From NCBI GenBank assembly GCA_016842085.1, contig JAEVEX010000017.1:1-46080 (forward strand): a stretch of DNA of 46,080 bases, read 5' to 3'. The DNA comes from Candidatus Thermoflexus tengchongensis (GTDB taxonomy: Bacteria > Chloroflexota > Anaerolineae > Thermoflexales > Thermoflexaceae). Positions 1 to 46,080 of this stretch are shown here, piece by piece. Under the pieces are notes generated by a model, which made no database searches, had not been told where the DNA came from, and saw only the letters and a list, made by a program, of their open reading frames with translations. How positions within the stretch are numbered: position 1 is the stretch's first letter; each line of letters starts with the position of its first letter. The position numbers and the translations under genes were made by a program.

Positions 1-114
1 GAAAAGCAGAACTGGCTCTCCCTGCCCGTAATCGCCGTAGCTGATTCGTATTCCGTGCGACTCAACGTTTTGAACGGAGTGACCATGACCGGGTGGAATA
101 AAGAGTGTGGACAT
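1..114 (-). CDS. Alpha/beta hydrolase, N-terminal fragment cut by window edge
   Basis: The first 38 codons of a gene that leaves the window at base 1. The translation starts MSTLFIPPGH and continues into GIRISYGDYGQGEPVLLF, the usual first two beta strands of alpha/beta hydrolases, just before the expected oxyanion LHG motif. The start is firmly placed by a perfect AGGAGG about six bases upstream of the ATG. It is the last gene of a run of minus-strand genes and follows an intrinsic terminator, so it probably has its own promoter or receives read-through. The catalytic serine and histidine lie outside the window, so substrate and activity cannot be judged. Confidence 0.65.
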   Translation of the reverse strand, partial: MSTLFIPPGHGHSVQNVESHGIRISYGDYGQGEPVLLF

Positions 115-134
115 CTTGTTCCTCCTTCTAGCTA

Positions 135-159
135 TTACAAAAGCGGCGCACAGCGCCGC
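135..159 (-). terminator. Intrinsic terminator after the 170-aa membrane protein
   Basis: On the minus strand, GCGGCGC, loop TGT and GCGCCGC form a 7-bp all-GC stem followed by TTTTGT. It lies between the stop at 170 and the AGGAGG of the next gene. Confidence 0.6.
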
Positions 160-169
160 CTGGGTCCGT

Positions 170-682
170 TCAGGATCGCAGGCCGAGCCAGCCGAAGATG
201 ATCCCCGGGAGCAGAACGAGGGTTGGTATCCAGAAGATCGGCGGAAGGTCGCCGAACCGGATAGAGATGCCAGCGTTCAGGTAGGGCTTGAAAATGAGAA
301 ACCAGTAAGGGAGAACGACCAGCCCCGCCAGAACGAGGGTTACGAATGCCCACACCTGGTGCTGGCGAAGGCCGAACCATGCAAGAGAAACCATGAAGAG
401 GCCTATGATGACCAGTGATCCGCCCGCGTTGGTCAAGAAGAGCGTTCGGAACGTCGCCAGCTCCTTGTTTCTATTTAGCAGTTCGGACGGCGCTGCCCCA
501 AAGAGCTGGCTGTCGGTTTGCTGCGAGATGAAGATGGCGCTACGTCCGAATTGTGAGTTGACGAAGATCGGCGTGAGTGTCCCGATCAAGAGATGAACAA
601 CTCCCGACACCAGAAAGCAAATCACACTCACCCCGAGTGGGGATGCCCAGTGGAACGCGGCTGCCGTCTGAGATTGATCCAT
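170..682 (-). CDS. Four-helix integral membrane protein, unknown function
   Basis: A 170-residue protein with four clear hydrophobic segments: near residues 15-37 (PLGVSVICFLVSGVVHLLIG), 85-107 (GGSLVIIGLFMVSLAWFG), 115-135 and 150-168. The loop between the first two carries polar sequence (QQTDSQLFGAAPSELL). The ATG at 682 was chosen because AAAGGAA sits about eight bases upstream; the frame is open further but without a ribosome site. No family was recognised with certainty. It lies between a truncated cupin gene and an alpha/beta hydrolase gene, all on the minus strand, and has its own terminator. Confidence 0.6.
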   Translation of the reverse strand: MDQSQTAAAFHWASPLGVSVICFLVSGVVHLLIGTLTPIFVNSQFGRSAIFISQQTDSQLFGAAPSELLNRNKELATFRTLFLTNAGGSLVIIGLFMVSLAWFGLRQHQVWAFVTLVLAGLVVLPYWFLIFKPYLNAGISIRFGDLPPIFWIPTLVLLPGIIFGWLGLRS

Positions 683-749
683 GGAAAGTTCCTTTCGCCA
701 AAAGTTTCTGTTGTCCTGCGCCACCTAACGCTTTTCAGGCCGCGGTTCA

Positions 750-765
750 CCCCGTTCGAACGGGG
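750..765. repeat. Perfect 16-bp palindrome in an intergenic gap
   Basis: CCCCGTTCGAACGGGG is a perfect palindrome between the cupin stop (782) and the start of the membrane protein (682). There is no T tract on either side, so it is more likely an operator or recombination relic than a terminator. Confidence 0.5.
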
Positions 766-781
766 GCCTCAGTTCCGCACT

Positions 782-1222
782 TCACACGTTATCCGGAGTC
801 GAGGGCAAGCGCTGGCCGAGCAACCGGCCGAGCGGACCCAGCACGGCAAACGTGAACCACTGGACCCAGCTCGGCGGCCGCGCGAGACGCACGGTCGACC
901 AGAACGTCTGCCCGAACACGCCGAGAAGCAGGACCGGCGGCATCCCGCTCCGGCTCAACCGCCCCGCCTGGGCGAGGCCGAAAAGAGCCTCAAAGAAGGC
1001 TTCCGTGTTCAGGGCCGGCTCGAATTCCTGCCGGTATTCGGCAGGCTCGCTGCCCTCAACCCAGAAATGGTGCGGCGTGCCCGGCGGGATGCTCACTTCC
1101 TCGCCGGCGGCCACGACGCGCTCGCGACCAGCAATGCGGAAACAGAGCGCGCCGCGATGCACCATGCGGTCGAGAAGCCAGGGGTCATTGTTATCCTGGC
1201 CCAACAAGCGTCGCCGGTTCAA
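782..1222 (-). CDS. Cupin-domain protein lacking its N-terminal half (probable pseudogene)
   Basis: The second cupin motif is plain (GEEVSIPPGTPHHFW, with PPGTPHH), and the helical tail EFEPALNTEAFFEALFGLA and WFTFAVLGPLGRLLG match small cupin proteins of about 170 residues. The first cupin motif (HxH...E...G strand), which supplies most metal ligands, is absent. Similarity begins only near MVHRGALCFRIAGRE (ATG at 1165). Upstream, the frame runs back into the end of the preceding membrane-protein gene and opens only at a TTG (1222) with no good ribosome site. The likely explanation is a deletion that removed the front of the cupin gene. Product and expression are doubtful. Confidence 0.5.
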   Translation of the reverse strand: MNRRRLLGQDNNDPWLLDRMVHRGALCFRIAGRERVVAAGEEVSIPPGTPHHFWVEGSEPAEYRQEFEPALNTEAFFEALFGLAQAGRLSRSGMPPVLLLGVFGQTFWSTVRLARPPSWVQWFTFAVLGPLGRLLGQRLPSTPDNV

Positions 1223-1910
1223 CTGCGGTCGATGATCGCCCCGCGAGGCGCCACATCGCGACTCCGAGCATCAGCATCCACAGCGTGACCAGCATCGAGC
1301 CGCCCACGAAGAGTACGCTGGCCAGCGGTGAGCGACCGGTATACGCCTGCAGCAGTCCAGCCGCCAAGGACACGCTGCCACCTAGGACACCGACCCAGCC
1401 CAGCAGCCCCGGATAGCTGCTACTGCGTACGACCGCGAGCCCGTACAGGACGAAAGGCAGCCCCGGCAGCAGCATGGTCTCAAACGTGTAAAGGCCGAAG
1501 TTCGCGCGGTCAAGCGCGTCGGCGATCCGCAAGGCTGTTGCCTGCTCGGCTGGCGCAGCCCCGGTCCACGCGCGGGCAATGCCCTGCATAGCGATGCCAT
1601 CGATGGCGAAGTTGACCAGAAACAGAGAGGCACCCAGCAGCACAGTCAGAAGGCCGAAGCGCGCCAGGTGCGCACCAGGCGTCTCCCGCAGGGCGTCCGT
1701 GAGGCCCGCCAGCGCGCCCACGATGAGTAGAATCCCCAGGCTGAGCCCCAGGTGAAGCGTGACCCAGTAGGGGTGCGCCGCCCCCAGGCGCAAGAACGCC
1801 TCAGGCGTGGGGTCGCTCGGGTGCGGATGTAGCGCATTGAAGACCAGCGTGAGGATGGCACCAGCAATGGCAAGTGCCACGGTAACCCGTCGAGTTTGCC
1901 GCTCAAACAT
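1191..1910 (-). CDS. Multi-pass membrane protein, unknown function
   Basis: A 239-residue protein with about six hydrophobic helices (roughly residues 9-26, 48-70, 84-105, 142-162, 168-190, 197-220). AAAGGAG lies nine bases before the ATG. The helices are punctuated by proline and glycine (LLPGLPFVLYGLAVV). It resembles hypothetical DUF4386-like membrane proteins in layout, but I cannot assign a family from sequence alone. Its 3' end overlaps the truncated cupin frame by about 30 bases, consistent with a deletion junction there. Confidence 0.6.
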   Translation of the reverse strand: MFERQTRRVTVALAIAGAILTLVFNALHPHPSDPTPEAFLRLGAAHPYWVTLHLGLSLGILLIVGALAGLTDALRETPGAHLARFGLLTVLLGASLFLVNFAIDGIAMQGIARAWTGAAPAEQATALRIADALDRANFGLYTFETMLLPGLPFVLYGLAVVRSSSYPGLLGWVGVLGGSVSLAAGLLQAYTGRSPLASVLFVGGSMLVTLWMLMLGVAMWRLAGRSSTAVEPATLVGPG

Positions 1911-2148
1911 AGAAGTCTCTCCTTTGCAATAGGCCTCGACTTTCCTCCCTAGGATGCCCCCAGGGGAGCACGTCAGCCGGTGAGTCGACTACCCCATTTT
2001 CGCTTATCATGATGATCGTTGTCCAGATTAAAAAATGATCAAAACAGGCTCAATTTCTGTTCTTCATCGCGCTTCAGGAGTTCCCAGAGCCCTTGCCTCC
2101 CTCCCTGGCGAAGGGATGGCCCTGGAGGAGCGTGCTGGGCCAGAGCGT

Positions 2149-2841
2149 TTACTTCTGTGCAGGCTGACGGGGCTGGCGCCGGGTGAGTCGTGGGCGCTGG
2201 ATGGGCGGTTCAAGCTCTTCCATCGCCTTCAGCCACTCGACGCGAAGGGAGGCAGGGATGGTGCACCAGAACACCACACTCTGACCGGCGAGGATCTCCA
2301 CCACATGGGGCTCTATCACGCCTTCCTTCCCAACCATCACCCGGGTCACCTGATCCGGACGGTATCGTTCCTTCCCGGGAAGCCGAACGTGAATCTCGCC
2401 CTCACCCCGGCCTCCCACCTGGAGCACACGGTAGATGCCCGGGCGCACCAGGGTGACGGCGAAGAGATCGCCTTCGGGGATGACGTGGCCGCTATTTAGC
2501 CTGACGATCTTCTCCTGATGGGTGAGTTGAATGATCTCCACCCGATATCGCCCGATCCCCCGCGAGACATAAAACCCGATCACACCGCCTGATGCCAGAA
2601 GGTAAGATCCCCCGATCCCCTCCAGCGCGGCGAGGTCCAGGTGGAGCTGTAAAGCCCCCCCCTCCATACCCACACGCACGTGAGCCCGATAGACCATCCG
2701 CTCGTCCCGCCAGATCGTCAGATCATAATCCCCTGCCTCCGGGAATCGATGGAACAGGGTGGTGAGCACGGTGAGCGCCCGGCTATCGAAGGCCCGCTGG
2801 GCGAAAACCGGACGGTTCAATACCACGTTTTTGCGCTTCAT
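2149..2841 (-). CDS. Hypothetical protein, third gene of an unknown three-gene operon
   Basis: A 230-residue soluble protein, starting MKRKNVVLNRPVFAQRAF, without signal peptide or membrane segment and predicted to be mostly beta strand. The segment near residues 170-205 (EGVIEPHVVEILAGQSVVFW) resembles the edge strands of cupredoxin or immunoglobulin-like folds, but copper ligands are not evident. The C-terminal tail is basic and proline-rich (PRLTRRQPRQPAQK). Its ATG follows the upstream stop by two bases with GGGAG in between, so it is almost certainly translated together with the two genes before it. No function can be assigned. Confidence 0.6.
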   Translation of the reverse strand: MKRKNVVLNRPVFAQRAFDSRALTVLTTLFHRFPEAGDYDLTIWRDERMVYRAHVRVGMEGGALQLHLDLAALEGIGGSYLLASGGVIGFYVSRGIGRYRVEIIQLTHQEKIVRLNSGHVIPEGDLFAVTLVRPGIYRVLQVGGRGEGEIHVRLPGKERYRPDQVTRVMVGKEGVIEPHVVEILAGQSVVFWCTIPASLRVEWLKAMEELEPPIQRPRLTRRQPRQPAQK

Positions 2842-2843
2842 GG

Positions 2844-3760
2844 TTAAGCTCCCACGTCGGCTTGCACGACCATCTCCACATCGTTCACGCTGACATTGAG
2901 GTTCCGAACAGGAATACGCACCGGGATCAGCCCGTTTGAGGCCGGCATGATCTCCAGGTGATCATCCACGCGATAGAGCGGGTTGCATCGGCTGAAGAAA
3001 TCCAGGATCACCGTGCCGATGGAATCGAGCAGGCCGAAGCTGACGTTGAAGAGATCGCTGAGCCACTCCTCGATCTCGTCGGGGATATCGAGGATGGTGC
3101 GGATCAGGTCAGCGACGCTCCCGATGATGGCCAGGATGAGATCCCGCACCCAGCCCCCAGGGATCAGCGCCTCCACTGCGCTGGTGAGGGCATCCTCGAT
3201 CAGGTCGCCCACGATATCCGGGAAATCGAACAGATCCACATCGATGGTCTCGGGATCGATATGGATGTGCCACTGGTTGTGGGCTGGCAGCGGCTCAAGC
3301 CGCAACGGCGCGCAGAGATCCGGTGAAGGGAGCGGCAGCGTGGCGTCGAAATAGCGCACACGAGGCGTGCAGTGAAGCTGACCTCCTGGGCGACGAAAGC
3401 GGCCAGATCGGGGGAGATCGAGATGTCGGGATCGCCGCTGAAGATGCATACGCGGGGGAGGCAGATGTCCGGGATCGGCCAGGGCATATCGATACAGCCG
3501 CCGCCCACGCAGAGCTCCGGGATGTTCAGCCCCAGCGTGAACCGCAGCCGGTCCCACCGGAGATCCAGCTCCCGGACCTGGATCGTCCCATCGCTCCGCA
3601 GGTCGATGGAGCCGCCCTCCAGGTGCGCCTTCACATCATACCCGGCGGTAAAGGCCCCGAAGCTCGTGGAATCCGCCTTCTCGAAAATCAGGTTGCGCTG
3701 CAGGAGGTCGAAGGATCGCCGGAAGGCGCCCTCGGAGACCGCAACGGTCATGTGGGCCAT
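2844..3760 (-). pseudogene. Hypothetical beta-rich protein split by a single frameshift
   Basis: Two frames together make one protein of about 305 residues. The first frame runs from MAHMTVAVSEGAFRRSFDLL through the cysteine-containing stretch CVGGGCIDMPWPIPDICLP to FVAQEVSFTA. The second resumes at RVRYFDATLPLPSPDL and continues through an acidic helical region (FDFPDIVGDLIEDALTSAVE) to VNDVEMVVQADVGA. The switch is near 3360-3375; adding one base there restores a continuous reading. The ATG lies just after the upstream stop with GGAGGAG inside the end of that gene. The amphipathic strand pattern is faintly like TULIP lipid-binding proteins, a guess only. The frameshift may be real or an assembly error. 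Confidence 0.55.
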
Positions 3761-3762
3761 GA

Positions 3763-4656
3763 TCAGATCTCCTCCACCACCAGGTTGATGAAGGCCATCA
3801 GCTGATCCGATTCCACCGCCGGGTTATGGGGAACAGCTGCAGGCGCCGGAGCAGGCTGCAGAGTGACCCGCTGGCCGATGGTTATCCCCTGTTTCCTCAA
3901 CAGATCCGTGAGATTGAGGACCATTGATTCAATCGGCTGGCTCAGCCGCGGGAGGAGGCCCAGGCGCAACGTGGTCCGCACGTAGCATTCGACCAGATCC
4001 TCCATCTCCGCCGGCTTCAGATCCACAACCTCCAGCCCATCGAGCCGCAGCTTGAGCCACTGGGAATCCGGAGCGCCGATGGCCCCCCACTCGAAATGAG
4101 CGACGGCGAAAAGCTCCAGGCAGAAGCAGGTCAGCTTCCGCGTCGGGAGGACGACCGGTGTCCGTGGAGGGGCACCGCGCGAGGGGGCAAGGGCACGAGG
4201 GGAATCCGGCTGCCCCGAAGCGGTAGCAAGGACCTCCACCGCGGGGAGCAGATCCCGGATGAGATCCTCCGACGGGCAATCCAGTCCGAAGCATCCCTTC
4301 ATCCGTAACGCAAGACGCTGTTCCGGCAGGGCACCCAGCTCCGGTGGCAATCCGATCGCGTTCCCGGGGTGGAAGTCGATGCGCACATCGGTGAGCTGGA
4401 GGCACCAGTTCAATCCGATAGGGGTCGGAGCGCCGAACACCGGGAGGGGATCCTGCTCTGTAAACAGGGGATTGCCTGCGGCTTTCACCTCCGGGGCGAC
4501 CTCGATGGGAACGCAGAGCAGTTTGGGATGATTCGAGAAGAAGGCGGTGGCGTAGTTGAACAGCGAGGGGCGCTGGCGCATCACGTGGCGGATCACCCGA
4601 TTGATCCCATCTTCATGAAGGCTGCCGTAGAGATCGCTATGGTCGGTGAAAGGCAT
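3763..4656 (-). CDS. Hypothetical protein, first gene of an unknown three-gene operon
   Basis: A 297-residue protein starting MPFTDHSDLYGSLHEDGINR, with GGAGG five bases before the ATG. There is no signal peptide or membrane helix. The N-terminal part is helical (INRVIRHVMRQRPSLFNYAT). It then alternates beta strands (LTDVRIDFHPG; WLKLRLDGLEVVDLKP), with a low-complexity proline/alanine linker near residues 150-170 and another near 265-280 that separates a short helical tail. The stop is followed within two bases by the next ATG, so the three genes from 4656 to 2149 form one translationally coupled unit. I do not recognise the family. Confidence 0.6.
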   Translation of the reverse strand: MPFTDHSDLYGSLHEDGINRVIRHVMRQRPSLFNYATAFFSNHPKLLCVPIEVAPEVKAAGNPLFTEQDPLPVFGAPTPIGLNWCLQLTDVRIDFHPGNAIGLPPELGALPEQRLALRMKGCFGLDCPSEDLIRDLLPAVEVLATASGQPDSPRALAPSRGAPPRTPVVLPTRKLTCFCLELFAVAHFEWGAIGAPDSQWLKLRLDGLEVVDLKPAEMEDLVECYVRTTLRLGLLPRLSQPIESMVLNLTDLLRKQGITIGQRVTLQPAPAPAAVPHNPAVESDQLMAFINLVVEEI

Positions 4657-4753
4657 GAAGGCCTCCAGGTCTGGAAAGAGGTGCCCGGCATGGCGCTGAC
4701 CTCCATACCACCACGCCAGGCGATCATGTCTCGAGGAGATGTCATCCCCCCGC

Positions 4754-5149
4754 TCAGCGGGCGGGCGAAGGCGGGAAGAGCTTCGGGTGGGCCTCCAGCA
4801 TGAGCCAGCGCTCTTCTACTTTCTTCCACACCGTTATCGAGTAACCTTTCAACGCTGAGCCATCCGAAAGGGTGATCTCCACCTCCTCCCCCGAGAGCGC
4901 GATCTCCGGAGAGAGCATGCGGATGTGCTCCGGCTGCATCCGAATACGTGCCCCGCGCATCGTATGCTGAAAGAGCATGTCCATAGCTTCCTGAATGGCC
5001 TCCCGGCCGTGCTGGATATCCCCGAAGGCACCTACCCGGACGGCATCCGGGGCAAAGAAAGCGGCCGCGCGGGAGGCGTCCCCTGCGTTCCAGGCCTGGA
5101 TGAAACTTTCCAATTCGCTTCGGATAGCCCGTTCGTCACTGATAGCCAT
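4754..5149 (-). CDS. NTF2-like (SnoaL/DUF4440-type) small protein
   Basis: A 131-residue protein with the NTF2-like cone fold signature: an N-terminal helix pair (IRSELESFIQAWNAGDASRA), the strand turn FFAPDAVRVGAFGD, GREAIQEAM, and the paired sheet strands ending ITVWKKVEERWLML. Homologues include SgcJ/EcaC-like and stress-related small proteins; substrate cannot be read from sequence. GAGGGGG precedes the ATG at 5149, favouring this start over an upstream in-frame ATG. It lies 97 bases upstream of the unknown three-gene operon on the same strand and may be its first member. Confidence 0.7.
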   Translation of the reverse strand: MAISDERAIRSELESFIQAWNAGDASRAAAFFAPDAVRVGAFGDIQHGREAIQEAMDMLFQHTMRGARIRMQPEHIRMLSPEIALSGEEVEITLSDGSALKGYSITVWKKVEERWLMLEAHPKLFPPSPAR

Positions 5150-5322
5150 GAAATCCCCCTCAAGGATTTTCTCGGGGAAGAGACGATTCCTGTCTTCCCC
5201 TGTCATTCCCATCCTATCCCATCCATGGGCCGCTTTCCAGGTCAAAAGCTGATCAATATTTGCTCAGGGGAAGGAAACAACCTAAGCACGCGAGGATTTT
5301 CACGAGGCGGCGGAGGAAGAGC

Positions 5323-5940
5323 TCAGGGTTCACGCAATCGGAGGCGCTCCAGCGCACGCTGGATCCCCTCCAGGAGGATCCGGTGCTCGGCCTCGTGCAT
5401 ACGCGCCTCGAAGCGCTCCAGCGTGTCATCAGGGAAAAGGGGAACCACGGCCTGAGCCAGCACGGGCCCCGCATCGACCTCCGGAGTGACATAATGCACC
5501 ATGCAGCCGCTACAGGAGATCTCCCCGCGCCGGTAGGCCTCGAAGGCCCGCCGGATGGCATCGCGACCGGGGAACATCCCCGGCAAAGCCGGATGAAGGT
5601 TGATCACTCGGCCGGGGAACCGATCCAGAAAGGCCGAGCTCAGGATGTGCATCCACCCGGCCAGGACGATGAGATCCGGCCGGTACGGGGCGATCTGATC
5701 CGCAAGATCCTGATCATAGGCGATCCGATCCAGCCCCCGCTCCCGATACGGTCGAAGCGGGAAATACAGCGTGGGCACGCCCGCCCGGGCCGCCCGGATC
5801 AGGCCATAGGCGTCCCTCCGATTGGAGACCACCAGCACCACCTCGGCCCACAGACGGCCTTCCCTGCAGGCATCGAGGATCGCCTGCAGGTTGCTTCCGA
5901 ACCCGGAGATCATCACCACCAGCCGACCTCGCGGCTCCAT
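5323..5940 (-). CDS. purN: Phosphoribosylglycinamide formyltransferase
   Basis: Transfers the formyl group of 10-formyl-THF to GAR, giving FGAR (third step of purine synthesis). At 205 residues it is the usual length. The phosphate-binding loop is ISGFGSNLQA (residues 11-20; family usual GxGSNLQA). The catalytic set is present: N114 and H116 in VINLHPALPG, H149, and D156 in EVDAGPVLAQ. It is the last gene of the pur operon, 48 bases after purM. The folate-dependent PurN is used here; no ATP/formate-dependent PurT is seen. Confidence 0.95.
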   Translation of the reverse strand: MEPRGRLVVMISGFGSNLQAILDACREGRLWAEVVLVVSNRRDAYGLIRAARAGVPTLYFPLRPYRERGLDRIAYDQDLADQIAPYRPDLIVLAGWMHILSSAFLDRFPGRVINLHPALPGMFPGRDAIRRAFEAYRRGEISCSGCMVHYVTPEVDAGPVLAQAVVPLFPDDTLERFEARMHEAEHRILLEGIQRALERLRLREP

Positions 5941-5988
5941 TTAGAGGCTCCACCCCCTCGTCGAGAAGCGGGACAACCATCGCCGTCC

Positions 5989-7005
5989 TCACATTTGGAT
6001 TTGAACCTCCTGCTCTCCGGCTACGATCTCCCCCACCACTCGAAGCTCCCCCGGCAATGTGGCCAGCGCGAGCTCCACATCCTGAGGGGGAACCACCAGC
6101 AACATGCCCAGGCCCATGTTGAATACGTGAAACATCTCCTGGTCAGAGATCCTCCCCATGCGCTGAATGAGCCCGAAGATCGGCGGCTCCGGCCATGTTC
6201 CCCGGCGCAGAACCGCCGCGGTGCCGCGGGGCAGGACGCGCGGCAGGTTCTCATACACGCCTCCTCCCGTGATATGACACAACCCTTTCAGATCGACGCC
6301 CGCTGACTCGAGGCGCCGGATCGGTTCCAGATAACAGCGATGGGGAGCGAGAAGCGCCTCGCCAATAGAGGTCCCGAGCTCCGGAAGGGGTTGCTCCCAA
6401 TCCAGCTCGGCCAGCACCATGCGGGCCAGGCTGTAGCCATTGGTGTGAAGGCCGCTCGAAGGGAGGGCCAGCAGACGATCCCCCGGTCGGATGCGAGAGC
6501 CATCCCGGATCCGCTGGCGTTCCACCACGCCGATGATGGTGCCGGCCAGGTCCAGCTCCCCCGGCGCATAAACCCCTGGAAGCTCGGCGGTCTCTCCTCC
6601 CAGCAGCGCGCAACCCACCTCCCGACATGCGGCCGCCACGCTCTCCACAATGCGGACGATCACATCAGGATCGAGACGATCCGCAGCGATGTAATCCAGG
6701 AAAAAGAGGGGCCGGGCTCCATACACCAGGATATCGTTCACGCCATGATGGACCAGGTCATGGCCGATGGTTTCCCATCGGTTCAGGCGGGCCGCGACCT
6801 TTAACTTGGTGCCCACCCCGTCCGTGGAGGCCACCAGAACCGGCTCTTTCATCCCCCGCCAGAGATCCACCTGATAAAGGCCCGCAAACGCTCCCCATCC
6901 AGCGATCACTTCCTTCCCATAAGTCGAACAAACCGCGTCCGCAATGCGCGATCGGATCTCCCGGGCGACATCCCGATGCACTCCTGCGCGCGCATAGGCA
7001 TCCAT
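5989..7005 (-). CDS. purM: Phosphoribosylformylglycinamidine cyclo-ligase (AIR synthetase)
   Basis: Closes FGAM to AIR using ATP. The protein carries the PurM signature ASTDGVGTKLKVA near residue 60, GHDLVHHGVNDI, the glycine-rich LGGETAELPG and the C-terminal ITGGGVYENLPRVLP. About 338 residues, the normal size. Two ATGs are possible: 7011 has GAGGGGGG directly against it, while 7005 (MDAYARAGV) has the same site about six bases upstream, so 7005 is preferred. It lies 23 bases after purD and 48 before purN, and shares the ATP-binding fold with PurL encoded in the same operon. Confidence 0.95.
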   Translation of the reverse strand: MDAYARAGVHRDVAREIRSRIADAVCSTYGKEVIAGWGAFAGLYQVDLWRGMKEPVLVASTDGVGTKLKVAARLNRWETIGHDLVHHGVNDILVYGARPLFFLDYIAADRLDPDVIVRIVESVAAACREVGCALLGGETAELPGVYAPGELDLAGTIIGVVERQRIRDGSRIRPGDRLLALPSSGLHTNGYSLARMVLAELDWEQPLPELGTSIGEALLAPHRCYLEPIRRLESAGVDLKGLCHITGGGVYENLPRVLPRGTAAVLRRGTWPEPPIFGLIQRMGRISDQEMFHVFNMGLGMLLVVPPQDVELALATLPGELRVVGEIVAGEQEVQIQM

Positions 7006-7028
7006 GGGCATCCCCCCTCTCAGCGCCC

Positions 7029-8354
7029 TTAAAGGCTTCGAACGGGAACCCGCCCGATGTCCCGGCGGAAGCTCATGCCTTCAAAGTGGATGCGCTCCAC
7101 AGCCGCATAGGCCCGTGCAGCCGCCCCAGGCAGATCCGGACCGATCGCGCTGACGGCCAGGACACGCCCGCCTGCGGTGACCAGCTGAGCTCCCTCCCGG
7201 CGGGTGCCGGCGTGGAAAACCAGCACCCCTTCCTGAGCCGCCGCATCCTCCAGCCCGCTGATGGGAAGCCCCTCCGGGACAGGCCCGGGATAGCCCGGGG
7301 ATGCGAGGACCACGGTGACGCATGCCCCCGGCCGCCAGCGCAGACTCAGATCCTCCAACCGACCCTCCAGACAGGCCTCCAGCGCCTCCAGTCCGTCTGT
7401 TTCCAGCAGCGGGAGGATGGCCTGAGCCTCCGGATCGCCGAAACGAGCATTGAACTCCAGAACAAAGGGCCCCGAGGCGGTCCACATCAGCCCCGCGTAG
7501 AGGACCCCCACAAAGGGGGTTCCCTGGCGGGCCAGGGCATCCAGGACAGGCATCATGATTTGCTGGACCACCCGCTCGACGGCATCTGGGCCCACTTCGG
7601 GCACGGGCGCGTAAGCGCCCATCCCTCCCGTGTTGGGGCCTCGATCGCCGTCCATCAGGCGCTTATGATCTCGGGCCGGCAGGAGCGGTTTGACCATCCG
7701 CCCATCGCTCAGGGCCAGCATGGAGAGCTCGGATCCGTACAGGCGCTCCTCGATGACCACCGTGTCCCCGGCCTCCCCAAAGATCCGCTCACGCATAAGG
7801 CGATGAAGAGCCTCCTCGGCCTCCTCCGTGGTATCGCACACAAAAGCGCCCTTGCCCCCGGCCAGCCCACTGGCCTTCACCACGACCGGACCGGGATGCG
7901 CACGGAGGTAGGCCCGTGCCTCCTCGAAACGGTGGAAGACCGCGTAGTCGGGGGTAGGAACGCCGCACGCGCGCATGAGAGCTTTCGCGAACGCTTTCGA
8001 GGTCTCGATGCGCGCGGCCGCGCGGGTGGGTCCGAAGATCCGGAGCCCGGCCGCCTGGAAGGCGTCGACGATGCCGTGAGCCAGCGGGGTCTCCGGCCCC
8101 ACCACCGTCAGGTCGATCGCTTGCTCCCTTGCAAAATCGATCAGCGTCTGAATGTCATCGGGACGGATGGGCACAGAACGGGCAGGAGCCCGCGGCTGCA
8201 GATCGGGAGCCTCTGGAGAAGGCGGCCAGGTCGTCCCCCCGTTCCCCGGCGCGACGTATACCCTCTCGACCTCCGCGGCGCGGGCCAGAGCCCATGCCAG
8301 CGCATGTTCCCGGCCCCCTGATCCGACGACCAGAACCCGCTTCCCCTTTTTCAT
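7029..8354 (-). CDS. purD: Phosphoribosylamine-glycine ligase (GAR synthetase)
   Basis: Joins phosphoribosylamine and glycine with ATP to make GAR. A 441-residue ATP-grasp enzyme: the N-terminal fold starts RVLVVGSGGREHALAWAL; the phosphate and metal region includes VVVKASGLAGGKGAFV; RGPNTGGMGAYAPVPE is the hallmark PurD sequence; and LEFNARFGDPEAQAILP holds the Mg ligands. The ATG at 8354 overlaps the purF stop as ATGA, which fixes the start although the frame is open further upstream. The product goes to PurN, encoded two genes downstream. Confidence 0.96.
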   Translation of the reverse strand: MKKGKRVLVVGSGGREHALAWALARAAEVERVYVAPGNGGTTWPPSPEAPDLQPRAPARSVPIRPDDIQTLIDFAREQAIDLTVVGPETPLAHGIVDAFQAAGLRIFGPTRAAARIETSKAFAKALMRACGVPTPDYAVFHRFEEARAYLRAHPGPVVVKASGLAGGKGAFVCDTTEEAEEALHRLMRERIFGEAGDTVVIEERLYGSELSMLALSDGRMVKPLLPARDHKRLMDGDRGPNTGGMGAYAPVPEVGPDAVERVVQQIMMPVLDALARQGTPFVGVLYAGLMWTASGPFVLEFNARFGDPEAQAILPLLETDGLEALEACLEGRLEDLSLRWRPGACVTVVLASPGYPGPVPEGLPISGLEDAAAQEGVLVFHAGTRREGAQLVTAGGRVLAVSAIGPDLPGAAARAYAAVERIHFEGMSFRRDIGRVPVRSL

Positions 8355-9850
8355 TGCGCGCTCCGAATCCGCCCGAAGATGAATTTGGGAGAAGGATGGC
8401 CCCGCACCTCCTCCGGAAGGGGCGCCGGATACCGGCCGGAGAAGCAGGCAGCGCAATAGCCCCCCTCCGGGGAGGGCATCGTCTCCCGGATCGCCCGGTG
8501 CATCCCCTCCAGGCTCAGAAAGGCCAGACTGTCCGCCCCGGTGAAGCGGCGGATCCCTTCCTCGTCCAAGCGATGAGCGATCAACTCCTCATAGGTTGCC
8601 ATATCGATCCCCATAAAGCATGGATGGCGGATCGGAGGGGAGGCGATGCGCAGATGAACCTCCGAGGCTCCTCCCTCGCGGAGAAGCTGAACCAGCTGCC
8701 GGGTAGTATGGCCACGGACGATGGAATCATCGACCAGCACCACTCGACGGCCCTGAAGCACCTCGCGCAGGGGACTATATTTCAGTCGGATCCCCCATTG
8801 CCGGGTTCGATCGTCCGGCTGGATGAAGGTCCGCCCAACGTAGCGATTTTTCAACAAACCTTCGATGAACGGGATGCCGCTCTCCAGGCTGTAGCCGATG
8901 GCGTGGGCCGTCGCTGAATCCGGCACGCCGATGACCAGGTCGGCTTCCGCTGGAGCCTCCCGCGCCAGCTGGCGTCCCAGGGCCAGGCGAACCGAATAGA
9001 CGGTGCCCCCTTCCCGCTGGGAATCGGGCCGCATGAAGTAAACGTATTCGAAAACGCAAAAAGCGGGGGAAGGCTGGGCTCCTCCGGAAAAGGAGGTCAC
9101 CCCGCGCGGATCCAGGCGCACGATCTCGCCGGGGGCGATCTCCCGCACATACCGGGCGCCGATCATGGAGAGGGCACAGGACTCGGAGGCCACCACGTAT
9201 CCTCCCTCCCATTCCCCCAGACACAGGGGGCGGAAGCCATGCGGATCCCGCACCGCATAGATCGCCTCCCGAGTCAGGATGACCAGGGCATAAGCGCCCG
9301 GGCTTAAGCACAACAGGCTCCGCAGGCGCGGGATCCATGGATCCCCCTCGGGCTCGAGGGGCGGCGCCAGGGATCCCCAGGCCTCAGGCGGGGAGGCCAG
9401 GATCTGAAGGATCAGCTCGCTATCACTGCCGGAGGAAAGACCCACGCCTCGCTCCAGGAGGCGGCGGCGGAGCGGGAGGGCGTTCACCAGGTTCCCATTG
9501 TGGGCAATACCCAGAGGACCATAAAGGGTCTCGCTCAGGAAGGGCTGGGCGTTCTGAAGATGGGACGCCCCTGTCGTCGAATAACGGGTGTGTCCAATGG
9601 CCAGATGGCCCCGGAGCGAGCGCAGGATCCCTTCATGAAAGACCTGGGAGACCAGGCCCATCCCTTTATGGAGATACGCCACCAGGCCATCGCTGGTGGC
9701 GATGCCCGCGCTCTCCTGGCCCCGATGCTGCAGAGCGCAGAGGGCCATCATCGCCAGCAAGGCCGCCGGGCGATCCGCGGACCACAACCCCACGATCCCG
9801 CATGCCTCCCGGGGATGGTCCTCTTCCCACCAGGCCCCTGGGAGCTTCAT
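8351..9850 (-). CDS. purF: Amidophosphoribosyltransferase, [4Fe-4S] type
   Basis: Committed step: PRPP plus glutamine to phosphoribosylamine. It is an Ntn hydrolase made with a 16-residue propeptide; the nucleophile is Cys17 in ACGIVGLWS. The PRPP motif is VVLVDDSIVRGHT. Four cysteines at the positions of the Bacillus-type iron-sulfur cluster are visible: FCVFEYVYF, HPCFMGIDM, and C466 and C469 in YCAACFSGRYP. The enzyme is therefore expected to be oxygen-sensitive, unlike the E. coli type. At 499 residues it is complete. Start and stop overlap its neighbours as ATGA, so purE, purF and purD are translationally coupled. Confidence 0.96.
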   Translation of the reverse strand: MKLPGAWWEEDHPREACGIVGLWSADRPAALLAMMALCALQHRGQESAGIATSDGLVAYLHKGMGLVSQVFHEGILRSLRGHLAIGHTRYSTTGASHLQNAQPFLSETLYGPLGIAHNGNLVNALPLRRRLLERGVGLSSGSDSELILQILASPPEAWGSLAPPLEPEGDPWIPRLRSLLCLSPGAYALVILTREAIYAVRDPHGFRPLCLGEWEGGYVVASESCALSMIGARYVREIAPGEIVRLDPRGVTSFSGGAQPSPAFCVFEYVYFMRPDSQREGGTVYSVRLALGRQLAREAPAEADLVIGVPDSATAHAIGYSLESGIPFIEGLLKNRYVGRTFIQPDDRTRQWGIRLKYSPLREVLQGRRVVLVDDSIVRGHTTRQLVQLLREGGASEVHLRIASPPIRHPCFMGIDMATYEELIAHRLDEEGIRRFTGADSLAFLSLEGMHRAIRETMPSPEGGYCAACFSGRYPAPLPEEVRGHPSPKFIFGRIRSAQ

Positions 9851-10371
9851 CCCCTCCCCCTCCCGGAATCCCCTTGCGCGGCGGAACGAAGGGCGCGAAC
9901 CTCCGCGTCATCTGCGAGCAGCCGCTGCCGCCCTCGCGCCTGCAGGGTCGCGACCCGTTGCCGGATGGTTTTATCGCGGAGGCCCAGGATTTTGGCGGCC
10001 AGAAGGGCCGCTCCTGCCGGATCCAGCACCACCGCTGGGGCGATCCCGCCCGGCATGCGCAACGAGGAGAAAACATCCGCCCCCGCGAAGGTCTCGGAGA
10101 TCGGCGGGCATGCGATCACCGGAGCCAGCACCTGCCCATCGACCATCCCGCTGAGGGCGTTGGAACGTCCGGCGATGGTGATATAGACCTTGGGGCGCGG
10201 ATCCGCCTCGTATTCCCGCAGGAGATCCAGGAGGTAATCGGGAACCTTATGCGCCGAGGCAACCCGCAACTCCCAATCCAGGCCCAGCTCCTCCAGCGCG
10301 CGGATCACCGCCTGCGCATGCTCCAGATCCGAGCGGGATCCCATCAGGATGACCACCAGAGGACTGTGCAT
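9847..10371 (-). CDS. purE: Class II AIR carboxylase (PurE)
   Basis: A 174-residue PurE-fold protein: GSRSD at 11-15, ASAHK at 38-42, AGRSNALSG at 67-75, ACPP at 87-90 and SSLRMPGG at 102-109. These last three blocks are those of class II PurE (animal PAICS and Treponema type), which carboxylates AIR with CO2 directly. Class I mutases have AGGAAHLPG and PVIGVP instead. No purK is in the operon, as expected for class II. The ATG at 10371 is favoured by homology. Its stop overlaps the purF start (ATGA). The C-terminal 35 residues are basic and probably a helical tail. Confidence 0.9.
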   Translation of the reverse strand: MHSPLVVILMGSRSDLEHAQAVIRALEELGLDWELRVASAHKVPDYLLDLLREYEADPRPKVYITIAGRSNALSGMVDGQVLAPVIACPPISETFAGADVFSSLRMPGGIAPAVVLDPAGAALLAAKILGLRDKTIRQRVATLQARGRQRLLADDAEVRALRSAAQGDSGRGRG

Positions 10372-10385
10372 CGCGCCCCTCCGAA

Positions 10386-11345
10386 TCAAAGATTGAGGAA
10401 ATCTCGGAGATGGCGGCGGATCCGTTCGACGGCAGGAAGTTCCCCGGGACGGAAGGCCTCGCCCGTCAGCCGCTCGTAGACAGCAATGTAGCGGGCGGCC
10501 GCTTCCAGGATCAGCTCCGGGGGCATCTCCGGCGGTGATCCATCTCCCCGGTAACCGCGGGCGGCGAACCATGCCCGGACGAACTCTTTGTCCATCGGCT
10601 CCGGATCCGAGCCGGGCCGGTAGGTCTCCGCGAGCCAGTAGCGGCTGGAATCAGGCGTGTGGAGTTCGTCGATGAGCACCAGCTGGCCATCGATCAGGCC
10701 GAACTCGTATTTGGTATCCACCAGGATCAGGCCGGCCCGCCGGGCGATCTCCTGGCCCCGGGCGAAGAGGGCCAGGGCGACCTCCTCAATGCGCTCCCAC
10801 AGATCGGCAGGCACCAGGCCGCGCTCCAGGATCGCATCGCGGGTCAGGACCTCATCATGGGCTCCCGAGGGCGCCTTGGTGGTCGGCGTAATGATGGGAT
10901 GAGGCAGGGGATCGTTCTTCCGCAGGCCCTCCGGCAGGGGGATCCCATAAGGACGTCGCTCCCCCTGAGCGTATAGCGTCCAGAGGGAAGTGCGAGTCAC
11001 GCCGGTGATATACCCCCGCACTACCACCTCCACCGGCAAGGGTTGCGCCCGTTGAGCCACCATGACGTTGGGGTCCGGGACGGCAAGGACATGATTTGGG
11101 ATGAGATCACGGGTCTGTTCGAACCACCAGGCGCTGAGCTGGTTCAGAACCTGGCCTTTGTAGGGGATCACCCCCAGGACCCGATCAAAGGCCGAGATCC
11201 GATCCGTCGCGATCAGGATCAGGCGGCCTCCCGCCTCATAGATGTCCCGCACCTTCCCGGCGCGTCGGGCTCCCAGCTCTGGAAGCTCGACGGCATGGAC
11301 CGCATGCGCCAGCGCCTTCTGCAATTCGAGGGCGGACAAACCCAT
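10386..11345 (-). CDS. purC: SAICAR synthetase
   Basis: Couples CAIR with aspartate using ATP. It is 319 residues, the longer, yeast-like form. Motifs: RRAGKVRDIYE (ATP loop), LILIATDRISAFDRVL, PVEVVVRGYITG, PTTKAPSGAHDE and LVDTKYEFGL, followed by LIDELHTPDSSRYW. The ATG lies one base past the purL stop. It is followed after 14 bases by purE, so the two enzymes that are fused in animals as PAICS are encoded side by side here. Confidence 0.95.
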   Translation of the reverse strand: MGLSALELQKALAHAVHAVELPELGARRAGKVRDIYEAGGRLILIATDRISAFDRVLGVIPYKGQVLNQLSAWWFEQTRDLIPNHVLAVPDPNVMVAQRAQPLPVEVVVRGYITGVTRTSLWTLYAQGERRPYGIPLPEGLRKNDPLPHPIITPTTKAPSGAHDEVLTRDAILERGLVPADLWERIEEVALALFARGQEIARRAGLILVDTKYEFGLIDGQLVLIDELHTPDSSRYWLAETYRPGSDPEPMDKEFVRAWFAARGYRGDGSPPEMPPELILEAAARYIAVYERLTGEAFRPGELPAVERIRRHLRDFLNL

Positions 11346-11346
11346 C

Positions 11347-14300
11347 TCAGCACCTCCGCAGCGCGTTCCAGAACAGGATCGAACCGAATCCCCCCTGCTC
11401 TCCCCGATGCCAGCGGGGATGTTGCCAGGGGAAAATGTGATCTTCGGGATGGGGCATCAGCCCCAGGACATTGCCGGCTGGATTGCAGATGCCAGCGATG
11501 TTCCGCTGGGATCCATTCGGGTTGAACGGATAGCCGGCAGGGCGGCCGGATGGATCCACATACGTCAGCGCGATCAGCCCCCGATCCTCCAGGGCCTGCA
11601 GCACGCCCTCGTCTCGCGCCATGAACCGCCCCTCCCCATGGGCGACGGGACAATACAGCAAGTCCTCGATCCCCTCGGTGAACAGGCACGGGCTCCGCGG
11701 GTTGGCGCGCAGGTAAACCCACCGACATTCGAAACGACCGGAGGCGTTTGGAGCGAGCGTGAACATCCGCTGGCCATCCGCCCCCAGAAACTCCGGTCCC
11801 GGGAGCCAACCGGCCTTGACCAGGGCCTGGAACCCGTTGCAGATCCCCAGCACGGGCCGCCCGCTTTCAATGAACCGCTCCAGCTTCTCCCCAAGGCCAC
11901 CCTTCAATTCCAGTGCCCATAGCGTTCCCGCCCCCAGATCATCCCCATAGGAGAACCCCCCAGGCAACACCAGCATGGCGTAATCCAGCAGATCGCGCTC
12001 CCCCCGCAGCAAACTGGATATGGGAACGATCTCCGGCTCTCCCCCAGCTTGCATGCAGGCCCACGCCGCCTCCCGATCCCGATTGGTTCCAGGAGCCTGG
12101 AGGATCAGCACGCGGGGGCGTCGGAGGCGGGAGAGCGAAGGCAGGGGTCGGGGCGAGGACTGCAGGGACTGCAGGGAAGGATCCGTGATCCCAGGCGCTG
12201 GGGTTCCGCGCCAGGCCCGCTCCAGCTCTTCCACCGGGAGCCGGATTCTCTCCTGGCCGTCCCGGCCCACCACCCGGAGAAGGCCATCGGCGGTCACCTG
12301 ACCGATGCACGCGAAGGGATGCCCCTCCAGCATGGCCTCGAAAGCGAGCGCATCCTCCGGACGCACCTCGACGAGGAACCGGCAAAGGGATTCCGAGAAC
12401 AGCAGGACATCATCCTCGATATCCGCTTCCGGGCAGGGGACCTTGCGCAGGTCGACTTCCGCGCCCAGCCGGCCGGCAAGACACATCTCCGCGAGGGCAA
12501 CTCCCAGACCTCCCTCCGAGAGATCATGGCATGCCTGAACGCATCCGGAGGCGATGGCCCGGTGGAGGGCGCGCAGCCGGTCCAGCGCTCCAGGAACCGA
12601 TTGGGGCACCCGCTCCGCGCCCGGACGCGCTCCACGCAGGATTTGCAGATAATGGCTGCCTCCCAGCTCCGCCCGTGTCTCCCCGACCACGTAGATCCAG
12701 GATCCCGGCGTCTTCAGATCCATGGTGACGGTACGGGAGATGTCCGGCACGATCCCCAGGCCGGTGATCAGCAACGTGCCCGGGACGGAATGCCGCTTCC
12801 CTTCCGGATCCACATAAAAGTTATTCAGGCTGTCCTTACCGGAGATAAACGGCGCGCGGTAGGCGAGGGCGGCATCCCGGCATCCCTGAGCACAGCGCAC
12901 CAGGGCCCCGAGCTGCTCCGGATCTGCGGGATCCCCCCAGCAGAAGTTGTCCAGCAGGGCCACCCGATCCGGATCCACGCCGACCGCCACCAGATTCCGA
13001 AAGGCTTCATCCACCGCAGCCCACGCCATCCAGTAAGGATCCCGTTCGCCATACAGCGGGGCCAGCCCCACGCTCACGGCCACCCCGGGTCGGGGGGTAG
13101 CGCCCTCCCCCCACTCCAGAGGCGCCAGAACCGGTGCATCCCCCGGCCCATGGGAAGCAACGCCCACCAGGGGCTTGACAACCGTAGCGCCCTGCACCTC
13201 GTGATCATAGCGGCGAAGGATCTCCTCCCGGCTTCGAATGTTTGGATGGCTGAGCAACGCGAGCAGGATCCTCCCCAGATCCTCGGGCGGGGGTGCCGGA
13301 GAAACGCAGCCGGACGAGGCCGCAGGAGCCCATCGGGCCTCCAGGATCCGTTGCGGACGTCCGTTGTAGAGGAAATCCAGATCGAGGTCACCGATAATCC
13401 GACCACGGTACCGCAAGCGCAGCTTCCCCGTGTCCTCGAAGACGCCGATGACCGCTGCCTCCACACCATGTTGATCGCAGAGTTCCTCAAAGCGCGGCTG
13501 GCACGCCGGCGGGATCGCCAGCACCATGCGCTCCTGGGATTCGCTCAACCAGATCTCCCAGGGCTGCAGACGGACATCCCGCAGGGGCACACGGTCCAGG
13601 TCGACACAGGCACCCAGCCCGCGCGCCATCTCCCCGACGGCGGAGGAAAGCCCACCGGCTCCACAATCCCACACCGCGTGATAGAGGCCCTCCTCGCGAG
13701 CCTGGAGGATGACCTCCAGGATCTGCTTTTCCAGAATCGGATGGGGGATCTGAACGGCCCCACGGGCAGAGGAGGGCGCCTCGGGATCCAGGCCTGCGCT
13801 GGAGAAGGTGGCTCCTCCTAAGCCATCGCGCCCCGTCCGGTTGCCGATCACCACAATGAGGTCCCCGGGCTGAGGCGCGGCAGCAACCGTTCGATGGGGA
13901 AGCAGCCCGAGGCAGCCACAGAACACCAGAGGGGTCGCCGCATATCCCGGATGATAAAATACGGCCCCACAAACCGTGGGGATCCCCATCTTGTTCCCAT
14001 AGTCTTCAATACCCCGGATGACCCCCTCTGCGATCCGCTGGGGATGCAGGGTCCCTGGCGGCAGCGACGCAGCGGGCAGATCCGAAGGGCCGAAGCCCAG
14101 GACATCCAGCAGCGCAATCGGGCGCGCCCCCACAGCCAGGATGTCCCGGATCACTCCACCTATCCCGGTGCTGGCTCCCCCGAAGGGCTCCACGGCGGAG
14201 GGATGATTATGCGTTTCCACCTTGATGGCCAGATCCCAGCGTTCATCCAGCGCGATGATCCCGGCATGATCCACAAGAGCCGAGCGGAGCCATGGCCGGG

Positions 14301-15207
14301 CTACCTGCTCGGTCACGGACCGGATATATGTGCCCAGCAAGCCGTCGATCTCCACCGTCTGCGAGGGAGCGTCTGGCGGGGCACCCGGAGGTGGGCCGGT
14401 GTAGCGCACGCGCGCCTTAAAGGTTTTATGTGCGCAGTGCTCGCTCCACGTCTGCGCGATGGTCTCCAGCTCAACGTCGGTCGGGTCCCGACCTTGAAGA
14501 CGGAAATATTCCCGGATAGCCCACAACTCCTCCTCGCTTAAAGCGAGGCGGCGACGCGCACTCAGCGCGCGGAGCGTCTCCTCATCCGCATCGCAAATCG
14601 GAATGATCTCGACCAGGGCCGGAGAGGGGGCGGAATGCTCAAAGGGCGGATCGACCCATCGATCAATGGCATGACGATGGATCAGCGGATTGCTGCAATG
14701 ATCCGTCGCCAGGCGTTGCAGATCGCTTTCCTCCAGATCCCCCCGCAGATTGAAGATCCAGCCCCACGCAGCGTTCTCCAGCCCACGGAAGCCCAGACGA
14801 TGGGCGGCGCGGATCAGGTTTTCCACCGCAGGATCCCGCAATCCGGGAAGGAGAGTGACTTCAATCCGATGGACCTCACCTCCCTCCATGAGGGAATCCG
14901 GGGGCCATAAGCGCTCATCCAGCAGCAGGACCTGAAAGGTTTCCAGGATGGGGTCGGCCAGGAGGAGACGAGCGAGTCGTTCAACTTCGGGGAGGGAGAG
15001 GCGGCCTTGCAGAAAACACACGCGGTCTCGCCGGCAGGCCCGCAGGCGCTGGATGCCCTGCGCGCGGGCCGCTTGCACCAGCCGGCTGCCCTCCGGATCC
15101 TCAGGAGATCTGTTCCGGATTTCCACCCGGAACAGCCTCCGGACCGGATCCGGAGGCGGCAATAAAACCCCCTCGGCGGAGGAGACCTCCTGATCCATGG
15201 ATTCCAT
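11347..15207 (-). CDS. purL: FGAM synthase, single-chain form (PurS-like repeats, PurL, PurQ glutaminase)
   Basis: Converts FGAR to FGAM with ATP and glutamine. The chain of 1,286 residues contains two PurS-like modules (about residues 20-105 and 112-175), a linker with the QTWSEHCAHKTFKAR motif, two PurM-like ATP-binding halves (first with KVETHNHPSAVEPFGG and STGIGGVIRDIL), and a C-terminal class I glutaminase from about residue 1030: VLPGGFSYGDDL, nucleophile Cys in GICNGFQALV, and GLMPHPEDH. Separate purS and purQ genes are therefore not needed. Two starts are possible: 15207, or 15198, which has better spacing to GGGAG. It is the first gene of the pur operon, downstream of the promoter at 15295-15323. 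Confidence 0.95.
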   Translation of the reverse strand: MESMDQEVSSAEGVLLPPPDPVRRLFRVEIRNRSPEDPEGSRLVQAARAQGIQRLRACRRDRVCFLQGRLSLPEVERLARLLLADPILETFQVLLLDERLWPPDSLMEGGEVHRIEVTLLPGLRDPAVENLIRAAHRLGFRGLENAAWGWIFNLRGDLEESDLQRLATDHCSNPLIHRHAIDRWVDPPFEHSAPSPALVEIIPICDADEETLRALSARRRLALSEEELWAIREYFRLQGRDPTDVELETIAQTWSEHCAHKTFKARVRYTGPPPGAPPDAPSQTVEIDGLLGTYIRSVTEQVARPWLRSALVDHAGIIALDERWDLAIKVETHNHPSAVEPFGGASTGIGGVIRDILAVGARPIALLDVLGFGPSDLPAASLPPGTLHPQRIAEGVIRGIEDYGNKMGIPTVCGAVFYHPGYAATPLVFCGCLGLLPHRTVAAAPQPGDLIVVIGNRTGRDGLGGATFSSAGLDPEAPSSARGAVQIPHPILEKQILEVILQAREEGLYHAVWDCGAGGLSSAVGEMARGLGACVDLDRVPLRDVRLQPWEIWLSESQERMVLAIPPACQPRFEELCDQHGVEAAVIGVFEDTGKLRLRYRGRIIGDLDLDFLYNGRPQRILEARWAPAASSGCVSPAPPPEDLGRILLALLSHPNIRSREEILRRYDHEVQGATVVKPLVGVASHGPGDAPVLAPLEWGEGATPRPGVAVSVGLAPLYGERDPYWMAWAAVDEAFRNLVAVGVDPDRVALLDNFCWGDPADPEQLGALVRCAQGCRDAALAYRAPFISGKDSLNNFYVDPEGKRHSVPGTLLITGLGIVPDISRTVTMDLKTPGSWIYVVGETRAELGGSHYLQILRGARPGAERVPQSVPGALDRLRALHRAIASGCVQACHDLSEGGLGVALAEMCLAGRLGAEVDLRKVPCPEADIEDDVLLFSESLCRFLVEVRPEDALAFEAMLEGHPFACIGQVTADGLLRVVGRDGQERIRLPVEELERAWRGTPAPGITDPSLQSLQSSPRPLPSLSRLRRPRVLILQAPGTNRDREAAWACMQAGGEPEIVPISSLLRGERDLLDYAMLVLPGGFSYGDDLGAGTLWALELKGGLGEKLERFIESGRPVLGICNGFQALVKAGWLPGPEFLGADGQRMFTLAPNASGRFECRWVYLRANPRSPCLFTEGIEDLLYCPVAHGEGRFMARDEGVLQALEDRGLIALTYVDPSGRPAGYPFNPNGSQRNIAGICNPAGNVLGLMPHPEDHIFPWQHPRWHRGEQGGFGSILFWNALRRC

Positions 15208-15294
15208 CTCCCACTGCAGGTCCGGATGCTCCGCGTCGAAGGCCCAGGCTCAGGGTTAAGAGCGCATGGATGAGATGGCGATCTTTGAATCGCT

Positions 15295-15323
15295 ATTCTA
15301 ATCCGCATGATCTACGCTGTCAA
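15295..15323 (-). promoter_or_regulatory. Sigma-70-type promoter of the pur operon
   Basis: On the minus strand TTGACA (15318-15323), a 17-base spacer and TAGAAT (15295-15300) form a near-consensus promoter. Transcription would start near 15288, leaving an untranslated leader of about 80 bases before purL. No purine-riboswitch core was recognised in that leader. Confidence 0.7.
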
Positions 15324-15332
15324 ATCAGCGCC

Positions 15333-15502
15333 GGGGGAGTGTTCGAAAAATGGGGGTTTCGGAATCCGCGGGCAAGGGATCGCATGAATGGGCTGCGGTG
15401 GCAGGAGTGCGGTGCCTGCCGGGTCGTTTTTTGTGTCTCTTCTCCCTCCCCCCGAAGACCTCCCGCTGGCTGACCTCTCCCCTGATTTTTCGAACAGCCC
15501 CC
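15333..15502. mobile_element. MITE-like element with inverted terminal repeats
   Basis: TGTTCGAAAAAT (15340-15351) recurs exactly inverted as ATTTTTCGAACA (15485-15496), each with a run of five G (or C) at the outer side and further G (or C) inside. The 170-bp segment has no convincing gene. It contains a hairpin (GGCAGG at 15400, CCTGCC at 15415) followed by six T at 15427. It sits exactly between the pur promoter and the toxin-antitoxin promoter. A target-site duplication is not evident, so the mobile nature is inference. Confidence 0.4.
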
Positions 15503-15511
15503 TCATGAGAC

Positions 15512-15541
15512 TTGACAATCTCCAAAGCAATGGGATAGGAT
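15512..15541 (+). promoter_or_regulatory. Promoter of the toxin-antitoxin pair
   Basis: TTGACA (15512-15517), an 18-base spacer and TAGGAT (15536-15541), followed about 85 bases later by the antitoxin ATG. Confidence 0.55.
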
Positions 15542-15626
15542 AAAGCAGACTCGCATCATACATTCACCGGTTCGCGTAGTTCATTTGCGGCATAGGCTGA
15601 AGATCCCAGGTTCGAAGGAGAACGGA

Positions 15627-15842
15627 ATGAATACAGTAGCGCAAATGACAAAAGAAGAACTTCGCGAGATGATAGAAACCATCATCGAGGAGAAGCTCCT
15701 GGAGTTATTCGGCGATCCTGATGAAGGGTTACCCATTCGCAAAACGATTCGCGAGAGGTTGTTGCGCCAGAAGGAAGCCGTAGCAAAGGGTGAACGGGGT
15801 GAGCCGTTTGAAGAAGTGATTCGGCGCCTTGGTCTGGAGTGA
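15627..15842 (+). CDS. Antitoxin of a RelE-type toxin-antitoxin pair
   Basis: A 71-residue, highly charged helical protein (MTKEELREMIETIIEEKLLE; then GDPDEGLPIRKTIRERLLRQ). This layout is common for RelB-like antitoxins next to RelE toxins in Chloroflexota and cyanobacteria. GAAGGAG six bases before the ATG at 15627 sets the start; the frame is open further upstream. Its stop overlaps the toxin start (TGATG). It would neutralise the toxin and probably repress the promoter at 15512-15541. Confidence 0.75.
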   Translation: MNTVAQMTKEELREMIETIIEEKLLELFGDPDEGLPIRKTIRERLLRQKEAVAKGERGEPFEEVIRRLGLE

Positions 15843-16111
15843 TGGGCAAGTACCGTATTCGCATTCTCCAAGCGGCATCCCATGATCTGGAGCGATTAGA
15901 CAAGCTTGCAGGGCGCCGCATCGCTCAGCGTATTCACTGGCTGGCTGAGAATCTGGATGCGATTCGTCTCGAGGCATTGACCGGTGACCTTGCAGGGCTC
16001 TACAAACTCCGGGTAGGCGACTACCGCGTCATTTATGAGGTGCTCTGGGATGAAGAAACTATTGTGATTCACGCAATTGGCCACCGCCGAGAGATTTATC
16101 GAAGACGATGA
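15842..16111 (+). CDS. RelE/ParE-family toxin
   Basis: An 89-residue protein with the RelE signature: YRIRILQAASHDLERL, then RIAQRIHWL, LEALTGDLAGLYKLRVGDYR and VIYEVLWDEETIVIHAIGHR, ending REIYRRR. Conserved basic residues in the LRVGDYRVIY and GHRREIY segments correspond to those that act in ribosome-dependent mRNA cleavage by RelE. The ATG overlaps the antitoxin TGA. The gene appears complete. Confidence 0.85.
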   Translation: MGKYRIRILQAASHDLERLDKLAGRRIAQRIHWLAENLDAIRLEALTGDLAGLYKLRVGDYRVIYEVLWDEETIVIHAIGHRREIYRRR

Positions 16112-16137
16112 GAAAACGCCGACATCATGCCCCCTAA

Positions 16138-16257
16138 CCCCCGCTGCAGCCGACCCGCCTCCGCGATCTGGAGCCAGAAAACATGCGCCGGGCATTGCGT
16201 TATGCGGCCTGGCTGGCTGAAGAGGCCATCTACGCTCCGGAGCCGAGCCCAGCATGA
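16138..16257 (+). pseudogene. C-terminal remnant of a DUF433-type antitoxin
   Basis: An open stretch preceded by an in-frame stop reads RLRDLEPENMRRALRYAAWL followed by AEEAIY, the typical end of DUF433 proteins (usually LT.EDIRAALRYAA). The front half is missing. It lies 26 bases after the RelE toxin, suggesting decay of a second toxin-antitoxin module at the same site. Confidence 0.5.
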
Positions 16258-16314
16258 GAGTTCTGGCAGATAGCTGGCTGTGGGTGAGACGATGGGGGAT
16301 CTGCGGGCGAGCCG

Positions 16315-16359
16315 GGAAAGAAAACGAGGGGGCGGGCCGCCTGCAGCGGCCCGCCCCCT
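16315..16359 (-). terminator. Strong intrinsic terminator after the flotillin gene
   Basis: A perfect 14-bp GC stem (AGGGGGCGGGCCGC with its complement, 16327-16340 and 16346-16359) with a 5-base loop. Read on the minus strand it is followed by CGTTTTCTTT. It closes the operon that begins at 22655. Confidence 0.8.
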
Positions 16360-16392
16360 GTCCCTCCGGGGATCCTCAGTGGCGTTGCGGGG

Positions 16393-17685
16393 TTAATCGG
16401 AAGGCTCTTTCGAAGCGGAAGCGGCCGGATTTCGGACAAACGTAGAGGACAGGTGAACGCCGGTGAGGGCCTCCACCAGAGCGGGGAGCTGGGCCATCGC
16501 CTGGGCGAGATCCCCGGTGAAGCGGCTGACCCCTCCATGTCCATCTCCGATGAGGATGATCCGCTCCGCCCGCGACAGGGGCTCCGCCAGCGCCCGGGCC
16601 AGCGCCGGGAGGATGTCCACCACCATCTGGGCCATGGCGGCCTCGTTGTATTCCCGCCACGCTGCCGCCTTGGCCCGCATGGCCTCCGCCTCCGCGCGGC
16701 CGGTCGCCCGCAAGCCCTCCGCCCGGCCCGCTGCCTCCGCCTCCAGCCGGTAACGTTCAGCGTCGGCCAGGGCCAGGATGCGTCGCTTCTCCGCCTCCGC
16801 CGGCAGCTCCACCGTGGCGGCCAGCTCCCGCTGCTTCCGCTCGATCTCTTTCTCCTCGATCTCGATGGCCAGCTCCTTCTCCACCCGACGGACCGCCATC
16901 TCCTCCCGCTTGACGGCCTGGGCGGCCCGGTACCGGTGGAGCTCATAGGCCATGTCCGCTTCGGCCCGCCGGGCCTCCAGCTCCCGACGCGCCTCCTCCA
17001 CAGCCCGTTCAGCCTCCAGGCGGGCGATGCGGGCCACCCGATCGGCCTCGGCCTCCGCGACCGCCGCCTGCTGGCGCACCTGAGCGATCCGCGGCCGCCC
17101 GATGGCGTCCAGATAGCCCTGCTCATCGGCGATGTGCCGCACCGTGAACGAGAGCAGATCCAGCCCCATCCGCTCCAGGTCCTGCCGGGCCGCCTCACGG
17201 ACCTGACGGGCGAACTCCGCCCGGCGCAGGTAGAGATCCTCCACGCTCAGCGTGCCCAGCACGGCCCGCATGTGACCCTCGATGACCTGCAAGGCCACGC
17301 GTCGGATATCTTCCCTGGACTTCGAGAGAAACTGCTCGGCGGCGACGGCGATGGATTCCTCATCCCCCCGGATTTTCACCTGGGCCACGGCGTCCACCAC
17401 CATCCGCACGCCCTGGGCGGTATAGGCGTCGGCCGTCTGGATCTCGATGGTGTGCAGCTCCAGGGAGAGACGCTGCACCCGCTCGAGGATGGGCCAGACA
17501 AAGGTCCCACCCCGCACCAGACGGTACCCCACCACCCGCTTGCGCCCATCGGGATCGACGACCTTCCGTTTGCGGCCGGAGATGATCAGCACCTCGTTCG
17601 GGCCGGCTTTGGTGTAGCGCCAGGCCCAGAGGGCGATGAGCCCGACCCCCACCAGTATCAGGATGCCTGTCACCACCATCATCAT
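16393..17685 (-). CDS. Flotillin-like SPFH/Band 7 membrane protein
   Basis: A 430-residue protein with one N-terminal membrane helix (about residues 3-22, VVTGILILVGVGLIALWAW), a SPFH domain (about 25-190: GPNEVLIISGRKRK, LHTIEIQTADAYTAQG), a long alanine/glutamate/arginine coiled coil (about 190-345, with the repeated EAE and AEA pattern of flotillins) and a C-terminal region with RIILIGDGHGG. Flotillins scaffold ordered membrane domains. The gene is translationally coupled to the unknown four-repeat gene (ATGA overlap, GGAGGTGA ribosome site) and is last in an operon that includes the ammonium transporter, so it may organise those transporters in the membrane; this is inference. Confidence 0.88.
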   Translation of the reverse strand: MMMVVTGILILVGVGLIALWAWRYTKAGPNEVLIISGRKRKVVDPDGRKRVVGYRLVRGGTFVWPILERVQRLSLELHTIEIQTADAYTAQGVRMVVDAVAQVKIRGDEESIAVAAEQFLSKSREDIRRVALQVIEGHMRAVLGTLSVEDLYLRRAEFARQVREAARQDLERMGLDLLSFTVRHIADEQGYLDAIGRPRIAQVRQQAAVAEAEADRVARIARLEAERAVEEARRELEARRAEADMAYELHRYRAAQAVKREEMAVRRVEKELAIEIEEKEIERKQRELAATVELPAEAEKRRILALADAERYRLEAEAAGRAEGLRATGRAEAEAMRAKAAAWREYNEAAMAQMVVDILPALARALAEPLSRAERIILIGDGHGGVSRFTGDLAQAMAQLPALVEALTGVHLSSTFVRNPAASASKEPSD

Positions 17686-18689
17686 TCACCTCCCGGAACC
17701 AGAAATGCACGCGCCACCTCTGAGGATTTCTCCATCTCCACGAGCTCCATGCGCAGCGCTCGTGGGTCCAGCAGGCGGCCGGCCGCATGGAGCGCTTCTC
17801 CGGCCCTCCTTTGCAGATCGATCAGATCCCGGCCCACGAACACGGTTCGCTGGTCCTGGGCCGTGTAAACGGCCATCCACCTTTCCCCGTTTCGGAAGAT
17901 GGGGAGAAGGACGGCGCGAAGCCGTTGCCCCGCCTCGTAAAATCGAAATCGGGCGGTCGCCTCCCGCATGGCGCTCTGCATGGCCTCCCACGCCGCCCCA
18001 GACCAGACCTCCAGCATTAGATCCTCCGGATCATGAAGCCATCCCTGGCGCACGACCTGATCAGCCACCGTCTCCCACAGCGACCAGATCCCCGCGCCGT
18101 TTCCAGGAGCGGAAAGGAGCGCCCCCGTGAAATGGAGGCGCCAGCCGGATTCGCTCCAGGCCACCGGCAGCCAGGGCGTTGATTCGATCGCGGGCCGGAA
18201 GACGGCAGCCGGCGGGACCCAGGCGAGGCGCTCCGACAGCACCCGCACCTGGATGGCCTCCACCGGCAGGCCGTGGGCATCCGCCACGCGCTGGCGCAAA
18301 ATCCCCAGATCCCTCGCCTCCAGGATGGGACCATCCGGCACATGAACGCGCCATCCCTCCCCCCAGGGATAGACCGGAAGCGCCACTCCAGCCGATGGAA
18401 TCTCCATTGCGTAACACGGGAATTGGCCTCCATAAGCGAGAGCATGCAAAAGCTGGCGCGCCGCATGCGTTAGATCCGCCAGCCGGCCCTCCGTGATCGT
18501 GAGGCCCATGGCCTCGAACGCATAACCCTCTACGGATGCCCTTCCGGGATCGGCCATCGGATAAACCGGGATAGCGATCCGTTGCCCTCCCACCCAGCCC
18601 TCCAGCACATATGCGGCTGCTCCGAACTGGCGGCGTTCGCCGGCAGAAAGCGGCCGCAGATGTAAGTGGAAATCATGATCGACAACCAT
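17682..18689 (-). CDS. Unrecognised 335-aa protein with four internal repeats
   Basis: I do not recognise the family. No signal peptide or membrane helix is visible. The sequence contains four diverged modules of about 50-60 residues, each starting with a strand of type (A/L)(I/L)P(V/I) and followed by GW or equivalent, a loop, a helix with conserved L, and a closing hydrophobic strand: residues 36-84 (RIAIPVYP), 102-151 (VALPVYPWGEGWRVHV), 173-229 (WLPVAWSESGWRLHF) and 259-318 (VLLPIFRNGERWMAVY). Its stop overlaps the flotillin start, and it follows the ion transporter by 51 bases, so it belongs to the ammonium-transport operon. A role as a cytoplasmic partner of the flotillin is inferred from this coupling only. 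Confidence 0.65.
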   Translation of the reverse strand: MVVDHDFHLHLRPLSAGERRQFGAAAYVLEGWVGGQRIAIPVYPMADPGRASVEGYAFEAMGLTITEGRLADLTHAARQLLHALAYGGQFPCYAMEIPSAGVALPVYPWGEGWRVHVPDGPILEARDLGILRQRVADAHGLPVEAIQVRVLSERLAWVPPAAVFRPAIESTPWLPVAWSESGWRLHFTGALLSAPGNGAGIWSLWETVADQVVRQGWLHDPEDLMLEVWSGAAWEAMQSAMREATARFRFYEAGQRLRAVLLPIFRNGERWMAVYTAQDQRTVFVGRDLIDLQRRAGEALHAAGRLLDPRALRMELVEMEKSSEVARAFLVPGGE

Positions 18690-18740
18690 CCGCTCATCCC
18701 CCCAGACGAGTCGAGCTCTTCATGTCATCCGGTGCTGTGG

Positions 18741-20051
18741 CTAAAAGAAACCCAGCCATGCTTTGACCAGGAGCCCCATTTGAGCCAGCCCCAGGGCGAT
18801 CAGGGTGGGTCGGGCAGCCAGCCGCATCCAGCGTCCCCATCCCACCCGCACGCCATGGCCCTCCAGCGCCGCACAGGCGACCACATTGGCTGAGGCTCCA
18901 ATGGGCGTGAAATTTCCCCCCAGATCCGTCCCCAGGGAGACTGCCCAGGTCAGCAGGGAAAGCGCCGGCGCTTGCGGGGAATTCGCCAGGTGTCGAAGGG
19001 CATAAGCCATGCTGAGGGCGAAGGGCACGTTATCCACAACAGCCGAGCAGAGGGCGGAGAACCATAGCAACGCTGAAACCAGGCCCAGCGGATGCTTGCC
19101 CAGCCACGAAGAAACCGCGCCGGTCAACATCTCGATGGCATGGGTCTTCTCCAGCGCTCCCACAATGGCAAACAGACCGATCAGGAAAAGCAGCACTTCA
19201 TAGTCGATCCGACGCAGGATCCCTTCCACCCGCGGGCCTCCCAGGAGCAGGAGAAGGACCGCAGGGATTAATGTGGCCAGCGGGGGCGTCAGAGGGATAG
19301 CCAGCCGTTGCTCTATCCATCGATGCGTGCTTAAGAGAACCACGGCGAGGGCGAGAGCCAACAACCCAAGCCGAAGCAGCGTGGGATCCCGAACCATCTC
19401 CGCAGACCGAGGCAACTCCAGCCGCTCCGGAGGAGAACCCTTCCGCAAATCTCGCGCAGATTGCCGGTAAGCCATCGCCACCGCGCCAAGCAATCCGAAC
19501 ACAACGATCGGCCCGTTGTGCGTGATGAAATCGTTCAACCCAAAGCCCAGGGTGAGCCCGAGGATCACATTGGGTGGGTCCCCCATCAGCGTAGCTGCGC
19601 CGCCGATGTTGGCGGCCACCACCTCCGCCGCCACCACCGGAATGGGGTCGAAGCGCAATAGCCGGCTCAGCTCAACCGTCAGTGTGGCGAAAAAGAGCAT
19701 CACCGTGATCGAATCCATGAAGGCGGCCAGGAAGCCGGTGAGCAGAGGGAACACCACCAGCAAACGCCGGGGCTCCCCGTTCACCCGATGGGCCGTCTCG
19801 ATGGCCAGAGCGCTGAAGAAACCCGCCTCCGAGAGCACCGCGATCAGGACGAACATCCCGAAGAGCAACCCCAGGGTCTCCCAGTGCACATAAGCCACCG
19901 CCTCCTCCACGGTGAGCACTTTAAACAACAGGAGGAGGATCACTCCGATCCCAGCCGCCAGAACCCGCGGGACGCGTTCCAGCCCCAGGGCGATATAAGT
20001 GGTGAGGAAAACCGAAATGGCGATCCAGGTCGGTGAGAGAATCCCGGTCAT
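18741..20051 (-). CDS. ArsB/NhaD-type (ion transporter superfamily) permease
   Basis: A 436-residue polytopic protein with about eleven membrane segments. The two inverted-repeat signature loops of the IT superfamily are clear: AANIGGAATLMGDPPNVILG in the first half and LGTDLGGNFTPIGASANVVA in the second. LLFGMFVLIAVLSEAGFF is typical of the ArsB/NhaD/P-protein branch. Substrate could be Na+/H+, arsenite or an organic anion. The AGGAGG site eight bases before the ATG at 20051 sets the start. It lies 23 bases after amt, so co-transport or ion balance during ammonium uptake is a reasonable inference. Confidence 0.8.
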   Translation of the reverse strand: MTGILSPTWIAISVFLTTYIALGLERVPRVLAAGIGVILLLLFKVLTVEEAVAYVHWETLGLLFGMFVLIAVLSEAGFFSALAIETAHRVNGEPRRLLVVFPLLTGFLAAFMDSITVMLFFATLTVELSRLLRFDPIPVVAAEVVAANIGGAATLMGDPPNVILGLTLGFGLNDFITHNGPIVVFGLLGAVAMAYRQSARDLRKGSPPERLELPRSAEMVRDPTLLRLGLLALALAVVLLSTHRWIEQRLAIPLTPPLATLIPAVLLLLLGGPRVEGILRRIDYEVLLFLIGLFAIVGALEKTHAIEMLTGAVSSWLGKHPLGLVSALLWFSALCSAVVDNVPFALSMAYALRHLANSPQAPALSLLTWAVSLGTDLGGNFTPIGASANVVACAALEGHGVRVGWGRWMRLAARPTLIALGLAQMGLLVKAWLGFF

Positions 20052-20074
20052 GGGGGGAGCCTCCTTTCCGCAGG

Positions 20075-21718
20075 TCAACCGGCTGTGGCTTCAGCGGGAG
20101 CCGGCGGGATGACCGGCAAGCGCGCCGCGCCCGGGATCGGCACCAGACGTCCGTCGGGGTAGGCGAACACGCCCAGCTCGGGGAAATCCAGCCCCTGCAG
20201 CTCGACCTCCGGCGAGACTCGAAGGCCTACCAGGGCATCGAGGATCTTGAAGAAGACCCATGAGACCCCGAAGGCCCACAGGAAGGCCACGGCCATCCCA
20301 ATGCCCTGAGCCACCAGCTGTCCCGCATCCCCGTAGAACAGGCCCCGCACCGTGAGGCCGCCGTAATTCGCTGTGCCATCGGCGAACAGGCCCACCGCCA
20401 GCTGCCCGAAGGCCCCGCACGTCCCGTGCACGGAGATCGCCCCCACCGGATCGTCCACCCTGACCACTCGTTCGAAGAAAGCCACACTGAGACATACCAG
20501 CACTCCGGCGATCGCTCCGATCAGGAAGGCGTTCATCGGGCTGACGTAGCCGCTGGGCGCTGTGATCGCCACCAGACCGGCCAGCATGCCGTTCGCCGCC
20601 ATCGCTGGGTCTGGCTTGCCCGTCGTAGCCCAGGTGTAGAGCATGGCGGATAGGGCGCCAGAGGCGGAGGCTAACATGGTGGCCACAGCTACCAGGCCGA
20701 TGCGCAGATTCCCATTGCCGGAAGCTCCCAGGGTGCTGCCCGGGTTGAAACCGAACCAGCCAAAGGCCAGGATGAAAACCCCCAGCAAGGCCATAACAAG
20801 GTTGTGGCCCGGGATCGGGTTCGGCGTTCCATCCCGGTTGTATTTGCCCAGGCGGGGACCCAGAACCATCGCCCCTGCCAGAGCGGTCCACCCACCGATC
20901 GCGTGGACCACTCCGCTGCCCGCGAAGTCGATGTAACCAGCTCCCAGGCCCAGACGGCTCAGCTGCGAGAGCCAGCCTCCCCCCCAGGCCCAGTTGCCGT
21001 AGATCGGATACAGGAAGGCGCCCACGAAGAGGCCATAGATGCAGAAGGCCGTCCACTTGAACCGCTCGGCCATCGCCCCGGTGGGGATGGTGGCCGCGGT
21101 GTCCATGAAGACCATCTGGAACAGAAACAGCACGGCCACCGCTACGTCGTAAGCGTCCCGCAGGAAGAACCCCTTGGTCCCGAAGAGCCCCCAGTCCATC
21201 CCGGCGATGTGGACGGTGAACTCCCCATCCAATACCTTCAATCCGCCGAGGTTGGGGACCCCGATCAGGCCGATGCCCCCGAATTGCAGCGCGAACCCGG
21301 TGGCGAAGTAGCCCGTCATCCCCAGCACATAAATGATGAAGTTCATCGCCATGGTATGGGCGGCGTTCTTGGCCCGGGTGAAGCCAGTCTCCACCAGGGC
21401 GAATCCCGCCTGCATGAACATCACCAGGTATCCCGTGATCAGAGTCCAGATGAAGTTGATCGCGAGGCGGTTCTGGTTGACCAGATCCGCGAGCTGGACG
21501 GCGAACGGCTCATGGGCTTTCGCCCGCTCGAAGTCCTCCGCGCGGATCGTGCCCGGGACCACCCCGACCAGATCCTGACCGGACCCTGTGGCCGTCCCGG
21601 CGGGGTCCGGTGTCGGCGCGGGCGGCGCCTGGTCGGCGTAGCTCGGGCGGACGGCCGCCAGCAACCCGAGCATCCCTACGAGCAGGATCATCGATCCCCA
21701 AACCCGCTTGCCGATCAT
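20075..21718 (-). CDS. amt: Ammonium transporter
   Basis: A 547-residue protein of the Amt/MEP/Rh family. A signal sequence (residues 1-29, with MILLVGMLGLLAAV) is followed by a periplasmic segment with a proline-rich stretch and eleven membrane helices. The pore histidines are in GSGVVHAIGGWTAL and ISVHGTCGAFGQLAVG. PTGAMAERFKWTAF, GFNPGSTLGASGN and the cytoplasmic tail GLRVSPEVELQGLDFPELG are characteristic. It is longer than usual because of the N-terminal extension and an insert near residues 150-180. The ATG is fixed by AAAGGAGG and by ATGA overlap with the upstream gene. No PII gene is adjacent, which is unusual. Confidence 0.95.
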   Translation of the reverse strand: MIGKRVWGSMILLVGMLGLLAAVRPSYADQAPPAPTPDPAGTATGSGQDLVGVVPGTIRAEDFERAKAHEPFAVQLADLVNQNRLAINFIWTLITGYLVMFMQAGFALVETGFTRAKNAAHTMAMNFIIYVLGMTGYFATGFALQFGGIGLIGVPNLGGLKVLDGEFTVHIAGMDWGLFGTKGFFLRDAYDVAVAVLFLFQMVFMDTAATIPTGAMAERFKWTAFCIYGLFVGAFLYPIYGNWAWGGGWLSQLSRLGLGAGYIDFAGSGVVHAIGGWTALAGAMVLGPRLGKYNRDGTPNPIPGHNLVMALLGVFILAFGWFGFNPGSTLGASGNGNLRIGLVAVATMLASASGALSAMLYTWATTGKPDPAMAANGMLAGLVAITAPSGYVSPMNAFLIGAIAGVLVCLSVAFFERVVRVDDPVGAISVHGTCGAFGQLAVGLFADGTANYGGLTVRGLFYGDAGQLVAQGIGMAVAFLWAFGVSWVFFKILDALVGLRVSPEVELQGLDFPELGVFAYPDGRLVPIPGAARLPVIPPAPAEATAG

Positions 21719-22203
21719 CGGACCTCCTTTCGTGAGGCAGATGAAACGCCTCGAACGGCATGCCGTAATCGAGCATCCACCAGCGCCTGGACCTGATTTC
21801 GAGCCCCGGGGGGCAGGTAAAGCGCGCATGGGGGGCCTGCGCCCTCCAGCCGGATCCCCCACGGCTCTGCCCGATAAGCCCGGAACTCCTCCCACCGCCG
21901 GAAGAACACGTTGTTGAGGGCTACCCCTTCCTCCGTGAAGCGATAACGTAGAGGCAAGAGAAGAACGAGGAGGGCCAGGCCTGCGATCATCCCCTGCCCC
22001 AGAAGCGGCAGCCATCCTCCAAGGGCCCCCAGAAGGATCAGGATGGCGAGGGCATATAGATTCTTTCGATGCCATCGCCAGCGCTCTCGCCATCCCAGGG
22101 GCACCTCCAGGAGCAGACGGCCCGGAGCCGCCACCCCAACGGGCAGCCAGGCCCGCCACAAGGTCCACATGATGGCCATGCTTACGAGGACGAGGATGAG
22201 CAC
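21715..22203 (-). CDS. Small membrane protein (DUF5673/PH-like), unknown
   Basis: A 162-residue protein with an N-terminal hydrophobic helix (VLILVLVSMAIMWTLWRAWL), a basic segment (RERWRWHRKN), two adjacent helices (about residues 50-90) and a C-terminal beta-rich part (YRFTEEGVALNNVFFRRWEE; then GIRLEGAGPPCALYLPPG). This layout recalls bacterial PH-like membrane-anchored domains. A GTG start at 22203 is proposed because GGGAGG lies about eight bases upstream; this overlaps the end of the TPR gene. The stop overlaps the amt start as ATGA. Confidence 0.6.
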   Translation of the reverse strand: MLILVLVSMAIMWTLWRAWLPVGVAAPGRLLLEVPLGWRERWRWHRKNLYALAILILLGALGGWLPLLGQGMIAGLALLVLLLPLRYRFTEEGVALNNVFFRRWEEFRAYRAEPWGIRLEGAGPPCALYLPPGARNQVQALVDARLRHAVRGVSSASRKEVR

Positions 22204-22655
22204 GCCGATTTCCCTCCCCGGGTCCCTCGAAGGGACCGCAGCCAGCGCCTCAGATCCGGCAGGACGGCGCGTCGAACGAAGGACCCTTTTCCCTGCTCCC
22301 ATGCTCGTTGCAGGAGCCGATAGACGTGCTCCCGGGCCACCCCCGCTGGGGCGCTTTGTAGGGCGGCCTCCAGCTCCACAACCGCCGCGGGATAGAACCC
22401 CAGCCGCAGGAAGAAAGCTCCTCGTTCCAGCCGGACCACAAAGTGATCCGGGGCCTGATGAAGCGCTCGCTCCAGGGCCTCCCGTGCTCCCTCCACGTCG
22501 AACCGCAGCATGCGCAGGCGCCCCAGGTACGCCCAGGCCAGCCCCCCCGCTATCCCTGACTCCGCACAGGCGATCCGTTGAAGCATCGCCTCCGCTTCCT
22601 CCACTCGACCCTCCACCAGGGCATGCAACGCCTGCTCCAGCTCCGATAGGGACAT
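22182..22655 (-). CDS. Small TPR protein, first gene of the amt operon
   Basis: A 157-residue helical protein composed of about three tetratricopeptide-like repeats (residues 3-35 LEQALHALVEGRVEEAEAML, then 40-72 WAYLGRLRMLRFDVEGAREA, then 75-110 HFVVRLERGAFFLRLGFYPA), ending in a basic region and a serine run. There is no signal peptide, so it should be a cytosolic adaptor. AACCC..TTGAGGAGG precedes the ATG. It is the first gene after the palindromic operator and is coupled to the next gene. Its partner is unknown. Confidence 0.7.
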   Translation of the reverse strand: MSLSELEQALHALVEGRVEEAEAMLQRIACAESGIAGGLAWAYLGRLRMLRFDVEGAREALERALHQAPDHFVVRLERGAFFLRLGFYPAAVVELEAALQSAPAGVAREHVYRLLQRAWEQGKGSFVRRAVLPDLRRWLRSLRGTRGGKSACSSSSS

Positions 22656-22701
22656 CCGACTGACCTCCTCAACCCTTGCGACATCTCATCAGGATCCCGC
22701 T

Positions 22702-22740
22702 CAGGTAACGGGAATTCCCCCTTACCTGGCCGGTATTGTA
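22702..22740 (-). promoter_or_regulatory. Putative operator palindrome and -10 box of the amt operon
   Basis: A 27-bp imperfect palindrome (22702-22728) has outer arms CAGGTAA and TTACCTG and an inner perfect GGGAATTCCC. On the minus strand TACAAT (22735-22740) stands just upstream, so the palindrome would cover the transcription start. No good -35 box is seen, which suggests an activator-dependent promoter. The PucR-type regulator encoded 2 kb upstream is an obvious candidate ligand. Confidence 0.45.
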
Positions 22741-22815
22741 AAAATCGAGGGGGACCGTGGCTACGTGCGGGGAAAACGAAAAGTGGACTCAAGGGGTTGG
22801 GCACGAGGCACAAAT

Positions 22816-22851
22816 CCGGCCCAGAACGGGGGACCGGCCCAGAACAGGGGA
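22816..22851. repeat. Two tandem 18-bp direct repeats upstream of the amt operon
   Basis: CCGGCCCAGAACGGGGGA is followed directly by a copy with one change (G to A at position 13). They lie about 75 bases upstream of the -10 box of the amt operon, in the 346-bp gap after glnA, a position suited to activator binding. Confidence 0.5.
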
Positions 22852-23001
22852 TGTGAAAAATCAGCCATCCCTGTTCCGGCCTGCGCAGCGGGTTGGCTGG
22901 GGTCTATGGGGAATGTCAGGGGCCGATCCGCCTTCAGAAGGCGAAACGCTGGGAAACGAAGGCTTCGGATCTTTCAGGGATGGGAGCCATCCGGCCCTGG
23001 C

Positions 23002-24348
23002 TCAATACACGTGGAAATACCGCTCGATCTCCCAGGCGCTGACGTGGCGGCAGTAGGCGTCCCACTCCAGCCGCTTGGCCTCGAGGAAGCGCTCGGTGGC
23101 CAGCGGGCCCAGGGCTTCCTGGATCACCTCATCGGCTTCCAGGGCCTCCAGGGCTTCCCCCAGCGTGACCGGCAGGCGCTGGATCCCCCGCGCCTCCAGC
23201 TCCGCTGCTTCCATCGGGAACAGCTCCTCCTCCACCGGAGGGGGAAGCGGCAGCCGTCGCTCGATCCCATCCAGGCCGGCCGCCAGCATCGCCGCAAACG
23301 CCAGATAGGGATTGCAGGCGGGGTCCAGGCTCCGGAGCTCGATGCGGGTAGACTGGTAGCGCCCCGGTTTGATGGCCGGGATCCGGATGAGGGCCGAGCG
23401 GTTGATCCGGGCCCAGCTGATATACGGCGGGGCTTCGAATCCACCCAGGAGGCGCTTGTAAGAGTTCACCAGCGGGCAAAGCACCGCGCACATCCCCCGG
23501 GCATGGGCGATCTGCCCCGCCAGGAAAGCCTTCGCCAGCGCGGACAGACCATAATCGTCCTCCGGATCCGCGAAGGCGTTCCCCCCATCCTCGAGGCGGA
23601 GCAGACTCTGGTGGGTATGCATCCCGGATCCCGCCCGCCCTTCCATGGGCTTGGGCATGAAGGTCGCATGGAGGCCGTGGGCCTGGGCGATGTGCTTGAT
23701 GACCAGCCGGGCGGTGACGATGTAATCGGCCATCCGCAGGGCATCGGCCGGCTGGAAGTCGATCTCGTGCTGGCCCGGCGAGATCTCATGATGGCCCGGC
23801 CCGGCCGGGACTCCCAGGGCCCGCAGAGTCTCCACCATCTCACAACGGACCCGATAGGCCAGGTCGGTGGCCAGATCGAAGTAGCCGATCTCATCGTGGG
23901 GGGCCGGGGCGAAGCGCTCCCCCTCGGCCCGGAAGAGATAGAACTCCAGCTCGGGGCTCACCACATAGGTGTAGCCCATACGGGCTGCCCGCTCCATCAC
24001 CCGGGCCAGCACCGCCCGGGGATCCCCGGCGAAACGCTCGCCCCGCCGGTTCACCACCCAGCAGATCACATGGGCTGTCGTCCCCTGCCCTCGCGTCCAC
24101 GGCAGGATGGTGAACGTGCTCAGATCCGGCTTCAGATACAGATCCGACTCCGCCACCCGGGCGAATCCCTCGATGGCCGATCCGTCAAACCACTTCCCGG
24201 TCTCGATGGCCTCCGGGAGATCTTCCAGAGGGATCGTCACCCCTTTCGGCGTCCCCAGGATATCGGTGAAACGCAGGATGACAAACCGGACGCCTGCCTG
24301 GCGGGCTTCCTCAAGCACGCGATTCGGATCCACTGCCGGGTTGTGCAT
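23002..24348 (-). CDS. glnA: Glutamine synthetase type I (GSI-alpha)
   Basis: Makes glutamine from glutamate, ammonia and ATP. It is 448 residues, full length. Motifs in order: FDGSAIEGFARVAESDLYL, SPELEFYLF (metal ligands), GPGHHEISPGQHEIDF, FMPKPMEGRAGSGMHTHQSL (ATP and metal), NSYKRLLGGFEAP and RIELRSLDPACNPYLAF. The loop that carries the adenylylated tyrosine in GSI-beta enzymes here reads LPPPVEEELFPM without tyrosine, so regulation by adenylylation is not expected. AGGAGG lies four bases before the ATG. The first 38 bases overlap the end of the PucR-type gene, implying a joint mRNA. Confidence 0.95.
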   Translation of the reverse strand: MHNPAVDPNRVLEEARQAGVRFVILRFTDILGTPKGVTIPLEDLPEAIETGKWFDGSAIEGFARVAESDLYLKPDLSTFTILPWTRGQGTTAHVICWVVNRRGERFAGDPRAVLARVMERAARMGYTYVVSPELEFYLFRAEGERFAPAPHDEIGYFDLATDLAYRVRCEMVETLRALGVPAGPGHHEISPGQHEIDFQPADALRMADYIVTARLVIKHIAQAHGLHATFMPKPMEGRAGSGMHTHQSLLRLEDGGNAFADPEDDYGLSALAKAFLAGQIAHARGMCAVLCPLVNSYKRLLGGFEAPPYISWARINRSALIRIPAIKPGRYQSTRIELRSLDPACNPYLAFAAMLAAGLDGIERRLPLPPPVEEELFPMEAAELEARGIQRLPVTLGEALEALEADEVIQEALGPLATERFLEAKRLEWDAYCRHVSAWEIERYFHVY

Positions 24349-25939
24349 GGGGCCTCCTCAGGATCGGTCGGATTTTCAGGGCCAGCTGCAATCGGAAGCA
24401 ATCCTCCCAGCGCCTCAGATCCATCCCGGTGATCTCCTGAATCCGCCGGAGACGATAGGCCAGGGAATTGCGATGCAGGAACAGCCGCTCGGCCGTGCGC
24501 TGCAGGCTCCCATCACAGGCGAAGAAGGCCTCCAGGGTGGGAATCAGCTCGGCATGATGCTCCCGATCATACCGCTCCAGGGGTCCGAGGGTCTGTTCGT
24601 AGAACTCCTCCAGGACCTCGCTCTCCCGCAGGGGATAGAGGATGCGATAGACATCCAGCCGCGAATAGGCCAGGGTGCGGTCTCCTCCCAGCAGGGCCTC
24701 CACCATCTGCAGGGACTGGACCGCCTCCCGAAAGGAGCGGGCCAGGCCGGCAGGGCCGGCGTAAACCCCTCCTACCCCGGCCGCCAGGCGAGACAGGCCC
24801 AGGGCGCGAACCAGCTCGGCCCGCAGGCCTTCCACCACCGTCTCTGGATCCGCCTCCCCTCCCGGAGGCGGGAACACGAAGGCGATCCCTTCCGCCATCG
24901 GCTGGACGCGACAGCGAGGGAAGCGGGCGGTGAGGCGACGGATGGCCTCCGTGAGGCGCTCGGAATTCCCCTCCGTATCCGGTGCCCGGAACACCGCCAC
25001 CGCCATGGGCTCCTCGATGGGCTCATTGAGGATGCGAGCCCGACGGCGCGCCTCCGCCTCGGGCAGTTCTCCTCGCAGGACCTGGGCCAGGAACTCCCCA
25101 CGCACCCGGGCCTCTGCCGTCCACAACGACCGCTCCCGGAGCAGCACCAGCGCGCAGGCCGCCGCCGCCTGGGCTACCGCCAGACGGTCCCGCTCCGTGA
25201 TCCCGCTGGAAAAGCTCAGCAGGCAAACCGCTCCGACCGGACGTCGCTCCAGGATCACCGCCCCTGCCAGGCAGATCCGCCCTGCGGCATCCGGTCCGAA
25301 AAGGGCCACGGGAGGCTCTCCGCCTTCCTCGCGCAGAGGGAGGCGCCGCAGCCAGGCGCGACGTTCCACCGGGCCCGGCGGGGGCTCCGGAGGGCCCGGG
25401 AGATCCGGCCAGGGGCTTCCCTGAGCGTCCTCCAGCCACGCCCGTTTCCCCGTGACATCTTCCAGCACGCGCAGGATGGCCGCGAGTCCTTCCCCAGCCA
25501 GCGCCGCCTGCTGAAACCGGCGCTGGAGTTCCCGCTCGATCTCATACAGGGCCTCCCGACGGGCCGTGATGAACCGGGCGATCTGATTGGCCAGGTCCGC
25601 CAGGCCCGTCCCTTCCGGCAGCGCGAGCAGTGGGAGGCCAGCCTCATCCGCCAGCGGACCCCAATCTTCCGGCACCGGACCGACCACCGCCAATCCAGCC
25701 GCTTCCCGTTCCAGGGCGAGCTCGAGGAGGGCGGGGAACGCGAGAGGGGGTTCCCGCATCGAGAGCAGATCGACAGGGAAAAGCAAAAGATCCCCGCGCT
25801 GGATCGCAGTCCGTGCCGGGATCGTTCGGAGAAGAGTGGCCCACGCCACCTCATGGTCCAGCCCGCTCCCACCGCCGATCACCTGCGTCCCCGGCGGCAG
25901 CAGATTCTCCAGCAGTTCCCTTAACCGCACCCCTCGCAT
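24311..25939 (-). CDS. PucR-family transcriptional regulator
   Basis: A 542-residue regulator with the three PucR parts: an N-terminal PucR ligand-type domain (about 3-125, RLRELLENLLPPGTQVIGG and TAIQRGDLLLFP), a GGDEF-like middle domain (about 290-410) and a C-terminal helix-turn-helix (about 470-530, TLEAFFACDGSLQRTAERLF followed by LHRNSLAYRLRRIQEITG). Family members sense purine or nitrogen compounds. The ATG at 25939 has GGAAGG just upstream; longer reading to a TTG is less likely. It overlaps glnA and precedes the amt operon, so it probably controls nitrogen assimilation. Confidence 0.88.
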   Translation of the reverse strand: MRGVRLRELLENLLPPGTQVIGGGSGLDHEVAWATLLRTIPARTAIQRGDLLLFPVDLLSMREPPLAFPALLELALEREAAGLAVVGPVPEDWGPLADEAGLPLLALPEGTGLADLANQIARFITARREALYEIERELQRRFQQAALAGEGLAAILRVLEDVTGKRAWLEDAQGSPWPDLPGPPEPPPGPVERRAWLRRLPLREEGGEPPVALFGPDAAGRICLAGAVILERRPVGAVCLLSFSSGITERDRLAVAQAAAACALVLLRERSLWTAEARVRGEFLAQVLRGELPEAEARRRARILNEPIEEPMAVAVFRAPDTEGNSERLTEAIRRLTARFPRCRVQPMAEGIAFVFPPPGGEADPETVVEGLRAELVRALGLSRLAAGVGGVYAGPAGLARSFREAVQSLQMVEALLGGDRTLAYSRLDVYRILYPLRESEVLEEFYEQTLGPLERYDREHHAELIPTLEAFFACDGSLQRTAERLFLHRNSLAYRLRRIQEITGMDLRRWEDCFRLQLALKIRPILRRPHAQPGSGSESRA

Positions 25940-26026
25940 ACGCCTTCCAGAACCCTCGCCAGCATCCCCCACGGCCAACCCCGATCAGAAGAGCCACACG
26001 GTTTATCCTCCCGGTGGCTTTGGGAT

Positions 26027-26053
26027 GCGCGGAGCGCCAGGGGCGCTCCGCGC
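26027..26053. terminator. GC-rich hairpin between the lipoprotein and pucR-type genes
   Basis: GCGCGGAGCGCC, loop AGG and its complement form a perfect 12-bp stem. There is no T tract on either strand, so termination is uncertain. It may instead be a structure in the regulator's leader, downstream of a possible -10 TATACA (minus strand, 26065-26070). Confidence 0.35.
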
Positions 26054-26105
26054 CGCCTCCCTAATGTATACTACTCGAAAAGGATCCCTACCTCTTTATG
26101 GAGAT

Positions 26106-27053
26106 TTATGGAGAGCGAAAGAAGACCTGTTCCACCTGATCCCATGCCGCTTCCAGCGCCTCGATCGATGCCGACTCTCCCGTTAGGCGTCGGCGGGCCG
26201 CCTCGCGTTCCAGAGGGATCAGCTTCTCCCGCGCTTCCCGGAGCATCTCCGACAGCAGCGCCCGGACCGCCGCCGGATCCTCGTGGAGGAAACGCTCCGA
26301 GCGAGCGAAGGCATCCGCGTAATCGAAGGCACCCCGGAAAAATTCCTCCAGCCGGGCCTCCAGAGCGGGCAGCTCCTCTGGCGATCGGACCCGGGCCATG
26401 AAGGGGCAAAGATCTTCCCCGGAGGCCAGGCGCGCGCACTGAACCTCCTCCTCCGCGGGCGGTCGCCATGCAGCTACAGCCGCCCGCAACAGGGCCCATT
26501 CCTGGGAGAGATAATACCGGGCCCAGCGTCGCGAATCCGCTCCAGCCTCCGGATGGGGAAGGGAGGACACGGTGCTGCGAAACGGAAAGGAAAATCGCTC
26601 AAACCGCCGGGGGATCGCTTCAAAGGCCGCCTGCAAACGCGCCCGGCGGTCCTCCCCGGTCGATTCCGACATCGCGAGGATGATCAGAGAAGCGGCCTGC
26701 TCGGGCCGCTGGGCATAGCCGCCCATGATGCTGGCCACATAGGGGGCATCGATCCCCAGCGCTTCCTTCCGACGCGCCGCTTCCTCCAGCACCCGCTCCG
26801 TCAGGGTGGGTTGAAGGGCCTGTAAACACCCCGGCGCATCGGAGCCGGCATGGGCGCACGCGAGGGCCTGAGGCGCCCAGCCCGACCAGGCCGCGGAGAA
26901 CGATTCGCTCCAGATCCGCTGGAGGGGGAGGTTCGCAAACGGAGAGGCTTCGGAGGACGGCCCCGGAACGAGACGACACCCGGCGACCGTGAGCAAAACG
27001 ATCCAGACGGGGATCGAAATCTTCCCACCGCTCCACCGAATATGATGCATCAT
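26106..27053 (-). CDS. Predicted lipoprotein, unknown function
   Basis: A 315-residue protein with a type II signal: a basic start, hydrophobic VWIVLLTVAGC and lipobox VAGC, then a mature part that is almost entirely helical (ERVLEEAARRKEALGIDAPY; EAIPRRFERFSFPF; LEARLEEFFRGAFDYADAFA) with a charged C-terminal coiled segment. Four further cysteines (ACAHAG, PGCLQ, VQCARL, LCPFM) could form disulfides. AGGAGG lies nine bases before the first of two adjacent ATGs (27053). It is divergent from the DhaR-type regulator at 27313 and could be its target. No family recognised. Confidence 0.7.
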   Translation of the reverse strand: MMHHIRWSGGKISIPVWIVLLTVAGCRLVPGPSSEASPFANLPLQRIWSESFSAAWSGWAPQALACAHAGSDAPGCLQALQPTLTERVLEEAARRKEALGIDAPYVASIMGGYAQRPEQAASLIILAMSESTGEDRRARLQAAFEAIPRRFERFSFPFRSTVSSLPHPEAGADSRRWARYYLSQEWALLRAAVAAWRPPAEEEVQCARLASGEDLCPFMARVRSPEELPALEARLEEFFRGAFDYADAFARSERFLHEDPAAVRALLSEMLREAREKLIPLEREAARRRLTGESASIEALEAAWDQVEQVFFRSP

Positions 27054-27099
27054 GAGCAAGCGCCTCCTGCCGGGCCTCCAGGCGCCTCAGGCCTCCGGC

Positions 27100-27128
27100 T
27101 TGATTTTTCCCATAATATCCCACAATAT
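27100..27128 (+). promoter_or_regulatory. Candidate promoter of the DhaR-type regulator
   Basis: TTGATT (27100-27105), 17 bases and CAATAT (27123-27128) in an AT-rich island of the 259-bp divergent intergenic region. No sigma-54 type GG-N10-GC promoter was noticed here. Confidence 0.4.
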
Positions 27129-27312
27129 TCTTTTGAGCGATCCCGGCTATGGATTCGGGATGTGCCTCTCTTCTTCATCCTCCACCCTGCGAAAAAGAGG
27201 CGGTGGGTCGGACGGCGAAGCAGCCCAGGTCACTCTCCAGAGTGATCCATTGCGAGCGCCGGGCCTGGTGCAGACAGTTCGGTCTTTTCCCGCTTCCATA
27301 GAGGAGGCGCCG

Positions 27313-29337
27313 ATGCAGCCCTGGGCCTATCCCGTGGATCTCTCAAAGATCCGGGTTCGCTGGGAGCAGTTTGTCACCCAGCGACGGCTGGATCCCGATC
27401 TGGACCCGCTGGTGGCCGCTTCATGGGAACGATGCTTCCCGCGGTTGAATCCCCTGGCCCCCCCGGCCCTTCCCTGCCTGGAGGAACACACCCTGGAGCG
27501 GGTGCGGATCACGCTCTTCGATCTGATCGCCACCGCTCGCCCCCTGATGGAGGACCTTCACCAGTTCACAGAGGGTTCCGGCCTGGCGATCGCGCTCCTG
27601 GATAGCGCCGCATGTGTCCTGGATATCCTGGGGGATCCGGAGATCGTCCGCACGGCGGAGGCCGTTGGGCTACGACCCGGGGTTTACTGGGGCGAAGGCC
27701 ATGTGGGCACCAATGCCTTCGCCCTCGCCCTCCTGGAACGAACCCCCGCTCAGGTGGTCGGCGCGGAACATTTCCTCGCCCTTTATCATTCCTGGGTCAC
27801 CACTGCTGCTCCGATCTACGGCCTGGACGGGCAGCCGCTGGGGGCGATCGGGGTCATGGCGCCCGCGGAGCGGGCTCAACCGGATACCCTGGGGATGGTG
27901 ATGGCGGCCGCCCGGGCCATCGAGAACCAGTTGCAGGCGGAGGCGAACCTGCGGGAACACCATCAGCTCCTGGCCGAGCTCCAGGCGATCCTGGAGGCCA
28001 TCGATCAGGTGGTCCTGGTCCTGAGCGCCCAGGGACATGTGATCCGCCTGAATCGAACAGCCATCCGGGTGCTGGGGCTGGATCCCTCCGGGATCCTGGG
28101 GCGTCCATTGACGGATCATATCCGATTGCCCCCGGCCTTCCAGGAAGCCCTATCCGATCCGGAGATCCATCAGGAAGCCGAAGGGGCGCTCATCGTGGAT
28201 GGCGCTCCCATTGAGGGATGGATCGGCCTGCACGCCGTAACGGAAGGGCGACGGCATCTGGGGTTTGTCCTGACGTTCCGGCGGAGCGAGCAGGTGCACC
28301 AGATGGTGACCCGGCTGGTCGGCGCCCAGGCGCTGATGACCATGGCGGATATCCCGGGCCGCTCCCGGGCGATCCAGCAGGTCCGTCAGCAGGCCCGTGC
28401 GGCGGCCCGGACCAGTCTTCCGGTCCTCCTTCTGGGGGAACCGGGCACCGGCAAAGGCGTTCTCGCCCGCGCGATCCATAACGCCAGCATCCGGGCCAGC
28501 GGTCCCTTCCTGGCTGTGTCCTGCCGGGCGATCCCCCGCGAGCTGCTCGCGATGGAGCTGCTGGGGGTGGAAGGAGGCGCGTTCCGGAACGCGCCGACGG
28601 AGGGACGGCCCGGCAAGTTCGAGCTGGCCCACGGGGGCACCCTGTATCTGGATGAGATCGAGGCCCTCCCCCTGGAAGTCCAGGCCGCGATCCTGAGGAT
28701 CCTGGAAACCGGGGAGGTCATGCGCCTGGGCGGCCTGCGCCCCATTCGTGTGGACGTGCGGCTGATCGCCTCCTCAACAGCGGACCTGGAGCAGCTGGTC
28801 GCCGAGGGACACTTCCGCGCGGATCTGTATCATCTGCTGGCCAGCACGGCGATCCGGATCCCTGCGCTGCGGGAGCGGCCGGAGGATATCCCGCTCATTG
28901 CGGAGGCCGTGTTCCGACGTCTGCGCCGGACCTCGGGACGAACCTATCGGATCACGGAAACGGCCATGCAGCGGTTAAAAGCATACCCCTGGCCGGGGAA
29001 CGTTCGGGAACTGGAAAACGTCCTTGAGCGGGCAGCCGCGCTGAGCGAGGATGGCTGGATCGATCTCCCGCATCTCCCGGAGCGAATTGTGCGGGGACTG
29101 GCAGTGGAAGAGCTCCCGGAGCCCATCCGGCCGGTAGAGGAGCTGGAGCGGGAGGCGATCCTGCGGGCGGCCGTGCAATATCGGGGTCGCATCAGCGAGA
29201 TGGCCTCGGCCCTGGGCCTCAGCCGCACCACGCTCTGGCGCCGCTTGAAGCGCTACGGGATCCAGCTCTCCGCATTCCGGGATCGGCGGAACCATCGAGA
29301 CGAGAGGTCCCCCACCCCGACAGGCCCGAGGGCCTGA
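27313..29337 (+). CDS. AcoR/DhaR-type regulator (GAF, PAS, AAA+, Fis HTH) with degenerate GAFTGA
   Basis: A 674-residue enhancer-binding-protein architecture: N-terminal GAF sensor of the AcoR type (about 40-215, with GEGHVGTNAFALALLERTP), PAS (about 220-330, AILEAIDQVVLVLSAQGHV), AAA+ (about 345-575) and Fis-type helix-turn-helix (about 625-660, SEMASALGLSRTTLWRRLKR). Walker A GEPGTGKG, Walker B GGTLYLDEIEAL and FRADLYHLLA are intact. The sigma-54 contact loop reads GAFRNA (422-427) instead of GAFTGA, so it probably does not drive sigma-54 and may act like E. coli DhaR or TyrR at sigma-70 promoters. GAGGAGG before the ATG at 27313 sets the start. Confidence 0.85.
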   Translation: MQPWAYPVDLSKIRVRWEQFVTQRRLDPDLDPLVAASWERCFPRLNPLAPPALPCLEEHTLERVRITLFDLIATARPLMEDLHQFTEGSGLAIALLDSAACVLDILGDPEIVRTAEAVGLRPGVYWGEGHVGTNAFALALLERTPAQVVGAEHFLALYHSWVTTAAPIYGLDGQPLGAIGVMAPAERAQPDTLGMVMAAARAIENQLQAEANLREHHQLLAELQAILEAIDQVVLVLSAQGHVIRLNRTAIRVLGLDPSGILGRPLTDHIRLPPAFQEALSDPEIHQEAEGALIVDGAPIEGWIGLHAVTEGRRHLGFVLTFRRSEQVHQMVTRLVGAQALMTMADIPGRSRAIQQVRQQARAAARTSLPVLLLGEPGTGKGVLARAIHNASIRASGPFLAVSCRAIPRELLAMELLGVEGGAFRNAPTEGRPGKFELAHGGTLYLDEIEALPLEVQAAILRILETGEVMRLGGLRPIRVDVRLIASSTADLEQLVAEGHFRADLYHLLASTAIRIPALRERPEDIPLIAEAVFRRLRRTSGRTYRITETAMQRLKAYPWPGNVRELENVLERAAALSEDGWIDLPHLPERIVRGLAVEELPEPIRPVEELEREAILRAAVQYRGRISEMASALGLSRTTLWRRLKRYGIQLSAFRDRRNHRDERSPTPTGPRA

Positions 29338-29343
29338 GCGGTA

Positions 29344-29352
29344 TGGTATACT
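29344..29352 (+). promoter_or_regulatory. Extended -10 promoter before the Phd-type gene
   Basis: TGGTATACT directly after the regulator stop forms an extended -10 (TGnTATACT) about 45 bases upstream of the antitoxin ATG. No -35 box is apparent. Confidence 0.4.
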
Positions 29353-29396
29353 CAGACCGGTCCGGCTTAGCCAGACTCCCTTATGGAGCCAGTGCG

Positions 29397-29585
29397 ATGC
29401 GCGTGGTGAATATCCATCAGGCTAAAACCCATCTCTCCAGGCTGGTGAAGGAGGTGATCATCACTCGCGCTGGCCAGCCGGTGGCCCGGTTGGTGCCCCT
29501 GCAGCCCCCGCGGCGCCTGGGCCTGCTGCGAGGCCACCTCAACGTACCGGAGGACTTTGACGTCCCCCGTTCTCAGGTCTTATAA
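29397..29585 (+). CDS. Shortened Phd/YefM-type antitoxin without a toxin gene
   Basis: A 62-residue protein beginning MRVVNIHQAKTHLSRLVKEV, the DNA-binding front of the Phd/YefM fold, then ITRAGQPVARLVPL. Relative to the family, about six residues of the first hairpin (usually AAGEE..) are missing, and the C-terminal toxin-binding tail stops early at DFDVPRSQVL. The expected PIN-domain (VapC) toxin gene is absent: the next gene is a large membrane protein whose ribosome site overlaps this stop codon. It is probably a leftover or a recruited repressor. Confidence 0.7.
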   Translation: MRVVNIHQAKTHLSRLVKEVIITRAGQPVARLVPLQPPRRLGLLRGHLNVPEDFDVPRSQVL

Positions 29586-29598
29586 GGAGAGCGCGTCG

Positions 29599-31026
29599 GT
29601 GACGCGAACATTCATGCTCCTGATCGTATGCGAGTATCTGGTTCTGGCCTGGGGATTCGCCACGCGGACGCCGCCGTGGCAGGTGCCCGACGAGCCCGCT
29701 CATTACAATTACATCCGGTTCATCGCCACCACCGGGCGCCTGCCCGTTCTGCAGCCCGGGGACTACGATCAGAACTACCTGAGCGAGATCGTTTCCAGAG
29801 GCTTCCCGCCCGAGCTCCCCATTGACCCGCTGCGTTATGAGTTCCATCAGCCTCCCCTGTATTACCTGCTGATGACCCCGATTTTCCTTCTCTCCGGTGG
29901 CGACCTGCTCTCCCTTCGTCTGTTCTCGGCGATCCTCGGGCTGCTCCAGATCCTCCTGGCCTTTATCGCGGTGTCCAGGCTGTTTCCGGAACGGCCGGCC
30001 TGGGCGCTGGGGACCGCGGCGGTCTTCGCCTTCCTGCCCCAGCATCTGGCGATGAACACCGGCGTGAACAACGACGCCCTGGCCGAGGTGCTGATTCTGG
30101 GAATGTGGGTCTGGATCGCCCACGAGCTCCGCGGCCATCCACACCGTCGGGCATGGATCGGGGGGCTTCTCCTGGGGGCCGGGTTTCTCACCAAGACCAC
30201 CGTCTATCCGATGGCCCTGGTCCTCCTGGCCGCCGTTCTGGCCCGGGACGCCGCAGCAGGCCGTCCGTGGCTGGAGCGGCTTCGACGTCTGACTCCCTGG
30301 CTGCTTCCAGCCCTCGCCATTGGAGCTCTATGGTGGATTCGCAATGGAATCCTTTACGGCTGGCCCGATTTCCTGGGCCTGCAACAGCACGATCGGGTCG
30401 TCGCCGGCCAGCCCCGCACATCCGAGTGGATCGCGCGCTACGGCCTTATCGCCACGCTGGACCGCTTCCGGACGTTCACCTTTCAAAGCTTCTGGGGGCA
30501 GTTCGGATGGATGGGCGTGGTGCTGGAAGCCCGATGGTATCTCCTGTTCGCCTGGTTGACGGTCCTTGGCCTTCTGGGGCTTATGCTTCACCTGGGGCGT
30601 GAGCGGCACCGCTCGCCCCTCTGGGGCGTCCGGGGGGTCCTGATGCTGCTGTCGACGGGGCTCACCGCGGGGACCTATCTCTGGTATAACCTCTCCTTCG
30701 TCCAGCATCAGGGGCGCTATCTCTTCCCGGCTCTGCTTCCCATCGCGCTGGGATTGGTGATCGGATGGCTGGCGTGGGCGGAGGGAAAGGGAGCGAAAGG
30801 CCTGGGAGTCGCATGCGGCCTCGGGGCGATTACAGTGGGGATCGCCGGGCTCATCCATGGAGATCTTCCGTTGTTCCCGATCGGCCTTCTCACCGGGACA
30901 GGTCTGATCGTCTCGCTATCGGCCCGGTTTCCATCCCTGCGCCCCTATCTGGGCCTGGCCATCTGCCTCGGCGCTTTCGCTATAGATCTTTACTTCGCGC
31001 TGGTGGTCATTCCATCTGCTTTTTAA
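29599..31026 (+). CDS. DUF2142-like/GT-C-type polytopic membrane protein
   Basis: A 475-residue protein with about eleven hydrophobic helices. The first extracytoplasmic loop carries WQVPDEPAHYNYIRFIATTG, a signature of DUF2142 and related GT-C glycosyltransferase-like proteins, including the acidic PDEPAHY motif. EFHQPPLYYLL and PQHLAMNTGVNNDALAEVL are further conserved loops. A lipid-linked sugar transferase or polymer-export role is likely by family, but the substrate is unknown. A GTG start at 29599 with AAGGAG nine bases upstream is preferred; the frame also opens at an earlier ATG inside the Phd-type gene. Confidence 0.75.
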   Translation: MTRTFMLLIVCEYLVLAWGFATRTPPWQVPDEPAHYNYIRFIATTGRLPVLQPGDYDQNYLSEIVSRGFPPELPIDPLRYEFHQPPLYYLLMTPIFLLSGGDLLSLRLFSAILGLLQILLAFIAVSRLFPERPAWALGTAAVFAFLPQHLAMNTGVNNDALAEVLILGMWVWIAHELRGHPHRRAWIGGLLLGAGFLTKTTVYPMALVLLAAVLARDAAAGRPWLERLRRLTPWLLPALAIGALWWIRNGILYGWPDFLGLQQHDRVVAGQPRTSEWIARYGLIATLDRFRTFTFQSFWGQFGWMGVVLEARWYLLFAWLTVLGLLGLMLHLGRERHRSPLWGVRGVLMLLSTGLTAGTYLWYNLSFVQHQGRYLFPALLPIALGLVIGWLAWAEGKGAKGLGVACGLGAITVGIAGLIHGDLPLFPIGLLTGTGLIVSLSARFPSLRPYLGLAICLGAFAIDLYFALVVIPSAF

Positions 31027-31139
31027 CCTGAACTCCGGGCAAAAGCAGGGCCGCACTGCGGAGGGGAGGAAGAAATAGTTGGGAGCGCAGGCATGCCTTC
31101 TGTGCGCCATCTGGGCCCGAAAGGATGAACCACCCGCCA

Positions 31140-31442
31140 TCACTCTTCCAGTATCCGATAGGTTGCTTCGATGACCTCCTCTCGCCCGGGTGAGGTCCGC
31201 GGCTTCTCCGCCGGGGCCATGTCCAGCAACAGCCGCAAAGCGAGCAGGAGGAGGAGCAGATCATCCAGGGAGCCGATCCCGGGAATCATCAGATCCGGCA
31301 GGAGATCGATCGGGGAAAGGATATAAATCAGGGCCAGAAGAGGAAGCATCTTCAACCAGCCCGGCGTGCGAGGATCCCGCATCAGCCGCCAGATCCGTCG
31401 CAGATCATGCCACCAGCTCCACAAGGTCCCCGGTCGACCCAT
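31140..31442 (-). CDS. DUF1232 (YkvA-like) small membrane protein
   Basis: A 100-residue protein with the DUF1232 core: [20 protein letters not shown], then LSPIDLLPD and the hydrophobic [18 protein letters not shown]. The LSPIDLLPD turn between two helices is diagnostic. AGGGGAG lies five bases before the ATG at 31442, preferred over an ATG six codons upstream. Function of the family is unknown, though it is often linked to membrane stress. It faces the membrane protein gene tail to tail. Confidence 0.8.
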
Positions 31443-31466
31443 GTCCGCTCCCCTTTTCATAAAAGA

Positions 31467-31735
31467 TCGGGGCTGAAGCCGTCGGGGCTGAAGCCCCTCC
31501 TACCGCATGGCCTCGTCAGGCTATCGATCGTAACCGGTAGGAGCCGCTTCAGCGGCGACAGGTAGGAGCCGCTTCAGCGGCGACCGAAGGTCGGGGCTGA
31601 AGCCCGTCGGGGCTGAAGCCCTTCCTACCGCATGGCCTCGTCAGGCTGTCGATCGTAACCGGTAGGCGCCGCTTCAGCGGCGACAGGTAGGAGCCGCTTC
31701 AGCGGCGACCGAAGGTCGGGGCGAAAGCCCCTCCC
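31467..31735. repeat. Tandem 125-bp repeat built of small palindromic hairpins
   Basis: Two nearly identical units (31467-31590 and 31591-31715) and the start of a third. Each unit holds an inverted copy and two direct copies of a 24-bp motif: arms GGTAGGAG and CGAC around the hairpin GCCGCTTCAGCGGC (copies at 31536, 31561, 31661, 31686). In the inverse copies (31481-31504, 31606-31629) the stem is GGGGC with GCCCC (one copy imperfect), so both arms changed together. This fills most of the 393-bp gap between the DUF1232 and CBS genes; no gene is present. Confidence 0.85.
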
Positions 31736-31772
31736 CTCCCTGCAGTCCTTTGGGCTACAGGGAAGGGGGAAG
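31731..31772. repeat. Dispersed long-hairpin repeat, copy 1
   Basis: CCCTCCCTGCAGTCC and GGGCTACAGGGAAGGGG form an imperfect long hairpin. Related sequences occur at 39450-39494 and 41701-41743, all close to gene ends. Confidence 0.4.
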
Positions 31773-31835
31773 GAGCCATCCAGCCCTTTCAGGATCCGGA
31801 TGCCTCGCATCCTGAACTCAGAACCGGGCAGAGCT

Positions 31836-32273
31836 CTACTCTTCGGCCGCCAGGCGCACCACCATCTTGAAGATATCGGACTCCGTGATGATCCCGACCA
31901 CACGGCCGTTCTCCACCACGGGCAGGCCGCCGATCTTGTGCTCCAGCATCAGACGCGCCGCCTCATAGATCGGCGTATCGGGCGTGACGGTGATGACCTT
32001 GCGGGTCATGATCTTGTCCACCGTGAGGCGAGCCAGGAGATAGTTGAGCTCAAAGATGCTCAGAGAGGTCGCATCCGAAGGAGAGGCCTCACGCACATCC
32101 CCCAGAGTGATAATCCCCACCAGATGGCCGTTCTCATCCACCACCGGCAGGCGGCGGATGCGTTTCTCCTTCATAATCTGATGGGCCTCCGGCAGGGTGG
32201 TGCGCGGGGAGATGGTAATGGGATTCGGGGTCATCCAGTCCCGCACCTTGTATTGCTTGAGGACGCTGGCCAT
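31836..32273 (-). CDS. Protein with a pair of CBS domains
   Basis: A 145-residue protein made of two CBS motifs and little else: first VRDWMTPNPITISPRTTLPE to GHLVGIITLGDV, second TVDKIMTRKVITVTPDTPIY to GRVVGIITESDI. Such stand-alone pairs bind adenosine nucleotides and sense energy charge or regulate partners. The linker (about residues 60-85) is slightly longer than usual. GGAGG lies six bases before the ATG. Neighbours give no clear partner; the molybdopterin gene upstream starts its own block. Confidence 0.9.
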   Translation of the reverse strand: MASVLKQYKVRDWMTPNPITISPRTTLPEAHQIMKEKRIRRLPVVDENGHLVGIITLGDVREASPSDATSLSIFELNYLLARLTVDKIMTRKVITVTPDTPIYEAARLMLEHKIGGLPVVENGRVVGIITESDIFKMVVRLAAEE

Positions 32274-32305
32274 GGAAGACCTCCAGGCGCAGGATATCCA
32301 CAGTC

Positions 32306-32332
32306 AGTATAACACATGGCAGGAAGCGACAA
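32306..32332 (-). promoter_or_regulatory. Promoter of the CBS-pair gene
   Basis: TATACT (32306-32311, minus strand) stands about 35 bases upstream of the ATG. The best -35 is TTGTCG (32327-32332) at a short 15-base spacing. Confidence 0.45.
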
Positions 32333-32396
32333 CATCGCGCGGGGTCCCCCGGGTCTGGTTTGTAAACTTTGGAGCCGTCCCAGCCCCCAAAAGCCC

Positions 32397-33107
32397 TTAT
32401 GAGGAGACATCGGCTGGCGAGGGATGGTAGTGGCCTTCGATCCACACCTCGCCATGAGAGCCGATCTCCTTCTTCCAGACGGGGACGATCTCCTTCAGGC
32501 GATCGATACCATAGCGGGCCGCTTCGAAAACCCCCTCGTGGCGGTGTCCGGAGGAGACCACCACGGCTACCGTGATCTCTCCGACCTCCATACGCCCTAC
32601 CCGCTGCACCAGAGCGACCCCATGGATCAGCGGCCAGCGTTCCCGGATCTCAGCCGCGATCTGGCGCATCTTGGCCTCGGCCATCGGCTGATAGGCCTCG
32701 TATTCCAGAAACTCCACCCGCCGATCTCCCTCCTCGCCCCGCACGACCCCGGTGAATAACGCAACGGCTCCAGAGCGGGGGGTGATCACCGCCCGCACCA
32801 GGGCGTTCAGATCGATGGGCTCCGTCGTGAGGGCCACGAGCTCCGGCCGCAAGGAATCCCCCTCGCCCCCGCTGACCGGCGGGAACAAGGCCACCTCATC
32901 TCCGGGGCGCAGGCGATCCTCCGGGAAGGCGAACTCATGGTTGATCGCCACAACGGCAGAGGAGAGATACGGTTGAAGGGCCGGATACGTCTCCCCCACG
33001 GCCTTCAGAAGATCCGCCACCGAGGCCCCGTCCGGAAGCTGGACGGAGATCTGCTCCCGGCCGGCGCGGTCTTTCAGGGTGGCAAACAGACGGATCTGCA
33101 CCTCCAT
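32397..33107 (-). CDS. MoaD-MoaE fusion, molybdopterin synthase
   Basis: Both subunits of molybdopterin synthase in one 236-residue chain. Residues 1-81 form MoaD (VQIRLFATLKDRAGREQISV to RPGDEVALFPPVSGG) with the Gly-Gly that must be freed and thiocarboxylated (G80-G81). From about 88 follows MoaE (ITPRSGAVALFTGVVRG; SSGHRHEGVFEAARYGID; VPVWKKEIGSHGEVWIEGHY). Because Gly-Gly is internal, cleavage after it is required, as known for the mycobacterial MoaX fusion. GGAGG before the ATG at 33107 sets the start. moaC lies 122 bases upstream on the same strand, so both probably share a transcript. Confidence 0.9.
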   Translation of the reverse strand: MEVQIRLFATLKDRAGREQISVQLPDGASVADLLKAVGETYPALQPYLSSAVVAINHEFAFPEDRLRPGDEVALFPPVSGGEGDSLRPELVALTTEPIDLNALVRAVITPRSGAVALFTGVVRGEEGDRRVEFLEYEAYQPMAEAKMRQIAAEIRERWPLIHGVALVQRVGRMEVGEITVAVVVSSGHRHEGVFEAARYGIDRLKEIVPVWKKEIGSHGEVWIEGHYHPSPADVSS

Positions 33108-33229
33108 CGCCGTTTCCTCCAGACCCCAGAACAACAGGGATATGGTCAGGGGTTGCACAGCTGAGCCTGAATCTGGAGGTAGAATACCCTTCCCCTTCCC
33201 AAGCCCGGGGGGAGGGGCTGATCGGAACC

Positions 33230-33718
33230 TCACGGTTCCAGGATCAGATCGCCGCTTTTCCCGCCGTGCTTCTCGATCAGGCGGATGTTGGTCAGGCGCA
33301 TCCGCCGATCCAGCGCCTTGGCCATATCGTAGATCGTCAGCGCGGCCACCGTCACGGCGGTGAGCGCCTCCATCTCCACCCCGGTGCGGGCCACGGTTTC
33401 CACCTGCGCGGTGATCTCCACCCACGGGAGCGGATGTCCCTCATCCGGCTCCCGGAGGGCGAAATCGACCTGAACTCGGGTGAGGGGCAGAGGATGGCAC
33501 AGGGGGATGAGCTCCGGGGTGCGCTTGGCGGCCATGATGCCGGCAATACGAGCGGCCGCCAGCACGTCCCCCTTCGGAAGGCTTCCCTCCCGGATCGCCG
33601 CCATGGTTTCCGGAGCCATCCACACCTCTCCCCGGGCGATGGCCACCCGATGGGTTTCAGGTTTCTCCCCCACATCCACCATCCGCGCCCGGCCCCGCTC
33701 ATCCAGATGGGTGAGCAT
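33230..33718 (-). CDS. moaC: Cyclic pyranopterin monophosphate synthase
   Basis: Second enzyme of the molybdenum-cofactor path, working with MoaA to form cPMP, the substrate of the MoaD-MoaE protein encoded downstream. It is 162 residues, the family size. Motifs: [71 protein letters not shown] split by the usual turn, and YDMAKALDR. The ATG at 33718 has GGAGG six bases upstream; two earlier in-frame ATG codons lack such a site. moaA is not in the window. Confidence 0.95.
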
Positions 33719-33774
33719 CGTATCCCTCCGCATGCCGGAGAGTAAAGCACAAGGGTCCCGCCACACCGATGGTC

Positions 33775-34941
33775 CTAAAAATCCACCATCCTCCCCTCGT
33801 AAGCATACATCAGCAGGTGCTCGATTTCCTCCGCCGTCGGGGATCGGGGATTGGTCAGCGTGCTGGGGTCCTCCAGGGCATATTCCACCAGGGTGGGCAG
33901 GTCGGCCTCGAAATCATCCCGCGGGATCCCGCAGGCGGCGATGGTTTGAGGCTGCTCCAGCGTTTCGAGCAGCTCCAGAACAGCCCGGGAGAGCTGGAAG
34001 GCGGCCTCGGGGCCGTCGGGGCTGGACCAGCGGATAGCCCGCAGGAGGTCCGCGTAACGATCCGCAGCGACCCGCGCGTTGAACTCGATCACGTAAGGAA
34101 GAAAGAGGCCCACGGCCCGGCCGTGGGGGATGTCAAAGCGCGCCCCCAGCGCATGACCCAGGCTGTGCGCCAGGCCGACCATCGCGTTCCCGAAGCCGAT
34201 CCCCGCCATCGTGGCCGCCAGGTGCATATGGGCTCGAGCCTCCGGATCTCCGGCCCCCTTTTGATAAGCCCGGGGGAGATACGTGAAGACCAGGCGGGTG
34301 GCATGCAGGCACATCGCGTCGCTGAAGGGGTTCCGCCATGTGCTCACATAGCCTTCCACCGCGTGCGTCAGCGCGTCCATCCCCGTATCAGCGGTGAGAC
34401 GGGGCGGCAGCTGCATCGCCATCGCTGGATCCACAATGGCGATATCCGGGAGGTTCTCGCGGGAGCCCACCCCCAGCTTGCGTCGCGCCTCCGGATCCGT
34501 CAGGACGATCGCCCAGGTCGCCTCCGAGCCCGTCCCGCTGGTGGTGGGGATGGCGATCAAACGGGCGCGCCGCCGCAGGCCCAGCGGCTCCATCGGGCTG
34601 ATGGCCAGCGGATCCAGATCCGGCCGCTCGAACAGCACCCAGATCGCCTTGGCTGCGTCGATCACCGACCCCCCACCCACCGCCACGATCCAGTCCGGAT
34701 GGAAGGCGCGGATCACATCCGCCCCCATACGGACCAGGTTAATGGTCGGATTGGGTTCCACCGCGTCGAAGACGTGGACATCGAGCCCAGCCCGGCGAAG
34801 CCGATCCTCCACGGGCCGGACCAGGCCCAGGCGCCGCACGTGGGGATCCGTGATCACGAAGGCGCGTCGTCCCTCGAGCTGCTCGAGGTAGGAGAGGGCA
34901 TCCTCACCGAATACGATTTCCGGGGTCTTGAAGAACCACAT
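33775..34941 (-). CDS. Iron-containing alcohol dehydrogenase
   Basis: A 388-residue group III alcohol dehydrogenase. The NAD(P) domain has [15 protein letters not shown] and [11 protein letters not shown]. The metal-binding domain has [18 protein letters not shown] (Asp), and [16 protein letters not shown] with the conserved His residues. The start [16 protein letters not shown] is typical; GAGGT precedes it by about eight bases. It lies 140 bases after an SCP2 gene on the same strand, so a lipid-derived alcohol or aldehyde is a possible substrate, by inference. Confidence 0.92.
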
Positions 34942-35081
34942 GGACTTCGACCTCACGTATGGATCCTCATGGAACCTTTCAGGGCCGCCCGGGGCACCTC
35001 CGGCATCCCGTGCAGCGCACAGGGTTTCAGGCGATCCCGCCTTCCTGACTTCGAGCCCAGCGGCAGCCCGCCGACCCTCCT

Positions 35082-35492
35082 CTAAGCCATGAAATCCGTG
35101 GGCACCCGGGTGCAACAGAGCACCAGCTCCTTGGCCGCCCGCACGTTCCGCATGATGTTCACCATGTTCCCTTTCAGCTTGATCCGCCCGGTGACCAGCG
35201 CCTGGATCGGATCCAGCTTCCCCTGGATGACCTGCTTCCATATGGAATAGGGTGCGGACATCCGGTAAGCCGGGTTCCGGACGGACTCGTCGGTCACCTC
35301 AAAGGCCTCCCGGCACTGACCGTGCCAGAGATCCATATAAAGCACGACCGGTTTCGTGAGCGGACCTTCCGGCTCCACCACGAAATAGAAATCCCCTTCC
35401 CAGTTCTTCGCCGCCTCCGCATAGCCCGGGCTTCGATTGACCTCCTCCATCAGGGCTTTGATCCAGGCATCGGATGGGAAGAGAATCCCCAT
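35082..35492 (-). CDS. SCP2 sterol-carrier-domain protein
   Basis: A 136-residue single-domain protein with the SCP2 fold pattern: ILFPSDAWIKALMEEVNRSP, strand WEGDFYFVVEPEG, VLYMDLWHGQCREAFEV, and the terminal YSIWKQVIQGKLDPIQALVT with GRIKLKGNMVNIMRN (the IKLKGD/N turn). Such proteins bind hydrophobic ligands such as fatty acyl chains. GGAGGAGG six bases before the ATG sets the start. It probably shares a transcript with the iron alcohol dehydrogenase downstream. Confidence 0.85.
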   Translation of the reverse strand: MGILFPSDAWIKALMEEVNRSPGYAEAAKNWEGDFYFVVEPEGPLTKPVVLYMDLWHGQCREAFEVTDESVRNPAYRMSAPYSIWKQVIQGKLDPIQALVTGRIKLKGNMVNIMRNVRAAKELVLCCTRVPTDFMA

Positions 35493-35611
35493 AGATAACC
35501 TCCTCCAGAGGCTGCGGGCGGGAATCGAATAAGCCGTCGCACCACGGTCTTCCCCTTCGGAGGGCTATCCCGCCTCCCCGAATTCGAGCCCGGCGGCCTG
35601 AACCCTGTGAT

Positions 35612-37696
35612 TTACGCCTTCTCCTTAGCCGCCTCGCGCTCCCGACGGGCCTGCTCGATGATGGTCTGAGCGATATGCGGAGGGACCTCCTCGTAATGGC
35701 TGAACGTCATGCGGAACACCCCACGCCCCTGGGTGAGGGAGCGCAGCTGGGTGGCGTAGCGCTGCATCTCCGCCAGAGGGGCGAGGGCGATGATCACGCT
35801 CTTATCTCCCTGCTGCTCGATCCCCTGCACCCGGGCCCGGCGGGTGTTCAGATCGCTGATCACATCCCCGGTGAACTGCTCGGGGACAATAATGGTAAAT
35901 TGCATGATCGGCTCCAGGAGCACCGGGCCCGCCTGCTGGAACGCCAGCTTGAAGGCCTCGCGCCCGGCGATCTGGAAGGAGATGTCGTTGGAGTCCACCG
36001 GATGCTCCTTGCCGTCGTAAACCGCCACCCGCACATCCACAATGGGATACCCGGCCAGCAATCCCTGCTCCATCACGCTCCGGATCCCCTTCTCAATCGA
36101 TGGGGCGAAGTTCGAGGAAATCGCCCCGCCGAAAACCTCCCACACGTATTCAAAGCCGCCATCCCGCGGGAGGGGCTCGATCCGCAGATGAACCTCCCCG
36201 AACTGCCCCGCGCCTCCCGTCTGCTTCTTGTGGCGATACTGGGCCTTCGCCACTTTGGTGATCGTCTCCCGATATGGAACCTTGGGGACGCTGGTCACGA
36301 TCTCAACGCCGAACTTGGTGGAGGCCCGCCGGACCGCCACATCGATGTGGGTATCCCCCATCCCCTCGAGGATGGTCTGATGTGTGGAAGGCTCCTGGCG
36401 AAGGTGAAGCGTGGGATCCTCCTCGCACAGGCGCTGGAGCGTGGGGATCAATTTGGCCGAATCGGCCTTGGTCCTGGGCTCCACCGCCACCGCATACAGG
36501 GGCGTCGGATAGGCCGGTGGGGCGATCCGAACCGGATGGCTGCGGTCGCACAGGGTATCCCCATGGCCGGTCACGTTCAGTTTCGGCACCGCCCCAATGT
36601 CCCCCGCCACCAGCTCCGGAACGGGAATCTGCTCCTTTCCTCGCATCACAAAGATTTGAGCCAGCCGCTCGTCCTGATTCCTGTTCACATTGAAAAGGTG
36701 CGAGTTGGAGCGCACGGTGCCCCGGAAGACGCGAAAGTAAGCGAGCTTCCCCACGAAGGGATCCGCCGTGACTTTAAACACATAGGCCACGGTAGGGCCT
36801 GCCGGATCCGGCTGCACCAGCTCAGGCTGCCCGTTGGAAACCGGGACCGCTTCCACCGGTTTCGCCTCCAGCGGCGAAGGGGCCAGCTGAACCAGCAGAT
36901 CCAGCAAGGGGCCCACGCCGATGGTGGATAGCCCGGCCGCGCATGCCACGGGGACGATACGCCCGGCGAGGAAACCCGCCTTCAATCCCCGTCGGATCTC
37001 CTCCTCCGTCAGCTCGCCGCTTTCCAGATACTTCACAATCAGCTCATCGTCCGCTTCCGCCGCGGCCTCCATCAGGCGCATCCGGGCCTCTTCCGCCTCC
37101 TCCCGCAGGCCAGCGGGAATCTCGCCGATCTCTCCACGCGGGCCCCGCCGGGCCTTCATGGCGATCAGATCGACCACCCCTTCAAACGCAGCCTGGCTGC
37201 CGATGGGAAGCTGGATGGGGACGAAATTCGCCTTGAAAACGCGGCGCAGGCTCTCCAGGGCGTTCTCAAAATTCGCGTTATCTCGATCCATCTTGCTGAT
37301 GACCGCGATGCGCGGCAACCCCCGTTCCTCCAGGGCCGCCCACGCCTGTTCGGTTCCCACTTCCACGCCCGCCACGCTATCCAGAACCACCAGCGCGCAA
37401 TCCGCCACATGAACGGCGCTCTTCATCTCGCCGACGAAATCCAGATAGCCCGGAGCATCCAGAAGGTTGATCTTGTGGTCGGACCATTCCACGGGGACAA
37501 GGGAGGTATAGATGGAGAGACGACGGCGGATCTCTTCCTCATCGAAATCGGAGACGGTATTACCTTCCTCCACACGGCCCATGCGGGTGGTCGCCCCGCT
37601 CAGGAACAGCATCGCCTCCACCAGCGTGGTCTTGCCGGACCCGTTATGACCCACCAGCACAACGTTGCGGAGGTTCTCGGTCCGATAGACTTTCAT
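35612..37696 (-). CDS. EF-G-like translational GTPase (FusA2 type)
   Basis: A 694-residue protein with all five EF-G domains. G1 is GHNGSGKTTL, G3 is DAPGYLDF (canonical EF-G has DTPGHVDF) and G4 is SKMD. Domain II starts near residue 300, III-V follow with RETITKVAKAQYRHKKQTGG and GQFGEVHLRIEPL. Differences in G1 and G3 mark it as the EF-G2-like paralogue rather than the main translocase; the family's role is uncertain, and GTP hydrolysis may be altered. GGGGGAGG lies just before the ATG. The usual str-operon partners (rpsL, rpsG, tuf) are absent, supporting a paralogue. Confidence 0.88.
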   Translation of the reverse strand: MKVYRTENLRNVVLVGHNGSGKTTLVEAMLFLSGATTRMGRVEEGNTVSDFDEEEIRRRLSIYTSLVPVEWSDHKINLLDAPGYLDFVGEMKSAVHVADCALVVLDSVAGVEVGTEQAWAALEERGLPRIAVISKMDRDNANFENALESLRRVFKANFVPIQLPIGSQAAFEGVVDLIAMKARRGPRGEIGEIPAGLREEAEEARMRLMEAAAEADDELIVKYLESGELTEEEIRRGLKAGFLAGRIVPVACAAGLSTIGVGPLLDLLVQLAPSPLEAKPVEAVPVSNGQPELVQPDPAGPTVAYVFKVTADPFVGKLAYFRVFRGTVRSNSHLFNVNRNQDERLAQIFVMRGKEQIPVPELVAGDIGAVPKLNVTGHGDTLCDRSHPVRIAPPAYPTPLYAVAVEPRTKADSAKLIPTLQRLCEEDPTLHLRQEPSTHQTILEGMGDTHIDVAVRRASTKFGVEIVTSVPKVPYRETITKVAKAQYRHKKQTGGAGQFGEVHLRIEPLPRDGGFEYVWEVFGGAISSNFAPSIEKGIRSVMEQGLLAGYPIVDVRVAVYDGKEHPVDSNDISFQIAGREAFKLAFQQAGPVLLEPIMQFTIIVPEQFTGDVISDLNTRRARVQGIEQQGDKSVIIALAPLAEMQRYATQLRSLTQGRGVFRMTFSHYEEVPPHIAQTIIEQARREREAAKEKA

Positions 37697-37807
37697 CGCG
37701 CCTCCCCCTGGTTGAGGATGACTGTGGATCCGCTCATCCGAGCGGGAAGATCCTCACGTCCCCGAAGCGCTTTCATGAGCGGGCGAGGCATGTTCGACCA
37801 TCCGCCC

Positions 37808-37840
37808 GGTATAATGCCTCGCCTCACAACTTCAATTATA
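37808..37840 (-). promoter_or_regulatory. Promoter region of the EF-G-like gene
   Basis: Minus strand: TTGAAG (37830-37835), 16 bases and TATACC (37808-37813). A consensus TATAAT also occurs at 37835-37840. Either would give a leader of over 100 bases. Confidence 0.45.
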
Positions 37841-37919
37841 GCCGCGCAACAGGCGATCGGAACATCCCTCCCCGACATCCCTCCGGATGTGGGGATCGGT
37901 TCCCTTTTCCCGGGCCTGG

Positions 37920-38453
37920 TTAATGGATCCGATCCGCCTGCTGGAGACGGCGGAGCAGTCGGGTCTCCAGATCCTCTTCCGGTCCCGGTGGGCCCAGCCC
38001 ATCCTGATGCCGGCGGATCAGGGCGACCGTGAGCGGATCACAGCCTGCTTCCATGGCCCACATCGCTCCGATCTCTGGATGGGCCTGATAGCGACGCACC
38101 CGATCCATCCAGCGTCGGAGGACAGGCCATCGGAAGCATCCGAAGCGCCCGGACCATGCCCCCAGGGCTTCCCCCAAAACGATCAACGCCCGCTCCCACG
38201 GCGTCAGGGGCGTCGCCGCCTTCCCCACATCATGCAATAGCGCCGCCTTCAACAGAGCCGGATGCGTCTCCCCCCACGCCAGCAGAGTTCGCAGCACCGC
38301 CAGACTGTGCCGCTGATCCCCCGGGGTCATCCGCCAGAACAGCGCCTGGGCCTCCGGATGCAGGATCCGCGCCACCAGCGCCCGATCCTCCTCCCGGATC
38401 CGGGCCGTGAGGGCCCACCAGAATTGCCGGACACGATAGAACCGCCGGGACAT
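37920..38453 (-). CDS. HD-domain phosphohydrolase-like protein
   Basis: A 177-residue protein, starting MSRRFYRVRQFWWALTARI, with the HD core DQRHSLAVLRTLLAW, then LLKAALLHDVGKAATPLTPW and a C-terminal helix with AHPEIGAMWAMEAGCDPLTV. H..HD..D-type metal ligands are visible in HSLAV and LLHDVGK. Substrate unknown (nucleotide or phosphoester). Start is uncertain: 38453 has AAGGA upstream and fits the family better; an ATG at 38501 has GGGGG. It is divergent from lexA; the SOS box lies about 150 bases away and could influence both. Confidence 0.75.
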   Translation of the reverse strand: MSRRFYRVRQFWWALTARIREEDRALVARILHPEAQALFWRMTPGDQRHSLAVLRTLLAWGETHPALLKAALLHDVGKAATPLTPWERALIVLGEALGAWSGRFGCFRWPVLRRWMDRVRRYQAHPEIGAMWAMEAGCDPLTVALIRRHQDGLGPPGPEEDLETRLLRRLQQADRIH

Positions 38454-38602
38454 GCCGGGATCCTTATGTCGGGGCAGGATGCTCAGGTCGTTTACAATCA
38501 TACTGGGATTCCCCCGCAGAGGCCCCCAGCCCCGATGGCCCCTGAACGAGAGCCGAACGGCAGATGTCCGGAGAACCCGGAAAAGCCCTCCCCTCATTGC
38601 GC

Positions 38603-38631
38603 TTGACATGGAACAAATGTTCGGATAAGAT
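38603..38631 (+). promoter_or_regulatory. lexA promoter with a LexA (Cheo-type SOS) box in the spacer
   Basis: TTGACA (38603-38608), a 17-base spacer and TAAGAT (38626-38631). Inside the spacer the palindrome GAACAAATGTTC (38611-38622) matches the GAAC-N4-GTTC box bound by Gram-positive LexA. Binding there would block RNA polymerase, giving auto-repression. Confidence 0.8.
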
Positions 38632-38673
38632 TTGGGAAAACTTGGGATATGTTTTGGGATATTGGAGGCTCGG

Positions 38674-39348
38674 ATGAAGCGGAAGCAACGGTCACGGATC
38701 CGATGGAATCTTCGCCAGGAGATTCTGGCCTTCATCGCCCGATGGTATCGACAGGAAAGAACCTATCCGACCGTTCGAGAGATCCAGAGGGGATTGAAGA
38801 TCTCCTCGCCCTCTGTGGTGGCTTATCATCTCCGTCGCCTCGAAGAGGAAGGGCTCATCGATCGGATAGGCCGGCGATCCCGGGGGATCCGCCTGCGGCG
38901 CTGGCCGGATGGCCTGGCCCCGGAAGAGGATATGATCCCGATCCCCTTTCTGGGTCCGATCGCCGCCGGCGAGCCTATTCCCCATCCCGATGCAGAACCC
39001 CTGGGCTGGATCCGAATCCCTCGCTCCTGGCTCGCCGATGGCGATGACCTGTTCGCCCTTCGGGTTCAGGGGAACTCCATGATCGATGCCCTGGTCGGCG
39101 ATGGGGATCTGATCATTGTGAGGCCGACCCCGGAGGTAGAAGACGGAGAAATGGCGGTGGTCTGGTTGAGGGACCGCCACGAAACCACCCTGAAGCGTGT
39201 TTACCGGGAGAAGGAGCGCATCTGCCTGCGACCCGCTCATCCCATCATGAGCCCGCTCTACGTGCCGGCGGAGGTGGTTCAAATCCAGGGAAAGGTGATT
39301 CAGGTGCTTCGGAACCTGAACGGCATCTCGCTTCCTGCAGAGCGATAA
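38674..39348 (+). CDS. lexA: LexA repressor
   Basis: A 224-residue SOS repressor. Winged helix-turn-helix at residues 15-75 (PTVREIQRGLKISSPSVVAY), then the S24 peptidase domain: cleavage site Ala98-Gly99 in PIAAGEPIP, catalytic Ser135 in VQGNSMIDAL and Lys174 in TTLKRVY. RecA-stimulated self-cleavage is therefore expected. GGAGG six bases before the ATG at 38674 sets the start. The promoter carries a SOS box, so it should be autoregulated. Confidence 0.95.
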   Translation: MKRKQRSRIRWNLRQEILAFIARWYRQERTYPTVREIQRGLKISSPSVVAYHLRRLEEEGLIDRIGRRSRGIRLRRWPDGLAPEEDMIPIPFLGPIAAGEPIPHPDAEPLGWIRIPRSWLADGDDLFALRVQGNSMIDALVGDGDLIIVRPTPEVEDGEMAVVWLRDRHETTLKRVYREKERICLRPAHPIMSPLYVPAEVVQIQGKVIQVLRNLNGISLPAER

Positions 39349-39401
39349 ACCCGCAGGCTTTTCAATCCTTTTGCTTTGTCCCATCCGGGTTTACCCGGTT
39401 T

Positions 39402-39421
39402 GCCTCCCCATGGGGGCTTTT
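39402..39421 (+). terminator. Candidate lexA terminator
   Basis: GCCTCC and GGGGGC (one G-T pair) around CCAT, followed by TTTT, 53 bases after the lexA stop. A second small hairpin (CCGGG TTTA CCCGG) lies just before it. Confidence 0.4.
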
Positions 39422-39449
39422 GAGGCCGGCCCGGCCTCCAGGAATCTTT

Positions 39450-39494
39450 CCCTCTCCCTCCCCGCGGCTTTTCGGGCCACGGGGAGGGGGAGAG
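39450..39494. repeat. Dispersed long-hairpin repeat, copy 2
   Basis: CTCTCCCTCCCCGCGG and CCACGGGGAGGGGGAGAG pair as a long GC stem around CTTTTCGGG. Related to 31731-31772 and 41701-41743. It lies between the convergent ends of lexA and the acyl-CoA synthetase and may terminate both. Confidence 0.45.
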
Positions 39495-39500
39495 CCGCCC

Positions 39501-41616
39501 CTATGATAAAAGCGTGGCCGTTTCTGCAGGAGCCAGGATCTCTTCGGAGAGCGCGATCCGGACATCCACCCCATGAACCCCTTTCCCGGGGGAAGCCACG
39601 ATCACGGGGTTCAGGTCGATCTCCGCGATCTCGGAATGTTCCAGCATCATCTGGCCTACCCGCCGCAGGATATCGATAACGGCCTCTATCTCCTCCGGGC
39701 TCCCCTCTCGCTCGCGCCGCAGGAGACGACGGCCGATCCATGTCTCTTCCAGCATCGCCCTCGCTTCCGCCCGGGTAAGCGGAGGAAGTCGAAACGTTAC
39801 GTCCTCCAGCGCCTCGACATCCACCCCGCCCGCCCCAAACATCACCACCGGGCCGAATTGGGGATCCCGATAAGCGCCAATGATCACCTCGACTCCCGGT
39901 GGAGCCATTCGCTGAACCAGCGCCTGTTCCCCAGGCTGAATGAGCCGGACAAAGGCTTCCCGCACCTCATGGGCGTTCCTCAAATTTAACGCCACCCCGC
40001 CGGCCCGGCTCTTATGAATCAATCCCGGGGCGATGCGCTTGAGGACTACGGGATATCCCAGCTGCTCCGCCAGCACCACTGCTTCCTCCGGCGTAACCGC
40101 GAGTCCGGAGGGCGGCGTGGGAAGGCCCCATGCGGCCGCCAGCTCCGCGCCCGCCTGCGGGTCCAGCATCCGCTTCCCCCGCATGCGGGCCTCCAGGAGC
40201 CCGTAAGCCGCCTTCCCGGAATCCAGGGGGCGGATCCGCTCTGGAGGTTCGCGCCGCCCCTGCTGGATCTTCGCCCATTGATGCAGAACACCCAGGGCGA
40301 AAGCGGCACGACATGGTGTGGGGAAGCTGGGGACATTCATCTGATGAAGAGCGCGCGCCGCTTCCAGAGCGGTCTCGCCGCCGAAGACGACCCCCATCAC
40401 AGGCCGGGAAGACCCCGCCGCCTTTCCCATCGCGATCGCAACCTCCCGGGCGGGGGTTATGGCCTGAGGAACAAAGATCGCCATTACGGCATCGACCTCG
40501 GAGGCCTCCAGAAGCACGCGAAGGGCACGCTCATAATGCTCGGGCTGAGGTCCGCCCAGCAGATCCACCGGGTTTCCCACCATCGTCCCCCGGGGAGTGA
40601 CCGCCTGAAGACGTTCCCGGGTTATAGGCGAGAGATCCGCCAGCCGCAATCCGTGGCGGGCCAGGTGATCCGCCCCGACCGCCGCCGGCCCCCCCGCGTT
40701 GGTCAGGATCACTACGCGCGTGCCGGGAAGGGCGGGTTGCATGGCCAGGGTCAGGATCGCATCCATGAGGTCCTGCAGATGATCCACCAGGATGGCTCCC
40801 GCATAGCGTGCAACGGCCTGGAAGATCCGCTCCGGCAGCACCAGCGCTCCCGTGTGCGAAGCCACCGCGCGGGCCCCATCTGGCGTGCGACCGGCCCTGA
40901 GGATCACCAGGGGCTTCCTCGCGCTCACCTCGGAGGCGGCCTCCAGAAAGCGCTTCCCGTCCCGAATCCCCTCCACGAGCGCCTACCACGCGGGTGAACG
41001 GATCCATGGCCAGCGAGCGCAAGGCGTCCGCCAGATCGATATCCGCCTGATTCCCCAGACTGATCACCCGGGAGAACCCGATCCCCATGCTGGCTCCCCA
41101 GTCCAGGATCCCCCCACACACCGCCCCGGAGTGGGAGACCAGCCCGATCGGGCCTGGCTCCGGCTGGATATGAATAAAGGTGGTATTGATGGGAATCCGC
41201 GTGTCGATGAGGCCGACTGCGTTGGGTCCAATGAATCGCATGCCATAACGCCGGGCGACAGCGCGAAGCTGTTCTTCCCGCTCGCGACCTTCATCGCCCC
41301 GTTCCGCAAAGCCGGAAGCCACCAGGATCGCCGCCCGGATCCCTCGACGGCCGCAGGCTTCCAGGACTTCGATGGTTTGCTCGGCCGGAATCATCAGGAT
41401 GGCCAGCTCCACGGGGTCCGGGACTTCATCCAGGGAACGGTAAACCGGCAGGCCCAGGATCTCCCCACCCCGGGGATGGACCGGGTAGATGGGCCCTGGA
41501 TAACCTGACCGGATCAGGTTCTGGAGGACCCCATAGCTTAACCTGGTGGGTTGGGCGCTGGCTCCCACCAGGGCCACTCCACGCGCGTTGAAGAAGCACG
41601 CCAGCGGATCGTCCAT
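39501..41616 (-). pseudogene. ADP-forming acyl-CoA synthetase, broken by one frameshift
   Basis: Two frames make one protein of about 705 residues. The first (41616 to about 40985) holds the CoA-binding domain (GVALVGASAQPTRLSYGVL; YPVHPRGGEILGLPVYRSL) and the start of the succinyl-CoA-synthetase-like domain (GLVSHSGAVCGGILDWGASM). The second (to 39501) resumes at EGIRDGKRFLEAA, includes SHTGAL and LTNAGGPAAVGADHL, and ends with an ATP-grasp domain (YPVVLKRIAPGLIHKSRAGG). Removing one G near 40985 restores the reading ...FTRVVALVEGIRDG. Intact enzymes make ATP from acyl-CoA, ADP and phosphate. Sequencing error or true mutation cannot be told apart here. Confidence 0.8.
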
Positions 41617-41700
41617 GATGCACCTCGCCGGGTGAACCAGAGATGGAACTTGCGCAGCTGGGTTCCGATCCGGAAGACCGGGATGTCCTCTCCCTCATTT

Positions 41701-41743
41701 CTCCTCCCGCTTCCTGGCCTGAAGGGCCACAGGAAAAGGGAGG
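41701..41743. repeat. Dispersed long-hairpin repeat, copy 3
   Basis: CTCCCGCTTCCTGGCC and GGCCACAGGAAAAGGGAG pair imperfectly. Related to 31731-31772 and 39450-39494. It lies in the 688-bp gap between the synthetase and bioY, which holds only remnants. Confidence 0.4.
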
Positions 41744-41933
41744 CGAAAAATACTCTGTGGGGCCGGGCTGGTCCCAACAGCCCCCAGGAAGGGATCCTCT
41801 GCGTAACCCCCGAGCGAAGAAGCTTTCCGGAGTCATTTAACGAACAGTTGCCTGGATCGGCCAGCTCGAAGAGGGTTTTTTCACAAACCCCTATGAGCAA
41901 AAGCGGGAACCACTCCGGTCGGGGTAGAACACC

Positions 41934-41980
41934 CACCCATGAAAACAACGGGCCGGGAGGCTCTCGGCTCCTCCCGGCCC
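41934..41980 (-). terminator. Intrinsic terminator in the gap before bioY
   Basis: On the minus strand GGGCCGGGAGG pairs with CCTCCCGGCCC (11 bp, 9-base loop), followed by GTTGTTTTC. It would end the transcript of the deacetylase remnant just upstream, suggesting that a real gene once stood there. Confidence 0.55.
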
Positions 41981-42033
41981 ATTCCAGCCTGTTGAATTCG
42001 CGGCGGAGGATCTGGAGGGCCATCACGATGCAT

Positions 42034-42135
42034 CCAGCAGAAGAAGGCGACCCGGGCCCCCGCTGACTCCAGATCCGGAAGAAGGGGCTCCAGCCGAGAT
42101 GGGAGGAGGCAATCATCGAAAGCCAGCGCCACCAT
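42034..42135 (-). pseudogene. Remnant of a polysaccharide deacetylase-like (NodB) gene
   Basis: MVALAFDDCLLPSRLEPLLP and DLESAGARVAFF match the first strand and helix of NodB-type deacetylases (consensus VALTFDDGP...LLDLLEEHGVRATFF). The metal motif is kept as AFDD, but the usual Gly is Cys and the similarity ends after about 34 residues. Nothing of the later HxxxH motif follows. Confidence 0.35.
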
Positions 42136-42214
42136 ACGGCCTGCAAATGGATCGGCGCTGGAAATTCTCTCTCTTCCTGGATAGCTGAGTGACGCGAGTC
42201 CGGAGGATCATGGC

Positions 42215-42279
42215 TATAATCAGAAATCAGGCCTCATCGCCCTGCCCGATGGGATTCATTCGCAGGGCGGGAGACCTGA
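42215..42279 (+). promoter_or_regulatory. bioY promoter and structured leader RNA
   Basis: TATAAT (42215-42220) without a clear -35. Transcription would start near 42227, exactly where a nested structure begins: TCAGG (42227-42231) pairs with CCTGA (42275-42279), enclosing CGCCCTGC (42238-42245) paired with GCAGGGCG (42262-42269), with a 16-base loop. The structure ends 25 bases before the bioY ATG and 8 bases before its ribosome site. It matches no riboswitch class I know. Confidence 0.4.
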
Positions 42280-42304
42280 GAGCTCTATGGAGGAGGATTC
42301 ATCC

Positions 42305-42901
42305 ATGGTCCTCGCGGATGTCGTTTTCCCGGGTGCGCTGCGCCGGAGCCGGGTGCAGCAGCTGGCGGCGGATGTCCTCCTGGTCCTGGGCGGCAGCCTG
42401 TTCACTGCCCTGATGGCCCGGATCACCATTCCCCTGCCCTTCACCCCTGTTCCCATTACGGGTCAGACCCTGGCGGTGCTTCTGGTGGGCGCAGCGCTGG
42501 GGAGCCGGCGGGGCGCTCTGAGCATGGCCGCTTACGTGCTGGAGGGCGCACTGGGCCTGCCGGTCTTTGCCGGGGGAACGGCCGGGCTGAGGCGGCTGAC
42601 TGGCCCCACCGGGGGCTACCTGATCGGCTTTATCGCCGCTGCCTTCGTCACCGGGTGGCTGGCAGAACGAGGCTGGGATCGCCGGCCCCTCTGGACGGCC
42701 CTGGCGATGCTCATCGGGAACGCCGTGATTTACCTGTTCGGCCTCCCATGGCTCGCGATGTTCCTCGGAGGCTTCGCAGGTCCAAAAGGGGCCCTGGCGC
42801 TGGGATTGCTTCCCTTTATCCCCGGGGATCTGTTGAAGCTGGCCCTGGCTGCCTTCCTTCTGCCATCCGCGTGGTGGCTGGTTCGAAACATCCAGCGGTA
42901 G
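42305..42901 (+). CDS. bioY: Biotin ECF transporter substrate-binding protein BioY
   Basis: The S component that binds biotin in the membrane. A 198-residue protein with six hydrophobic segments and BioY landmarks: ARITIPLPFTPVPITGQTLA, LLVGAALGSRRGALSMAAYV, EGALGLPVFAGGTAGL, GPTGGYLIGF and FIPGDLLKLALAA. The ATG at 42305 follows GGAGGAGG by eight bases and is preferred over an ATG six codons upstream. BioM and BioN energising genes are not adjacent, so it must share an ECF module encoded elsewhere or work alone, as some BioY do. A structured leader precedes it. Confidence 0.93.
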   Translation: MVLADVVFPGALRRSRVQQLAADVLLVLGGSLFTALMARITIPLPFTPVPITGQTLAVLLVGAALGSRRGALSMAAYVLEGALGLPVFAGGTAGLRRLTGPTGGYLIGFIAAAFVTGWLAERGWDRRPLWTALAMLIGNAVIYLFGLPWLAMFLGGFAGPKGALALGLLPFIPGDLLKLALAAFLLPSAWWLVRNIQR

Positions 42902-42926
42902 GGGCGTACGGCTGTGCGCCCCTACC
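42897..42926. repeat. REP-like palindrome overlapping the bioY stop
   Basis: GGTAGGGGCG and CGCCCCTACC form a perfect 10-bp stem with a 10-base loop; the left arm includes the bioY TAG. The same GGTAGGGGCG arm occurs inside the TPR gene at 44924. It may also serve as a terminator, although no T tract follows. Confidence 0.6.
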
Positions 42927-42996
42927 CCCCTCCATCCCCTGGGGGCACATCCGTCATAGCACCTTCCGAAAGCCTGGAAAGCCGGACAAACCGTCC

Positions 42997-44160
42997 ATGG
43001 AACCCGCGAAGACCCTACCTCCCTACGAGAAGATCACGGAAGCGCTCCTCCGCTGGTATGCCGCGAACCGCCGGGACCTGCCATGGCGTCGCCGGCGGGA
43101 TCCTTATGCGATCTGGGTGGCCGAGGTGATGCTCCAGCAAACCCGGGTGGAGACGGTGATCCCTTACTATGAGCGCTTCCTGGCCCGCTTCCCCACGCTG
43201 CGGGATCTGGCCACCGCACCGCTGGAGGAGGTTCTGAAGGCCTGGGAGGGACTGGGGTATTACGCCCGGGCGCGGCATCTGCACCGCGCGGCCCGCATGC
43301 TGATGCAGGAATACGGCGGATCGTTCCCCCAGACGCTTCCGGAATGGCGCCGCCTGCCCGGGGTGGGCTCTTACATCGCGGCCGCGGTCCTCAGCATCGC
43401 CTTCGGGCAGGATCTCCCGGCCATCGATGGGAACGGGGTGCGGGTGCTGGCGCGGCTCTTCGCGGTGGAGGAGGATCCCCGACGGCCGGCGGGCCGGCGT
43501 CCGCTGCAGGCCCTGGCGGAACGCCTTCTCCCGCCCGGCCGGGCGGGGGATTTCAATCAGGCGCTGATGGATCTGGGCGCCACCCTCTGCACCCCGAAGG
43601 CGCCGCGCTGTTCGGCATGTCCCCTCCATGCCTTCTGCGCGGCCTTCCACCGGGGGAATCCGGAAGCGTTCCCCGTCCGGGCCCCTCGCCGATCCCTTCC
43701 CCATTACGATGTGACCGCGGGGGTGATCCAGGATGGGGATCGCGTGCTGATCGCCCAGCGGCCGCTGGAGGGCATGCTGGGCGGGTTGTGGGAGTTCCCG
43801 GGCGGCAAGGTGGAGCCTGGAGAAAGCCTGGAGGAATGTCTGAAGCGGGAGCTCCGGGAGGAGCTGGGGATCGAGGTGGAGGTGCTGGAGCCGATGATGA
43901 CCCTCCGGCATGCCTACACGCACATGCGCATCACCCTCCATGTGTTCCGGTGCCGATGGATCGGGGGGACCCTCCGGCCCACAGGCTGCGCCGATGCCCG
44001 ATGGGTCCGGATCGAGGAGCTGGATCGCTATCCCTTTCCGAACACGGATCGTCAGATCGTGGAACGGCTGAAAGCAGAAGGGGTCCCGGAACGGGACAAC
44101 CTGTCCCCTTTGCGGTCCGGCTCCGAGCCGGGCTTTTCCATGATTCCGGGTGAGGGGTAG
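42997..44160 (+). CDS. mutY: Adenine DNA glycosylase MutY with intact Nudix box
   Basis: Removes adenine mispaired with 8-oxoguanine. A 387-residue protein. The HhH-GPD part has E43 in VAEVMLQQTR, LPGVGSYIAAAV (helix-hairpin-helix), D144 in PAIDGNGVRV and the [4Fe-4S] set C198-X6-C205-X2-C208-X5-C214. The C-terminal domain (about 236-370) carries a complete Nudix motif, G270-X5-E276-X7-REL-REE-LG-I292, so it could hydrolyse 8-oxo-dGTP like MutT. Most MutY C-terminal domains have lost that motif. Ribosome site is weak (GGAAAG far upstream), so the start is moderately sure. It lies 95 bases after bioY. Confidence 0.93.
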   Translation: MEPAKTLPPYEKITEALLRWYAANRRDLPWRRRRDPYAIWVAEVMLQQTRVETVIPYYERFLARFPTLRDLATAPLEEVLKAWEGLGYYARARHLHRAARMLMQEYGGSFPQTLPEWRRLPGVGSYIAAAVLSIAFGQDLPAIDGNGVRVLARLFAVEEDPRRPAGRRPLQALAERLLPPGRAGDFNQALMDLGATLCTPKAPRCSACPLHAFCAAFHRGNPEAFPVRAPRRSLPHYDVTAGVIQDGDRVLIAQRPLEGMLGGLWEFPGGKVEPGESLEECLKRELREELGIEVEVLEPMMTLRHAYTHMRITLHVFRCRWIGGTLRPTGCADARWVRIEELDRYPFPNTDRQIVERLKAEGVPERDNLSPLRSGSEPGFSMIPGEG

Positions 44161-44202
44161 AGTAAAAGAGTAAAGAAAAAGAAGGGAAACGGGCGAGCGA
44201 AG

Positions 44203-44316
44203 AGAAGGATCCCGAAGCGCATTCTGGAAGCGCTGCGCCAGGCGCCCGATCCCTGGGGACGGCCGGGCCGGGTGTATGCCCCCCACGGGATTCTGGCGAT
44301 GTGGCTTTGGGGGTGC
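44203..44316 (+). pseudogene. Possible transposase N-terminal remnant
   Basis: An open stretch reads KRILEALRQAPDPWGRPGRV and YAPHGILAMWLWG, resembling the N-terminal part of DDE transposases in which a DPWGRPRxY segment precedes a hydrophobic LAMWLWG helix. The similarity stops within about 35 residues and no further transposase sequence follows. It fills most of the 242-bp gap between mutY and the TPR gene. Confidence 0.3.
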
Positions 44317-44402
44317 CCGCCCGGAAGGCAAGGGGATTTATCCTTCATGTGCTTCTGGGCCGGCTCCGTGCTGGCGGGCCCAGGACCGAAAGGAGGGGAT
44401 CT

Positions 44403-46080
44403 ATGGACCACTCCTTCCGTCAACCGGTTTCCCTGACGTGCCCCCGATGCGGCGCGACCTTCGAGGCCGAAATCTGGCTCATCGTGGACGCCGCCGGGCG
44501 CCCCGACCTGGTGGAGCAGATTCGCGACGGCACCCTGCACCGCGTCACCTGCCCCCACTGCGGCCACGCCGTGGGCGAAGCCGACGCCCCCCTGCTCCTC
44601 TACCGCCCCGACGCCGACCCGCCCCTCCTCTTCTCCCCGGCCCAGCGCACCAGCGCCGAACAGGACCTTGAGCATGCCGCCGCCCTGCTGGCTCACCTGC
44701 GCAATGCCCTGGGCGACGCCTGGCGGGACGAGTGGGTGGAACCACTGCAGGTGGTGCCGCGCCCCCTGCTCCCCGTGGCCCTGGCCGAGGACCCGGAGGC
44801 CGCAATGCGCCGCCTGGCCAAGCAGGCCGCCCACGCCATTGTCCAGGGGATTGAACGCCTGCGCGAGGAGGACCCCGAAACCTATCGCCAGCTGGAAGAA
44901 GCCGCCCGGGAATTGGCAGAACAGGTAGGGGCGACCGGCCGGTCGCCCCTGGCCGAAGCCGGCGACCTGGACCGCCACCTGTGGGCCTTTATCACCGCCG
45001 ACACCTGGGCCGAATCCCGCCGCATCCTGGAAGAGCACCCCGAGCTGCTGAGCGACGAGGCCGACGCCCTGCTGGGCCAGCTGGTGGACGCCGCACAGGT
45101 CCAGGGCGATGAACGCGCCGTGCGCCTGCTGGAAGAACACCGCGCCCTGCTGCGCCGCTGCCGCGAGGTAGGCGTGGCGCAGGCCTTTGCGGAGATGATA
45201 GAGGCGCAGGGCACTGCGCTCCCCATCCCCCCCGAATTCCGCGACGACCTGCGCCGGGCCAACGAAGCCAAAGAACGCTACCTGCGCACGGGCGATGTCG
45301 CCGCCCTGGACGAAGCCGTGGCCGCCTGGGAGCGCATCCTGAACCACCCCGCCTTTCAAACGGCCGACGAGCGCTTCCGTCTGGCCGCGTGGAACGACGC
45401 GGGTGGCGCCTACTTGCGACGCTACTGGGCCAAAGGCCAACTCTCAGACCTGAACCAAGCGCTCGAACTCTGGGAGCAGGCCGTGCAGCGCACCCCGCCC
45501 GACTCCCCAGACCTGCCCTCTCGTCTCAACAACCTGGGCACCGGGCTGAGAGCCCGCTATGCGCGCACCGGGCGCCTCGAAGACCTGGAGGAAGCCATCC
45601 GCGTCTATCAGCAGGCCGTGCAGCACACCCCACTTGACTCCCCAGACCTGCCCGCGATGCTCAACAACCTGGGCAACGGGCTGCACAACCGCTATGAGCG
45701 CACCGGGCAGCTGGAAGACCTGGAGGAAGCCATCCGTGCCTATCAGCAGGCCGTGAAGCTCACCCCCCAGGACCATCCCGACCGGCCCTCTCGTCTCAAC
45801 AACCTGGGCAACGGGCTGCGCGCCCGCTATGCGCGCACCGGGCGCCTCGAAGACCTGGAGGAGGCCATCCGCACCTATCAGCAGGCCGTGCAGCGCACCC
45901 CGCCCGACTCCCCAGACCTGCCCTCTCGTCTCAACAACCTGGGCAACGGGCTGAGCGACCGCTATGCGCGCACCGGGCGCCTCGAAGACCTGGAGGAAGC
46001 CATCCGTGCCTATCAGCAGGCCGTGAAGCGCACCCCGCCCGACTCCCCAGACCTGCCCGGCTATCTCAACAACCTGGGCA
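44403..46080 (+). CDS. CpXC-domain protein with tetratricopeptide repeats (3' end beyond window)
   Basis: At least 559 residues, open to the window end. AGGAGG lies seven bases before the ATG. Residues 1-65 form a CpXC-type zinc ribbon (SLTCPRCGATFEAEIWLIVD; then RVTCPHCGHAVGEA). A helical region with two leucine-rich stretches follows, then from about residue 330 tetratricopeptide-like repeats of 45 residues (RLNNLGNGLRARYARTGRLE; DLEEAIRTYQQAVQRTPP). In related proteins such repeats end in a CHAT peptidase domain, which would lie outside the window. A GC-rich palindrome is embedded near residues 174-184. The cytosolic location is inferred from lack of a signal peptide. Confidence 0.8.
   Translation, partial: MDHSFRQPVSLTCPRCGATFEAEIWLIVDAAGRPDLVEQIRDGTLHRVTCPHCGHAVGEADAPLLLYRPDADPPLLFSPAQRTSAEQDLEHAAALLAHLRNALGDAWRDEWVEPLQVVPRPLLPVALAEDPEAAMRRLAKQAAHAIVQGIERLREEDPETYRQLEEAARELAEQVGATGRSPLAEAGDLDRHLWAFITADTWAESRRILEEHPELLSDEADALLGQLVDAAQVQGDERAVRLLEEHRALLRRCREVGVAQAFAEMIEAQGTALPIPPEFRDDLRRANEAKERYLRTGDVAALDEAVAAWERILNHPAFQTADERFRLAAWNDAGGAYLRRYWAKGQLSDLNQALELWEQAVQRTPPDSPDLPSRLNNLGTGLRARYARTGRLEDLEEAIRVYQQAVQHTPLDSPDLPAMLNNLGNGLHNRYERTGQLEDLEEAIRAYQQAVKLTPQDHPDRPSRLNNLGNGLRARYARTGRLEDLEEAIRTYQQAVQRTPPDSPDLPSRLNNLGNGLSDRYARTGRLEDLEEAIRAYQQAVKRTPPDSPDLPGYLNNLG
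44924..44950. repeat. REP-like palindrome inside the TPR reading frame
   Basis: AGGGGCGACCGG followed directly by its reverse complement makes a perfect 24-bp palindrome (44927-44950), preceded by GGT. It shares the GGTAGGGGCG arm with the copy at 42897 and is read in frame as VGATGRSPLA. Confidence 0.65.
45525..46080 (+). repeat. Tandem 135-bp coding repeats
   Basis: Units start at 45525, 45660, 45795, 45930 and 46065, each with CTCAACAACCTGGGCA. Four full copies and the start of a fifth, exactly 135 bp apart (45 codons) and very similar at DNA level, so they arose by recent duplication. A diverged older unit precedes them. Confidence 0.9.

Follow-up and report, generated by a model that had tools for sequence, protein, structure and literature searches.

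What do three closely packed genes of unfamiliar sequence, read one behind the other from the minus strand at positions 2149–4656 of the window (the whole analysed stretch of 46,080 nucleotides from Candidatus Thermoflexus tengchongensis), encode, and do their products act as one unit? Gene A (3763–4656, minus strand) is an open frame for a putatively TULIP-like protein of 297 aa, with conserved cysteines (C-x4-C, C-F-C and others) and homologues in many genomes. Gene B (2844–3760, minus strand), whose product is also predicted to be TULIP-like, carries a one-base deletion in the window copy and is read there in two frames, both of which match a single 305-aa protein of relatives. Gene C (2149–2841, minus strand) encodes 230 aa, for which a structural model and a profile predict a cupredoxin-like or Ig-like beta-sandwich and whose tail is basic and proline-rich in composition. 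Only 2 nt separate the stop of A from the start of B, and again the stop of B from the start of C. Each start is preceded by a ribosome-site motif on the same strand: GGAGG at 4662–4666 for A, a motif at 3769–3775 within the 3' end of A for B, and one at 2849–2853 within the 3' end of B for C. A preliminary description of this DNA had reported three adjoining genes with two-base gaps and good ribosome sites, which proved accurate; it had also taken all three as intact, overlooking the frameshift in B. Across the loci that carry this cassette a Shine-Dalgarno-like motif lies upstream of 46 of the 51 starts examined, a count in which the starts of locus L052 are a few bases off and to which two fused copies contribute no B start.

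The same description saw no recognisable family in these proteins, and our searches agree with it. Scans of the window proteins A, B and C against Pfam, NCBIfam, PHROGs and PADLOC returned nothing credible, Pfam scans of family members (14 A, 14 B and 18 C) gave no credible match, and neither the NCBIfam scan of A and B members nor a search of solved-structure sequences with A and with B gave any match; a clear profile match to a known family was thus looked for and not encountered. DUF1439, DUF4403, DUF2140 and DUF2993 were likewise unmatched when 14 proteins each of A and B were scanned with Pfam. Profile comparisons of A with B, A with C and B with C revealed no sequence kinship. Rfam and tRNA scans of the window found nothing, and a promoter and terminator scan of positions 1900–5400 yielded nothing above chance. 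The literature searched, whose coverage leaves out most subscription papers and preprints, holds no description of the cassette, and with the same limit no report of TULIP proteins in Chloroflexi lipid transfer or of a TULIP domain together with a cupredoxin.

Homologues are known from genomes of Chloroflexota, Bacteroidota and Comamonadaceae, and within the window's genus the cassette is present in Candidatus Thermoflexus japonica HRbin22 (locus L010, identical with L006). The family is sparse: A has matches in 5 of 120 relatives, the window genome among the five, and when 400 genomes of the phylum were searched, B was matched in six, the doubtful fragment in G180 being one of them. In a sample of 396 genomes of the class, B is found in nine; A occurs in those nine and as two short relics elsewhere, C in those nine and as four short weak matches, of which one lies where a contig ends. 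A scan of 84,980 species genomes with two short motifs, hence a lower bound, detected at least 11 loci, including Bellilinea caldifistulae, a Bacteroidetes MAG and a Hydrogenophaga MAG. In the family to which the Hydrogenophaga MAG belongs, three of 150 genomes matched: the MAG itself, G814 and the doubtful fragment G876. Several candidates were not counted, namely the B fragments of G180 (E 3.5e-4, two stops) and G876 (containing a stop), the A relics of G547 and G499 (37–56 residues, with no notable B or C match in 8 kb around), a C end at a contig end in G033, and C fragments in G578, G633 and G658 (E 1e-4 to 3e-4). Such short relics of A, lacking B or C, stand at L074 4092–4256 and L075 4049–4234 in two further Chloroflexota genomes. 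From such lone relics of A the cassette seems to be frequently lost.

Where enough sequence is available, the three genes keep the same order and orientation in 18 of 18 distinct loci (the window, L006, L007, L008, L009, L011, L013, L014, L015, L016, L017, L018, L028, L029, L041, L042, L043 and L052). Duplicates were counted once (L010=L006, L012=L008, L019=L009, L031=L016, L053=L018); L009, whose A is truncated by the contig end, is included, and L020, whose contig carries A and breaks off after codon 86 of B, is not. We had looked for homologues that never occur together, and found A, B and C side by side in every one of these loci. In two lineages, L042 (607 aa) and L009, A and B form a single open frame, the two parts being joined by a proline-rich linker. 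Over 16 loci the pairwise distances are strongly correlated (r = 0.963 for A-B, 0.942 for A-C, 0.913 for B-C), which speaks for co-inheritance and not for contact, since shared ancestry alone yields such a correlation. The earlier suggestion that the three proteins form a stoichiometric complex gains support from the constant order, the A-B fusion in two lineages, the correlated divergence, and the presence of A and C in all nine B-bearing genomes of the 396-genome sample. On balance we think it probable that A, B and C constitute one complex that binds a hydrophobic ligand, a lipid or other; in this reading the order, coupling and fusion of the genes, their selection and their co-inheritance are observed, the folds are predicted, and the complex, its binding of lipid and its location in the cell are inferred.

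The surroundings of the cassette are, by contrast with its interior, variable: in a comparison of 893 open frames from 18 loci the neighbours differ, and no partner gene is common across genera. The only flanking genes that different genera share are ABC-transporter ATPases, a substrate-binding-like pair and a protease-like pair, names that are readings of the translations. In the window's genus the cassette comes after purN (read from its translation) and a DUF4440 gene; in the window the latter (NTF2-like, 4754–5150) lies immediately upstream of the cassette and is its companion in this genus only. At the purN sites of four members of the genus (G003, G007, G001 and G005), with 2 to 9 kb fetched on the cassette side of purN, the DUF4440 gene and A, B and C are all absent. 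A functional tie to purN or DUF4440 was dropped, since outside the window's genus neither stands next to the cassette. Downstream of the cassette (170–1910), on the strand that it occupies, the window codes for a DUF4386 protein as well as for a Cupin_2 and a small hydrophobic protein; relatives of the latter two occur in L007 at a different distance from the cassette. In Bellilinea (L016, 2181–6305) a 1375-aa protein of the DUF4011 / helicase / REase_MTES_1575 type adjoins the cassette; proteins of this type are often found in defence islands. In G041 (L009, 3179–4132) a lipoprotein-like protein with a Hint domain is encoded convergently to it.

The placement of copies in the tree suggests horizontal transfer across phyla. 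The Hydrogenophaga copy clusters with two Chloroflexota copies (support 97/96), the G814 copy shares a deep short-type clade with two Chloroflexota copies (100/100), and the Bacteroidota copy falls amid Chloroflexota with modest support (81/85). All three genes of the Bacteroidota copy lack a ribosome-site motif. Genes of Bacteroidota are expected to lack it. Contamination as the source of this copy is therefore disfavoured, because its motif-less starts fit a Bacteroidota host. In G814, degenerate fragments of IS91-type transposases (L052, 8058–8250 and 11365–11560), direct repeats about 3.3 kb apart, enclose the cassette and hint at a means of movement.

Are the genes functional in the organism from which the window comes? 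Within the genus, dN/dS is 0.12–0.18 for A, 0.07–0.13 for B (the two pieces of the window's B being treated separately) and 0.26–0.34 for C. Judged from these ratios, all three are under purifying selection, and because the values are low within the genus we regard the genes as real and as more than chance open frames. The window's B follows frame 0 until about codon 133 and another frame thereafter. Comparison of four DNA sequences places the one-base deletion approximately at 3358–3360 (near 3359, minus strand), where the window has GTGTG and L007 has GTGGTG; L006 and L007 are each one base longer. Programmed frameshifting was considered and dropped, as relatives read B in one frame throughout (303–326 aa in intact relatives, 265–266 aa in the short type). 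The deletion is either a true mutation or a fault of the assembly, the window genome being a draft assembly of 100 contigs, 95% complete. A second lesion is found in the same genus: A of G004, a single-contig genome, has an in-frame TGA (L007, 9437–9439) where relatives have TGG (Trp), and is otherwise an open frame, 90% identical. Thus two of the three copies in the genus are damaged, each once and not in the same gene, and six of the nine genus members, the window genome included in the nine, have no copy. Together with the A relics of G547 and G499, these lesions and absences could mean that the genes are decaying and have no present function in this genome. We hold this to be unlikely, though it deserves some weight, given that dN/dS is low for all three genes, including B on either side of its deletion, that each damaged copy has only one lesion, and that the window's own lesion comes from a draft; decay here would in any case be compatible with a single ligand-binding complex encoded by the family at large.

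The fold of A and B was approached through the fused protein of L042 (m6a256178f381), which was modelled with AlphaFold from 29 alignment rows. In one MAFFT alignment (A7) the rows that contain B alone have their opening six residues misplaced. The model is middling (mean pLDDT 71.4, pTM 0.55), so the relative geometry of A and B in it is unreliable. Each half comprises a helix, antiparallel strands, a long helix or helices, and further strands. Foldseek searches of the PDB with the fused model returned BPI, BPI, LBP and LBP in rows 1–4 (E 1.1e-6 to 8.2e-5), with the BPI rows spanning 601–647 columns, followed in rows 5–7 by YceB, OrfX2 and OrfX2 (E 0.012–0.05). VIA-align gave the best scores for CETP (Z 8.8, 316 residues aligned, rmsd 34.1, model residues 10–607) and BPI (Z 8.8, 212 aligned, rmsd 4.6, residues 239–607, the B part), values close to what models with no clear match can attain. 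Below these came YceB (Z 6.5, 157 aligned, rmsd 4.5, again the B part), P47 (6.2 and 5.9), Takeout (5.6), the OrfX2 complex (5.5), LBP (5.2), juvenile-hormone-binding protein (5.2), the OrfX1-OrfX3 complex (5.1), SPLUNC1 (4.8) and Mmm1 (4.7), in a range below Z 8 where a single row may mean little. All of the best 20 VIA-align rows are chains that we take to belong to the TULIP superfamily, and it is because independent families of one superfamily hold the top rows that we make the assignment. VIA-align coverage is chiefly on the B half. There is accordingly a strong, model-based case that B carries the tubular TULIP fold, built of a curved antiparallel sheet around a long helix, and a weaker one that A alone is TULIP-like, from the full-length alignments with BPI and CETP and the order of elements in the fused model. 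The earlier guess of such a fold for the first two proteins is thus strongly supported for B, as a prediction, and less directly for A.

Sequence conservation adds further features to both proteins. In A, six of the seven listed columns hold a cysteine in at least 13 of 16 sequences. The cysteine cluster CVGGGC...DICLPRVC, attributed before to one of the three proteins, exists and is located in B (3446–3511, minus strand), where the pattern C-x4-C-(8 to 10)-C-(4 to 7)-C recurs in 16 of 16 homologues. B also contains a long hydrophobic helical stretch (2997–3179, minus strand), recognised by hydropathy and by helices in the model, at the place of the long TULIP helix. Its peak 19-residue hydropathy is 1.71–2.63 over 16 of 16 homologues, and in three short-type copies the stretch extends over about 57–76 residues. 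A signal-like hydrophobic N terminus is absent from A, B and C in all 16 sets of homologues. Of the proposal that these are beta-rich, soluble proteins devoid of a signal peptide, the latter part consequently stands, and the former has to be qualified for B. With every homologue above 1.7 and the stretch so long in the short type, the helices of B might enter the membrane as part of a pore, an anchor or a lipid extractor, for which A and C would serve as soluble caps or chaperones. We consider this rather unlikely, because a hydrophobic core helix is expected of a TULIP protein anyway, and the model, at low confidence, puts the helices inside the domain.

The structural model of C is of good quality (mean pLDDT 86.3, pTM 0.81). 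The family profile matched plastocyanin with the middle of C (E 0.001), and 18 of the 20 matches listed are cupredoxins (plastocyanins, pseudoazurins), only the first being significant. Structural comparison was less specific: Foldseek placed a circularly permuted azurin first at a non-significant E of 0.093, in VIA-align fibronectin-type domains lead (Z 5.5 and 5.3) with the permuted azurin third (Z 4.7), and among the weak fold matches fibronectin-type chains outnumber cupredoxin chains. The idea of a cupredoxin-like end in the third protein is hence backed by the plastocyanin and pseudoazurin profile matches and weakly by the fold comparison. Our reading of the alignment is that C may be a permuted sandwich, in which the chain opens with the second half and closes with the first half of a cupredoxin-like fold. 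No column of C has cysteine in at least 60% of 16 sequences and conserved copper ligands (Cys/His/His) are absent, so a type 1 (blue) copper site is not expected. In most copies the C terminus is basic and proline-rich. The short-type C of L043 matches a head-fibre model (E 2.6e-4, below the cut-off of that model), which might mark the cassette as a remnant of a phage or phage-like particle, with tail or fibre proteins. This seems to us highly improbable: PHROGs are unmatched, the viral contigs searched with the B alignment and the plasmid and phage records searched with the L018 B protein contain no relative, and no viral predicted structure matches the fold of the A-B model with E <= 0.001.

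How might a complex of these parts work? We propose that A-B-C is a self-contained, horizontally mobile cassette encoding one protein complex. A and B would together make up a tube of two modules, like that of BPI and CETP, here split over two genes and fused in some lineages; attached to it would be C, a beta-sandwich protein of cupredoxin-like kind with a basic tail. As a signal peptide is absent, the complex would be assembled in the cytosol, where its hydrophobic grooves would most likely draw a lipid, or a hydrophobic molecule of another kind, out of the membrane, to hold it or pass it on. A far more detailed version, which we regard as improbable and offer as speculation, would be a bacterial lipid-handling device of a new class: a heterotrimer made in the cytosol, its two split TULIP modules capped by a cupredoxin-like protein, borne on a stand-alone interphylum cassette, in which the B helix is a membrane-entering hairpin that takes a lipid directly from the inner leaflet and is gated by the conserved four-cysteine site through metal or disulfide. 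If the ligand-binding complex is real, a TULIP family that is signal-less, split over genes, naturally fused in places, partnered by a cupredoxin-like protein and spread between phyla would widen the range of the superfamily; the cassette would also bear on a bacterial origin of that superfamily, and would offer a small, expressible system from a thermophile for asking what TULIP proteins carry.

Few bacterial TULIP families have been described: P47, OrfX2 and YceB, with three added in 2019, according to PMC6791001. YceB (DUF1439) is a fold match to the A-B model (Z 6.5), and DUF4403, as described in that paper, has two TULIP modules in a pseudo-dimeric protein, akin to A-B. There, YceB and DUF4403 are described as mostly membrane-anchored outside the inner membrane, whereas the cassette proteins lack a signal-like N terminus, and no profile match links either family to A or B. 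C may resemble the cupredoxins (plastocyanin, pseudoazurin, permuted azurin), by its profile matches and, weakly, by its fold matches, but differs from them in having neither a conserved cysteine nor a secretion signal. The clostridial P47, OrfX2 and OrfX3 are also bacterial TULIP-like proteins of a small operon and, like YceB, fold matches to the model. P47-type proteins are described as having two TULIP-like domains (PMC6791001), and OrfX2 and P47 as TULIP-like, with orfX-p47 operons in varied bacteria (PMC7020563 and PMC6791001). The orfX-p47 clusters are placed beside toxin genes; the flanks of 18 loci of the present cassette, compared as translated open frames and with names read from the translations, share generic transporter parts and one protease-like pair. 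By this analogy the TULIP modules could be protein-protein scaffolds that package or deliver an unlinked client and carry no lipid. We find this doubtful, with about the same reserve as for membrane insertion. The Pfam P47 model (PF06597, as named in PMC7020563) matched none of the A or B proteins scanned at E up to 5–10. The neighbours vary among loci, and no common partner gene was found. The partner protein is also a different one, and PMC7020563 does not contain the word cupredoxin. Our preferred reading, a complex of A, B and C around a hydrophobic ligand, finds its nearest likeness in the animal proteins BPI, LBP and CETP, the best fold matches, which resemble A-B in having two TULIP-like modules in sequence. 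A-B differs from them in the absence of a Pfam sequence match, in the lack of a signal and in being mostly carried on two genes, and to their common plan the A-B-C cassette adds the cysteine clusters and a third partner, C.
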